Of a stretch of DNA of 64,000 nucleotides, positions 1 through 64,000 are shown piece by piece. The notes beneath the pieces were generated by a model. The model had not been told where the DNA came from and ran no database searches. It was given only the letters and a program-made list of their open reading frames with translations. The stretch is from Lichina pygmaea. Lineage: Eukaryota; Ascomycota; Lichinomycetes; Lichinales; Lichinaceae. The position numbers and the translations under genes are program-made. How positions within the stretch are numbered: position 1 is the first letter of the stretch; each line of letters opens with the position of its first letter. The DNA lies in NCBI GenBank assembly GCA_963422465.1, contig OY730171.1, positions 5,166,202 to 5,230,201 of the forward strand, given 5' to 3'.

Positions 1-1
1 T

Positions 2-214
2 GTCATCCGCTTCCAGACCGAGGACCTCATGAAGAGGTGGTACGCCCAGGTCGAGACTCAGCGGAAGGCCTTTGCCGAACGTCGCACGACCAGCTCGATC
101 CAGCTCAACGCCGCCGCCGCGGTGTCCTCCTCCTCCGACACGTCCGACGCCGAGTTCGCCTGGATGAGAAGCCAGGGGGTACCGCAGCACAACCCGTACA
201 AGCAGGAGGAGGAG

Positions 215-252
<38 letters not shown>

Positions 253-1180
253 CAACAACAACGACAACGAAGACGAAGACGGCACGCACGACGGCGATGA
301 TGACGACGACGACGACGACGACGACCAGTCACGGACGGGGAGGATGACGACGACGACGACGAGGACGACGTCGTCGAGAAAGACGATGGCCCACGGCGCC
401 AACCGCGTCGCTCGTTCCGAGACGTCGACCATCAGTCGGAACACGTCGAGCGCCAGCCTTCGGTTGCGACCGCCCACCGGCGACGGTGGCGGCACGGCGA
501 CGCCGCCGCCGGGCACGACCCGCGTCCCCCCGCCACGGTTCCCGATGGGCCAGATGCCGCCTCCGCAGCTGACCCTGCATACCCAGGTCCCCAACACGTC
601 GGCGCCGTCACCGGCCGAGCGCGCCGCGGCGGCGGCCGTCGGGGCGTCGTACTTCTCGCCGACGGCCGAGTCGCCGGCGTCGACGAGGGCGAGCTCGTCG
701 TCGGGCTTCTATCAGTTCCCGCGTCAGCCGACGCCGTTGGGCCACTGGCCCGGCGACGAGCCGAGCCGATACACGGCCCCGGCCGTTGGCCGCACCGTCT
801 CGCGCGAGGGGCCGCCGTCGTCATCGTCGTCCTCGTCGACGAGGCCGTCGCTGCCGGCGATGGCGAACCGCGACATGCCCGCCGCCGCCGCCGCCCTGGC
901 TCAGAACAGGCTGCGTTCGGCCAGCAGCCCGGACATCCACAACCACGGCCCGCACGGCCGTCGGTTGCCGAACGGAGAGCACACCCACCCCCATCCACCC
1001 GTGCCCGAGGTGCCGCCGTTCCCTCCGAACATGGCGCTCAAGAAGGCACCGATCAACCGAAGCCACACGAACTCGCCCGTCGACGGGCCGAAACGGATAG
1101 CGACGCAATCGCCGGGGTTCCATCGAGACCGACCCGGCCCGGCCGGAAGCGGCGCTGGTGCCGGTGCCGGTGTCGGTGGC

Positions 1181-1217
<37 letters not shown>

Positions 1218-1286
1218 GAGGGAGCAGCATGGCCTACCCCCAGCATCTCGACCCCCACAGCACCTTGACCTCGGCGAACCCGACAC

Positions 1287-1318
<32 letters not shown>

Positions 1319-1837
1319 GCGAGCGTCGGGGCCGCGTACGACCCGCGACTGAGGTCACAGCACGCGCACGGGTCGACGACGACGACGACGACGACGTCGC
1401 CGCTGACATCGTCCTCGACAATCGCGTCGACGTCGACGATCATGTCGTCGAGCACGGCGCACACGAGCGGGTCCACGGCCAAGACGAGCCGGTACAGCGG
1501 CGACAAGCTGCTGCCGACGCCGACGCAGCTCAAGGTCAAGGTGTCGTTCGAGAACAACTACGTCACCCTCGTCGTCGCGATGAACATCAGCTACCAGTCG
1601 CTCGTCGACCGGATCGACGCAAAGCTATCGCGCTTTACCAAGTCCTCCATCGGCCGCGGCATGATCCGGCTGCGCTACATGGACGAGGACGGCGACTTTG
1701 TCACCATCCGCTCCGACGAGGACATTCTCATGGCCTTTTGCGACTGGCGCGAGCAGCTGCAGCGTTCCCACCTCCTGCAGCAGGGTCAGCTCGGCGAGAT
1801 TCAGCTCTACTGTCAGGGCTTGGAGACGCAACCGTGA
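2..1837 (+). CDS. CDC24: Cdc24-type Rho guanine nucleotide exchange factor, C-terminal part
   Basis: Exchange factor for the Cdc42 GTPase in polarised growth. The frame is open from the window edge, so the 5' part (CH, DH and most of PH in the family) lies outside. The first visible residues, ending TEDLMKRWYAQVETQRKAF, look like the last helix of a PH domain. A roughly 480-residue low-complexity linker follows, with two Asp runs (about 199-255 and 298-327), a poly-Gly run (about 1177-1221) and Ser/Thr runs. The protein ends in a PB1 domain (about 1529-1820, starting LKVKVSFENNYVT, with the acidic OPCA-like stretch YMDEDGDFVTIRSDED). In yeast the PB1 domain binds the scaffold Bem1. The Asp/Gly-expanded linker is the odd feature. 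Identification rests on the PH-end plus PB1 order; another PB1 protein is possible but less likely. Confidence 0.85.
199..327. repeat. GAC/GAG trinucleotide repeats coding an Asp/Glu-rich segment
   Basis: Imperfect GAC/GAG/GAT triplets read in frame as two long acidic runs in the Cdc24-like linker. Nearby GAC (about 343-372) and GGC (about 1177-1221) arrays show the same kind of triplet expansion. Confidence 0.85.
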
Positions 1838-3767
1838 AGTTTCCTTCCTTTTCCCTTCTTGGCGGCGCAGGGGAAGAAAGAGAGAGAGAAAGAGAATCCC
1901 ATCCCATCCCATCCCATCCACCCATTCGTCCGCTCTCGACGGCATATCTCTCGTCATCTCTCACCGTCGTATTTCGTTCCCTCTCCCTCTCTCTCTCTCT
2001 CCGTCTTTCTTTTCCATTTCTTCTACGGCCATCAAATCCTCAATCTCCTGTCGACGCTGCCAAAATTACGCTACATACTTCTTTACGATATCACGTTGTC
2101 GGTCGTTGCATGATGTTTTTGTTGTTGACTGTTGCTGCATGGTGTTTGTCTGTGGTCGTACACCAAGGAGGGAAGGGGAGCTTAGATGGCTTAGGCTTCG
2201 GCTTGGGCTTAGGTTACGTAGCGAGCGAGCAAGTAAGAAAGACGAGAGAAGGACGGAGGGAATGACACAGGCAGGGGATGAAGCACTCACGTTCTTTGGG
2301 TCGTCTCATTCCATTTCGTTCGTTCCCTGCGATCGGTGCCATCTCCAAATTGCGTTGCTCTCACCAACATACATGATACATCCAAAAAGAGTGACAGTGT
2401 TCATGATTCTGTTCTTTTCATCTTGGACGGGGGGGTTTGGGGTTGGGGTTGCCGTGACGGGTTGGGGGGGGGGGGGGGGAAGACACTCTTCACTTTTCAC
2501 GTCATGTGATCGGTCTGTCAGTCTGTCCATGTCTGTCAGTTTGTCCGTCTGTGTCAGTCTGTTGGTCAGTCAGTCAAGCAGTCAGTCAGTCAAGCAGTCA
2601 AGTCAGTATATTCAGTCGTCGAAACTCGACCACATCTCTCTCAGATTCATCTCTTCCCATCTATCGTGCACCTCTCTCTCAGCTCATCTCCATCCACTGA
2701 CTACAGAAGATCTTTCTTTTTCCCTCTCTCCTGGGTCTAGCTTCTGCCCCCCCAGCTTTGTCGCCCTCCTCGGTCTCGTCTCTCGTACGAGGTGTCGGAG
2801 TTGGTACATCAGTCTGATGTGTCCATCTCTATCTCCCTCGTGCTCTCTACTTACAGGCCTGCTGCCTTCTTATCTTTCTGGACGCACCTGTCGCTGCTAT
2901 CCTCTTGCTGTCGTGCCCTTGCTGGCTGGTGAAGTATTGGTGTGGTTCTTGACTGTTTTGGCTTGGAGAAGCGGTGGTTGTGGGCATAGTCATGCACCAC
3001 ATCACTCTGTGAAGTATGGCATGATGTGCTGTGCTGTGCGGAGGACATAAACCTCAGTATCTAGCTCTATGGTGCTTTCTCTACCTCTTTATGAGAAGTC
3101 ATAGCTCCAGCCGTATGTTACTGTAGCCTGAGCACTAATAGGCTTCTCTAAGTATGATATACTGTAAACTCTCCCACGGTGCCGACATGGTACCAACACA
3201 CAACACATTGATTGGGAACAGAATCATAGCTATTTCAAACATACACCGTCCAGTTATACCATCCTCATTGCCTTGAAAAAAGTGCTGTACTGCGCTGTCC
3301 TGTTGGTAAGCAAGCTCACAGAGAAAATCTTGTTGGGATTGATAGAGGTGTACATGTGTACAGCAGTGCCAGCGGTGATGAAAGAGGTGTATATCATACT
3401 GGATGACCAGCAAAGTATCTGAAAGTTTGGCAAGTGGAGATGCATGTTCTGGCACTGGCGAAGGGCATCGCTAGACAGGAACATATCGAACACGTGGACA
3501 AGGTATAAGGGTCGTTGGCCTGGTCTAACTTACCCGCCTTCCCTGGCTATGGCTGCGCTGCCATGCTCTGCTCAGTGCTGCCTTACGCCAACCTGACCTA
3601 CCATGCACAACCCTACCCTGCGCTGACCTGAATTGCCCATCGAAGCCGAAACCGACGTTCAAGAGGCAGATCACGGGACAAAGTCATCTTCAACGATAGA
3701 AAGATAACATTGTCTAGAAAACAGCATGACAATATCTTCCCCCGCCAACGAAGGCCTGATCAGATCG
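1838..3767. other. Convergent intergenic region between CDC24 and MRP10
   Basis: No gene is supported. The stretch holds simple sequence: CCATC units near 1900-1920, CT-rich tracts near 1980-2010, a 16-base G run at 2464-2479, and a GTCA/GTCTGTC-type degenerate repeat at about 2510-2615. A long plus-strand open frame starting inside CDC24 is low-complexity Ser-rich sequence and was not accepted. Confidence 0.6.
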
Positions 3768-4409
3768 CTATCTCGACTTCTTATGCGGTCCAATAAGGCG
3801 CGTATATAACCTCGACAGGTGGTAGTTGATTGGGTTTTTGTGCTTCTTTGGCGGTTTCTGGTTGTGGCGCGTTGGTGGGGATGGTCAGCCTTTGCGATCC
3901 GTCGTTGCTTGTACTTTCGAGGGAGAGATGAAGACGAGAGAAGTGGGAGGGAGTTGGAGAAGGGAAGACACGAAGGATGTCTGTCGTCTGGCGTCCGGTA
4001 GAAGAAACAGAGGGCCGTAGTAGCCCAAGCAGAGAAACGTACCGGTGCGTCCATGCAGGCACGTAAAGAATCCTCGAGCGAGGCACAGGCTTGCGAAGAA
4101 TATCCGCTGGAAGCCCAACACGCTGCATCGCAAGCGAGCCGGAAAGTTAATCAGCCAACTATCCATCCGTTCGCTGCACAGAAGCTTGTATACCCCCGGC
4201 AACAGGAGCTCCCCACAGCACAGCACGCCACAAGGCCAGAGTATAGACAGCGACGTACTCAAAACAGAGCTCATCACGGCCAAACAGGGATTTGCCTCGG
4301 TCTTGTCCGGTCTTCGAACGCGCAGCTTCGGCACCGGGGGCAGACGGTTCGCCGAGAGCGCCGCTGCCGTGGACGACAGTCCACCCAGGTTCTTCTTCGT
4401 TTTTGCCAT
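3768..4409 (-). CDS. MRP10: Mitochondrial small-subunit ribosomal protein Mrp10 (CHCH family)
   Basis: Small mitoribosomal protein of the twin CX9C/CHCH class. Three exons: 4409-4259, 4122-4043 and 3857-3768; both introns begin GTACGT and end CAG. The lengths (151, 80, 90) give 106 aa with correct phases. Exon 1 encodes MAKTKKNLGG, then PPVPKLRVRRPDKTEANPCL; the junction makes the family signature VLTCWASSGY; exon 2 continues QACASLEDSLRACMDAP; exon 3 gives KPPKKHKNPINYHL and ends LIGPHKKSR. Cysteines in NPCL, TCW, QAC and ACM give the paired-Cys pattern. It is divergently oriented to the next gene downstream. The long uninterrupted minus-strand frame over exon 1 reads into intron 1 and is misleading. 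Confidence 0.92.
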
Positions 4410-5167
4410 CTTCCCTCAGACGAGGTCGGTGGCGCCTATGGGGCGTCGCAGCGGGCTGACCTTGGCGGAGCGCTGCGGCGTGGCCGCCGCCGTCGATAGG
4501 GTCGGCGTTGCTCGTGGGCGTGGGAGAAAGACGATTCTAAAGACGCCGCGTCTGGCCTGCCTTCTCCTCTCTCATGACCGCTGCTGGAAATGAGTCTTCG
4601 AGGTGAGAAGGACGATGGCTGACGTTCTCGATGCGCCGTTCGGTGCCACCACCCAGTCGAGACCTCGAATTTTCGATGGAGCGAGGTCGAGCAGATTGCC
4701 CGATACGGTATGGTGCGCTTTTCGGTCGAAAGGCCCGTGACTGCGCACGTGATCCTGCAGAGCCTCAACTCTACGGAGTGACTTACTCGTACGTACTTGC
4801 CGTGGTAACGAGCCGCTTCAGCAAGACCCGAGTGGCGTTTGTTTACATCCGTCGCCGAGCGCACGGCATCCGCGAGAGATGCATCATCCACTATCCGTTC
4901 GGTGATCACCTAATTGCGCCGACGAGAGGACCCACATACTGGCCATCTACCACCCATGTCCTCGATTTTCTGACCATTTACCTTTTGAATATACCACCAT
5001 TCTTGAGTATACCTCATTTCCGTGCCGTATCATCTCGCTGCTCCTTGACGTTGAGGGCCGACGATCCAAAACGTTGCCCCTCGCCCCATGTCCCAGGAAG
5101 AGCTTCCCCATTCGAGGCAGGAACTGCCCCCACCAGACCCGTCTTCGGTCGTAGTGGTGCTGTCGAA
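4410..5167. promoter_or_regulatory. Divergent intergenic region between MRP10 and a hypothetical gene
   Basis: Lies between two divergently transcribed genes, so it must hold both promoters. The plus strand stays open in one frame through here (from about 4631), but the translated sequence is not protein-like, so it is not treated as coding. No clear TATA or CCAAT element could be assigned. Confidence 0.4.
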
Positions 5168-6826
5168 ATGGTCCTTGCCCCGTCCAACCCCAGCTTCGCC
5201 GTCCCACTTTCATCCTTTTACCCCCGGTGTCCTCTCTGTCACGCATTGCTGACGACCGTTGATAGGAACAGCACCGACGTCGCATCCGCCTTGACTAAAC
5301 AACCGCGCAGACAAGGGCGCGGTCGAAGGGCCTGGGAGAGGACACCGCGACGAGCACACGCGACCCGGCTCCATGGTCGGCGCATCTGGAAGAGAGTGAC
5401 GACCATGGACAAGCGGCTGTGGACGCGGTCGATGACGAGAGCGTTGCACGACTGGAAGACTGGCGCAGAGACCGAGGCTGACGCCAGCGCAACTCATGAC
5501 TCGACACGCAAAAGGCACTGCTCGAGCGCTGTCTGGATTACACGCCCCGGAGGCTCTGACGCTGTGGGATGCGATGCAGGTCCGACCAGCGTTGGAAGCG
5601 ATGGACCCAGCGGTGCTCCGAACCAAGTGGAGGGGGAGGGCGAGCTGGGAGACGATCATGCGGGAGAGCCAATTGTCGCGTCGGAGAGCTACCGCGTTGA
5701 AGATCGGCTGCAACAGGCGCAAGGATGTCGCCAGCCTACCCAAGCCAACGACCCGATTGGCGTCGCGGTCGAGACCGACGAAGCCGGTCACGTCATACCC
5801 TGTGATGCGCTCGTGAGCCGAAAACGCAATCACGTGGAGATGGAAGGAGGGACGGCCACTACAGAGCCGGTCACAAGCAAAGAGGCGGTAAGCTCACCGT
5901 CGACGGAAGAGCGCCCTGACGAGGGGATCCTACCAGGCATCTACAACGCCAGGCCTGACCCTTGCGGGTGCAACGAGGGGATGGCGGCCTTTCAATCGCC
6001 ACAGCCGCATTTTGTAGAGGAGCATGGTCCCAGCCGGACGTTGGATGAAGAAGCGCCCAGGGACAACGATGAAGCCCTGACCGCCCCCGCCGCGGTCGAG
6101 CATGACGACACGACAATGCTGCAGGGTTTCCTCGATCGCATGCGAGCAGAAAAGGCGAACAGGAAGCGCACGGAGGTCGGGACCATGTCCGAGCGCAACA
6201 CGACCCTACCTCCATCCCTGGCGACCCCGCTCAGGGAACGGGATGCAAACTCGCAATCGCCTTCCCCGGCCCCGCGCTCGTCGCCGCGGAAAGACGTTCC
6301 GAGCGCCATCGGAGACGCGAGCATGTCGGCTAGCGCTGCCATCCCCGCCGTCGACAAGGCCAAGGCCACGGATGCTACGGACGGCAGCAGTCGCAAGAAG
6401 TCGACGCGGCGCCTGGGATCAAGCGGCGATACGCCCGTCGCGAGTCGACGAAGCCAACGCCAACGTCAGGCCGCGCCCTCCAACGCTCGACCGGCGCCGG
6501 CATCGGGCGTTGAAGGCGGCGCCAGCGTGATCTCGGTGCGCCGGAGGGCGCCGTCGAAGGCGCCTCGACTGGTCGACTCGGCGGCGCGACAGCTGGACAT
6601 GCTCACGCGAGCCAACACGAAACGCAACCAGAGCGAGACGCAGCCGCACGAGAGCGCCTTCCTGGAGTCAGCCGAGACGACGTCGGGCAGGGGCGTTCGC
6701 GCGAGATCGCGCAAGAGGGTGGTCTGGGATGATCCGCTCGTGCGCTACCAAGACAGGCGAGACCAGGCCTGGACGATCGAGCCGGCCACAGACACGCCGG
6801 GTCGACGGCTCAGGAGGCGCGCGTGA
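5168..6826 (+). CDS. Hypothetical basic, disordered protein
   Basis: I do not recognise this protein. An open frame ends at 6826; the start is uncertain. ATG 5168 gives 552 aa and ATG 5405 gives 473 aa. A possible intron 3' end (branch-like GCTGAC, then GATAG, near 5249-5264) suggests the true 5' exon may differ. The product is hydrophilic and low in hydrophobic residues, with a charged middle (MLQGFLDRMRAEKANRKR near 6115-6170) and a strongly basic Ser/Arg-rich C-terminus (SRRSQRQRQ, VRARSRKRVVWDDPLVRYQ, ending RRLRRRA). That composition fits a nuclear or DNA-associated protein, but that is inference only. No membrane segment or catalytic motif is visible. Third-position G/C preference resembles the neighbouring genes. 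Confidence 0.5.
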   Translation: MVLAPSNPSFAVPLSSFYPRCPLCHALLTTVDRNSTDVASALTKQPRRQGRGRRAWERTPRRAHATRLHGRRIWKRVTTMDKRLWTRSMTRALHDWKTGAETEADASATHDSTRKRHCSSAVWITRPGGSDAVGCDAGPTSVGSDGPSGAPNQVEGEGELGDDHAGEPIVASESYRVEDRLQQAQGCRQPTQANDPIGVAVETDEAGHVIPCDALVSRKRNHVEMEGGTATTEPVTSKEAVSSPSTEERPDEGILPGIYNARPDPCGCNEGMAAFQSPQPHFVEEHGPSRTLDEEAPRDNDEALTAPAAVEHDDTTMLQGFLDRMRAEKANRKRTEVGTMSERNTTLPPSLATPLRERDANSQSPSPAPRSSPRKDVPSAIGDASMSASAAIPAVDKAKATDATDGSSRKKSTRRLGSSGDTPVASRRSQRQRQAAPSNARPAPASGVEGGASVISVRRRAPSKAPRLVDSAARQLDMLTRANTKRNQSETQPHESAFLESAETTSGRGVRARSRKRVVWDDPLVRYQDRRDQAWTIEPATDTPGRRLRRRA

Positions 6827-7782
6827 CCGGCGCCAGCCCTCGTCGTCGGCCTCCTGTCGATTCGCCGTACCTCGTACGCAGCACAGATCAGGGTACCAGT
6901 ACGGCTTTCAACGAAGGCACATGCCTGCGCGATTTAACTGCCCCCGTGCAGTCCTGACGGGGACCGGCCTGGACTTCTTGGTCGAGCACCAAAGGGGACC
7001 TCCTCTTAGAGTCATGTCGACGAGGATCGTGTTCGCACCATCGTTCAGCGGCAGTAGCTCCTCGCCGGGTGCTTATAAGACGAACGCGGTAGGGATGTGG
7101 CCCGGACTTGCGAGAGCCGACACGTCGACCGAGAGCGGCCATGTGCGACCAGAGCAACGGTGCAGGGACAGACTGAGACGCAGTCGGGACGTTTGGATTG
7201 CACAGTAGCGACACGAACCACTCGGATACCATGCACCCCAGATTCGGTCCAGCCTTCATGATGTCACCGGGGGTCCGGGGTCGTCACCGTCGGCTACCGG
7301 GAGAAGTCGGGACAACTCTGCTCCACCCGATCCTTCCCGATCCACAGGGACGACCTTGACTTTGCTTTTCCAGGGCGTCTTGCCGGTCGAAGCCGCCGGC
7401 GCTGCAATATCGACGCCGACCCTGACCACAGACGAGAAGGATGCACTGGAGCGTTGTGCCTCGCAGATGGGTCTTCCGTGGAGGAAGAAGCCAACAAAAG
7501 ACAACAAGAGATTTACAGTACGCATTACGTAGACAAGATCAGAGAGACATGAAAAAGAGACGATTGACGTGATGCATCTCCATTGTCGCGATGCAGTTGG
7601 AGGAGGGATCATCCTGCGACCTCTAGACACGAGGAAGGTGCCGTAGATGATCTCTAGCTTCCTCATGGCTCGTGCGCGCAAACGACCCATGCCCGGTGGT
7701 CAGTGCGACTCGACCCCTCAACGCCGTCTTTCCGTGGCTGTTCCAGAATCTTTGACGACCTTGCCATCAGACCAGGCTGCGT

Positions 7783-7817
<35 letters not shown>

Positions 7818-9261
7818 AGGGCCACGGTAGGATCCAGGTAGAGGACTGGAAAGTGTCCTCAACAGCATGCTGCAGTCACGCCCCTACTACGGATACAGTC
7901 GCGCGCCAAGCCCTAGCCCTAACCGCACAACCCACAATGCGAAATCCGGAAATGCAGAAAAATGCGGCTCGGATGCGGCTCAAAGGCGGCAATCTCACAT
8001 TTCCCCTCTTTCCCTTCGTTCTTTTTTTCTGTTGAGCTTCCTCCGTGAAACCATCGTCGGCTCGTCCGTCCACAGTCTGTCCTGTACGTACGGAACGTAC
8101 TCGTACGTAGTACACATGTACTTCCGTACGTAAGTATGGCATGGTGTAAATCGAGTGGCAGTGGTCAGATGGAACTTGGCTCCGTTCAGACACCGCAGAA
8201 TCTTGCCAAGGGAAACATCTCGAGGGGAGAGAGCGGCATCCAATTCCCACGATCCCCATAATTACCTGTGCCAATGGGGCTGGGATACGGCTTTGGTTGC
8301 CATCTACTGTGCTTACGTACGGAAGTACAGTAAGCACGCCGGAGCTGGTCATGTGGTCAGGTGATCATGTGCCCAGACGAAGGCACGTCACCAATGACAC
8401 ATCGCCCGATCGGGCAAAGGCTTCCACCGGCGCTATTATGTCACAAAAAACCCCCGAGCGCACTGCGCTTACCATCGGGATTGGGCATCCGTTGGTGACA
8501 AGGGCGCCGGTGACTATGGAGGCGAAAGTCACGATGGGGCTTGTCCGGCCCCGCAAAATTCTTATGATAAATACACCTTCCTGCTCCTCTTTGTTGGACG
8601 CAGACGCCCAAGCAAACTTGCCATCGTCCAGCGCTCAGCTCAAGCGACGACGTCCGGAAGAAAGAAGCGACAACAGCTGGCGCGGTAGCCTCACTCAAGG
8701 TTCGTGTTTGTCGGCGACAACCCACTGGTATCGTCGATGGAAGGTTGACTGCTTTCAGGGGCCATCGTAGACAAGACTTTGCAGCCGCGTACGGAATCGG
8801 GACAGGGTTTGTTCTCCCAGCAGGACCCGGTCCTCGGAGGAGTCAGCCTCACCCCTGCGATCCAAAGCAACCCTACAGTACCTCTCTGCCCCTGGCCGGT
8901 CACTCGTTCGTACATCGTCCAGGCCGTACCGGCAGGAGGACGACAACGGAGGGACGGATCCCTTGGTGGTCTTAAAGCCCTCATCTCTGGAGGTCCGTTC
9001 GACCGCTCTACGGACGACCCCGACGACAGATCCTCAGTCTCTGCTGCTACCACGCCTCCGCTCGCATCCTTCAGCCTTTCGATGCTGCTATAACCGACCT
9101 CAGTTCCAATCGAAGCGAGGCGTATTTGGTTGCCCCCTCTCCTTCGTCATCCGATCTTCTTTCGAGCCGACAGGGACAGGGGCAAGCCACGCAAAGTTCG
9201 TATTGGGTCCCGGCGCGAGCGTAGTCAAGGGTCCCCTCGCTTGCCCTGAGTTCCGACGTCG
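6827..9261. other. Long intergenic region with weak ORFs and GTAC-rich inverted repeat
   Basis: No gene is firmly supported. A minus-strand ORF at 7525-7256 (89 aa) starts MRTVNLLLSFVGFFLHG and looks faintly like a signal peptide plus short secreted protein, but nothing else supports it. A GTCGCC hexamer array lies at about 7778-7817. An exact 17-bp inverted pair (GTACTTCCGTACGTAAG at 8118-8134 and its reverse complement at 8312-8328) belongs to a GTAC-rich motif family seen elsewhere between genes. The last kilobase should contain the promoter of the F-box gene. Confidence 0.45.
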
Positions 9262-11014
9262 ATGACCATGTCGGCGCCCGTTGCTACCTTCGCCGAGACC
9301 AAGGCGAGAGCCAAGGCGATGGACCTTCACATATCAACCGGGGACGCCCATGAAATGAGCGTCGGCGCCGACAAATCCTCCTCCTCCTCCTCGTCGTCTT
9401 TGTCCTCCACCACCCTACGCAACCCTCCGTCGATTACTTCTTCGCCTTCGCCGCGTTCACGTCGAGGAAGCCAGACGAACCGCCACTCGTTCGTCTCTGT
9501 CCGGGAGTACGACGGTGGCATCGCTCAGACCTTTGTCGTCTCGAAGGAGCCGGCACCTGACGCCTGGAATCGCGCCGTCGACAAGGCCGCTCTCCTCGAA
9601 GAAGGCCCTCCCGGCAGGGACGAGACCAGCGGCTCCACGAACATGGCGGCCGTCATGACCCTGGCGCCCCAGCCGGCGCTTTGCTGCCCGTGCGGCCGTC
9701 TGGACCGATGGAAGGCCATCCGGCTGCGCGGCCGGCGCATGAGCCGGAGCACCGAAGATCTACGCGCCCGCCGATACGACGCCGCCCAGCTACGGCCGCA
9801 CGACGACTTCGAGGCTGAGCAGGCCCTCGAGCTGACGGCGCCGGCTCGAGTCGACCCCGTTCGACCGGCGCCGCCGACCTACCCTGTCGGACGCTCTCCG
9901 CTCGAGTCTCTGCCGCCCGAGATCATCGAGCAGGTGCTCCTGCTGCTCATGGTCGACATCCCTCCCAACGGGTCCGCCCACCGCAACGTCGACCTCGTGT
10001 CGTGCCTCTTGGCCTCCCGCACGCTGGGCGTTGCCACGCTCAACGTCCTCTACCGCCACGTCACCGTCCCCCACTCGCTGATCTTCTCCAAGTTCCTGGC
10101 CGGCCTGGATCGGTATCCGGCCCTCGGTACGCTCGTGCGCCGTCTGGACTTCTCGCACTTTACGTCGGTGGGCCTCGGCCGGACCCGTCGCATGAACGCC
10201 CAGATCGGCCTGCTCACGTCCTCGACCTTGACGCGCTGCCTCGACCTGACGCCGCGCCTGCGCGAGTTCGTCGTCCAGGAGCACCTCCAAGGCGACATCG
10301 ACGACGAGGTGCTGCGCCGCCTCTTCGGCGGCCTGCCGCTGATGGAGGCGCTCGACTTCTGCGGCTGTTCCGAGAAGCCGTTCCGGGACGCCATGGCGCG
10401 CCTTCTCGCGCCCGCGAACCCGGCCCTGCCGGCATCCCTCGCCCTGCGGCGCCTCAGCCTGCACGAATGCGGCTCGCTCCCGCCCTCGGTCTTCGAGACG
10501 CTCCTGCCGCGGCTGCCGCGCCTCACCCACCTCGACCTCGCCCACACCGCCGTCACGGCCGCGGCTCTGTCCTGCCTGCCGGCCACGGCCCGGCTCACGC
10601 ACCTGAACCTGAGCCGGTGCGGGCGCCTGACGGGCCCGGCCGTCGTCGCCTTCGTCACGACCCACGCGGCCGCCACCGACGACGGCCTCGTGTACCTGAA
10701 CCTGCAGTCGGATCCGTCTCGGTACCGGATGCTCGCCGCCGCGGACGTCACGGCCCTGCTGGGCGCGCTGCCCCCGTCGCTGCGCGCCCTCAACCTGAGC
10801 GGCTCCGAGATTGTGCCGGAGCATCTGCCCGCGCTCCGTCCGCTCGTCGCGCATCTCGAGGAACTCGGCCTGGCCCACGCCAAGCTGTCTCTGGACGACG
10901 TTCAATCGCTCTGGCGCTCGCCTACCGCGGCAGACTCCCACCACGGCGGTGGCGGCGCCGGCAGAACCGACGAAGGAGCAGCCGAAGCGGCATGGACCCC
11001 TCCGTCGCTTCACG
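9262..11014 (+). CDS. F-box and leucine-rich-repeat protein, 3' end lost in assembly gap
   Basis: Likely substrate-receptor subunit of an SCF ubiquitin ligase. From ATG 9262 the N-terminal ~200 residues are low complexity (Ser runs, then KAIRLRGRRMSRSTEDLRAR). An F-box-like segment follows: PLESLPPEIIEQVLLLLM, then LVSCLLASRTLGVATLNVLY, near 9895-10060. Leucine-rich repeats cover the rest: LRRLSLHECGSLPPSVFETL, LTHLDLAHTAVTAAALSCL, LTHLNLSRCGRLTGPAVVAF, LRALNLSGSEIVPEHL. The frame runs straight into the 200-N gap after SLH; sequence beyond the gap is not coding, so the C-terminal end is missing. The F-box call is from general pattern plus LRRs; the specific orthologue is not known to me. Confidence 0.8.
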
Positions 11015-11214
11015 NNNNNNNNNNNNNNNNNNNNNNNNNNNNNNNNNNNNNNNNNNNNNNNNNNNNNNNNNNNNNNNNNNNNNNNNNNNNNNNNNNNNNN
11101 NNNNNNNNNNNNNNNNNNNNNNNNNNNNNNNNNNNNNNNNNNNNNNNNNNNNNNNNNNNNNNNNNNNNNNNNNNNNNNNNNNNNNNNNNNNNNNNNNNNN
11201 NNNNNNNNNNNNNN
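11015..11214. other. Assembly gap (200 N)
   Basis: Exactly 200 N. A round number suggests a scaffolding placeholder rather than a measured distance. It truncates the F-box/LRR gene. Confidence 0.98.
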
Positions 11215-11592
11215 GTGCCTTGGGGCTATACGTACTGTACCTACTTCCGTACGTACATACGTACATGTACTCGTACAGTACGGAGTACGTCTTCAGGTTT
11301 CGTCGAGTTTAGTCATCGGCTCGTCACTAGCGATCGATCACGTGAACCTCGCCTCCTGTGCAAAGGCCGCGACGGATGACTTTGCTTCTCGTCCGCAGCC
11401 AAGTAGCATCATCGCTCGCTCCTACCTGTACACTGCCTCGAAACCCGTCGCTGGCCACACAACTCTCTGGTCTGAGGGCGAGGCAGCAAGAAACTCTTGC
11501 CCACGGCGGCGAGGCTTCGAGCTTGTATGAATCGAAGACACGAGCGAAAGGAAGGTAGTTGCTCCTACACCAACGACGATCGAGGCGCCGTC
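11215..11592. promoter_or_regulatory. Upstream region of V-ATPase subunit a gene
   Basis: Begins right after the gap with GTAC-rich palindromic sequence (about 11228-11292), then a 5' leader region. No TATA box could be assigned with confidence. Confidence 0.4.
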
Positions 11593-14500
11593 ATGGCGAC
11601 ACACAAGGACACGCTGTTCCGCTCGGCGGAGATGTCCCTGATCCAGCTGTACCTTGCCAGGGACATTGGGCGCGAGGCCGTCAGCGCTTTGGGCGAACTC
11701 GGCGAAGTCCAGTTCCGAGATGTACGTTCGTTCGGCTTTGCTGAGAGGGGTGTTGATCTTTGGCCGTGGCCGCTTGCACGGCCTTGTCGTGTCGTCGGAG
11801 ATCGACCAAGCTTCACCCGATGGCATGTTGTTGGAGGCTGACTATGGTTGCTCATTACAGCTCAACTCGGAGACGACGGCTTTTCAGCGTACGTTTACCA
11901 AGGAGATCCGGCAGCTTGACAATGTCGAGCGGCAACTACGTACGTGGAGATGGCCTGTCTACGTTTGGATCGTGCGACAGCAACGCTCACGTCACTGTAG
12001 GATTCTTCCATTCGCAGCTTGAGGGCGCCTCGATCCCTCTTCGACCGCTGCCCTCTTCGCCCGAGGCCCTCGCGCTGCCTTCTCGGTCGGAGATCCAAGA
12101 TCTGGCAGAGCGTTGCGGAACCCTAGAGCAGCGAATGGCTTCCCTCATCGACAGCTATGAGACGTTGAAGCGCCGCGAACTGGAGCTCAAGGAGTGGCGA
12201 TGGGTATTACGAGAAGCAGGTGGATTCTTCGATCGCGTACGGCTTCCTTGCCACCCTGGACTGCCTGTCCTGGTTTTGCCGCATCGGTAGCATGGTGACT
12301 GACACGATTGCACAGGCACACGGCCAAGCCGACGACATTCGGACTTCGGCGGACAACGATGAAGCGCCCCTTCTGGAGGATGTCGAAAGACGTGGCTCAC
12401 GCTCGGATGCCGAATCGCACGGAGAACGATCCTTTCACATGATGGACATTGGATTCGTGGCCGGCGTCGTCGCGCGGGATCGGATCGCGGCTCTGGAGCG
12501 GATTCTGTGGCGGACGCTTCGTGGCAACTTGTACATGAACCAGGCCGAGATCCCCGAGCCGCTGACGAACCCAAGCAACAACGAGGCCGTCGACAAGAAC
12601 GTCTTCGTCATCTTCGCTCACGGCAAAGAGATTGTCGCCAAGATCCGGAAGATCTGCGAGACGCTGGGCGCATCGCTGTACAGCGTGGACGAGAACGGCG
12701 ACATGCGACGCGACCAGATCCAGGAGGTCAACACCCGTCTGACCGACCTCGCGTCCGTGCTCGACAACACCAAGCACACGCGTGACGCCGAGCTCACCCA
12801 GATCTCTCGGAGCCTGGCGTCGTGGCTGGTGGTCGTCAAGAAGGAGAAGGGCGTGTACGACGCCCTGAACCGGTTCTCGTACGACTCGGCGCGCAAGACC
12901 CTCGTGGCCGAGGCGTGGTGTCCGACCAACTCGCTCCCCGCCATCCGCGCGACGCTGCAGGACGTCAACTACCGGGCTGGCATGTCGGTGCCGTCGATCG
13001 TCAACGAGCTCCGCACCAACAAGACCCCGCCGACCTACGTCCGCACCAACAAGTTCACCGAGGCGTTCCAGACCATCATCAACGCGTACGGGACGGCCAA
13101 GTACCGGGAGGTCAACCCAGGCTTGCCCACCATCGTCACCTTCCCGTTCCTGTTCGCGGTCATGTTCGGCGACCTCGGGCACGGCTTCATCCTGACGGCC
13201 GCCGCTGCCGCCATGATCCTGTACGAGCGGAGGCTGTCTCGGGCGAAGTTGAACGAGCTGGTCTCCATGGCCTTCTACGGCCGCTACATCATGCTGCTGA
13301 TGGGCGTCTTCTCGATCTACACCGGACTGATCTACAACGACATCTTCTCCAAGTCGTTGACGCTGTTCAAGAGCCAGTGGGAGTGGCCACCGGTCACCAA
13401 GGAGGGACAGGCGGTCGAAGCCTCGCTCAAGGAGCACTACCGATATCCTTTCGGTCTGGACTGGGGCTGGCATGGCACGGAGAACGAGTTGCTGTTCACC
13501 AACAGCTTCAAGATGAAGTTGAGCGTGCTTCTCGGATGGGCTCACGTGAGTCGGAAAGGTGGTTTCCGGCGTCGCTCCCCGCTGACTCTCCGCAGATGAC
13601 GTACTCGTTGTGCTTCTCGTACATCAACGCCCGCCACTTCCGGTCGAGCATCGACATCTGGGGCAACTTCGTCCCGGGACTCATCTTCTTCCAGTCGATC
13701 TTCGGCTACCTCGTGTTCACGATCGTGTACAAGTGGTCTGTCGACTGGCTCGCCATCGGCCAGAGCCCGCCCGGGCTGCTCAACACCCTGATCTACATGT
13801 TCCTCGCCCCAGGCACGGTCGACGAGCCGCTGTATCGTGGCCAGGGCATTCTCCAGGTCATCCTCGTCCTGGTGGCGCTCGCATGCGTGCCGATATTGCT
13901 CTTCCTGAAGCCCTTCTACCTGCGCTGGGAGCACAATCGGGCCCGTGCCCTGGGCTACCGCGGCATCGGCGAGACGACGCGGGTCAGCGCCTTGGACGGC
14001 GACGACGAGGACGAGAATCGCATGATGAACGGCGGCCGCGACAGTTTCGCCAGCGAAGCCGATGCCGCCGTCATGATCACCGAGGACATTGGCCACGGCG
14101 GCGGGGAACACGAAGAGTTTGAATTCGGCGAGGTCATGATCCATCAGGTCATTCACACCATCGGTACGTTGCAGCGTCTTCCTTGCCGTGCCCTTTGTCC
14201 GGTGTCTTCCACGTCCCTCTTGGTGCTGACATGAAAACCTTTCGCGCCAGAATTCTGCCTCAACTGCGTCTCCCACACGGCCTCGTACCTTCGCCTGTGG
14301 GCGCTGTCGCTGGCTCACCAGCAGCTATCGATCGTGCTGTGGAACATGACGATCGGGGCCGCCTTTAAACGCACGGGAGTAGTCGGAGTCATCATGATCG
14401 TTGCCACCTTCTATCTCTGGTTCGTCCTCACGGTCTTTGTGCTCTGCGTCATGGAGGGGACCAGCGCCATGCTGCACAGTCTGCGATTGCACTGGGTCGA

Positions 14501-14691
14501 GGCTATGAGCAAGCATTTCATCGGAGAAGGGGTAAGTCTTTGCCATCTCTAACGTTGGATTTCCACCGTTACGCTGGTCAGCCTGGCCGTGTATGCAGAC
14601 CACTTTGCTCACCACAATGTTGTTGCCGCAGATACCGTTCGAGCCCTTTAGTTTCAAGCTTCTGCTCGAGGAGGACACATCTGAGGGATGA
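11593..14691 (+). CDS. VPH1: V-type proton ATPase subunit a (V0 sector, 116 kDa)
   Basis: Membrane subunit of the vacuolar/Golgi proton pump; its C-terminal half carries protons past the c-ring. Seven exons: 11593-11721, 11861-11939, 12001-12236, 12316-13545, 13596-14163, 14251-14531, 14632-14691, giving about 860 aa, the usual family length. All donors are GT, all acceptors AG, and all phases agree. Exon 1: [20 protein letters not shown]; exon 3 opens [15 protein letters not shown]; exon 4 contains [20 protein letters not shown] and [17 protein letters not shown]; exon 6 holds the functional arginine motif [16 protein letters not shown]; exon 7 ends EEDTSEG. Membrane segments occur from about residue 410 onward. 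Yeast has two paralogues, Vph1 (vacuole) and Stv1 (Golgi); filamentous fungi usually have one, so VPH1 is used as the general name. Confidence 0.95.
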
Positions 14692-15496
14692 GTGCTTTGA
14701 CGGGGTGCAACAAAGTCCTTCTCTCGCGCCTCTTTTGCTTCGATTGGTGTCTTGTCGCGGCAGCTTCCTCCGTCCCCGCACGTTGTAATCACCATCCAAC
14801 TCCCCTGTTCGATCGCCACAATCTGATGAGATGAGATCAGGCACAGCATGTATGTATAATAAGCACTACAAACTGGGAGCATACGCTGCACCGTCGTCTA
14901 CGGTCGTCGGCTACTGTGATTTGGCCATGTCATATCCATCCAGCACAAGCTTTGTGATGCTCATTCCAGAGCCTTTCCCTCTCACGTCATTACGGCGATG
15001 TGCACTTCAGACGTCTGTGCGTGCACACACAACACCAGCCTCCGTGGAACACTTGAACAGAGTTCCCAAAGAGTCACTGACTGCATCCGTCCTCTAGCTC
15101 CACAACCGACGCCTTGCTGGCTGTAAAACCGAGGTGGTCTGTGAATCGGTAGTCGACCTGCCTGCCCTGTAAGGCATACACACGGACGAGGGTGGTCTGC
15201 GGTGGTTCTCTACTTCGTGGTGGTAGGCCTGGAGCTACTCGGTGCTGGAGCTACTTTGTGCTGCTTCGACAATGTTTAGGTACCGTAGGCACCGATGGGC
15301 AGGCGCTGCTGAATGGGTACAGTACTGGTCGGTACGTAGGTGCTTGTAGAGTGACTCGTCTTCTGGGTGCGACGGTGCTTGCGGATATCTACTGTAAGGC
15401 TAAATTGCGGTGGAGAGAAGGCGGAGGAGACGAATGAGAAGAAGAGGAGGAAGAGGCGTTGTGGTAGTAGCAACAACATTGCCTCATGGGCACACA

Positions 15497-15520
15497 CCCC
15501 CCCCCCCCCCCCCCCCCCCC
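15497..15520. repeat. Poly-C tract (24)
   Basis: Uninterrupted C run after a CACACA lead-in. Its length in the assembly may be unreliable. Confidence 0.95.
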
Positions 15521-16207
15521 AATACAGAAATAGCAGCCACCGGTGTCTTGCAACAATGCGTCCTCGATGAAGCTCAGATTGTGAGCTCGACAGGCGATAG
15601 TGAGAGGCTCTCGGTGCCTTTCTCTCTCTCTCTCTCTCTCTCCTTGACGCATTCCAACCAAGGTATCCCAACAGAGGTATCGCAAACCAATACCATCCCA
15701 ACCAAGCTACGCAGCCACAACAAATCAATCAACCAATCAATCAACACAACCAATCCACGGACAGCCCGCTCCAATTGCTACGGTACGGTACATCTCCAGA
15801 ATCCAGCCCCGTTCGGTCTTCCATGCTGCAAGAGCTCGATTGCAAGAGCCCAGTAAGCCTTGCGAATGATATTCGGCCAGGAATCTTCTTGGATGGCTGT
15901 GCTGGGCTCAGACCAGTGCGTCTTACGGCACCGTATCGTGATTGCCGGTGTGTCCGACTGTTGTATGAGGTTACGCCATCGACTGTTCCATGGCCACTCT
16001 CCCTACTCTTCGATGAACAATCTCTCGGGTCTTCCATGGCCCACTCTCTCGACTCTTCCATGACCCCTTTTGGAGGAAAAAAAAAAGGTTTCTTCTGCGA
16101 GCTACGGCACATGATCATCTTACTCGAAGCTTCTAGGTCCGGCTGTTGAGTATTTACACACAATCTTCTGGTGTTGGTGGGATAGGGGTTTCTCTCTTTT
16201 ATTTCTT

Positions 16208-16233
16208 GGGGGGGGGGGGGGGGGGGGGGGGGG
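16208..16233. repeat. Poly-G tract (26)
   Basis: Uninterrupted G run followed by TGTGGGG. About 0.7 kb from the poly-C tract, and complementary to it when folded. Confidence 0.95.
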
Positions 16234-17265
16234 TGTGGGGGGCAGGCAGGGCACAAGGAGGCTTGGGTCTATGCTGTACGGTACCGTAACTACCAGTTGG
16301 AGCTTCCTCACTATGCAGTGTCAAAACTGTTATATTTGTGCTGACAAGGGGATTCTGGTCTTTCGGAGATGGCTTGGCGTGGGTTTGGAGGTTGCTTGGG
16401 GGTTGCTTGCGAATCGTTCAGGGCGAGTGTAGTGGTTGACGATGGACAATGGAGGGACTGAGTCGTGGTGAGTGCAGTACTATACGGTGCTGTTGTGCAA
16501 GAATACTCATCACTTCGGAATCTACAGGTGTCCTATACACATTCTCTTTTGAGCCTACATCGACGGCTGCGACTGCCCGAGATGCACCCACTCCTTTCAT
16601 CCACTGCCTACTTGGCTTTCGAGAGCTACGTATCTTGTGACCCTCAAGTGCGCAATGCAGCTGCCACAGCTCATGCAGTCCTCTGGACGCAGCAGTGATG
16701 GCCGATTAGGAATGTTCATGATGGTCAACGTCCCTGACGAGGGCTATTCGTGGATCTGGCTGTTTTTCTGCTGGCTCCGCCAACATCTAAGATCTGACAC
16801 CGACGCCTGGCACCTGGCAACTGGCACCCGACGCCCGACACCTGACCCACTTCGGGGTTGGTACTCATGCGGGAACAAGAGAAGATGAGAGGAAACAAGG
16901 AGACAAGGGAAGAATGGCAAAGAGGAAGAGGAAGAGGAAAGAGAGGAAAGAGAAGAGGAAAGTGCAGACAGGGAATGAAGGAAAACGGGTCAAGAGCACA
17001 CAAAGAATCGAGCAACCGGACGAGAGAAGAACCGAAGGATGTCAGACCGAAGCAGGTGCATCACCGTTCGCAAAGACCGAGCTGGCAGGATGACCCTCGA
17101 AGACCGCAACGAGCGTGATTGGCGGTGACCAGCCCCGGCGACCAGCCCCGGCATCATCGCATGTTGACCCACGCATCTCCACGGCGAACATGCCAACCAG
17201 AGGGCATCCGTCATCATTCAAAAGGTTTCTCGTCCCTATCATGATCGCCATCTCGTCAGAGCCCA

Positions 17266-17350
17266 TTACGATCGTACGCTGCCGCCTCGACTCCTACTCC
17301 CAGCATTGTTGCTGCTTGTGGAATGAAGACCGGTGTCGTTAGACGACGCC

Positions 17351-17389
<39 letters not shown>

Positions 17390-18835
17390 GTGTTCTTCCC
17401 CGCGGCCAGTTTTGCCTTGCATTCGTCGCAGTACCACGTCTCTGGATGAAGGGAAAAAGAAGCGACGTGTTAGCAGCGTCCGATCGGCTTGCGCGGCATG
17501 TTGTCCGAGGGGCTCTGCGCAAAACGGAGTATACTGATCGGAATATTGGGGAGCTGAGCTACGAAGACAAGATTCCGCGGGACCCCAGAAACGCTGGGTC
17601 CAGGTGTCAAGGAAACGGAACAAAAGAGATGGCCTTTCTGACAGGATGAAGAGAGATTGGAGACGATGACGCCGGAAGAATCACAAAATGCGTCAAGGAC
17701 ATACCGTTCTTCCCCGGCGGCTTCGTCAAGCCGACGCAGTTCAGGTGGAACCACTCCCTCGGACACTCCTTGGCGTCGCACGCCACCATGCTCCCGTAGC
17801 TGACCTGGTTGCAGTAGCAGTACCGCGGCTCGAGCGAGCTGCTACCCTCGTCGTCCTCGTCCTCTTCGGCCCCGGCTTCCTCGTCCTCTTCCTCTGCTTC
17901 TGCCGGTTCGGCGTCGCCGTCGTCGTCTTCGCGGCCAGGCTCGCCCTCGCGGTTGGTCGTCGCTTCGCCGCCGGCCGTAGCGGCAGGGTCTAGCGGGTCG
18001 TCCTTGATCCTTGCCGTCGTCGTCGTCGTCGTCGTCGTCGTCTTCGAAGTCCCCCGTTCTCCACGGGCCCTCGGACTTTCGGCCGGCGGCGAGTTCGATG
18101 GGGGTTGGTGCCGCACAGAGCTGGTCGCCCCGCTTTTCTTCGCTGCCCGTTTCGCGGCGGACACGCCGTCTCCGCCCCGCGATGACCGCGATCGAAGCTG
18201 CTCCGGGAAAGTGGCGTTGACGGGGGTGCTCGTCTTGGACGACCTGCTCGAGCCGCGCGGCATCGCCGTGGCGGTGTTGATGGACGTAGGATTCTTGTTG
18301 CTCACGCCTGCCGAGGCGCCGCGCGTCGAGACACCGTCGTCGTCTTCTGCTTCCCCTATCCCCCGGACGACACTTTCCTTGGCCTTGGCCGACCCAGGAC
18401 GGCGAGGACTACCACCGCCGCCGTCATCGCCTTTCGACGCGTCGCCCAGACCTCGTTCGTTCTTGCTTTCGGGGTGGGGATCCTTTGCCGGCTTGGCGAC
18501 CGCCTTGGCCGAGCTCTTGCCCTCGGAGAGGTTTGTCTTGGCGGATGTCGGACCGGGCTCATCGTGTACGGCCGCCGAAGCATCGTTCGCGACGTGGAGC
18601 TGATTCGAGGTCGACGACGATGGTCTGCGACGACCACCAGAAGCCACGTCCGCGCTGGACGCCGGCCCCGAGTCTTGCCGGCCTCGACCCGTCGCTGGGC
18701 GCTGCTGAGTCGGTTGCAGAAGGGGGCTGCTACCGGGGTTGTCCTTCGACACGGCTGGAAGACTGGGTTGCACAGGCGACGAGGCCAAAGACGGAGTCGC
18801 CGCCGGGGCCGCATTGCTATTGTTGTTGCTGTTGC

Positions 18836-18908
<73 letters not shown>

Positions 18909-18981
18909 GATGCCGCTGCTGCTATTGATGGCCGTCGGGGGTTTCGCGCTGCTCCTATCGTTGCTGTCGTTGTCGTTGTCG

Positions 18982-19013
<32 letters not shown>

Positions 19014-19426
19014 GGTCCTAGAGAATCCCCACAACGTTTCAGAACAATGCTCCATAAAAGCAGCCATGGGGCGCTGCCACCAACCGTTTCCTGGCGTTGG
19101 CCGTCGCCGTTGCTGTCGCCCCGCTGCGCACTCGCTTCTTCGATCCGTCGGCCGCAGGCGTGCTCCGCGGACTCCGGCCCTCGACGACCCTGGCGCTTCC
19201 GTGGCCCGTCTCCGACGGCTCGAGCTGCGGCGATGCGGCAGCGGCCGCTCCAGGCGCCGCGCGGCTCGGAGCTGCCTTCTCGGTCCGCCGCCTTTTGTTC
19301 GAATGCAGTTCGTTGTTCGAGGAAGCGGTGTTCGTCGGCGGCACAAGCAGCGTCGCGCTCTCGGCTGCTTTCTTCGACTTGGCCGGAGCGCTTCCCTTCT
19401 TGGATGACGCCGCCGTGGTCAACGTT

Positions 19427-19458
<32 letters not shown>

Positions 19459-20349
19459 TGTCGCCGTCGCGGCCGATGGCGTGGGCGCGGCACCCCGTTG
19501 GCGGCTGGGCCCGCTGTCTTGAACGACTGGGTCTGGAGGCTGCAGCCGGCTCCGTCTGGCGGCCATCGCTTCCCTCCGACTCTCGCTCCGAGACGCCATC
19601 TCCTCGCTCGTCAGACCCGCAAGGCTGCTGGCGTTCGCCACGTCCCGGCGCGGCCGTTCGTTGGACGATCCATTCGTCCTGCTGCCGGGCTTCTCTGCGT
19701 ACGCCCAGTGGCTGAGGCTACCATGGCGCGCTTCGTCGCTGATCTCGTTGCCGACGGAGCCGTACGAGCTCTCGCACCGCGCGAGCTGCTTCTGAAGCGC
19801 TTGCGTCGCCGTCGAGATGACGTGGTTCTTCTCGTCCAAGCTGACGAGGATCTCGGTCAAGGTTACCCGGAGGTTGAAGAAGAGCTCCCGGCGGCGCCAC
19901 TCCGCTTGGTCGCCGGTCGCAGCGACAGCCCCACTCGAGGGTTCGGCATCAGAAGAACTCGTCAGAAAAGGCTGGGAGGCGGTCGGTTCTCCGGGAGAGA
20001 ACGCATTTGCCGCCGTCGCTGGGGCTGGAGTGTTCAGCGCGGCCTCAGTGAGCTCGCGCAAGGTATTCTCGGGGCCGTAAAGCTTTGCGTCGACTTCCTT
20101 GAGGAGGCCAAAGTGTCGGACGACCTCTTTTGGAAGAGCGGTGATCGCGTCGGTGAAGTGGGTGATGGCCGGAAGGAAGCCTGGCGCCTTCGTCCGCTTC
20201 TGGCCTTCGAGAGGCCCATCACCAGAGGGACGAGAAGCTCCGTTCGCCCTTGTCGAGCTCCGAGCTGGGTTGGTCCGAGTCTGGCGTACAGGTTGGGCTC
20301 GACGACCGGGTGCCGGGGCGGGAGCCGGCTGCGACGGCGTCGTCTTCAT
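17266..20349 (-). CDS. ING-family PHD-finger chromatin protein (Pho23/Yng-like)
   Basis: Histone H3K4-methyl reader of the ING family, normally a subunit of a histone deacetylase or acetyltransferase complex. Three exons: 20349-19085, 19017-17705, 17441-17266, total 917 aa in frame. The ING domain is near the N-terminus: [40 protein letters not shown]. The PHD finger is C-terminal: [40 protein letters not shown], then across the intron [15 protein letters not shown] (C4HC3 spacing complete). The linker is very long and low complexity, with Thr, Ser and a long poly-Asn run, and a poly-Gln tail after the PHD. The first intron (GTTGGT donor, 67 nt) is the weakest join; it is chosen because it restores frame and uses a CTCTAG acceptor. 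A further in-frame ATG at 20466 would add 39 residues. Confidence 0.85.
17353..17389. repeat. CTG/CAG triplet repeat coding poly-Gln
   Basis: About 12 CAG units on the minus strand, read as poly-Gln just after the PHD finger of the ING-family protein. Confidence 0.9.
18838..18909. repeat. TTG/CAA... triplet repeat coding poly-Asn
   Basis: Uninterrupted run of 24 TTG units on the plus strand; on the minus strand it is read in frame as AAC (Asn). A second shorter TTG array lies at about 18982-19013. Both sit in exon 2 of the ING-family gene. Confidence 0.9.
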
Positions 20350-20813
20350 GAAAGATGGAGAGGATCCCACCAGATAGCTTCGTGCAGATGCAGAATGTCC
20401 CAAATGTGCGGGTCCAACTGCAGATCGTGGCCAGTGGATCACAGAGACTGGCTGGTCAGGGAGCATCCATCGATGCGACCTCTTCGGTCATCGAGCAGAG
20501 ACTGAAAAGGGCAGTAAGTGAGGCAAGATAAAAGAGTCATCTGCCTTAAGACGGTGCCTTGGGAGGTAGTGCAGATTCACTGTTCCTTGAAAGAGAGGAG
20601 AGATGATCACGATTTGCGCCATGCGCGCCGGCGATTGCCGGAACTCATGATCCAAGCGGCACGTGACTGATAGGGGGACCAAGGCACGGAAATACAAGAT
20701 TCCGGGTTATTCCGTGTCGACTTTTGAATTGGCCTGCCAAATCACCCCTCCACAAGCATGTGAAAAATGTGAGGATCTATCGTGGACGCGTCTAGAGCGC
20801 CGACAATGCCATC
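20350..20813. promoter_or_regulatory. Divergent promoter region, ING-family gene / TFB1
   Basis: 464 bp separate the two start codons, which face away from each other. The region must drive both genes. No canonical elements were assigned. Confidence 0.6.
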
Positions 20814-22884
20814 ATGGCAGCTGCGCAAGGATCAGCATCTTACAAGAAAAGGGAAGGGACCCTTGCGCTGTCAGATGATCGAGAGACTGTCAAATGGACC
20901 CCGTCTGCGGCCCCGGCAGGCCCGTCCGTCGTCTCGTTCGGCGTATCATCAATCACTAGTCAGTCACCACGGTCGACTTTACAAATATGAGATAAGAGGA
21001 AGCTGGTTCTGACAAGGCCCTGCTGCGGTAGATCTACAGCAGACTCCTGCGAGTAGTGCGAAAGTGATGCTGAAGATCTTCAGTCAGCTGCCGGGCTCCC
21101 CCGCTCCCGAGACCCACGTCTTCACGTTCACGGCGCCAAGCTCGGCCAGAGCAGAGGCGGACGCTATCAAGGATGCACTCAGCACCGCCATTCAGGCCGT
21201 CAAAGCCAGATCTGACCTGGGTCTTGCCGCTGCCGGAGCGGGTATTGGTGGCTCGCCGGCGCCCGCTGTCGCCAACGCCGTCTCCAGCGCGGCTGACACG
21301 GGAAACAAGGCGAGCGGATGGTATGACGATGCCCGGTTGCTCTCGGACGTCGAGCTCCAAAAGTCTCTGTTGAAGGCCGATGCGGCCCTCCAGAAGACGT
21401 TCATGGAATCGCTGCGGACGAAGCCCGAGTCGATCAGCAATGCGCAGTTTACGGCGCAGTTCTGGTCGACGAGGATCCCGCTGCTGCGAGCACATGCCAT
21501 CGAGAAGAACCAGAGCCGCGGGGCGTACAATGTCCTGTCGACCATCAAGTCGCGGACGGACGACAACGTCACCCGCTTGAGCATCAGCAAGGAACAGATT
21601 CAATTGATATTCAGCCAGCACCCGCTCATCAAACGAGTGTACGATGAGAACGTCCCCAAGCTCAATGAATCGGCCTTCTGGGCCAAGTTCTTCCAAAGCC
21701 GGCTTTTCAAGAAGCTGAAAGGCGAGAGGATTGTTGACACGGACTCTTTTGATCCCATCATCGACAAGTACCTACGTGAGAACGAGGATGTTGGCGGCAG
21801 GAGCAGGCCGGTGTCGGACGTTCACGTTCCACATATCATCGATATCGAGGGCAACGAGGAGAACCATAGCCAGCGTAGAGGCAATCAGCCGGATTTGACG
21901 ATGAGGCCTGCCAACCTCGACAAGGCTCCTATCATCCGCACGCTCAACCGACTGAGCGAGCGAATCATGGCGGAGATGGCGCCTGCAGATGTCCATCGGT
22001 CACATCACGCAGAAACGGCAGAGGAAACGTTCAGAGAGCTCGAGTTGCATGACTTGCAAGGGGACGCCGACGAGCATCGAATAATTCTCAATGTCAAAGA
22101 TCAGCAGCGATTCTTTGCGGATGGCACCGATCGAGACGGCGCTGAGGATGCTGCGTCAGGTCTTGTCACCGACCCGTCGCAAGCGTTGGCCCTCGTAGGG
22201 AGAGGTCTGCAACAGGCCGTCGAAGGACCAGATGGGATGAGCTTGAAGGATGCTATTGGCTTCGACGAGGCCAGCGACGACGATGACGACGACGACGACG
22301 ACGAGGATATGGCCGAGAACAACGTCGAACAAAAGCCAGGACGTCTTGGGAGCAAGGTCAGCCTTGGCAAGGCAACCAAGCAGGTCCTCGGAGCCGTCGC
22401 TCAACGGAGGGCTCAGACCGAAGACATGCTACACCCCAGCACCTCGGCACAAGACCGATTGTCAACAACGGCAGCCAAGCCATATGGCATATCGGCGGCG
22501 CTGTTCGACCGCGTGACCCTGACGCACGCGACGACAACCGAATTTCTGCACCATTTTTGGACCGTGTTTCTGTCGGGTGACGCCGGTCGAGCCGACGAGC
22601 TGACGGGGCTCGCCGAGTCGCTCGATCGAGCGACGGCGCGGTTCGAGGCGGTGGCGCAGGACGCCGAGGCCGAACGCGGCGCTGAGATCGAGCGGCGGAA
22701 GCAGGAGGTCCGCGACGTGTACCAGGCCACGGGCAAGAAGATCAGATTCCGACGCGACATGATCGCCGGCGGCGAGAAGGCTGTCGTCGATATCCTCGCC
22801 CCGACCGTCAAGGCAGTCGGCCTGGCCCGGACGCAGTACAAGAAGGCGCTTGTCGCTGCGGGCGCGACACTCGCGGAGACGTGA
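20814..22884 (+). CDS. TFB1: TFIIH core subunit Tfb1 (p62 homologue)
   Basis: Subunit of general transcription and nucleotide-excision-repair factor TFIIH. Two exons: 20814-20958 and 21032-22884, 665 aa. Exon 1 encodes MAAAQGSASYKKREGTLALS and ends in phase 1; the GTCAGT donor joined to the CGGTAG acceptor rebuilds the family sequence SSITNLQQTPASSAKVMLKI, which is the strongest reason for this join. Residues 1 to about 105 form the N-terminal PH/PTB domain that binds activators and XPG/XPC-type partners. Two BSD domains follow; the second contains NESAFWAKFFQSRLFKKLKG (about 21664-21723). A run of Asp lies at about 22276-22312. A start at 21067 would delete the PH domain and is rejected. Confidence 0.93.
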
Positions 22885-23613
22885 TCCTTGCGCCAAGCCC
22901 ATCTCCGTGTGTCACCTAGCTTTGTGCCCTGCTCTGTAGGCGACGGCTTCTTTGGAGATTGCTTTCTTTTCTCTCTCCCTTCCGTCTCGATACTTCCTGG
23001 GCCAGAAACTCCTCATTCAAAGGTTCTTCCAGACTCTCCGCCTGGAACGACCCCTACCCCGCCCCCGAACCTTGATCTTCCTGTTCTCTTGCGGGTAGCA
23101 TCTTGATATTTCGCGCAGATAGACTAGAAGCATAGCGTCTGGCGCATGGGTAGTTCTAAGACGTGGAAACTGCTGCTGCTGGGTGTCGCAAGCTTCAACC
23201 AAACCACTGTCACAGACAAATCTGGATGGCATGCATGGACCAACGTCACCACTACCGTCACTCTTCATATCAGCCCGTACACATGACCTTCGTTGCACGT
23301 TGAGCAACTCTGCCAGCCATGGATTTACGAGGCTACTGAATGGAGCGGAGGATGATGCGATATTACATACGTTCCGTGTGTGTCTGGACGGCCCAAAATG
23401 GAAGAAAGCACGTTGACATCGCGGGGGATCGAACTCAAAACTATACTGTACCGTACATATACACGCACACTCATCCAGTCCTCAAAAATCTCAAAAATTA
23501 CAGCGTTAACTGCTAAACTCTCCCGGAAGGCCCCCAGTGCAAGCAACCTAGGATATTTTATTATCTTTTTCAAGGGCCAACTTGTGTTCGAGTTTGGCCA
23601 GACCCCATATTAC

Positions 23614-23645
23614 CACACCTCTATTTGATTTTAGAGGTGTGGTGT
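23614..23645. repeat. Inverted repeat (hairpin)
   Basis: ACCACACCTCTA and TAGAGGTGTGGT arms around a short AT-rich loop. It could be a terminator-like or element-derived structure. Confidence 0.75.
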
Positions 23646-24310
23646 GGGCGGCACCAAGCGGACGATGATTGTCTTTACGGGGCAACTTTGATATATATCA
23701 AGTTCTTTTACAGCTAGGCCACGAGGGCCTAGGCTGTATTGCCCCACGCTCTTGAAAGAGTGTCGCCGGGGGAGGATATATAAGGTAAGATCGGGATTGG
23801 GGAGGAGTGTGTTATTCGAAAGAGAGACAGCAAGACATAGTCATCACGTGCTACTGGAAACTCTGTGGATAGGGGCTCGCTGACTGTCTTAGACCAACGA
23901 CTCCTGTTAAAAAAAATAACCCCCCAACCCCACTTGTTGAGAATGCCATCACCGAGACCCCAGCTGCGGAGTCCCGCGCCACCAAGAGCTGAGCTTGAGA
24001 ATCTACACCCATGCGAGAGCAGGCAGCAGCGCCAGGAGCAGGTGTCGCATATACAAGCGGGGGCTATTCCCCTCACCTCGAGCAGGTAGAGTTGCGAGAC
24101 TTCCCAGAACTGAACATCCTTCTCATCTCCACCCATCATAAGAGCATGGTTATTATATATCTGCTTGACAACACCAGACTGCATGTAAGAGTCAATTTGG
24201 TCTGATATTTTTTGGGTGACTACTATTCTAGAACCACCCACGTCGTCGCATGTTAGCCCACGCAGATCAAAGCTCCTCTTTCTATATACAAATCTTGCAG
24301 TCAATTGGCA
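23614..24310 (+). mobile_element. Possible LTR-type relic (family uncertain), fossil
   Basis: Features that resemble an LTR: a TATATAAGG box near 23775-23784 followed by a leader-like GAGAGACAGCAAGAC, stem-loops at 23614-23645 (ACACCTCTA against TAGAGGTGT) and 23710-23737 (ACAGCTAGGCC against GGCCTAGGCTGT), and TTGGCACCCTGAACC near 24305-24319, which has the look of a primer-binding site. No gag or pol coding follows, so only an end fragment could be present. Old and low confidence. Confidence 0.25.
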
Positions 24311-24693
24311 CCCTGAACCAAATCTCACCACCACCGAGAGCAACAGATCTGTTCACACGTGGCTTTTGCACTACCTACTTGTAATCCGCTGACTATTCGC
24401 TGTATCTCAAAAGTTAGGTTTAATAAACACAAGAAGATGAAGACAGTGTGACCAATCTAATCTGTACTGTACCGGTCGAATACTCAAGATATCTGTAAAG
24501 GCACCATCGTAACAGTGGAGAGCGAGAGGCTGATTTTCTCGGAGAGACTTTAGCTAGCCATGTATCAGCCCGACCAGAGCACACCTTCCCAGCCTGGCCC
24601 CTAGCTGTGGTAGACTTGGGTCAAGATTTTTTCAAGTCCATATACATGTCCCCCCGACTGACCAACTTCCATCGCAGATCCGTGACAATCGAA

Positions 24694-26117
24694 CTAGTGA
24701 CGCCACCATTCTCTTGGCCCCTGAGCTCCCTCTGACCCCCCAGGTTTCCCTGACCACCGAAGAAGATTTGAGTTCACCCACGGTGATATGTATTGGTCGA
24801 GGGCAGCGATCAGGACAAGGGCTGCGGTGACAAGGGTGCCCCACTGGCCGAAGTGTGGAAAGCTCTCAGCTCCAGCGTTGGTAGCCCAGATGTACCTCTC
24901 CATATATATCACAAACACCGAGGTTGTGATAGGACTGAGGACCATGGTATAGACGGAAATGACCACGATCCACATCATAGTCACAGATCGAACGACTCTA
25001 CCAAACCACGGAGAAAATATCTGAAAGCGTGGGACGGTTCGCGCGAGATTCTTGAAGTCGAAATTTCGCATACAGGTTTGAATCTCGACAGCGAATGGGG
25101 AAGTAAAGGTAAGGCCAGCAGCAAATGAGTTGAGTGTGATCAGATATAGAAACCTGATGAAATAATGGAACCTTTTGTTGTCAATGTAGTCCTTGAAGTG
25201 CTGTGGAGCAACGTATGTTTCTGACAGATCTCGTAGAGGTGAGCTGGAGTTGAGACAGGGGTAAATACAAGTGTTTGATGGTTGGACACTTGAATTGCCG
25301 TGAACAAAGGAACTGGCGATGGTGCGATTCCAACGATACTCGTCTTCTTGGCCCCACCCACCGCCATGTTGGTGAGGGCCGTGGATCGCGGGTGGGAGTG
25401 GGAGCGTGTCACTGCTGTCCATAGGGCAGAAACGCAGTTGCATGGAGGGTTTGCTGGCGAAAGGGGAGAAATAGAAGTTTATAAGTGCGGCAAAGAAGCC
25501 GACCATCAGGACCAGAGTCCACAACATAATCAGAAAGCTAGCCCGTCGGTTTCGAAGGGTTGACGACCATATTGTCATGGGGAGGAAAACAAGAGAGGCT
25601 GTCACGATGACCACCAGCACAGCGTCACCATCGTTATCCCACACTAGTGGAGACACTGTTACCCAGATTGTCTGTTCTTGTCCGGAATCTGACGAGGGTT
25701 CTCCAGAGGACGTTCTCCCTTCAACAAGGACGTCCCCAGAGAAGTCGTCGTTCGTCTTATCAAAGATGAGGTGTGTAAAATGAATGATGAGGAGTACCAC
25801 GGCGTGGACGGCTGCCGTCGCACTGTAGGCCATGATGGAGCCGACCGCGGCGATGGTGATCCATCCTGTTTTTCTCGAAAGGATCGACAGTATAATCAAG
25901 GCGTAGAAGATGTACCGGGGTGCGGGCCCGTAGCTACCACTGATCGGATATCGACATTGAACCCATTGCGTCTGGAAGAAGCTGTTGTTTCCGGTGATAT
26001 CGTTTCCATGTATCCAGCCGTCGGACGTCATGTTGCGACCGTACTCTACCAACATCCTGGTCACGAGGGACAACAGATAGCAGAGGATCGATATGTTCGG
26101 CCGACAGCGATGGAAGG
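24694..26117 (-). CDS. Fungal multi-pass membrane protein of unknown function
   Basis: A single large exon reads from an acceptor (CTTCAG, 26118-26120) to the stop at 24694, about 474 codons, with the reading CRPNISILCYLLSLVTRMLV at its start. Roughly eight hydrophobic segments are visible, for example YIFYALIILSILS, AVLVVIVTASLVFLP, FLIMLWTLVLMVGFFAALIN, MMWIVVISVYTMVLSP and LVTAALVLIAALDQYI. The sequence CRYPISGSYGPAPRYIFYAL and a loop with several Asn-x-Ser/Thr sites and Cys pairs (NTCIYPCLNSSSPL) suggest a plasma-membrane or secretory-pathway protein with an extracytoplasmic loop. I recall similar hypothetical proteins in many ascomycetes but know no function. The 5' exon(s) are not resolved; they should lie in 26150-26600 on the minus strand (a patch CFPASIVVVRRSFRQEKIS near 26340-26410 is a candidate). 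Confidence 0.7.
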
Positions 26118-27466
26118 CTGAAGTTCGGGGTCAACGTAGACCGCGGAGGAGAGCTATAGCGCCCTACGGTAGTTGGTACAGCAGGAATGTTGAACTGTCA
26201 GACCGGTCCGCATCCGATTTCTTTCGGTGCGGTGGAAAACGATGAATGGCCGTGGAGCTGTAGCTGTGGTCGGGTAGGTGAAGACCTCCATATAATGGTC
26301 AGCTGAGCCGTCAATTCCATCCCAATCGACTACGTACTTTCTGTACTGAATGGAGCAAGAGATCTTTTCCTGCCTGAAGCTCCTCCGTACCACGACAATG
26401 GATGCTGGAAAGCAGCCTGATTGCCGATTCTGTTTGATATATCCTTGCATATTGACGTAACACCAGTAAGTTCCTGTACTGATAGTCAACAGTACGTACG
26501 TATAGGTACTGTATGTGCGTAGGAGGGGTACCGGCACGAGATACTATAATAAGCCTAATTCCGGTACCGACGCTGCTCATCTCCACTCCTAATGGACTAT
26601 GCCACCGTCACCTGCCGCACACCGTATCGTCCTGATCTAAGAGACCTTGAATAGCCAATCGAGCGCGGCTTTGTGTCCGCTCGCCGAGGGCCGGATTCAT
26701 CCAGGCGGTGGTCCATGCCAAGGTGCAGATGGGGCCAGACCGTGGTTGGTGCTCCACCATATCATCGTCTTTCCGCCTGGAAATAGCTTGCGTGGCTTCC
26801 CTGATAGTCAACAATCAGTTCATGCCTTCAGCAACCTTGGTGAACTCGGACCAAAAAAGGCGATGCGTGGTCCTTGGGTGTTGGTGTAGAGATTTGTCTG
26901 CTTGGTCTTGTGTCTTGTTCGACGCTTCGCCCCAACACAAATCGGTGTCATGAAAACCATTGCGTCCCTTCGACCGCCGTAGCAGCGCAGGATATCAGCC
27001 TCCACTTCAGCTGTCGGACCCAGCCATCAGACAATAGGCAAGCAAGCATCCTTAACACTGCGGTCATTGATCTTAAAACAGCTGGCGGAGACACTACCAG
27101 ACTGAAATTTAGCCCAGCAGGTGACTGCAGTAGCATGGGCTGGTTCCAGATTTGATCACTGCTAATTATCAAGACTTACTAAAGAAGTTGAGTGGACGCG
27201 GTAGCCCATGCTTCGTCATTGCTCTGTAGAGGATGGGATTCTTGCCGTCTTCAAGCGTCTGACGTCCAACCGTATCATATTGCTTCCAGACTGCAATCTA
27301 TCGTATGTTTGAGAGCTTGGATCAAAGCCTGTCTCATGGCGTCTCAGCCAGACAGGTCTGACGACGGGCCGATCTCTACGCTGTCACCCCACGAATGCAT
27401 CGTATAGGACAGCTCGACATCGAAAGCCCATCACTGAGATTCTACCCCCTCTGATCTAATGAGACT
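26118..27466. other. Divergent region, unresolved 5' exons and promoters
   Basis: Should contain the missing 5' exon(s) of the minus-strand membrane protein and the promoter of the DSC2-like gene. A GTAC-rich repeat lies at about 26490-26512. A minus-strand ORF at 26814-26608 was seen but nothing supports it as a gene. Confidence 0.4.
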
Positions 27467-28422
27467 ATGCTCACCTCTGGCTTCACCAACGCTCCCGTCA
27501 CACAGGCATTTATATTCCTCTTCATTGCTACCTCGGTGTTAGCCAGCGTCACCGACTACAAGCACCTCTTTTATATCCAGGTTGTACCGCATCTCTGGCG
27601 GTACAGGCAGGCATGGAGAGTCTTGTCTTGGCAGGTATGGGAAAGATGCTGAACGATGACGCAGAAGTCAGTCGTGGCTTACATCTATCGATTCAGGCGT
27701 GCTATACCAACTCGACCGAGGTTCTGTTTGCAACCATGACTCTGTACCAGCTGCGAGTGATTGAGCGACTGTGGGGCACTCGGAAATATCTGGTGGGTCA
27801 GCTCGGTTCTGCATCAAGGCTACAGTCCGTGCTCTGCAGGTTGGTTGACAGGTGACTGTAGTCATTCGTCCTTTTCACCCTCCCATATACTCTGTTACTA
27901 CCGCCCTTTATCCTGGCAGCAGCTCTCCGACCCCTCACATTTGGCCGGATGAACTACCTTCCCGCGGGTCCCACTCCGATTATCTTCGCCCTCCTTGCTC
28001 AATATCACGCAGTCATACCCCACATCTATAAGTACCGCATCGTGACGTCGTCTTCCAGCGGTGCAGACGAAGTGCCATCTGGGATCCTCCTCACAGACAA
28101 GTCCACATCGTATCTACTCGCTGCCCAGCTGGCACTCTCCCAGCTGCCTGGTTCGGCGCTGGGGGCTGCGGTCGGATGGCTGATAGGTTACGCTTGGCGC
28201 CGCGAGCTTTTGCCCGCCGCAGCCCGCTGGAGAGTGCCTGGCTGGATCGTCAGCGAGAGAAGCGAGGGGGAGCGCTTCGAGGGGTTGAGACGGAGGCTGG
28301 AAGGAGAAAGTGCTCGAGCCGCTGACAGCAACCAAGGGAGCAGAGCGGCGGGTGGCGCCAACGCACGACAACGACGGACACTCGGCACTCAGATACTCGA
28401 TCAGTTTCGAGGAGCTTTCTAG
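27467..28422 (+). CDS. DSC2: Dsc E3 ligase complex subunit 2-like rhomboid pseudoprotease
   Basis: Subunit of the Golgi/endosome Dsc ubiquitin-ligase complex, which in fission yeast and Aspergillus is needed for cleavage of the SREBP transcription factor. Three exons: 27467-27634, 27697-27792, 27862-28422, 274 aa with all phases zero. Exon 1: [19 protein letters not shown], then [20 protein letters not shown]; exon 2: [20 protein letters not shown] and [12 protein letters not shown]; exon 3: [40 protein letters not shown]. The pattern is a derlin/rhomboid-type membrane core lacking the Ser-His protease pair. The C-terminal tail is charged and no UBA domain is visible, although some orthologues have one. 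The intron 2 acceptor is CTGTAG after a GTGACTG stretch. Confidence 0.85.
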
Positions 28423-29543
28423 GTGACCCCTACCGCTAGTATACGATCAAGGCTCAATCTGGAGTGCACATTGATATCACCATGTTGGACAGGTATCTGA
28501 TCTAGTGAGAAAGGGCGGTAGCGTCGACGTGAATCACCTGAAGGTGGCCTCAATGTCTCTAGGACATATTGCTGGCTATGAAGCTGATGCGCACTATTTG
28601 CTGCTGGCTGTATCGCAGGATATAGAATCATCTACGTATGTACGTATGTAAAAGTGTTCTGATAAGAAGTTTTACCAATGATTGCGCCTCAACGGAGTGA
28701 TTGGGCAATCTCTGTCAATCGTTCCTTTGTAATATCGGTAAGATCACTTTTACAAGGCATGACAATTCACGATCGGCTGTGTGAAAACCTACTCCAGTCA
28801 GAACCCAGGCTAAGCCTGCTTTGAATGACGAGAGCAATACGATTGTATGCACCCATACCGGTACTGTTCCCATCTATCGTAGATAAGATAAGATAAGATA
28901 AGCTCAAAGCAACCGCTAGGCCTACCATAATCTAGAGTTCATCGATAAAAGCCACCTTGGGAGCACGTCTGTCATTGCGAAGATAACAGCACAAGATGCT
29001 CCTGAGTGAAGCTGGACAGAGTAGTCAAGTCAAGTCGAGGTCAATGACGGGAAAGTCTTGGAAACCCCCGAGTCTGTCATCTCGAGAGACAACTCTTCTA
29101 CATATTGTATACGTACTGTAGAGGCTTGGCTTGGTGAGTTCTGAACGGTTGCACCTGGCACATGAAAGATATTCCGTTGCTACCGTCCTGGGATTTTGCG
29201 TAAGAGATGGGGCTAAAGTGAGGCTACTCGAATTGATTGCCTGTCTAGATTGAAGACGTACAGTACAGTGCGTAATGATCTACACGTACGCGCATAGAGT
29301 GTCCGGAGTTGAGTCAATGATGGCACTGGCTTTGATCGAGTCTACATCATCTGAATCAATGGGAATCGCGGCAGAGTCGTAGGACCAAGCATGTAGAAAG
29401 GGAATCCGCGGAGAGAAGGAGTGGGCTACAGAAATGTCATATCAATCGTTCCGATTATATCCCATCTGCCCGTCGCAGCCAACCATGCATCCACCTGAGA
29501 CGACTCCAATTTTGACCGAGAACCCGACCGGCGCTGCGATGCT
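28423..29543. other. Convergent intergenic region
   Basis: Between the 3' ends of DSC2 (+) and the Cnn_1N gene (-). No gene is supported. It contains the tandem GATAAG cluster described separately. Confidence 0.5.
28881..28903 (+). repeat. AGATA pentanucleotide array / GATAAG cluster
   Basis: Four overlapping AGATAAG units. Each matches the HGATAR site of fungal GATA factors (nitrogen, iron or light regulators). Its location between two converging genes makes regulatory function uncertain; it may just be a microsatellite. Confidence 0.6.
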
Positions 29544-32463
29544 TCACGGGAGCACGGCGCTGTTGCTTCTGCCTAGACTCCACCTGATTCGACTCCTACT
29601 TTCCGAGTTCTTGGACGAGTCTGGCGATTCCGGCGCCGCCGCCTTCGCCAGTCGTCGGAGATCGGCTATCGGGCCGGAACCTTGAGGTTTGAACTGCGCA
29701 CGTTGTTGCGATGAAGAGTGGACTGGCTGTGCGATGCGTCGTGGGATAGGTGAGTTGACAATCGACGTTCGCCCCGGCGGTCTGACAGGCCGCCCCGAAT
29801 CCGCCTCGGTCACATCCAAGCCGCCAGAGTGTGCTGGCTCTCTGGAGGTCATCGAAACCGTCACGGTCCTGCCCCCGCTGTCGACGACCAAGCCATTGTG
29901 CCCCTTGTTGGTGCCAATGCTGTTTGAGATCTGCGAGTCTCGTTGCGACGCTTCCAACCCTCCAACCACCGGCTGGGATGTCGCGCCAGCAGACTTGGTT
30001 CCAGCGATAGCGTCCGGAACGAGGTTTACCGATAACGACCGGCCGATGGCATCCAGAAAGCGAGGAGCGTTGGTCAGCGCAGCAAGGGATCCGGACACGG
30101 CCAAGTCCTGATTGCTCATTCTCCTCCTCCCGGCTGGGTTGCTGCTGCTGCTCCGGCCAAAGAGTCGAGAGGCCAAGCCACCCGACTTTGGAGAGCCGCG
30201 CGAAAGGCTGAGCCGGCGACTACCGTCAGACACGTTCGGCTTCAGGCGCGGCCTGGGTGCCCTTTGGGGCGGCCCTGATCGTCTCGCGGAGGACTCCGAC
30301 GCATAGCCGCCGATTGTGTCCGAAGCCTCGTCGTCCGAGACCTCCAGGGGTAAGGCATAACATGAGACCGGCACGTCTACGGCCGCGCCTCTCTGCTTCA
30401 TCGACGGGCGTATCGACTCTGAGGCTGGCGACGCGGGCGGTTGGACGAAGGGCTGTTGCGACGAAGGATGGGCAGCTCGTCCACGATGGTCGTCCGCGTA
30501 GGATCGACCGCGCAGGTTCGTGCTGTCCGTGGCTTGCCCGGCTGGCTTCTCATCCCTCCCCACGGCCGACGTGGCTACCGAGCGAACACCTACCTGGAGA
30601 GCCGCTGCTTCCTTGAGCGTCCTTCGTGCATCGACGGTGGGACGTCTCAACCGAGAAGCGTTGATACGGCCGGCACCTCCTGCCTCAAGCCGAAGCGGCA
30701 CCTGGTGAAGGGAGTCGAGTCGGATCGGTTCTAGCTCGAGGCCTTGACGAGCCAGCTGCCGAGAGAGGTCGGCGTGGTGGCTGGCACCAAGGTCGCTCAC
30801 GCCGCGAGGACGTTGAGCTGAAATCTGGGGCCATTGTCCGCCGGTCGATTCGGGAGAGCCATCCGACACTCCCTTCGCGGTGACGTTGCTGGAGGAGGTG
30901 TTCACGCTGTCCATATCGACAGTGCTCAACGTATCCGGAGTCGGAGGTAGCTTGCCTCCAGCGAAGATCGGGCCGTGCAGCGACGGCGGGTCGAACTGCC
31001 TTTGTCTCTTTCGGTTGGGCCCAGCGGTCGTTGGTGGCAAGGAAGTCCCCTGCTCGGCAGGATCTCGTACGGCTCTGACGCTACGGCCGCTTGCAGGTCG
31101 CTCGTCGTCAATCTCATCACCAGCCGAACCAAGCTCTTCCTGCCTCGACGCTGCCGTGGAGGCGGGTCTGATCGAGAGCGTGCGCCGCGGTCTCTCGCTC
31201 ATCCAACTCTCAATTCTCGACGAAATGGGCCGGTCTTCCCAAGGCTCGAGCGGGGTCGACCTGGGAAGAGGCGGTCCGAGAGGCTCGTCCTCGTCCTCAT
31301 CCTCGACCGCGACGGCATCCGACCGGTGGCCCTCTCGTTCCGACGGGATTCGGCCGCCGTAGACGCTCAAGAAGCTGCTCTCGCTGAGGACGCTGAGCCC
31401 GGGCGAGTCTGGCATCTCAGGGACTTCGTCGTCATCGTCACCATCATCGCTTGCGCCCGTCATCGATTCCGCCGTTAGGGCCGTGTCGGAGTTTGACGGT
31501 GCCCTCGACCACGAGGACGGCTGTCGTTCGCGCTCGCCGGCGGCAAACAAGCTTCGCAGCGCCGACGAGCCGCGGCCTTTGGATGCGAGATAGGAATGGC
31601 AGCGGGCCGGCGGGGGTCGGCGGGAAGGCGGCTCGTCCGCAACCTCGTCCGAAGCTCGGCCGGTCTTACCGAAGGAACGTACCATGCCGGCGCGGGTGTC
31701 GCTCTCGAGACCCGTGACGGCACGTTGACCCCGCATCGAAGCCGACGGCGACGACGAGGGAGAGGTTGGAGTCCAGCCCGACGAAGACGTCTTGTGCGCC
31801 GAGGGACGCGGCGAAGCCGGGGCCGCAGCACCGGCCTTGAGGCTCTCGATCTTGTCTTCGAGCACGCAAATCATTCCCACCGCCTCCTCGATCACGTGGT
31901 CCCGCTTTTCTAGCTCCTGCAGCAGCTGCTCGTTCATGTCCTGCAGCTCGGCGTTATCGGCCTCGAGTTTGCTGAGCCGCTCCACCTTGTCCTCGAGAGC
32001 GGCCATCCGTTGGCGGCGATGAAAGAGCTCCATTTTCAGGTCGAAGTTCTGCTTGTGGACGCTCGAAATATACTGGCGGAGTCGGTCAGCTTGGAGGGTC
32101 CAGATGGCTTGTGGGGGCACGGTAACTTACCTCTTCGGATTCGCGGGCACCCATGCTCCGCTTCCACCCAGGTGCGCTGGCCCTTCGGCCCTGACTTTGG
32201 GCTTGGTCGTCGCCATGACGGTACGACGGCGAGCTCTGCACGATCCGATCGTCGACCAGTGAAGACCCTGCTGTAGGACCTGGGGACTCTCTCGCGTGTC
32301 TACCGTTGGGTGTGGGGCCGGCGCTCGTCCGCCGGTCTTCTGCTTTCTTCTGCTTCAGGAGTTCCTGCAGAAAGGTCGAGGTGGGGACGAGACCCTCGCC
32401 GTTGGCTTCGCTCGAAGCAGTATCAGCCTCGGCCGCGGCCAAGGAGGCATCCGATGGTGGCAT
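29544..32463 (-). CDS. Centrosomin N-terminal-motif (Cnn_1N) protein, microtubule nucleation adaptor
   Basis: Two exons: 32463-32131 (111 codons) and 32072-29544, 953 aa; donor GTAAGT, acceptor GCCAG. Exon 1 (MPPSDASLAAAEADTASSEA) ends GARESEE and exon 2 starts YISSVHKQNFDLKMELFHRR, rebuilding the CM1/Cnn_1N motif, which in the family binds gamma-tubulin complexes. A coiled coil follows (LEDKVERLSKLEADNAELQD, LLQELEKRDHVIEE, ICVLEDKIESLK). The remaining ~750 residues are Ser/Arg/Pro-rich and probably disordered. In ascomycetes this architecture belongs to proteins of the Mto1/Pcp1/ApsB group at spindle pole bodies or septal microtubule-organising centres; which member this is cannot be told. 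An in-frame ORF reading through the intron from 32120 is a false N-terminus. Confidence 0.85.
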
Positions 32464-34237
32464 CGCTGCTGCGCCAAAGAGGGCACTTCAGATACGGTAT
32501 CCCTCGAGGCGGGTGGCGGGCTCGAGATGGCGAAAATGCATAGCCGTATCCAGTATCGCAGGCTGACCAGCTCGGCCTTCGAGACGATTAGATCAGAGGG
32601 TCGAGATGTGGGAAGAGAAAGATGTGACTTCGAGTGATGTGCGCAGACAGGATTCATGCAAGTGGGCGTCAAAGAGATCGAGTGTTCTTTTCAGTCGAGT
32701 AGCATCGTATCGTGGAGTACGGAATTAGGCAGGGTGGGGAGGACGGAGAAACAAGGAGACCAAGGTCATGCACATGAAAAGTCAGAAATGCAGGGGAGCG
32801 TCAGATGCAGGGTCGCGTAAGGATCCCACCAAAGCGACAACCACCACTTTCGAAACAGCCGGTACCTGCAGGGGCCTGTCATCGGCTAGACAGTAGCGCG
32901 GCCTGCCGCGCTAAGCATGTAAACAAGCCTAATATTCCGAGGAGGGGCTGGGACATCATGTGACTTTGCTGTCTGTCCTTGCATTTCTCACGGAGAGCAG
33001 GCCCACAACAATGAACAAGAGCTACACTCTCATGATTTGCAGTCAAGCTAGCTAGTTGTTGACCACAGGGGTGGCAAGCTCAGTCTACCGCTGAGTCAGC
33101 GAAAGCACGTGACTGCTCTTATCTATCTCCCCGAGTGCCTAGCCAAGAAACAATCAGGCAACAGATCAACACTACGGAGTACTCCGTACGGAGTACGTAC
33201 ATACCGACGTACGTACGTACAGTGTCACGACACAAGTCTGCGTAGACCGGCACCACCCATCAGCCGCTATATTCTTAAGTAATGCGACAGAATCAGAGTT
33301 ACAGCCACAGCAGCAAGTTGATGATGTATTGATCCTCCGGACTCAACCGAGGTAGATTGTGTATGAAGGTGCACGCAGACTTGTGTCGTGCAACTGTACC
33401 TCCGTACTCCCACATCTCATTTCACCGCAAGGTATCTTCAAGCATACCAGCTCTGTACAAAGATATAGAAACACTCCGTACGAGGATGGAGAGAGATGCC
33501 AGTAGTGTATGCTGCAGTCACATTATATTGATCAGTAGCTTATGTGTTTGTGTGGAGGTACAGGAGTACGTTCCGTACATGTTGCAGAAATAATACAGCT
33601 GCTTGAACGATCTCTTGCCCTATGCTTCGAGCAGACTCCGAGCAGTCTAATGTACTCAGCACCTCAAGGAGTATGCTTATCTTTGAATGCTGACTTCACT
33701 CAACCACAGCCACTGCGTGGGTGTCACCAGAAGCTGTTGAGATGCCTAACAAATAGTTGACCAGGTTACCTGATCAGGTGTCACACTCCATTTACAGCTC
33801 CCGGGGTATCGCCATACATCCTTTTGGAGGAACGTCGCCGACTGGGCCCAGGCAGTTCTCAGGCACTCCCCAACTGACCAGAACCACAATCCTGACAGTT
33901 TCCATCAGCAGAGGACTATCTGGAAAAGTAAAAATCAAATATCTGTGGTCAATCGTGAACTGAAAAACGTACATGAGGTGAGTGATTCAAGGGTTTATTC
34001 TAGATGATGTTCAGTGATTGTAAGGCCCCGACATCTGCTCAGAGCACTAGCAATAGCCCATGTCCAACCTCATCAACACTCTTCCTGGATTCTCAACTGA
34101 CTTCGATACATGCCCGATGGAAAGAGAGTGTCGATGGAGTATCAATTCTTGATCCATAAACAGAAGATGGGATGAATGCACCCAGCGAGCGATATCTAAA
34201 CAATGAACTTACAAACTATCCTGGCGCCGGTCGACCG
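32464..34237. other. Intergenic region with palindromic GTAC motif
   Basis: Lies between the start of the Cnn_1N gene and the 3' end of VPS13, both minus strand. It contains the promoter of the former. A perfect 16-bp palindrome at 33173-33188 continues into GTAC repeats to about 33220. No gene is supported. Confidence 0.5.
33173..33188. repeat. Palindrome TACGGAGTACTCCGTA
   Basis: Perfect 16-bp palindrome. An identical copy lies at 54717-54732, and partial copies lie in other intergenic regions of this window. Confidence 0.9.
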
Positions 34238-37200
34238 CTACTCCTCCTTGGCCAGGTACTTTTCGTTGAATGCGCGAACGGCGATGCCGATCTGCTGGTA
34301 CAGAAAGTTGCGGGACGACTCCTCTCGCACGGGGATGAAGGGCCCGTTCGTGCCGCCCTTCAGCGTCACGCTCAGACCCGTCCGCTCCTTGGAGATCGTC
34401 TGGATGTCCTTGAGGGGCACGTCCCACTCCGTCGTGAGCCCCCGGCTCTTGACCAGCATGATGCGGTTGTAGGTCAGCATGACGACCATGTCCTCGCGTG
34501 GGAGGTCGAGGTGCGCGATGTACTCCTCGTCGAAGTGCTTGCCGTTCCCCAGCTGCTTGAGCCAGTATTGCCCGAGCGCTTCCCGCTGCGAGAACGGCCG
34601 CACAATGCCGTCGGTTCCGATGTATCGAGGCAAGCGCACCCGGTCTAGGCCGTCGTAGTCGAAGACCGTGGTCGTGTTTCGAATGCCTTCGGTGACGTCT
34701 GCGACGTGGAGAAAGCGGACGAGTGAGTAAGGGCGACGGATGGCCGACGTCAACTGGGGGTGGGAAGGAGGGCGGTGAGCAGCATGGACTTACTCGATGC
34801 GAGGTCGAAGACTCCGATGGCGGGCTTGGTGGCCAGGCCGAGGACGCCCTTGCCGACGCCCTTGAAGAAGCCGGTCATGCCTTCGCGCTCGGCGCCCTCG
34901 ATCGGCTTCCGCGCCAGGCCGCCGACGCCGCTGGCGACGCTGCTCACGAACGAGTTGGCGCCCTCGGTGACGCCGTAGAGAGCGTGCCGCGGTCGGTTCC
35001 GCGCCCGCGTCATCCGTCGCCGGTCCTGGAACTGCTTGTCCAAGGTCGCTGCCGCCAGGCCTTTCGAGATGCTGCCGGTGAACTTCGACATGCTGTCCGT
35101 CACGCCGAAGACGCTCTTCTTGACGAAGCTGGTCGCGCCCTTGGCGATGCCGATGCCGAGCTCCTGCGGCCGGTCCGTCATGATGAGACCCTGATACGGC
35201 TCGTAGAAGATGTCGGCCACGCCGGAGCTGATGTTGTTGAACAGGCCCACGGGGTTGCCGAGGAAGTCCGCCGAACCGAGGATCTTGTGGACCTGGTAGA
35301 GGAACTCCTGCGAGTAGTGGTTCTGAACGTGCTGCAGCAGCACCGGCAGCGACACGCGTGCGTTCTCGATCATCAGCGAGTTGAGTCGTACCGGTGCGTC
35401 GTTGACATTTCCGATCGCCATCGTCATGATGTTGAGGAAGAACATGAGCGGGTTCCGGGAAGTCGTCTTGTCCTCGACGTTGACCCTCTCGGTGCGGACG
35501 AAGGAGAGATCGAGCTGGGTGGGCTGGATGTGCAGCAGCTCGAAATAGATGTCTTGCCCCTGGTGCTGCTGTTGCGGTTCCGGAATGTCCAAGGCCTCGT
35601 CCGCGAGCTTGCCCTCGTCCTCGAGCGACTCGGTCAGACCGGGAATCTTGGAGAAGTCGAGCAGCGCGAAGATGAAGTCCTCGTCGATCTCGAGCGTCAT
35701 CTGCTGCAGCAGGACGGTCGCGTACTTGATGTACAGCACTCCGTACGTGTCGTCCTTGACCCGTGTCACCATGGCGTGGAAGTTGGGGTGCACATCCATC
35801 TCCTTGCCCGTCTTCGGAACCACGCTGGGGTACAGGATCAGCGGGAAGATGCCACCGTACAGCTGATTGTCGATCTGGATCCACTTGATGGTGGCGTGGA
35901 TGGTCTGGTACAGCACCGACTCGTCGTACTTCAGCTCGATGTCGCGAAACGTGAGGTAAGCCAACTCCCGCCGGTGGCGGTTGATGAGCGATAGGCCGAT
36001 GCCGGCAAAGCGTAACTGGGCTCGGAAGGTCGTCTCGGTGTTGAGATCCTTGACCTCGAAGCTGTTGCCGAGGCTCGATTGAGATGCTAGGTTCGACTTC
36101 TGTCGGTACAGGCTCCTAGACGGCTTGTAGTTGGAGAGCAGAAGCGTCTGTGTTGGACCCTTGGCGACGACGTTAATGTCGATGATCCTAGAGTGCTTCG
36201 TTCCCTGGGCTGGAGGCAGCTTCATCGGCAGAAGGTTGCCGATCTCGGCCAGACTGACGTGTCTCTCTTTGCCGTAGGCCGAGAGGACCAGCTCCTTCCT
36301 TTCCGCAGCTGGATAATCCCACGCGTACGGCATGATACTGCGTGGTGGGAGCCGATAGCGAATCGGCCGCCAGGCAGATCGACTGCTGGAATCTTCTTCG
36401 TCCGCAATCGGGTTCTGGACACACGCCTATCAGTACGACGAACAGCAACGAAGACGCAAGGCACTCACGGCCTGGAAGAACATGAACTCGATGTCGCTCT
36501 CGTTTCTGATGGAGAACGGCCAGTTGCTAGCCTCCCGACTCAGGTGCAAGAAAAGAGTGGCTTGCTCGAGCATTACTTCGACGCGGATCAGCTCCTGGCG
36601 CTGCCCAGCCTTGGCGAGCTTCACGTGCACCTTGCCCAAGTCGGAGATGTTGAATGGCGACGACCTATTCAGAGCGTGAACAAGAGCTTGCGCGGAGGAG
36701 CAGGACAGTCACTCACCACTGATCGTTGACCCCCGGAAAACAAAGAGATAGCTGCTTCGTCGCCGTTCGACGCAAGTAGCGAAGAGGCAACAAGCGGCCC
36801 GGCTTCAACGGTGTCACGGTTGAAGAGCCAGACTCCCGCAGAAGAATCTCCTCCGAAAGTTTACTCTTGACGATGAAGCGTGGGGCAAGCGTCACTACCT
36901 TGGTCAATTTATACTGCGGAACGGTGTTAGCAAGCCAACGACGTCGCACGAGACTGGTTGATGACATACCTTTCCTTCACCTTCCGACACCGACAGGCCT
37001 ACGTGTAGCTCCGTCTGTTTGTTAGGCGAAGGAAGGATCACCTCGACGGCGCTCCCAATGGCATCCAAGCTCTGGGGCCTGCTCCAGGATGAGTCGCCCA
37101 CGCAAAGCACGACCCGGTTCTGCCCGTCATCGTTGCCGTAGGAGAAGAGGAACGGGAGTGGCTTGCTCGATTCGCCCTCGCTTTGCTCGGCCCACGCACG

Positions 37201-40200
37201 TTGTCCTGCAGCGACCTTGGATGGATGAAGGAGGCTCTTGCTCTTGATGTTGATGGGCAGGCCAGTTTGATTCAGAATCACATACGGGCTGTACACCGCC
37301 ACTTGGAAGGCACCTCCGCTATCGGGTATGTTGCTTGAAAGAGGTCAGCTTCACCCTTTGTTGCCGCGAGATGCAAGAAAACCTCTGCTCACAAATAGTG
37401 CAACCTCAAGTTGAGAGCCGATCCGTCTTCATCCTGAAGGGTCAGCGTCTTTTCTCGGCGAAAATCGTTCTGGCGGTCTGCATTGACGACCGCAAACTCG
37501 CTAGGCTTGTAATCTGTGTCCTGCAAGTTGACGCTCAACAGCAGCAAGTGCGAAAGCTCCACCGTATGCACCGGGCTCATGCCACCCTTTCGGAGGAAGT
37601 TTGTCCAGTCTTTCTGCGTGTGCTTGTCGTAGATGCGGTACTTGAAGTCGTACGGGAGAAGGTTCTGAATCTCAACTGGCGCCGAGAGCCGGATTCGCAT
37701 GCAAGGGTAGATTCTTCGGCCCCCAGAGTCAGCGCCACACGATACGCAAGCCGAGTCGACATTACCTTGCCAGAGGATCGTTCCTGTCGTAGTTTGCGCT
37801 CATCTGAAAGAAGTATGAGGTAGGCTGGTCTTCATTCTCGCTCTCGCACGACAAGGGTCTGACGCTTCGCTTCAACAGATCCTTCCAGTGGAGCTGTTGA
37901 GCCGACCATGTATATCCAAAGCCTTGATCTGGACGAACCAAGAGAGAATGGATGTAGGCTGCTCCAACAGGTGCCGGACGCGAATCACCAGGAGATATCT
38001 TCTCGATCTTGAGCAGGTGGCCCGCGCTCGTGTCGAAAACGCCGAGCTCGATTGGAATTTGCGTCTTGTTCTCGACCAGCAGCGGCGAACGGAAGATCAC
38101 GTACTTGACATTCTCCGCTCCCAGAGTGACCTCGACCATAAGGCGATGCAGAATCCGATCGCGAGATGGTCGGAGATTGTAGATCGCTTCGCCTTCGCGC
38201 GCAAACGCGATGCGGCCGACAGGGTCGAATCCGCTGCCTTCCAGTCGTACGGCCACGGTCGTACGACTGCCCTCTGGCGTAAGATTCTCTCGAACGCGCT
38301 CCCAGTCCTCGAAGGTCCACGGCACGTCTGCGCCGTCGGCCAGTTTCGTCGGCGCCGCCTGCTCTTCCGTGCCTTTCTCGAGCCAGATGGACAGTTCAAA
38401 GCCTGTCTGGTTCCTGATGCGGTACGGTGACTCGACGCCGCGCGGTTTGTCCAGGACGTCGTTCTCCTGAGACAAGAAATGCGATGTTCGAAGGGCGAGT
38501 GCGATGGAGGCAGATGTCAGTGTCAGCTCCAGCGTACCCCGAGAATACAGCTCGACCGCGAGATGGTCAGGCTCCTTGTGTCGGGACAGATGAAATCCTA
38601 GCTGCCACGGCTCGATGAGTGGCTCCCACACGGACTTGGAGAAATTGTAGATGTTGGTGTAAAGCTCGAGGGTCGTATCTCCGCTCAACTGACCAGACCA
38701 GTCCCTGATGGCCACGCCAAAGTCGCTGACACTCATGTCCAACAGCGGTAGCTCGTGGACATCGCCGATCAGGACTAGACGCATGCCATCACATTCGGCC
38801 ACCATCTCTTCACGTCTCAATGTGACGGAGCCAGCGGGTTGCCCTGATGCGGTGGATCTGACAGGTACGTCACCAGCCAGAGATTGCGCAGCCTTGCGGT
38901 GAATGGTCGATCTGTCTCGACCGCTTGGTGGGATGCGCTTTAGCTCAGGCGACTCGACTTTGGGGGAGCCCCCTTCCTTCGGCTCGCCTTCAGTCTTTGA
39001 TGCTCCTTGGTTCGATAGCTCGGAAGCCCTGTTAACAATCTCGAGTATCAGAAGAATGTCTCGGAGCGAGAGGCGGAGGACGAGCGGCTCGACGCTGATG
39101 TGAACGTTGCCTAGGGATGAGCTGGGTCCGAAGGTGCGAGATTGCATGGACATCAGCACGCTGAAACTGTCCAGGATCCGAAGGTGGTCGGATTCAAACT
39201 TATCCATTCGGCAGAGGAACATGCCAACTTGAGACAGCTGCACAGTCAAGGCGTGTTGTTGAGACATGAGAAACTCCTTGGCGCTCAGGACGATCGCCTC
39301 GGACGATGCGCTGGTCGGCTTGGCTATGAGGATGAGCTGGGCGTCAACGACGTTGACCCTGAAGGAGACCTGCATCGCCCCTGTCGAGGAGGTCGCTGCC
39401 TGGTCAACCGTCTGTCCGGACGAGTTGGCCCTATCGCGTCGCTGTTCCACAACAGCTTTTGACGAGGTATCGGATGCAGAGCTGGACCGATCCGGCTCAT
39501 CCGACTTCGAGGTTGGATGAGCGTCCACTTCAGCTTCCGGGTCTTCCTCGGAGAAACATTTGGTGAGGAATCCCTGGATGGCGAAGAGGTAGTCCAGCTC
39601 GAGGATGACGCTTGGGCTGTCAAGAGTCATGATCGCTACCAGACCTCGCTCTTTCCCCCCAGACATCGTCACGCTGGCCATGAACTGTTGCACCTCGCGG
39701 TTCGACGAGGACATGATCCTCCGAAATTTGTTGCCGTTGTTCCTCCGATTGTCTTTGACGGTGAAAGAACGAATCAGAAACTCTGACTCGAGGGACTTAT
39801 CACTCATCAAGCGAATCTTGAGGCTGGTCTCATCCAGCGAAAACTTGGATAAGCTGGCATCCTCGATGCTCTTCAGCGGCGCCTCGCCGTCTGCCTCGAG
39901 AAGTTCCAAGCCCACAGTCGGCACGTGGAATACCAGGTCCAGCTTGGTCCAGGAAGCTGGGTCGTTCCCAAGCTCTGGTTTAAGATTTGCTGTCGCCACC
40001 GTCGGGTGTTCCTCCTCCTCGTCCTTCCCCTCGTCCTCCGCCTTATCCTTATCCTCCTTGGGCTCGTCCGTCAGCGCTCTTGCAGGCTCGATGGTCTCGC
40101 TCGACAGCTCCTCGACGACTTCCTCCTCCTGCTGCTCTCCGTCCACTACGAACGCTGCTGGGACCGACTTTGAAATCTCAAGCAGGAAGCGCATTTGCGG

Positions 40201-43200
40201 TTGGGTCAGACGCAAGTTCATACCGGAAATCGACCCCTCGACTTCGATGTCGGGCCTCTTCTCGCCGGCCTCATGCTCCAGGTAGATCATCCGAAAGTCA
40301 AGGTCCACCTTGTCGATCATCTCTAGCTCTTGAGATCTGTCACCAGGGTACTGAAACTCCGAGGTCAGACGTATATGGCGTATCCCAGCCGACACATGGT
40401 TCGCAACCTCTGCGTCCTGAGAGTCGTCGACCGGTACGAACTTGTTGCTGGCATAGATCTCTCCGAGATGAGCGGTGACCAAGTCTCGTTCTCGACCAGC
40501 TTCGGTCACCGTTCGTGGAAAGATGATGATCGGCGTCTTGACGACGATGTCGAAGCGCGTTTGGTCCGCTCTTTCTTGAATCTGGTTGGCCTGATCCATA
40601 GCTGCTTGCCTCGCTGCGTTGAAGATCGCCTGCATCTTTCCAAACTTGACGAAGAAACCGAACATGTTCCGAAAGGGTTCTTGTGCGAAGTTGACCTTCA
40701 GCGAAGCTGACCTCAAGTAGATCAGGGAGGTGTAGCCCGGGTACTTGTCGGTCGAGGACGGGTCAAATGTCTCGTAGCGGAAGTCCACCACTTCGTCGCC
40801 TTGCATGCTGACCAGCTGACGGAAGGGAGAGTCAGGTGGGGCCCCTTGGTTGATGTCGTCCAGCAGCGAGAGACTGCCCAGTCGGGTGCTCACACGCATG
40901 GTCTTGCCCATGAGGAAGACGCCGATCGTTGCAGAGTTGAGAGAGAGGGTGGCCAGTCTGACGCCGTCATTGTTCAGGATCGCCACGATGCTGGTAAGGT
41001 TGACCCTGACACGGACCTTGCTCGCCTCGGCTGCGTCGTTGGTAGTCACTTCGGTTTGCCCTCCATCCTCGGACAGTCGTTTCGGAGCGGTCTCGGCGGA
41101 GGAGGACGACGACGACGACGATGACGAGGAAGACGTGTCCGGGTTCTGGAAAGTTACCATCACGAAATCCAGCAGGGTCAACAAGGTCTTTCGGGTGACC
41201 ATCAGATTGATGGTGGCGAGGGACACGTCCACGTTGGTCTCGATGCCTTCGTAGACCTCCATGAAGTCTGGCGATTCCTTGTTCACCTTGATGAAATTCA
41301 CCCGGAGAAGAGCCTTCTGGTCGCCGGTCTGATTCGCCTCGGAGGTGACGAGCTTCTGAAAGTCCGGGTTGGATCCTTCGTCAATGTGATCATCCACCAT
41401 CACTGATTCCAAAGACACTTCGGCCTTCATCTGGTCGGGTTTGAGACCGAAGCCTAGCTCGAAGTGCTCGGCCACCAGCTCGACCAGCAGCTTCTCCACC
41501 TCCTTGTCGTGAGCGTCCGTCTTGAAAAGGCTGCCTCGCAACGTCTCGGCGTTGAATTTGAGCTGAAACGAGACCTGTTGGGTCTGGGGGCCGTCATCTG
41601 GGCTTTTGGCCTGTTGGAACTGGCCATCTCCACCGTTTAGCGTGTCGTCATCTTCGTCATTGTCATCGTCATCATCATCCACGACAAGTTCATGCTCTTG
41701 GTTGGAGAACTGGAACGACTTGGATCGCATGTGCGACGTCTCGATGGTGGGTCGTGCGTCGGTCTTCTCTTGGCCGCGCCGCTGTTGCGGGGATGACTTC
41801 TCAACCGACGTATTCGCCGCGGCGCCTTGCGAATCGAATTTCGGGGTGGCCGTGTCGATCAGTTTCATCAGGTTGGTGTACTTCGAATCGGATATCGAGA
41901 CGTGCAGCACAGGGAGGCCTCCGGATACGCGGAACCTCGTCAGATTTGGAGCCTTGGGCAGGATGGACGACTCCAGCACGAAGTCCATGTTGATCCTGTC
42001 GATGAGATGCAAGTTGGCGGTGCCGTCCTTCCCTTCCAGCTGGGCTCTCGTTTCCCGGATTGACGGGCCGATGAGCAGCTGCGTGTCCTCCAATTTGAGC
42101 AAGAACCTGTCGTACATCAGACCTTGCAGGCGCTCAAAATCGTCGTCGCTGTACTGCTGCGTCTGTTTCGACTGGATGTCTTGCATCGTCTCCTTGTCGA
42201 CAAGCTCGCTGCTGAGGCGGACGTGGCCGGCATCCAGAATCATGCAGATGGAGTCTTCGACCGTCACGCTTTCAGGAACGATGATCAGCGGTGCGTGTAT
42301 GTCGAGCTTTGCGTCGAGGGTCTTGTGCTCCTGCAGAGCAAACTCGAGGCCGGCCCGGGTCTGCTGACGGAAACCTTCGACGGTGGCGCCAGCGGTCTCC
42401 ATCAACGCCCCGATGGACTCCATGTGACGTTCGGGCGGCTCGAAGAAGCGAGCGATGCCGACGATCAACAGCGGGTTGTAGATCACCTCCATGCTCTTCA
42501 TCCTGATCGTCAAGGCCGAATCGGCGCGGCCGTCCAGCGGATTCTGCTCAAACTCGAGCGCGAAGAAGGGATCCTCCCGGGCCAAGGCCAACATGGCGTC
42601 CTTGCCGGACGGGGCGTCATCGTCCGCTGCGGCGTCGATGGCCTCCGTCTTCTCCGGCCGCTCGGCATCCTTGACGGTGATGGCCTGAGCGTACCGGCTG
42701 CCTTCGGTGGTCCCGTCGAACGCGCTCAGATCGCCCAAGCTGAGGCAGATCAGGAAGGAGTCCGGTCTCTGGACGAAAGTGGCACGACCGCCGTCGAAGA
42801 GCACGTCAAGTGCCTTGTTTCGTCTGCCGTGCGGATCTCGCTTCAGCGTGAAGCTTCCCTTGCGAAGGCTGGCGTCGATCTCGAGCTTCCTCGTCTCGCG
42901 GGGAACGTCGACGCTCTCGGCGATGGCGTTCTTCTCGTCCCACTCGATGGCCTCGTACAGCTCCTTCCGGTGTTGGTCGGTCATGACCTCGGCTCCGTCC
43001 CCGGCGTCGTCGTGGGCTTGATCCGGCTGCTTGCTGGAGCCCCAGAGCCACGAGCCCCAACCGCGCTGTTGCTCCGACGACTTTTCGGGCTTCGACACGG
43101 ATACATTCTCCTTTCGAAGCTCGCTCCGCGCCAAGGAACGCCAAAATCGTAGATCTTCGTACGAAAGCTTCCACTCCAACCCCTCAAGCTCCTCCGTCTC

Positions 43201-44376
43201 GGCCGCGTCGATGGGCTGGCTCCTCTTCTTCTTCTTGAAGAGGACGATGTAGCGCTTGCGATCGTCTCGTCGCTCTTTCATGAATTCCCAGGTCCAGCGG
43301 CGACTACGATCGTGAATCTTGCGGAGCACGGCTTCACCGGCGAACCGAAGCCAGGCTCGAGGATCCTGCTTGGGCGTGACGCCTTTCGGCTGGTACTTCT
43401 TATATTCCTGATGCAGGATGAAGTGATGGAACAGATCGACCATCATGAGCGCGTCCCGATACTGATCGTCGTCCAGAACGACGCCAATCTCGTCGAACCC
43501 AAGACCGGCCTTGATCTTGGCCTGGTCGGCCGTGCCCTTCTTGTCCATCCGCACGGTGGCCCGGCCACTGACGGGCTTGAGCACGAACTGACGATGCTCC
43601 GTGGCAGTGGGCTCGGCCGCGGCGATCGACTCGCGAAGCTGGCGCATCATCTCGTCGTGACTTGCCGTCTTGTCCTGCTCTTGCTCGCGACTTCCCTTCC
43701 CCATCGCCAGCAGTCGCGCGTCGGTGTCCCAATAGATCGCCAGGGCCCCGAGCTTGACAAGCTTGTGCGTGGGGCCGGTCGAGTCTTGGATGAAGGTCGG
43801 GTTCCATTCACCGTCGGTGCTCATCGCGCTGAACTCAGCCAGCGTGACACCGAGGGCAAACGGATGCTCGGGAACCGACAACGAGTCCTCATATCGGACA
43901 TGGATCCTCTTGATGCTGACCTGCAAGTTATCCACGATCTTGGTGACAAGGCTCTCGGTGAAACTCTGACTCTTCTGTTGCTCTTCGGGGCTCATGCCGG
44001 CGGAAGTGCGCTCCTTGAGCAGCTCGGCGCTATCGAGCTTCTCCATCTTCAACGCATGCCGACGTCTCGCTTCTTCTTCCTCGTCGTACTCGGCATCTTC
44101 CTTGGGAGAAGCCACCAGATAGACATCCTCGATGAAGACCTTGACCGGCTTCCCCTTCAGGTTCGACCACGGGATCGATAACGTCAACAGACCGACGTAG
44201 CCTTCGACAACGTTGATCGGCAGGCGCAGCTGATCCAAGGCTTCACGACGCAGCTCCAGCCCGCGGAGAGTCACGTCGCCCGACCAGATTCCGACGTTCA
44301 AGTGCTTAGGGTCGAAGTTGCGAATGTACATGCCCAGGAAGCGATTAAGCAGGCTGGCGACCAATCCCTCCAGCAT
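34238..44376 (-). CDS. VPS13: Vps13 bridge-like lipid-transfer protein
   Basis: Giant protein that moves phospholipids between membranes at contact sites; acts in vacuolar sorting, mitochondrial and prospore-membrane biology. Seven exons: 44376-37766, 37713-37393, 37333-36970, 36913-36717, 36664-36469, 36414-34794, 34698-34238; about 3256 aa, close to the usual ~3100-3200. The N-terminal chorein motif is typical: MLEGLVASLLNRFLGMYIRN, then HLNVGIWSGDVTLRGLELRR. Joins rebuild family sequence, e.g. DPLARIYPCMRIRLSAPVEI, LRLHYFNIPDSGGAFQVAVY, NDQWSSPFNISDLGKVHVKL, DLASNVTEGIRNTTTVFDYD. The C-terminal region has the ATG2_C-like repeats and PH-like end (YLAKEE). Poly-Asp and poly-Ser inserts occur at about 41660-41690 and 41095-41130. 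Six introns crowd the 3' third while the first 6.6 kb is intron-free. Confidence 0.95.
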
Positions 44377-45407
44377 CTTGGCTGCTATTGTCCACCTTCT
44401 CCAGCCTTGAGACGGCTAGTACGAAGCAAAGTCGGTTCAGTGTACTGCACGATAGGTACAGGTGCCGTACTCCTTGTATCCAACGACGTCAATCGACAGA
44501 ACGAATCTCAATTCCGCATGGAGTTGCTCCGTGGGATGGGGTCCGACGACCCGAGCGCTTTCATTTCCACCTCAAGCCCAGCTGCGCCGGCTCGATATCC
44601 TAGTCGTCGGGTTAGCCGCAAGTCAACTGTGAGTAGCTGAGGGTAGTGGGATGCTGCCCGGCTACTTACTAAGTTAGCTGCCAGATGTGAGGCCTCTCAC
44701 GAGCTTCATTTGCGTACGAGACGTAGGTACGGACAAGATCAAGTTGGGCTTTTAGTTACGTACCATACGGCTTCATGAATCAAGCACCCAAACAAGAGCA
44801 TTATTGAGTTGACTGTAGAAAAGGAACTTGTAGCTACACATTGGTAGGATCCATCACGATTACGATGGGCTCCTTTTGTGGTCGTCACCAGTACTCGTAG
44901 CTTGGCCGAGGTACATAGTATGTACCGGTACGTTTTGGTACTACAAGATCTCAGCCGCTACTCGTGCTATTCTGTAAGGAGGTACGGAGTACTTCCGTAC
45001 TCCGTACGTACTTCGTATATAGATATATAAGTATCCTTTGAGAGAGCGACCTCGTCGGATGGGAAGAAGCCTGCAAGATTCAAGGTACACTGGTACGCGA
45101 CGTACCGTAGGTACTTAGTAGAGGAGAGTGCTTAGTCATTGACGAGTAGTTGCCATTATCACGTGATAAAACATGCTGACGCAGGCTGTGCTTGGTGAGC
45201 AAGACAATCACGTGTACAGATGAAACTGGCCAGAGGCACAACGGACTCACCAACACGCCTGCTCCGTCGCCCATTGATTTCCCACAGGTGAGCTTCTGGC
45301 GTCGACGTCGTCTCGCGGCGTATGACTAACCGGACCGCTGTCTCTTAGGTGACGGTGGTCGATCCGATCGCAAGAAGCCGTCGGATTGAAGCTCTCACGT
45401 CAAGACG
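44377..45407. promoter_or_regulatory. Divergent promoter region, VPS13 / DUF3429 gene, with a 5'-UTR intron
   Basis: Separates two divergent start codons. GTAC-rich repeats are dense at 44890-45020. A clean intron at 45288-45348 (GTGAGC donor, GACTAAC branch, CTCTTAG acceptor) lies just upstream of ATG 45408 on the plus strand and would be spliced from the 5' UTR. An ATG at 45220 would begin a short upstream ORF in such a transcript. Confidence 0.55.
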
Positions 45408-46663
45408 ATGCACCCATTCGTCAGAGTACGGCCCAGCACGGCCAGACCGTCGCTTGGCCAGCTGCTTCGACCGTCGGCGCTTGGGCGCACTTGCTCCATC
45501 AGAGCCTCGTTCTCGACTCGCTTGCCGGAGAGATGTATGGCGCTGTCTTGTCCGCAGTCTCTTCGGCCGCTCGCGGTCGGTCCGAACAAGGGAGACGGAG
45601 CTGGGACCGCTCTTCGTCTCTACTCGACCCCGCCGACGAAGTCGATTCTCACCGAGGCTCAGAAATCCGCCGAGAGGAAGTACGCCGAAGAAATGCTCGT
45701 CGTGGATCCTGGCGCTGTCACCAAGGAGTCGACCGTCCGTCCTGACTACAGCTCTTCGACCGCTACTCAGGCAGCCGACGACGACGTCGATTTTCTCGCG
45801 GGAGTCAAATCGGACTGGGTACGTCGACCTGACGGGGTCGCCCCGTCCCTGTGGCGTTGGCTACGCTCAAGGTGGCTCGACGGCCGGAAAAGCTGACGGG
45901 TCGGCGTTCAGAGAGCGATCAGTGATACGTTCTCGCTACGCGATGTTCCCCGGGAGACGTACTACATTGGCCTGGCCGGCGTCCTGCCATACCTCGCGAC
46001 CTCGCTATCGACTTACTACCTCGCCTGGGATATCGAGTGGGCTCACGCGCACGGCCATGGCCTGCTCTTGTCTGGACAGACGGCGGAGGCTCTGTTGCAC
46101 TTGATCCAGCCGCTGCAGGTCGGCTATGGTGCCGTGGTCAGTAGCCGCTTCCTCACCCTCTTCGTCTGCAGGTCCGGCCGGGCTGTGTTGCGGGTCGCGC
46201 ACGCGAGACTGATGGCCGCCAGATCATCTCGTTCCTCGGCGCCATCCACTGGGGACTCGAATTCGCCGGTTACGGTGGTCACCATCGCTACCGTAGGTAT
46301 GCCGTCGGCGTGGTGGCGCCGGCCATCGCTTGGCCAACCATCCTGATGCCGGTCGAGTACGCCCTGATCACCCAGTTCTTGACCTTCAACTTCCTCTATT
46401 TCACCGACGCTCGGGCAACACGGGCCGGATGGTTCCCGTCCTGGTACGGCACCTACCGCTTCGTCCTCACCTTCGTCGTCGGGGCCAGCATCATGGTGAG
46501 CTTGATCGGACGGGGCAAGATCTCCGACAAGGTTCAAAGCACGGCTGGGCCGGCGGAGCATCTCGAAGCCCTGCGAGCCATACAGCGTGAGAACCTGGAG
46601 AAGGAGGAGGCCGAGTTGCGATCGAGATTGGTCGCGGAGGCCGAGGCCGAAGATGACGAGTAG
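45408..46663 (+). CDS. DUF3429 mitochondrial inner-membrane protein (TMEM69-like)
   Basis: Three exons: 45408-45818, 45912-46136, 46223-46663, 358 aa, all phase zero. The first ~75 residues are Arg/Ser-rich without acids (MHPFVRVRPSTARPSLGQLL), a mitochondrial presequence, and ALRLYSTPP resembles a processing site. The membrane domain follows: RETYYIGLAGVLPYLATSLS, then after the second intron IISFLGAIHWGLEFAGYGG, VGVVAPAIAWPTILMPVEYA, FNFLYFTDARATRAGWFPSW, RFVLTFVVGASIMVSLIGRG. About five membrane spans. The C-terminal end is a charged helix (EALRAIQRENLEKEEAELRS). The family is widespread in bacteria and mitochondria; its biochemical role is not known to me. Confidence 0.85.
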
Positions 46664-47296
46664 TGCGGCGCTTGCATCGCTGGACAGCTGTCCGCTTCGG
46701 AGAAACGACTCCGAGTTGCTCTCCTCGATAGGAGGTCCCGGTCAGGACCTTTTGTCACGAGGTGGCATGCCGTTGCTCTCGACGTTGGGCCGGACTTGTA
46801 TCATAACCTGAGCAATTGCAATCTGGAGATTGAACTTCTAGTCGGCTTTGCTTGGCCGAGGCCGTCACCGGGGGCCATACCTCCTCGTCTCCGGTATTCT
46901 CCACCTTGATCGTGTGAAAGACTTGCCATCTCTCAGCGCCGGCTTAGGGCGCGGCGATGCCAGAGGGGCGACCTGCACGCAAGTACAAGCAAGCTTCTGT
47001 CATCTGATCCTCTGCAGGTACGTACGTACGTCGATCGCTTGTGTGGTGGTTGCGCAAGCGGGGTAGAGGGGCAGCTGTGTCACATGCCGCGACTTGCAGC
47101 GATCCATGCTACTCTGTCGTCGGGTGCATCTGCCGCCACAGGCATGCCAGCAGATTAGAATTCTGCAGGAACTGCCTCCGGGCCGCTCATCCCACCTTCT
47201 TCTATCGAGCGTTGGCGAACGGTGACGGTGAGTGATGGGATGCGATCGTCGTCATCGTCGTTGTTCTCACCGCGGCCAGGAAAGCGTCGGGAGGCC
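46664..47296. other. Intergenic region upstream of glycerol kinase
   Basis: Two genes in tandem on the plus strand flank this. It holds the terminator of the DUF3429 gene and the promoter of glycerol kinase. A GTACGTACGTACG run occurs near 47018-47032. In-frame ATG 47237 offers an alternative start for the kinase. Confidence 0.5.
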
Positions 47297-49157
47297 ATGA
47301 GCGACAAGACGGACGACAGCCAGCAGATGGACCACGACTGTCCAGGCGGCCGCTTCGTCGGCTCCATCGACCAGGGCACGACGAGCTCGAGGTTCATGAT
47401 CTTCGATTCGGAAGGGGCCGTCGTGGCCAGCCATCAGCTGCAATTCCCGCAGCTGCACCCACGTCCCGGGTACGCCTCCAGGCCTCCCCAGACCGGCACC
47501 GTCGACCGCAAGCTTGGTCCCAGGCGCACGACGCACGTCGGTGCGGACGTGCCGACCATTCTCACGCGTTCGACAGGTGGCACGAGCAGGATCCCTGGGC
47601 CATCCTCGACAGCGTCAGAAGGTGCGTCGACGAAGCGACGAGGAAGTTCGTCGAGCTCGGCCATGCGACATCCGCCGTCCGGGCCATCGGCCTGACCAGC
47701 CAGCGAGAGACGACGCTGGTCTGGGACTCGGTCGAGGGCGAACCGCTCTACAACGCCATCGCCTGGCCCGACACCCGCGCAGCGTCGGTCGTGCGAGACC
47801 TGAAAGAGCGCCGCGGTGCCTCGGCCCTGCGGCACGTCTGCGGCCTACCACTGTCCACCTATCCGTCGGCCGTCAAGCTGACATGGCTGCTCCGCAACGT
47901 CGACGCCGTACGCCGGGCCTACGACGAGGGCCGATTGGCCTTTGGCACGGTCGACACCTGGCTGCTCTACCGGCTCAACGGACGGGGAGACCGAGAAGTC
48001 TTCGTCACGGACGTGACGAACGCGTCGCGGACCATGCTGCTGAACCTAGAGACCCTTGACTACGACGATGTTCTGCTCGACTTCTTCCAACTCGACCGGG
48101 CCAAGATCAAGCTGCCAAGGATCTCGCCGTCCGCGGACAGGCACGCTTTCGGGCGCATGGCCGACGGGCCGCTCCGAGGCGTCCCGATCGCCAGCAGCCT
48201 GGGCGACCAGTCCGCAGCGCTCGTGGGTCAGGGAGGCCTCGATCCCGGCGCGGCCAAGAACACCTACGGCACCGGCTCTTTCCTCCTGCGGAACATCGGA
48301 ACCAAGCCTGCGACGTCTCGACACGGCCTCCTGACGACGGTGGCGTACCAGCTGGGCCGGGACCAATCGCCGGCGTACGCTCTCGAGGGAAGCATCGCGA
48401 GCGCCGGCAGCGCCGTACGCTTCCTGTCCGAGAGCCTGGGTTTCTTCGACAGGCCCGACGAGATCGAAGGGCTCGCCTCGAGCGTGCCGGACAACGGCGG
48501 CGTCGTCTTCGTCACCGCCTTCAGCGGCCTCTTCGCTCCATATTGGGCGGACGATATCAAAGGGACGATCTGTGGGTGCAGCCGATCAGATGCCGCTCCC
48601 ATCGTTCAAAACGGCTTCGGCCCCTCTAATCGACCCGCACGCGCAGATGGCATCACGCATCACACCGAGCGCGGCCACATCGCCCGAGCGACGCTCGAAG
48701 CGACGTGCCTCCAGACGAAAGCGATCGTCGACGCGATGGCACGGGACGAAGGCGACCAGATTCACGAGCTCGCCGTGGACGGAGGTCTAAGCGCATCGGA
48801 CCTGTGCATGCAGGTACGTCATCCGCTCGCGCCACCGCCGCCCCCACAATGACATGAGACCGAGACGCCGCTTTCTAACGCGAAGCTCGGATAAACCAGA
48901 TTCAGGCGGACATTCTGGGAATACCGGTCAGCCGACCGGCCATGCAGGAGACGACGGCGCTGGGTGCCGCCCTAGCCGCCGGCCTCGCCGTTGGCGTGTG
49001 GGAGCGAATCGACCGGCTCAGGCAGACGAACGGGCGGGGTCGCGTCGTCTTCCAACCGGTGATGGAGCGGCACGAACGCGAACGACTGTGTCGACGGTGG
49101 GAGAAGGCCGTCGCGATGGCGCGGGGCTGGGTTGACGACGACGACGACTACGCTTAG
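47297..49157 (+). CDS. GUT1: Glycerol kinase
   Basis: Phosphorylates glycerol with ATP to glycerol 3-phosphate, the first step of glycerol use; FGGY carbohydrate-kinase family. Four exons: 47297-47469, 47577-48571, 48647-48813, 48900-49157, 530 aa, the usual length. Motifs in order: GRFVGSIDQGTTSSRFMIFD (phosphate 1 loop), WHEQDPWAIL across intron 1, GLTSQRETTLVWD, TVDTWLLYRLNG, VTDVTNASRTMLLNLETLDY, SLGDQSAALVGQ, KNTYGTGSFLL, YALEGSIASAGSAVRFL, FVTAFSGLFAPYW, VDGGLSASDLCMQ, then ADILGIPVSRPAMQETTALG. The second intron (75 nt) has no stop and keeps frame, so an unspliced reading inserts 25 foreign residues in a conserved region; splicing gives GTIYGITHHTERGHIARATL. Start 47237 would add 20 residues. 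Confidence 0.95.
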
Positions 49158-51573
49158 CTGCACTGGGGCTCGAGCGGTGCATGAGCCGGACCGCGATACA
49201 CAGTCGAAGGTCTCTTAACCTGCCCCCGCTCGCAGTCGTGCAGTACCTACGTCCTCGGTGCGTACGTACGAGGGCCTTGGCACGTGATACCAAGCCCTCG
49301 ATCCTGCGCGAAGACCATTTTTCCACGGGTGCATGACGCAGCCGACCTCTCTCGTAACGCGTCCCGTATCCACATCTTGATCTGGTGGTTATAGCCGCTT
49401 GTGATATATCACCAGCACGACCGGTGGAACTCGATCGGGGTGCGCGCTGGAACTTGTCGACACATCTCGAGCCGCTGCACTGCGCAAGTGATCTCGATGT
49501 GACCGGATGCCGTGTCATGGTTTCTCTCATCGTCTTGGGAGGGATTGTACTACTCGTACGTCTATGCGGTGAGGCCGTCGTCAGGCTGATAGCACTGGAG
49601 CTGCGGCAACAAGTGTCCATACTGTCGTCGTGTGTTTGCTTTTCAACCACCCCTCCCTGCCAGTAAGAGCCATGGCAAGTCTCATGTCATTACGGATATG
49701 CCAACCTACGATCGCATGACGATCGGACTCTTGCCACGGTACGTAAGGAAGTAGTAGCACCGAAGGATAGGCTAATCGCGAGGAGTCTGGCGGTGGCCTT
49801 GAAAGGCTTTCCCTTCGCGCTATCTGCAACGAGGTCGACGTGCGATGGAGCTTCAAACAAATCACGCATGTTTTGGTTCTCGCCTTCTTTTCTGCCTAAA
49901 AGACCACGGGACCGACTACCACGCCGCTGGAAACAACCAGACTCGGCGGTCAGGATGGACAGGACGCGCTGCAGGTCCCTGCCGAGAGAAGCGCATCGGC
50001 GCTGCACCTTGGTCCACCTCGACTTCAACGCATCTTGCCGGCTCGTGAGTGCTTCGCCTTTTGCGTCGGCATCGGACGCCTGTTTTACAGTAGCTTCCGA
50101 GGGGACTCGGCGCTGGGTCGAGGCTGAGGACGCGGCCAAGAAATGATGGGCGGTTCAAGCGTGTGAAATCGAAGAAGGCGTGAGGCTGTCTTGGTGCACG
50201 TCCGCAGCCTTGCGGCAGTCAGAGCAGCTGATGACGGTCTCTCGTGCCAGCCACCGTCTTTCAGAGATTGGAAAACCCAGAACAAACCGTCTTCCGATCT
50301 CGGGGCCTGAACAATGCGATTGGCAAGTGTACTCGTAGAGATGAGCTGTTGAGTCTCGGCGAGGGGACCGCTTGACCCTGCGTCCAGGACGAAGGATGAC
50401 CGGTCCGCCGAGTCCGAGTGACGACATCCAGCAACGACGGGCAGGGGTTTATCGTTCGATTCCGGCCTCTGCACGTCTGAAGGCTGGGATCAAACTGTCG
50501 GAAAGAGGTGACGACACGTGATCGACGACTCGCAGTCTCTGCGGTCATGAGACGCGGAGCCACAGCAAAGCCGACGCTTTGGACCAGCAACGAAGGCTCC
50601 AAGTCGCGAGCGCCTTGGACAAGGGTGGATCCCAGCAGCGAGAGAGCCGTCAATGGAGGGCTCCGGTTAAGATGCCAAGGGCCTGACGGTGCCGGACACG
50701 ATCGAAGCACGGTCTGATTTCATCCATTTGACGGTCCGTAAACTGCTGGAAGACGACATGACGATGGCTTCCTAGAGACTCCGCTCCCGCAGTAGATATG
50801 TACGATGACGGCAAGGTGAACACGAACGCTCAGACCAACTCAACGGCGCCGCCAAACGGTCGAACCGCGTAAGACCAGGAAGAAGGGGAAGAAGAAAAGA
50901 AAGCGACGCACAAGTCGAGTTTGAGGAAGACATCCCAGTCTGTGTCACCGTCGTTGCGGCATTTGCACGAGGGATACGTCGGGCCACTCTGTTCTTGCTG
51001 GGATCATGCATGTCGACAAGCCCATGTATGGTCAACGGATATGGGCTCCAGCGCACGTTACGTAGCATGGGCTGGCCCCCCCAAGTCGACGTTACTCTAG
51101 GCCCAAGAGAAGCGAATCTTCGCGTCTTCTTCCGCAGCAGCAAAGCAGAAAGTCAATGGCGTACCGGGGTCTGCAGCGTGATCAGATGCCCGTCATTCGA
51201 CATGCATGAAGCAGAACTGGTGATACCCGGCTCTTCGTGCGCCGCCGCCGTCGCCCTCGCCGGCGGCGGCGGGGCCGGGGCCGGCAGACCAACAGCCGTT
51301 GCCGTGATCGCCTCGCTTCCCCGGTTCACTGTTGTCTTGTCCGATGAGTTCATGCGCCGAAAAGGGCCCCCCCACCCCCAAAATCTCGGACAGGAGACGG
51401 GGGAGAGGAAGAGGGAGGGTCGTCGAATAAAAGCTGAGGCCACACGCTTGCTCGAGAGCCGACCCAGAACACCCCTCCCGAACGTTCGTCGAAACCCGCT
51501 AAGCCGACCAACACCGTCCTCTTCTCGGACAGTTTTGATTGAGATAAACCGCCCCGCGCGGCCCTGGCCGACG
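49158..51573. other. Long intergenic region, no gene supported
   Basis: Several minus-strand open frames (for example 50427-50155, with a CSDC patch, and 50139-49690, with a coiled-coil-like LKSRWTKVQRRCASLGRDLQ) were examined. None has a good start, splice pattern or recognisable family, though one could be an exon of an unresolved minus-strand gene. The last few hundred bases are the promoter of the small Cys-rich gene. Confidence 0.4.
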
Positions 51574-51964
51574 ATGTGTGATCACACGCAGGTCGAGTAC
51601 ACCTGCGGCCACGTCCGATATCTCGTTCGAGCATGGTGCGTCAAGTACGAGAAGACGCACATTCGATGTCCCGCGAACGTCGTCGCCGTGTATGTCGCTT
51701 CTGTTCTCGCCCCGTACCCTGCACCTCCCGTTCCTCGTTCCTCGCGTCGAGCTCGGTCGACGTCGTTTTCGTTCACCTCGCAGAAAAGAGAGGGAGACGG
51801 ATGCATGCTGACGATAACTTAAGAGAGTTCCGATTGGGAGAACGGTGCAGTATGCGCTCACGGCTCGGTTTGGCAAGCGCAGCCCACCGGTGGATGCCTG
51901 AGGCTAACTCGAGCTTTGTGCCATCGACGGGACAGGCGACTGCAAACCCCACAACCTGAGATAG
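51574..51964 (+). CDS. Small conserved Cys-rich fungal protein (56 aa)
   Basis: Three tiny exons: 51574-51689, 51824-51849 (26 nt) and 51936-51964, 56 aa. Exon 1: MCDHTQVEYTCGHVRYLVRA, then WCVKYEKTHIRCPANVVA. The GTATGT donor with a GCTGAC branch and CTTAAG acceptor gives VEFRLGERC; a GTATGC donor with GGCTAAC branch and GACAG acceptor gives SDCKPHNLR and the stop. Cysteines and histidines (CDH, TCGH, WC, HIRC, ERCSDC) suggest a small zinc-binding fold. I recall very similar short proteins in many ascomycetes, starting MCDHTQVEY and ending near a CGDC motif, with no known function. No uninterrupted ORF reveals it, so automated annotation could miss it. Its 3' end is only about 80 bp from the convergent NTR1 gene. 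Confidence 0.85.
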
Positions 51965-52045
51965 CTGCACGAGCGAGCCCCCGCTCCATCCTGATCGGTC
52001 CGATCGCACCTTTCCCGCACCAGCCGGAATCTCTTCCCCGGCCAT

Positions 52046-52294
52046 CTACCGCCCCTCCGCTCTCTCGACCAAGGGCGAGCCCAGTTCGACGGGCTGCCAG
52101 ACGTCTCGCCGCACCTTGTTCTGTGCCCAGACCACGTCACCCTTCAAGTACACCAGCACGCCCCCTTTGCCGTTCGCGCTCGCGGTGATTCTCAGTATCG
52201 GTATACCGGTTTGCACGTGCGCCTCTCTCAGCGGCACCATCAGGAGATTCTCTTGCTCGCACCACACTTCGACGACGTCCCTGAAGCTGGCCTC

Positions 52295-52325
<31 letters not shown>

Positions 52326-54313
52326 TGAGATGGACAGACCGGGATGGATTCTTCGACGCTCCTTCCGCCGACGGCCACAGATGTCCCAGGTTCGTCGTGG
52401 GCCCGCGTTGCGGGCAGAGGAAGGTCCGTCGCGGCCCTGTCGCCAAGGTCGATGGCACGGTTCATCATGGCTAGCCCCCGCTCCCAAGAGTTCACAACGA
52501 TTGCCAGACGGTTGATCTCCTCGGGGATCTGACTCTTCCACCACGTGAACCACCGCCCGACCTCTTCATAGTTGGGTTCCGATGTTAGCCATTGATGAAG
52601 TATTTCAAGCCACTTGGGGAAGAACTCCATCGCGAGAAGTTGACCCATGACTTTGACGGGGAAGAGATCGCTCCAGTCGAGAACGCGCAGTAGAGGCTCG
52701 AGATCCTGGTCGGCCGGGTTGATGTCCAGCTCACGACGTAGCTTCTCCGCCAGTCGAGGCAGCATGTGACGGATCAAGAGCTTGTCAAAGTCTCGGCCGA
52801 GCACTTCCTTCCACGGCCGCAGGTCGTCGATCAGGCCGCCTCTCAGGTTGTAGGTGCTAAGCGCGCCCTTGAACTTCCTTCTCACGTCGGCAAGCAGACC
52901 GGACGAGCGACCGAGGTCCGTGTGCCGCGCGTCGAGATAGGGAAGCCACGGGAAGAGCCAGACGTGGGGAGAGCGCAGTTCCTTCTGTTCCTGCCGGTGA
53001 GAGGGCCTTGGGTTCCACGCCGCAAGCGCCTCGCCGAGCCGCCCAACGATCAGCCGATCGAGCATGTTGGCGAAGACGAACGGGGGAAGGACGTCCTTCC
53101 AGGCGTCCACCAGGGCGGTAAGCTGCGTCGGATGTTCCACCTTCCAGTCGTTCACGATGGCGGATCGGACCTTTGGTAGCCAAGTGCGGTATATCATCGT
53201 CTCGTACGGCGTGGTGGCCTTGCTGGGGCGCCGCCGCCCAAGAGCAGAGCCGTCATCGTAGGCGGCCACGATGGCGTCATCTGCTTTCGTCCCCGAGACG
53301 AGGACGTCGTGGAGACGATGGAGGTACGGAGCAACGTGGCGGACATCGTTCAACACATCCCATCGTTCCATGGCCGAGCGTAGGCGCGCATGCACCGCTG
53401 CGACAGCCGCCTCGCTCAGGTGATAGGTGCCGCTTTCTTCCTTGAACTCGAGCGCCAACGTCTCGAGCGCGGTGGTGACGGTCTCCCACTCGTCGTCGTG
53501 CGACGGCGGCTGGCCTTCGGCTGGCGCGTCGGAGATCGACCGCTCCAAGCCCCGCACGCCATCGACGAGGCCTTGCAGCCTGCGATCCGTCTCCCGTCCT
53601 TCGGCGACCTCCTCGCCGAGGAGCCGTTGTTGCTCGTTGAGGTAGTCTAGTTCGTCGCCGAGGATCCTCCATTCCTCAGCGTAGGCCTCGAGGTCCCGCT
53701 GGGCCCTGTCCGCTATCCTGGCAATCTCGGCGTCGGCGGACAGGCCTCCGCTCGGTGGGGCGGGGGAGGGCAAGAAAGTCGTCGACTTTCCCGTGATGTC
53801 GATCAGAGACTTGAGGACGGACGGAACGACCATGCCTGCGCTGTCTTCCTCTATCTCCGTCGCCGTTCGGAACCTGGTCTTCGGCCTCTTCGGCACCGTG
53901 CTCGCGACGGCGTCAGACCGATCGGCCTTGGTTCTTGGCTTCCGCGACCGGGCTTCTTCCTCGGACGAGTCCTCGACAGACTCGCCTCGAAGCCGAGCCA
54001 CGCGTCGCTCCTCGTCCTTGGCCTGCCGGGTCTTCTCACGAACGATGCCCAGCCCAGCCCCTTGAGGTCGTAGCTTCACGTCGATCGGAGCCGTGATACC
54101 CTGACCGGACGCTCCAAGACCTTGACCCGGTCTGTGTCCCATCTTGGCCATCATCCTCGCGGCAAAGGAATTCGGCGCCTGGGACGACTGGGGTTCGACG
54201 GCGGAGGAAGGGATGGAGGCACCGTCCATCTGCTCGTCCCCGTCGTCTCTCGACCTCTTGGCCGGCACGGAAGCAGGCGGTCGATGGCCGCCATACCGAG
54301 TTCCACCAGCCAT
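52046..54313 (-). CDS. SPP382: G-patch splicing factor Ntr1/Spp382 (TFIP11 family)
   Basis: Partner of the DEAH helicase Prp43 in disassembly of spliceosomes. Single exon from ATG 54313, 755 aa. The G-patch lies near the N-terminus: SFAARMMAKMGHRPGQGLGA, SGQGITAPIDVKLRPQGAGL (about 54000-54160). The GCFC-like middle domain contains ILGDELDYLNEQQRLLGEEV and PHVWLFPWLPYLDARHTDLG, WSDLFPVKVMGQLLAMEFFP. The C-terminus has the family ending: FRDVVEVWCEQENLLMVPLR, GKGGVLVYLKGDVVWAQNKV. A poly-Pro run (about 52298-52325) interrupts the tail. The frame stays open 54 codons upstream of the chosen ATG, but that part (MSKPHTTRRQGCAGSLCRKI) is not family-like. Confidence 0.93.
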
Positions 54314-55528
54314 GGCTCTGGTGTGACGAAGCTCGGGACGACGAGTCGTTCGAAACGGTGGAGCCTCCGCTGTCCTTGAGGAAGAGCCAAGTGACTGTAC
54401 AATCCAGAGAACGGTTATCTTACGGCACAACGAGCCAGCACAGCCTTGACGGCGTGTGGTATGAGGCTTACTCACTTACTAGAGTACGGAGGTTTCGCTG
54501 GAGACAAAGCCCAAGGGGAAGTAACGACTGTACTGGTATCTAAGTAGTGGCATCGAGATACTTCATGTCAAGCCGCAGATCGAGATTAGCCTGACCATTT
54601 GTTCCTACACCATCGAGTTGCTAGACGTCTCAAGACTTGTATTAATGCGGCTTAAAATATGGCTAGACAAAGTCTTGCAGTAGCATCATATAAGTCGTAT
54701 CAAGTACTTTCGTATGTACGGAGTACTCCGTAAGCCTTAATGCCTGCACGAAGGACACCCCCCTTGACTGGACGCACACCTCCGCTAGCGTTGCTGTACG
54801 CACACCCTCTGGATATGTACGATCAGTTGCTATTTCCTGTCACTGTCGCTATACAGAGCCCCTATATTCATGAGAAAGCTTTGTATCTACGGAAGTACGT
54901 ACTCATATGTACATATTACCCAGAGAATTCAGATACTGAGCACTACCTACATGAGGCAAGTCTCTACGTACCTCAGATGTCTCCAATGAAATCTCCAGCC
55001 ACTGCGACATCTCCAGCAATCATCTCTGTTGGAACCTCCGATACCCCTCTGAGATCTCAAGCAATCTCTCCGACAGAATCCCTGATGGAATCCCAAGCCC
55101 CCTCCCCGCCATCTCCAGTGCTATCTCTGGCACAATCTCTGATGGGTTTCTTGGCCTCTGTGATGCCTCTGGCCCTAATGTCTGGACCTGCTGCTGGCCT
55201 CCCACTGGACCATGCCCATGTCCATGACCCTGACCCTGACCCTGACCCTGTCTCAGCCCTGTCCCGCTCCCCTTCCCCGCTTAACAGTCTCAAGATATGA
55301 CGGATTTCAGCATATAGATTGGTCACTTCAATAAGTGCTTTCATGTCTGGATAGACCCCGGGGGGTGGTGATTCAAGCATGGTGAGTAGTCTAGCGACAG
55401 CGACAGGAACTGTAACCGACCGTACATATCCAGGGGGTGTGCGTACAGCAACGCTAGGGGTGTGCGTCCAGTAAAGGGGGGTGGGCGACTCTTTGTGGAA
55501 ATATGTTAGTGTGACACCTTTAGTAAGT
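54314..55528. other. Start of repeat island
   Basis: Contains the NTR1 promoter, a copy of the palindrome TACGGAGTACTCCGTA at 54717-54732 and a minisatellite ORF on the minus strand. Base composition falls and C/T-rich tracts appear. No host gene is supported. Confidence 0.5.
55057..55380 (-). CDS. Uncertain ORF with minisatellite, 107 aa
   Basis: From ATG 55380 the first part (MLESPPPGVYPDMKALIEVT, NLYAEIRHILRLLSGEGERD) looks protein-like with a helical segment. It then passes through a CCCTGA hexamer array (about 55224-55252, read as Gly-Ser repeats) and a degenerate repeat of GAGATTGTGCC-type units. Low-complexity sequence is open on both strands here. It may be a fragment of a larger repeated ORF. 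No function is proposed. Confidence 0.25.
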   Translation of the reverse strand: MLESPPPGVYPDMKALIEVTNLYAEIRHILRLLSGEGERDRAETGSGSGSGSWTWAWSSGRPAAGPDIRARGITEAKKPIRDCARDSTGDGGEGAWDSIRDSVGEIA

Positions 55529-55538
55529 GAAAAATCCC
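55529..55538 (+). repeat. Left copy of 10-bp target-site duplication
   Basis: GAAAAATCCC, identical to 56508-56517, immediately outside the terminal inverted repeats of the outer element. Confidence 0.75.
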
Positions 55539-56507
55539 GGACAGCTACAGTACTCTGGTACCCCCCAAATGCACGTATATTACCTCGGTGCCCCCTCTTA
55601 CTTCCATGCCCCCCACGCTTAGCATAAGTTTGGTGGCACTACGTAATACTACTAACGGACAATTAATGCGATGCCCCCCTCTGTGCAACTTTTCGCTTAC
55701 CATGCCCCCCTTCTTACTTCAATGCCCCCTCAGCTAATGGTACGTACCAGGGTACCTCAAAATCAGCGAAGATCTGTAGGGAGCATAAGTACTCCAGAAC
55801 TATTGACAAGTCAGCTTTCCATGCCCCGACTGACTGACTCCACACAGCTGATGGAGTCTCCATACCCCCAAAAATGCCATGAATGACATCAAAATCAAGG
55901 TCTGTCTAGAGTAACGTAGAGCTAGGCACTGGATGCGACAAGAAGAAAAATGCGACCGCGAAATGTGTGCTGTATGATATCCCCAAGAGTTATGACACCT
56001 GTATCCTGGTCAACTTTGAAAAGTACTTAGGCTTCCGTGGCCCGGCTGGGTGCAGTGTATGTATCTGGGTACGTACCCTTAGCTGATGGGGGCATTGAAG
56101 TAAGAGGGAGGGCATGGTAAGCAAAAAGTTGCATGGAGGGGGGTATCGCATTAATTGTCCGTACTACAGTACTAAACTTTTGGGGCATCAGCTCACTGAC
56201 AGCTCAACTCCACACCACTGATGAGGGTCCCACACCACCAAAAATACTATATATGACATCAAGAATGAGATCTGACTTGATGGGAATAGAGCTACTAGAC
56301 ACTGGATGTGACTACAAAAAATTCAAGTTAAGGATGTGTGCTGTGTGACGTTTCCAAGACTTATGAAGCTTATACCTTGCTTGACTTGAAGAAATACCTA
56401 GCTTTATACAGTATGGTGTAGCTCGGCAAAGTGTATGTACTGATTCATGCAGGGGGCTTAGGAGCGTAAGATACGTGCATAGTGGGGGATACCGGAGTAA
56501 TTGTCCC
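55539..56507. mobile_element. Nested non-autonomous DNA transposon (Mutator-like MITE), outer copy
   Basis: Terminal inverted repeats start GGACAGCTACAGTACTC at 55539 and GGGACAATTACTCCGG (reverse complement) at the right end 56507. Both continue with TGG/CGG-TACCCCCC... and ATGCACGTAT. The element is bounded by exact 10-bp direct repeats. A second copy sits inside it; without that insert it is about 465 bp (55539-55656 plus 56161-56507), close to the 504 bp of the insert. No transposase ORF is present. Duplications of 9-11 bp with long inverted ends point to Mutator-type (MULE) transposition; this is inference. Confidence 0.7.
55657..56160. mobile_element. Inner copy of the same MITE-like element
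   Basis: About 95-bp inverted arms: 55657-55757 begins GGACAATTAATGCGATGCCC, and the reverse complement of about 56066-56160 begins GGACAATTAATGCGATACCC and stays similar through the arm. The core (about 55830-56060) is a diverged direct duplicate of 56190-56430 in the outer copy (both contain CACTGGATG and a TGTGTGCTGT motif). It lies close to the left end of the outer copy. No clean duplication flanks it. Confidence 0.7.
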
Positions 56508-56517
56508 GAAAAATCCC
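56508..56517 (+). repeat. Right copy of 10-bp target-site duplication
   Basis: GAAAAATCCC, identical to 55529-55538. Confidence 0.75.
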
Positions 56518-57349
56518 TCAAGTTTATCATCAAAACACTTGTGATCAGATCACCTACTAGGCTATACCCTGAGTTTCTTGACAACTTAGCACCAGCAACC
56601 CCAGAGTGACAGCGGATTAGTGCCCGCGTGCTCAGCATCTTCAGTCGCAACACCAGTCGGCAATGCCAAAAGAATAGATCTAGATGTCTTGAGAGTTTTG
56701 ACAATACAGGTCTAGAATCAATTTTGGCCTGTCAACTCACATTAATTTGACACTTCATAGAATGATACACACAGAGGCAAACAGACCAAGAAACATGATC
56801 CACTCATCCAGTCTACATTACAGGTGGATTCTATGCCACAAGACCTACAACTACTAGACTCAACTCAGACAAGGCCTACTATCAAGACATCAGACAATCT
56901 CACGGACAGGCCCAATACTGATAGCACCGTGTAAATCTCCTAGCTCCCTGGTTCAGTAGAAGTCTTGTGATCTCTCTGGCTGGGAATCAAAAGGTCTTTT
57001 GTGTGAGCTCAGAATTCAGAAAAGTGTTGTTGCCGAGGCACTTAGTCATCACTCCCAAGACTCTTACTTGTATATGTACATTGGGTGTGTTCCCTGGTGG
57101 AACCAAGAGATCCAGAACAAGGTTAGAGAGGAAAGAAGAGTAAGAAGACAAGTTCTCAGAGGACAGGCATCCCAAGAAGATCTAGAGCAATGTTAAAGGC
57201 CAGTCCACACTCACACAGAATGTGGATAGTCTATGTATCTTGACTGAGAAGAGCAGAGACTCAACAGATGAATAGCAAGTGGGGTAACTCTCTTGCTATT
57301 ATCACTTGTAATGTGTGTTCAGTCTGAAAAGCTATTCTCTCCAGCTATC
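56518..57349. other. AT-richer repeat-island sequence
   Basis: No gene or identifiable element; short ORFs only. Probably decayed repeat or host flank into which the older LTR inserted. Confidence 0.4.
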
Positions 57350-57508
57350 TGTTGCGGTCTGTACCGTACCGTCCTAACTGAGTATAGGATTAAGGGCAAG
57401 ATGCGGAAGGCGGGTTGGTTCTCGCAGGAGAGGAGTGTCAAGGAGTGCGAAGGGGTTTGGTGGAATGTGGTGGTGGTGACACCTGATCAATAGCTTTGTA
57501 CAAAAGGA
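57350..57508 (-). repeat. Fragment of an older LTR, split by the chromovirus
   Basis: Begins TGTTGCGGTCTGTACCG and matches the first ~160 bp of the LTR at 57509, more diverged than the two LTRs are from each other. It stops at ACAAAAGGA, where the younger element starts, so the younger element inserted into an LTR of its own family. The rest of the older LTR should lie beyond the window. Confidence 0.85.
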
Positions 57509-58102
57509 TGTTGCAGTCCGTACCGTACTGTCCTATCCGAGTATAGGATTAGGGCGAGAGGTGGAAGGCGGGTTGGTTCTCGCAGGAGAGGAGTGTCAAG
57601 GAGTGCGAAGGGGTTTGGTGGAACATGGTGGTGGTGACACCTGATCAACGGCTTCGTACAAAAGGATTGTATTGAAGTAGATCTAGTTGTCTGGATCACA
57701 ACATGAGTTGAAGACGATCGTTCCATAGGGGAACTATCGCCGGACTATATAGTGCCCAGTTCGTGAGCAGAGTGAGCTCTGCTCACTTTGCTCACTTTTC
57801 ATGCACGCTGCAGTGAGCTGGGTGAGCTCTGCTCACTTTGCTCACTTTTCATGCACGCTGCGGTGAGCTGGGTGAGCTCTGCTCACTTTGCTCACTTTTC
57901 ATGCACGCTGCGGCAAGCTGGGTGAGCTCTGCTCATTTTGCTCACTTGTTCGTGCATATGCATGCTGCGGCAAGCACCCCCTGGTTTGTCTTGCCAGTCA
58001 CGTGACTGGTTCCCGTGTCACGCTGTCTGGTACTTCCGTCCAGTATCCTGTCTGCTGCTTTCTGTGAGTATATAAGGACTGTGTTCCTCCTGGGTTGTAA
58101 CA
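57509..58102 (-). repeat. 3' LTR of the chromovirus (594 bp)
   Basis: Bounded by TGTTGCAG at the plus-strand left end and GTTGTAACA at the right end, so the minus-strand LTR reads TGTTAC...GCAACA. Just outside, 58103-58120 is pyrimidine-rich on plus (GGAGAGGAGGAT on minus), the expected polypurine tract. It contains a 50-bp tandem repeat, a palindromic ACTATATAGT box (57744-57753), and a plus-strand TATATAAGG box (58069-58077). Confidence 0.88.
57767..57975. repeat. LTR minisatellite, about four ~50-bp units
   Basis: Units contain GTGAGCTCTGCTCACTTTGC, then TCACTTTTCATGCACGCTGC. Each unit carries GAGC/GCTC inverted pieces that could fold. The same array is in the right LTR (about 63700-63905). 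Confidence 0.88.
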
Positions 58103-58136
58103 CTATCCTCCTCTCCATCTTTCATCATCTTGATGA

Positions 58137-58550
58137 AATCTGGTCATACCTCCAAAGTCATGTGCGACTGTTAGCCGAACTCAGCTGGCTGCTCAAATCC
58201 GTGATCGGGGTTTTGTTTTGCGTACACCCTGCGACTTTTGTGTTCTCTGTGGTTATCCGTGCTTCCAGATGCTGGGAGAAGACAATAAGTTGAAATGTGC
58301 TGCGTACACTCGGCGCGGAAGGTCTTGTGTCTCTGTGTCCTGGGAATCTTTGAACATGTCCTGGGACAACCTCCGTGAGGATGTTGCCGCTGACAAGGCA
58401 ACACGCGATGCACTCTTTGAACAACTTGCCACAGTGCAGGCTTGTCTGTCTCGGAAGCGAAAGGTGTTGGAGGGCGCTGAGGTCTGTGCGAGGCAGAAGC
58501 TTCAGTGCTTGGTGAAAGAGATGGAGTCAGATGGCGAGGATTTGACTTGA
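58137..58550 (+). pseudogene. Antisense Cys-rich zinc-finger-like ORF inside the chromovirus
   Basis: An open frame on the strand opposite gag-pol, between the polypurine tract and the chromodomain. Reading: QIRDRGFVLRTPCDFCVLCG, YPCFQMLGEDNKLKCAAYTR, RGRSCVSVSWESL, then a coiled-coil-like tail (LATVQACLSRKRKVL, LQCLVKEMESDGEDL). The CDFCVLCGYPC and KCA...GRSC spacing looks like a small zinc-binding module, similar to short Cys-rich proteins I recall as abundant in some ascomycete genomes. First ATG is at 58269. A plus-strand TATATAAGG box in the LTR lies about 60-70 bp upstream of the frame. Treated as a fossil part of the element; whether it was ever expressed is unknown. Confidence 0.6.
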
Positions 58551-58624
58551 TCAGTCATTGACACATCCCTCCTGCAGGCCGAGCTGTTCGGTCCTACTCC
58601 TGCCGAAACTGTCACAGAAGAAGC

Positions 58625-59950
58625 TGGCAGTTCGCGAGGTTCTTGAGTGGTTCCCAGGTATTTTCTGAGTCTGGGTATCCTTTCCACTTGACAAGGTATT
58701 GCTAACCTTTTCTAGCCAGGATCTGTTCAATCTCAAACTCTTGTTCTTCTTCAGGTTGGTAATGGAATGTTTCCTGCAAGGGTGTGCTCTGGTCGGCTGG
58801 TTTAATCATTGATATATAAAAGTTTGGATAGACTCTGGCATCCCTTGGTAGTCGTATCTTGATGTTGATTGGTCCTGTTTTTTCTTCGACTGAAAATGGT
58901 CTGACCTTGATGTTGTCAAGTTTCTTTGTCTTTGGTTTCTTTGTTTTCCAATTTCTTGTAAGAAGGTAGACTTTATCCCCCTTCTTTAGCTGAGGTGCCA
59001 TTTTCGATTTCTTGTCCATTTGACGTTGCATTCTTTCTGAGGTCTCTTGAAGGTAGTGCCTCATTATTGTGTGTGTTTGTTGTAGGAGCTTGTCATGTTG
59101 GAGTGCTTTCTCTATGTTTGGTGAAGCTCTGCTTGGCATCCCGATGTTCACATGTCGTCCAAAATTGGCAAAAAATAGCAATTCCTTTGTTGAGTCTGAT
59201 CTGTGCTGGTTGATTGCCAGCTGTGCCACTGGTAATAACTGTACCCAATTGCTGTGGATCTGGTTGATGTAATACTGTAAGTAAGTCTCCAGGACTTGGT
59301 TTGCTCACTCTGTCTGGCTGTCAGTTCGTGGGTGATAGGCTGTAGACATTTTGGGTTTTGTTCCCATGGCTGCACTGATTGTCTTCCAGTAGTTGGATGT
59401 GAAGAGTTTGTCTCTGTCTGTAATAATCGTGATCAGAACTCTGTGGTCTCTGACTAATCTGTCCAGTAAAAGGTGTCCCAACTGTTCTGCTGTGTGGGTC
59501 TCCTTGAATAGTACTGCTATTAGATATTTTGTGAATCTGTCCACTATCACCATAATCAAGTTGTAGGTGATTCCTGTGACTGGGTCTTTGGACTTGGGTA
59601 GCTTTGTGATGAAGTCTATTGACACGTCTTCCCACAGGCCTCTCAGTATTGTGTTTGGGTGTCCTTCTCCGTATGGCTTGTGTTTTCCATGTTTGTTTTT
59701 CTGGCATAGTAGACACTTGCTGATGTAGTTTATGACATGTTGTCAGAGGTTAATGACATTGTTCCCTGCCTGTTGGATAAGGTCTGTAGTCTTGGAGATT
59801 CCTGGGTGACCATGTGCTGGATTATCGTGGTAGTTCCTTATTAGTTCTTCAGTGTCTTCTGCCGTGAGCTTGTTGATCTGTGGTTGAGGCACCAGGTTTC
59901 CTTGCTGGTCCTGCTGTAAGATCATTCCTTGGTGTTCATCATCTTCCATG
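58625..59950 (-). pseudogene. Integrase and chromodomain region (fossil)
   Basis: Minus-strand blocks in order: an HHCC-type zinc region (GHPGISKTTDLIQQ and a CLLCQKNKHG patch), integrase core (SIDFITKLPKSKDP, VDRFTKYLIAVLF, HPRTDSQTE), C-terminal domain (KKGDKVYLLTRNWKTKKP, RDARVYPNFYISMIKP) and a chromodomain (YLVKWKGYPDSENTWEPLKN, about 58635-58735). Chromodomains of this class target integration to marked chromatin in related elements. Confidence 0.9.
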
Positions 59951-59961
59951 TGGTCTTTTCG

Positions 59962-61880
59962 TCAGCTTAGTACATCTGCTCTCCCATTGTCTTGTCCAGA
60001 GGTGTACAAGATCTTGAACTTGTGTTGCCCTAGGAGTTCAGCCCATCTGACTTGCTGTCTGTTCAGCTTCTTGGTTGTCGTGAACGTTGTCAGATTCTTG
60101 TGGTCTGTGAGAACAGTGAGTTCAGAACTGCTTTCCGCGTACACTCTCCAGTGTTTAAGTGTGTTGATGACTGCCAGTAGCTCTTTATCATGGATATCAT
60201 AGTTTTGTTCCGCTTGTGTTATTTTTTGTGAGTAGTAGGCAACTGGGTGCCACTTGCCGTCTGCCTGTTGGCATAGACATGCTCCCACTGCCTGATCTGA
60301 AGTGTCTGTCTCGATTCATGTTGGTTGGCCTGTCTTGAAGTTGAGGAGAACTGGTTCCTTGGCGCAAGTGTCCTTGAGCTGTTGGAATGCTTTTTGTTAT
60401 CTCTCCGTCCACCAGTACTCCACATCCTTCTTTGTGAGTTCTGTTAGTGGTGTTGCCATCTGTGAGTAGTTCTTAATGAACTGTCAGTTGAAGTTGGCAA
60501 ATCCTAGGAAGGCTTGTACTTCCTTAACTGACATCAGTGTTGGCTATTGCTAAATCACTTTGATTTTCTCAGGGTCAATCTTGATCCCTTCAATCCCTAT
60601 AACATATCCAAGAAATTCAACTTCCAGTTTGTTGAACTCACATTTCTTTGGGTTGAGCTTGAGCCCTGCCTGTTGTAGGTATCGTAGAACATCCTTCACA
60701 TGTTTGGTATGTTCCTGTTGCGTGTTCGAGTAGACAAGAATGTTGTCCAGGTAGGTGATAGCTGTTTGGTCCAGGTGTGCTCTGATGATGTTGTTGATCA
60801 ATGCTTGACATGTTGCTGGTGTGTTTGTGAGTCCGAATGGCATAACCAGATACTTGTAGTGTCTGTATCAGGTTCTGAAGGCTGTCTTCCATTCTTCTCC
60901 TTCTTTCATGCATATCAGGTTGTATGCTTCTTTCAAGTCCAGCTTGGTAAAGATTGTAGCTTGGCTGATCCTGTCTTGCAATTTGTTCGCATTTGGCAAC
61001 AGATATCAGTTCTTGATGGTAATGTTGTTGAGTTTCCTGTAATCCACACAAAGTTGAAGACTTCTGTCTTTCTTTGGTGCAAATAGTATTGGGTATCCTG
61101 CTGGTGATTGAGATTCTTGAATGAAACTCTTTTTCAGGTTTTCCTCCAGGTACTCGCGAAGTACTTGGAGCTCTTTCTCTGATAACTGGTAAATTGGTCC
61201 AAATCCTGGCTCCATCCCTGGTTGCAACTTGATCTCATGATCCCAAGGTTGGTGCTTAGGCAACACTGCTGTTGTTGTCTCTTCCTGAAAGAGGTTATCA
61301 TACCCAGGTCAGTACTCTTCAGGGATCTCCAGAGGGTTAACAACTTCCTCTCTCTTCATCTCTGACTGTTTGGCCACCTGGTTCTGGGGTGTGCCTGTTG
61401 AGGTGGACCTCTTCTCTTGAGAGTTGTCCTTTCTGTCAGTGAGGTTCCACTGAGGACTCCTTCCCTTATCTGTCCACACCTTCTGCAGCTGGTAACAGGT
61501 CTGAGCTGTGTTGTTAGTGCAGTTCCTAAATGTGAGTACTTCTGTCTTCCAGTTAACAACTGGGTTATACTTCTTTAGCCAAGGCATCCCCAAATAGATA
61601 TCCTGAGTGGCCAACTCGACAATATCAAGGTGGATCCTTTCAGCATGGTGTCCAGTAACTATTTCCATTGGCTGTGTCTCATGGCAGACTAGCTCTGTCT
61701 GTCCATTTGCCATCGTGAGCTGATAGGGCTGCTACTTGTGTCTCCTTCCAGTGCTGAGGGTATTGTAAAGTTGTCTCAAGATGTAGTTTCTACTGGCTCC
61801 AGAGTCAACAAGTGTGTATGTCCGTACTGGTGTGTTGGTGTGTAGTGACACAGGCAATCGCAGGTGCTTTGTGTTGCTAG
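59962..61880 (-). pseudogene. Protease, reverse transcriptase and RNase H region (fossil)
   Basis: Protease: LVDSGASRNYIL near 61775-61815. Reverse transcriptase: [53 protein letters not shown] and the YLDN active-site region with its usual surroundings (TYLDNILVYS), about 60550-61270. RNase H: PVAYYSQKITQAEQNYDIHD, KELLAVINTLKHWRVY and VLTDHKNLTTF, about 59965-60290. Family assignment is Ty3/gypsy. Confidence 0.9.
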
Positions 61881-61925
61881 GGGTCATGTTGTTGAGCTCC
61901 TGATGTCGCCCCTTGACAAGAGAGT

Positions 61926-62492
61926 TCAGTCTTTTCCTGATCGAAGTGTCTTACCACTGACTGGGCAATGGGTCCAGCTATTCCCATCAGTTCTGAGGAA
62001 TCTGTTCATGAATTTGTCTTGCTGATGCTTGTCACATCCAGGCTTGAGGCAGTACTGCCAATTGTCAACGTAGCAGTTGTAGTTGTTGCCTTGCTGTAGG
62101 AACATGAGGTGTTCATGCCAATCATGTGTGTGCCCAGGGAATGTGGTGTGTTGGTGTTTGTCCCAAAGATAGATCTCACACGCATCCTTCTTGCAATTGA
62201 CCCAATGCTTGTGGCAGGTGGTGTGGTAGGGTGAATGTCCTCCGTACCTTTGTAGTTGTTCGTGGTAGGTGCAGTAGTGCTTTGTGCAAAACCTCCACTG
62301 TAGTTCGCTGTGCTGTAGATTTCGTGAGTCCATACTGTAAGCATAGCTTCCTTGTGGTATTTCTTCTTTGATAGACATGGGTTCATCTCGGTCTCCATCA
62401 GAGGTGGCTAAGGGCTCCTGTCCCTTGTCCTGACCTGTCTGTTCTGGTAGGTCCTTGCCTTCTGATGTTGCCAGTTGGTGGACTGCTTCCAA
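61926..62492 (-). pseudogene. His/Cys-rich domain between Gag and protease (fossil)
   Basis: A 188-codon frame. After an acidic start it has repeated metal-ligand patterns: FCTKHYCTYH, CKKDACEIYLWDKH and YCLKPGCDKH all show C-x4-C, two with x2-H, separated by His-rich stretches (HTTCHKHWVNC, HQHTTFPGHTHDWHEH). This is extra to the usual CCHC knuckle. Such a block is not part of the standard Gag-Pol layout I know. Confidence 0.7.
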
Positions 62493-62592
62493 TGTCTGAT
62501 CGTAGTTGTCCTATTGTTCAAGGGATAGCTGAGCCTCTCCTGGTGGGTCCTCTGGCTTGATGACATTCCAGTCTCTGTCAAGCGTATTAAGT

Positions 62593-63425
62593 TGCTATCA
62601 GTGCACCTTGTTCTTTGAACAACAGTCTTTCACCATGTGGCCTAGCTTGCCACAGGTATAGCACTTCAGTGCTTTCCTTTTTTTATTGTTCCTTCCCTTC
62701 GTGAACCTTCCCTTGTGGTGGACTGCATCCAGTTCCATGGGTGCATAGCCATATGGGTCATGTGGTGGTGCCTTGTTAGGCAGCTTGTAGTGGTTGCTCA
62801 CATGCTATGCGGGGTGGCTGTATCCTCCGTCGTGGTGTTTCTCTATCACTTGCTCAAATAGCTTGTCATCAATGTTGATTGCTTGTGCGATGAGTTTGTC
62901 CAGTGTGTTGACTGCTCATCCGTCAAAGATGATTTCATCCTTCATGTTTTCCTTGAGTCCACGTCAGTACATGACCATCAGGGCGTTGTCATCCCAGTCA
63001 GTCAGTACTGAGTATTGTTTGAACTGCGTGGTGTACTCTGCGGCTGAGCGTTGTTGTTTGATGTGCTGGATCATTTGTATAGCCACTTTGTCTTTGTTAG
63101 ATAGTCCAAGGATCCTTTTGATCTTGTCCTTGAATCATGTCTATTTTGTCATCCATTCTGTTGTGCTGTTGTGGTCTCTGTTTCCTGAGAGATGTTTGTT
63201 AACATAGGGCTTGATCCATCAATAAGCATTACCTCTTATGTAAGTGGTTGCGAAGAGGGACCACTTCTCCTTAGGCAGCTTTGTCTCTGGTTGGAATTGA
63301 AAGTAGACTTGGAGTTGCATGAGCCAGTCGTTGACCTTGTTCTTTTCGCCGTAGAACAGGTCTGGCTTGGTGACACTAATCTTTCCATCTGGGAAGTTGG
63401 GGTTGGTTGCTCCTGAGGTACTCAT
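62593..63425 (-). pseudogene. Gag region with CCHC zinc knuckle (fossil)
   Basis: Starts MSTSGATNPNFPDGKISVTK only 18 bp from the 5' LTR. Capsid-like segment DLFYGEKNKVNDWLMQLQVY near 63300-63370. The nucleocapsid knuckle is CYTCGKLGHMVKDC (C-x2-C-x4-H-x4-C) near 62620-62665, within a basic stretch. Confidence 0.88.
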
Positions 63426-63443
63426 CCTTGAGAGTCTTCAAAG

Positions 63444-64000
63444 TGTTGCAGTCTGTACTGTACTGTCCTATCCGAGTATAGGATTAGGGTGAGAGGTGGA
63501 AGGCAGGTTGGTTCTCACAGGAGAGGAGTGTCAAGGAGTGCGAAGGGATTTGGTGGAATGTGGTGGTGGTGACACCTGATCAACAGCTTCGTACAAAAGG
63601 ATTGTATTGAAGTACATCTAGTTGTCTGGATCACAACATGAGTTGAAGACAATTGTTCCATAGGGGAACTATTGCCAGACTATATAGTGCCCAGTTCATG
63701 AGCAGAGTGAGCTCTGCTCACTTTGCTCACTTTTCATGCATGCTGCAGTGAGCTGGGTGAGCTCTGCTCACTTTGCTCACTTTTCATGCACGCTGCAGTG
63801 AGCTGGGTGAGCTCTGCTCACTTTGCTCACTTTTCATACATGCTGCGGCAAGCTGGGTGAGCTCTGCTCACTTTGCTCACTTGTTTGTGTATATGCATAC
63901 TGCGGTGAGCACCCCCTGGTTTGTCTCGCCGGTCACGTGACCGGTTCCCGTGTCACGCTGTCTGGTACTTCTGTCCAGTATCCTGTCTGCTGCTTTCTGT
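63444..64000 (-). repeat. 5' LTR of the chromovirus, cut by window edge
   Basis: Begins TGTTGCAG on the plus strand and matches the left LTR through the end of the window. By comparison it should end about 37 bp beyond. Confidence 0.9.

Follow-up and report, generated by a model that had tools for sequence, protein, structure and literature searches.

The window analysed here, namely the whole stretch of 64,000 nucleotides from Lichina pygmaea, whose genome comprises 32.5 Mb in eight contigs, holds a chromovirus-type Ty3/gypsy element on its minus strand. The 3′ LTR of this element (57509-58102, minus strand, 594 bp) has its U3 towards high coordinates, and the 5′ LTR, also of 594 bp and on the minus strand, occupies 63444-64000 within the window and continues to 64037, past the window end. 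In keeping with a chromovirus, the LTR has TG..CA ends and is bordered by AAGGA, a short target-site duplication that lies on both outer sides, at 57504-57508 and, as its partner, just beyond the 5′ LTR and outside the window. The two LTRs (57509-58102 versus 63444-64037) are 94.9% identical, with 30 mismatches, 20 of which are in a CpG context. The element sits inside an older LTR of its own family (57350-57508 and 64038-64178, the latter past the window end), and a further stretch of this LTR family is found nearby, at window coordinates 66854-67186, again past the window end (L039). Outside the element, 52046-54475 on the minus strand is a long open frame of 809 aa that seems to contain a G-patch; it is probably a splicing-factor gene of the host, which we take to encode a G-patch protein.

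Internally, gag-pol (58600-63425, minus strand) carries stops and frameshifts in the window copy, and its pieces include CCHC, RT, RNase H, integrase and SH3-like ones. Pfam matches in the broken pieces were obtained for RVT_1 (2.8e-22), RT_RNaseH (4.1e-34) and zf-CCHC (3.7e-07), as well as for SH3_Tf2-1; the rve match, from a single broken piece, has an E-value of 2.4e-07 and, at 31.4 bits, is slightly below its cut-off of 32.6. RT, RNase H, integrase and a CCHC Gag are thus all present, as in chromoviruses. The chromodomain at the end of pol (58600-58737, minus strand) was placed by transfer from other copies, the window copy being frameshifted; in those copies PF00385 scores above its cut-off, 53 bp from the antisense ORF described below, and a WEP motif and the pol stop were located at this end of pol.

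The antisense ORF itself (58146-58550, plus strand) comprises 134 codons plus a stop. The initial annotation had described, between the 3′ LTR and the chromodomain and opposite gag-pol, an open plus-strand frame with the cysteine patterns CDFCVLCGYPC and KCA..GRSC. All of this is present in the sequence (58137-58550), and its position and strand are borne out in many copies, with two corrections to what was read from the window alone. First, the frame is open from 58137, but coding begins at 58146, a position occupied by ATG in 70 of the 90 aligned copies; the remaining 20, the window copy among them, have ATA. Second, the cysteine-rich motif is there, but the window copy is damaged and has Tyr at the fifth cysteine, all six cysteines being found in 74 of the 90 copies.

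Copies and relatives of the antisense frame

A DNA search of the genome with the region gave at least 74 matches (40 of 746 candidates scored), and a protein search gave at least 150 copies (best 150 of 503 candidates), in rows that span residues 1-137 of the query over 411 nt. The 90 aligned copies, which belong to what we call the first subfamily, correspond to the 70 highest-ranking and the 20 lowest-ranking of these best 150, with the window copy included and the middle 60 left out. Among them the antisense frame has a mean of 0.92 stops and is free of stops in 32 of 90 copies, a share that is not an unbiased rate because of the way in which the copies were taken from the top and the end of the list. 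Moreover, 76 of the 83 stops fall at two CGA codons, which decay by CpG mutation. The other five frames have mean stop counts of 4.6, 6.6, 2.0, 4.8 and 2.4, with no stop-free copy in 90. The ORF is gap-free in 90/90 copies, the sole insertion, in L098, being at 58687 and outside the ORF.

The end of pol could be located in 81 readings, of which 22 stop at 58555-58557, 41 at 58588 and 18 at 58594-58624. The first of these stops is 4 bp from the antisense stop, and none of the 81 pol readings enters the ORF. In the first subfamily, pol and the antisense gene are tail to tail and do not overlap, so any constraint seen in the ORF does not stem from pol.

To find relatives we also searched with the chromodomain, with at least 150 matches (best 150 of 966 candidates). 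Ten chromodomain loci without an adjoining listed ORF were picked by profile coordinates, and the stretch behind the chromodomain was examined. All ten of these loci, sampled outside the first list, have an antisense ORF there. Eight of them belong to a second subfamily, with ungapped proteins of 134 codons and 60-69% identity to the query protein; the other two, with E-values of 0.002 and 0.007 and of differing length, belong to a third. Searches with two third-subfamily proteins gave at least 150 places each (best 150 of 499 and of 301 candidates). Among the matches listed in the latter search (best 150 of 301), 61 places at 86-100% identity belong to the third subfamily, and 89 places at 57-71%, mostly with a frame of 211 codons, constitute a fourth. 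By eye, and on contig C6 only, no place is common to the three lists. Twenty further loci were then read, ten from the second subfamily and ten from the fourth.

A related ORF at the same place and on the same strand of other elements, proposed in the initial annotation as a check of the frame, is therefore found in three further subfamilies. In single readings of L108, L109 and L043, the antisense ORF runs into pol at its end, with an overlap of about 143 nt in the third subfamily and about 81 nt in the fourth; because of this overlap, both strands appear to be coding at the pol end in these two subfamilies. A search for related loci found no homologues in IMG/VR and prokaryote genomes. The position between pol and the 3′ LTR, the antisense orientation and the presence in many copies are those of an antisense accessory gene of the brtn / aORF-3R kind, and we conclude that the frame on the plus strand represents a genuine antisense gene carried by the element.

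Selection on the encoded protein

Within the first subfamily, copies are decaying and their variation is dominated by CpG transitions. In the 90 copies (58040-58800), these amount to 0.21 per site per copy, versus 0.01-0.03 for other transitions and 0.033 for CpA. Since CpG transitions dominate the decay, its pattern is suggestive of methylation at CpG sites and not of RIP of the CpA type. We looked for purifying selection inside the subfamily of the window copy and found none: over the 90 copies there is no depression of non-synonymous change, both classes of change being about as frequent as expected. An excess of synonymous change is not expected here because the copies decay after insertion.

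Between subfamilies the picture is different. The initial annotation had asked for an excess of synonymous over non-synonymous change among copies; there is no such excess inside the window's subfamily, but an excess of third-position change is present in both comparisons between subfamilies. First, when 90 first-subfamily copies were compared with 18 second-subfamily copies in the plus frame, 60 near-fixed differences were obtained, 44 of them strictly fixed, which are distributed as 15/10/35 on the three codon positions (chi-square p=1.6e-4); 28 are non-synonymous and 32 synonymous, with 0 stops. Second, two third-subfamily copies compared with 11 of the fourth, over the first 130 alignment codons, chosen to avoid the pol overlap, gave 77 fixed differences, distributed as 25/14/38 (p=0.0036). 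Crude omega values, estimated without correction for multiple hits, are 0.25 and 0.39, respectively. The contrast between fixed and polymorphic (198 to 132) differences of the first two subfamilies has an odds ratio of 0.58, which at p=0.065 is by itself not significant; the corresponding ratios in the five other frames range from 0.86 to 2.0. Judged from these codon patterns, the protein is, or was, under selection, because differences between subfamilies concentrate at third codon positions.

These data bear on three explanations in which the protein has no function. A chance open frame opposite the 3′ region of the element would agree with the undepressed non-synonymous change within the window's subfamily. 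We give this explanation practically no weight, and rejected it on the stop counts, with the other five frames closed; on the absence of gaps from all 90 copies; on the second-subfamily frame, maintained over 134 codons at 60-69% identity; and on the third-position excess in both comparisons. The antisense transcript itself could be the active product, through double-stranded RNA, silencing or transcription interference, with the ORF riding along; excerpts of two papers record non-coding antisense LTR transcripts in retroviruses and retrotransposons (PMC10186651; PMC7264820). However, the third-position excess, together with the frame and cysteines retained between subfamilies, points to selection on a protein and makes a role confined to RNA improbable. 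A fragment of a host gene, captured by one element and amplified as a passenger without a role, is quite improbable as well: the Zn(II)2Cys6 type discussed below is a host, i.e. fungal, class with 27 Zn_clus matches in this genome, but the ORF occurs in several diverged subfamilies, at one place and under codon-level constraint. A captured host-like protein, the alternative offered in the initial annotation, is possible as the origin of the ORF.

A six-cysteine cluster and its likely class

The protein has two parts, namely a six-cysteine region resembling a zinc cluster (58230-58328, plus strand), of which five cysteines remain in the window copy, and a coiled-coil-like tail (58353-58526, plus strand) with a conserved basic patch, KRKV, which by inspection may be a nuclear signal. 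In stop-free copies with all cysteines, proteins of the first and second subfamilies have the spacing C-X2-C-X6-C-X11-C-X2-C-X6-C, and those of the third and fourth have C-X2-C-X6-C-X8-C-X2-C-X6-C. The Zn(II)2Cys6 class of fungal regulators follows the rule CX2CX6CX5-16CX2CX6-8C. This spacing was found in 74/90 copies of the first subfamily, 17/18 of the second and 11/13 of the third and fourth together, the window copy itself, with five of six cysteines, falling outside it. As a control, 15 of 16 host Zn_clus domains conform, and so do none of 20000 shuffles for each of three proteins. A Gag zinc knuckle was set aside as the source of the motif because Gag has CCHC and the antisense motif six cysteines.

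The residues between the cysteines separate the subfamilies. A stricter, PROSITE-like Zn2Cys6 pattern has basic residues between the second and third cysteines. It is matched by 11/13 third- and fourth-subfamily copies and by 14/16 host Zn_clus domains, and by none of the 90 first-subfamily and 18 second-subfamily copies. Pfam results go in the same direction. No third- or fourth-subfamily protein reaches the Zn_clus cut-off of 21 bits, the best being L133 with 20.0 bits (E 0.00076); Zn_clus appears at E<=10 in six of ten of these proteins, with E-values of 0.16 or worse apart from L133. Unrelated Pfam families rank higher than Zn_clus in L124 and L125, and L128 has no Zn_clus match. Among nine first- and second-subfamily proteins, two of them scanned as 104-residue pieces, none has a Zn_clus match, and two have zf-PHD-like matches of 17-18 bits, below the cut-off of 27 (L091, E 0.0025; L120, E 0.0037). 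By this measure, the third- and fourth-subfamily proteins resemble the Zn(II)2Cys6 class more closely than do the first two, under the Pfam cut-off.

More distant comparisons were made in two ways. First, a PDB sequence search with the first subfamily returned nothing credible, and searches with L124 and with an alignment returned insignificant rows only: in the former, PUT3 and LEU3 make up 4 of 11 rows (E 0.5-1.9), the best row being BAP29 (0.24), and in the latter LEU3, CYP1 and HAP1 make up 4 of 8 (E 1-2.7). The PUT3 match, itself insignificant, spans the cluster into the coil. Second, when two alignments were compared as profiles with host Zn_clus domains (13 of the 16), the probabilities were 61 and 35. 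With either alignment, none of 60 full column shuffles reaches the observed score, and shuffles in which the cysteines were held reach it in 1/60 and 2/60 runs; because the latter do so, most of the profile signal is cysteine spacing. The two protein groups, i.e. the first and second subfamilies versus the third and fourth, align weakly with each other (hhalign probability 6.8, P 0.005).

Behind the cluster, the KRKV patch is conserved in the first two subfamilies. The tail, which had been read as a coiled coil, looks like one, but a heptad test is not significant (130, 211, 85 and 225 of 2000 shuffles; 130 for a related copy). Third- and fourth-subfamily proteins end in an acidic, hydrophobic stretch. 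With GAL4, PUT3, LEU3 and HAP1 the antisense proteins share the six-cysteine spacing, a coil-like stretch after the cluster and, in the third and fourth subfamilies, the basic residues. They differ in being encoded by a retrotransposon and in scoring below the Pfam cut-off, and Zn(II)2Cys6 regulators are far longer than the protein of the antisense ORF. Public databases contain fungal 'hypothetical proteins' of similar build, and the family may be widespread though unstudied.

The main rival to a DNA-binding regulator is a zinc protein of another kind. In this reading, the antisense gene would be real and its product would bind zinc but not LTR DNA, either as a PHD-like or other protein-binding module or as a factor for the element's RNA, in assembly or export. 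This explanation draws on zf-PHD-like being the best, if sub-threshold, Pfam match of L091 and L120, and on the first two subfamilies not having the classical basic residues of Zn2Cys6 between their cysteines. Against it, the six-cysteine spacing is as in Zn2Cys6; the third and fourth subfamilies, whose ORF has the same place in related elements, lean to Zn_clus; and the alignment has no His among its invariant residues, which a C4HC3 PHD would need. We therefore regard a zinc module of another kind as unlikely, albeit deserving of serious attention.

Putative promoters, dyad arrays and a possible self-regulator

The LTR has TATA boxes on both strands. The antisense box, TATATAAGG (58069-58077, plus strand), is 77 nt upstream of the ORF start and, the 3′ LTR being 57509-58102, occupies positions 26-34 from the LTR end, so that the initial annotation was right in placing it within the last 35 bp. 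TATA[AT]A is at this fixed place in 89/90 first-subfamily copies, as TATATAAAG in 81/90, and all eight second-subfamily loci have TATAAATA or TATAAATG at -80, in an LTR that is otherwise much changed. The sense box of gag-pol, ACTATATAGT (57744-57753, minus strand), is about 320 nt from the antisense box and points in the opposite direction; it is found in 28 of 30 first-subfamily copies with long flanks (TATATAG) and in 7 of 8 second-subfamily loci. Within 270 nt of the third- and fourth-subfamily ORFs (L108, L109 and L043), TATA[AT]A is absent, so the antisense promoter of these two subfamilies, if any, would be of another kind. On these grounds we infer that the LTR may drive the ORF, at least in the first two subfamilies.

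Another feature of this region is a 16-bp palindrome, CCAGTCACGTGACTGG (57994-58009), with CCGG ends in the 5′ LTR; its core CAGTCACGTGAC, of E-box type, also lies upstream of the antisense ORF in aligned second-subfamily loci (L104, L110). Because the 5′ LTR (63444-64037) duplicates the 3′ LTR, it has an identical type of plus-strand end, directed away from the element and towards the flanking DNA; solo LTRs would likewise point this end at neighbouring genes.

Between the two TATA boxes, U3 contains a tandem array of 50-bp dyad units (57763-57956), a candidate operator. The dyad of the first subfamily is GTGAGC-N3-GTGAGC against GCTCAC-N3-GCTCAC, and paired half-sites of both kinds are present in 30/30 first-subfamily copies with long flanks. 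The corresponding dyads are GCGTCAAGAC against GTCTTGATGC in the second subfamily, GTGGACGAGCTGGACGA against TCGTCCACCTCGTCCAC in the third and GGACAAGC against GCTTGTCC in the fourth. All four subfamilies have such arrays in U3, which were measured in five loci, all from ORF-carrying LTR families. The units are of 50 bp (first subfamily), 42 bp (two second-subfamily loci), 47 bp (one third-subfamily locus) and 35 bp (one fourth-subfamily locus). The dyad score is reached by 3 of 1000 dinucleotide shuffles for the first subfamily, by 48 and 34 for two second-subfamily units, and by 0 and 8 for the remaining two.

Comparison of the arrays shows how the arms change. From the first to the second subfamily, CATGCA..CTGCG beside the dyad is kept and both arms differ, while the symmetry stays. 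From the third to the fourth, the outer arms GTGGAC / GTCCAC are kept and the centre differs; one base is changed in mirror fashion in both arms, at a CpG site, so decay could mimic this mirror change. Arms that change in this way would be expected where a dimeric protein binds or where RNA forms hairpins, and the dyads could also act as RNA hairpins or as sites of a host factor. CGG-type half-sites were also considered for the arms and rejected, as the arms of the units are not CGG repeats.

Our preferred explanation, to which we assign a probability of roughly 0.55, is that the antisense ORF is an accessory chromovirus gene whose product, a zinc-cluster dimer, acts on the U3 array of its own subfamily as a self-encoded feedback switch. 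The promoter of the gene would probably be an antisense one, at the outer U3 end of the 3′ LTR, and its protein would adopt a Zn(II)2Cys6-type fold and dimerise through a coil. This putative regulator would enter the nucleus and bind the dyad repeats as a dimer, setting gag-pol transcription when bound to the 5′ LTR and its own transcription when bound to the 3′ LTR. The result would be a feedback switch with a binding array that differs between subfamilies, and the acidic, hydrophobic end of third- and fourth-subfamily proteins would be in keeping with an activator. The earlier suggestion of an element-borne regulator, with a zinc-binding motif and facing an LTR TATA box, thus fits the anatomy and the relatives, and as an interpretation it is supported in part.

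It is tempting to speculate further that regulator and dyad array form a co-evolving, subfamily-specific lock and key, by which an element would control its own copies and not those of its sisters. In the first two subfamilies, this pair would be set between the two divergent TATA boxes. We advance this part tentatively, and hold it to be rather doubtful.

Antisense genes in fungal chromodomain elements are precedented by brtn of the Boty-like retrotransposons of Botrytis cinerea, attributed to Zhao et al. 2011 Virology in excerpts of later papers (PMC7264820, PMC4227169, PMC8365987). Like the element described here, Boty is an LTR element of a fungus, its pol includes a chromodomain, and it has an additional gene in antisense (PMC4227169, PMC8365987); unlike here, these excerpts make no claim of Zn2Cys6 or an operator array for BRTN, a comparison by description and not by sequence. 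A Monilinia transcript, similar to a truncated pol, is given as 63% identical to BRTN in the relevant excerpt of PMC5987419. An extra ORF is also drawn for some fungal chromodomain elements in a 2010 paper (PMC2864245), whose available part gives neither its strand nor its content, and when the paper of Muszewska et al. 2011 about LTR elements of fungi (PMC3248453) was searched by word, neither antisense nor zinc was found. Among the titles and opening lines of abstracts surveyed in the open-access literature, none reports an LTR element with an antisense gene of Zn2Cys6 type, or matching operator arrays.

Outside fungi, excerpts of two papers describe plant antisense aORFs, namely gene23 of Grande, RIRE2, and Retand with its TRP28 domain (PMC7264820, PMC11963269). 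These resemble the present gene in their position between pol and the 3′ LTR, in being kept in most copies and in a suspected nuclear or DNA-binding role. About half of Retand elements, moreover, are described as having tandem repeats between pol and the 3′ LTR; however, Retand belongs to a non-chromovirus lineage, has another domain and a long POL-3′LTR region, and its repeats are there rather than in the LTR.

HBZ, the antisense product of HTLV-1, is a bZIP regulator. It is another class of protein, and no shared ancestry is implied. As described in the available part of PMC10186651, HBZ is driven by the 3′ LTR, and an antisense gene under a 3′ LTR promoter, putative in our case, would be what the two systems have in common. 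From the arrangement of gene, boxes and array, we infer that the antisense protein may regulate the LTR of the very element that encodes it, in a layout resembling that of HBZ.

The role of antisense ORFs of LTR retrotransposons is called unknown in excerpts of two papers (PMC7264820, PMC11963269). In the present case, a single small element, with hundreds of copies in several diverged subfamilies, combines a likely class of protein with a candidate site for its binding, and because the two co-occur the role of such an ORF becomes testable. If the lock-and-key relationship is true, it would be a retroelement counterpart of the iteron/Rep control of plasmids and a protein-level parallel to HBZ. 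If the self-regulator proposed above is true, fungal retrotransposons would encode proteins dedicated to regulating their own LTRs, for which solo LTRs beside host genes would be ready-made targets.
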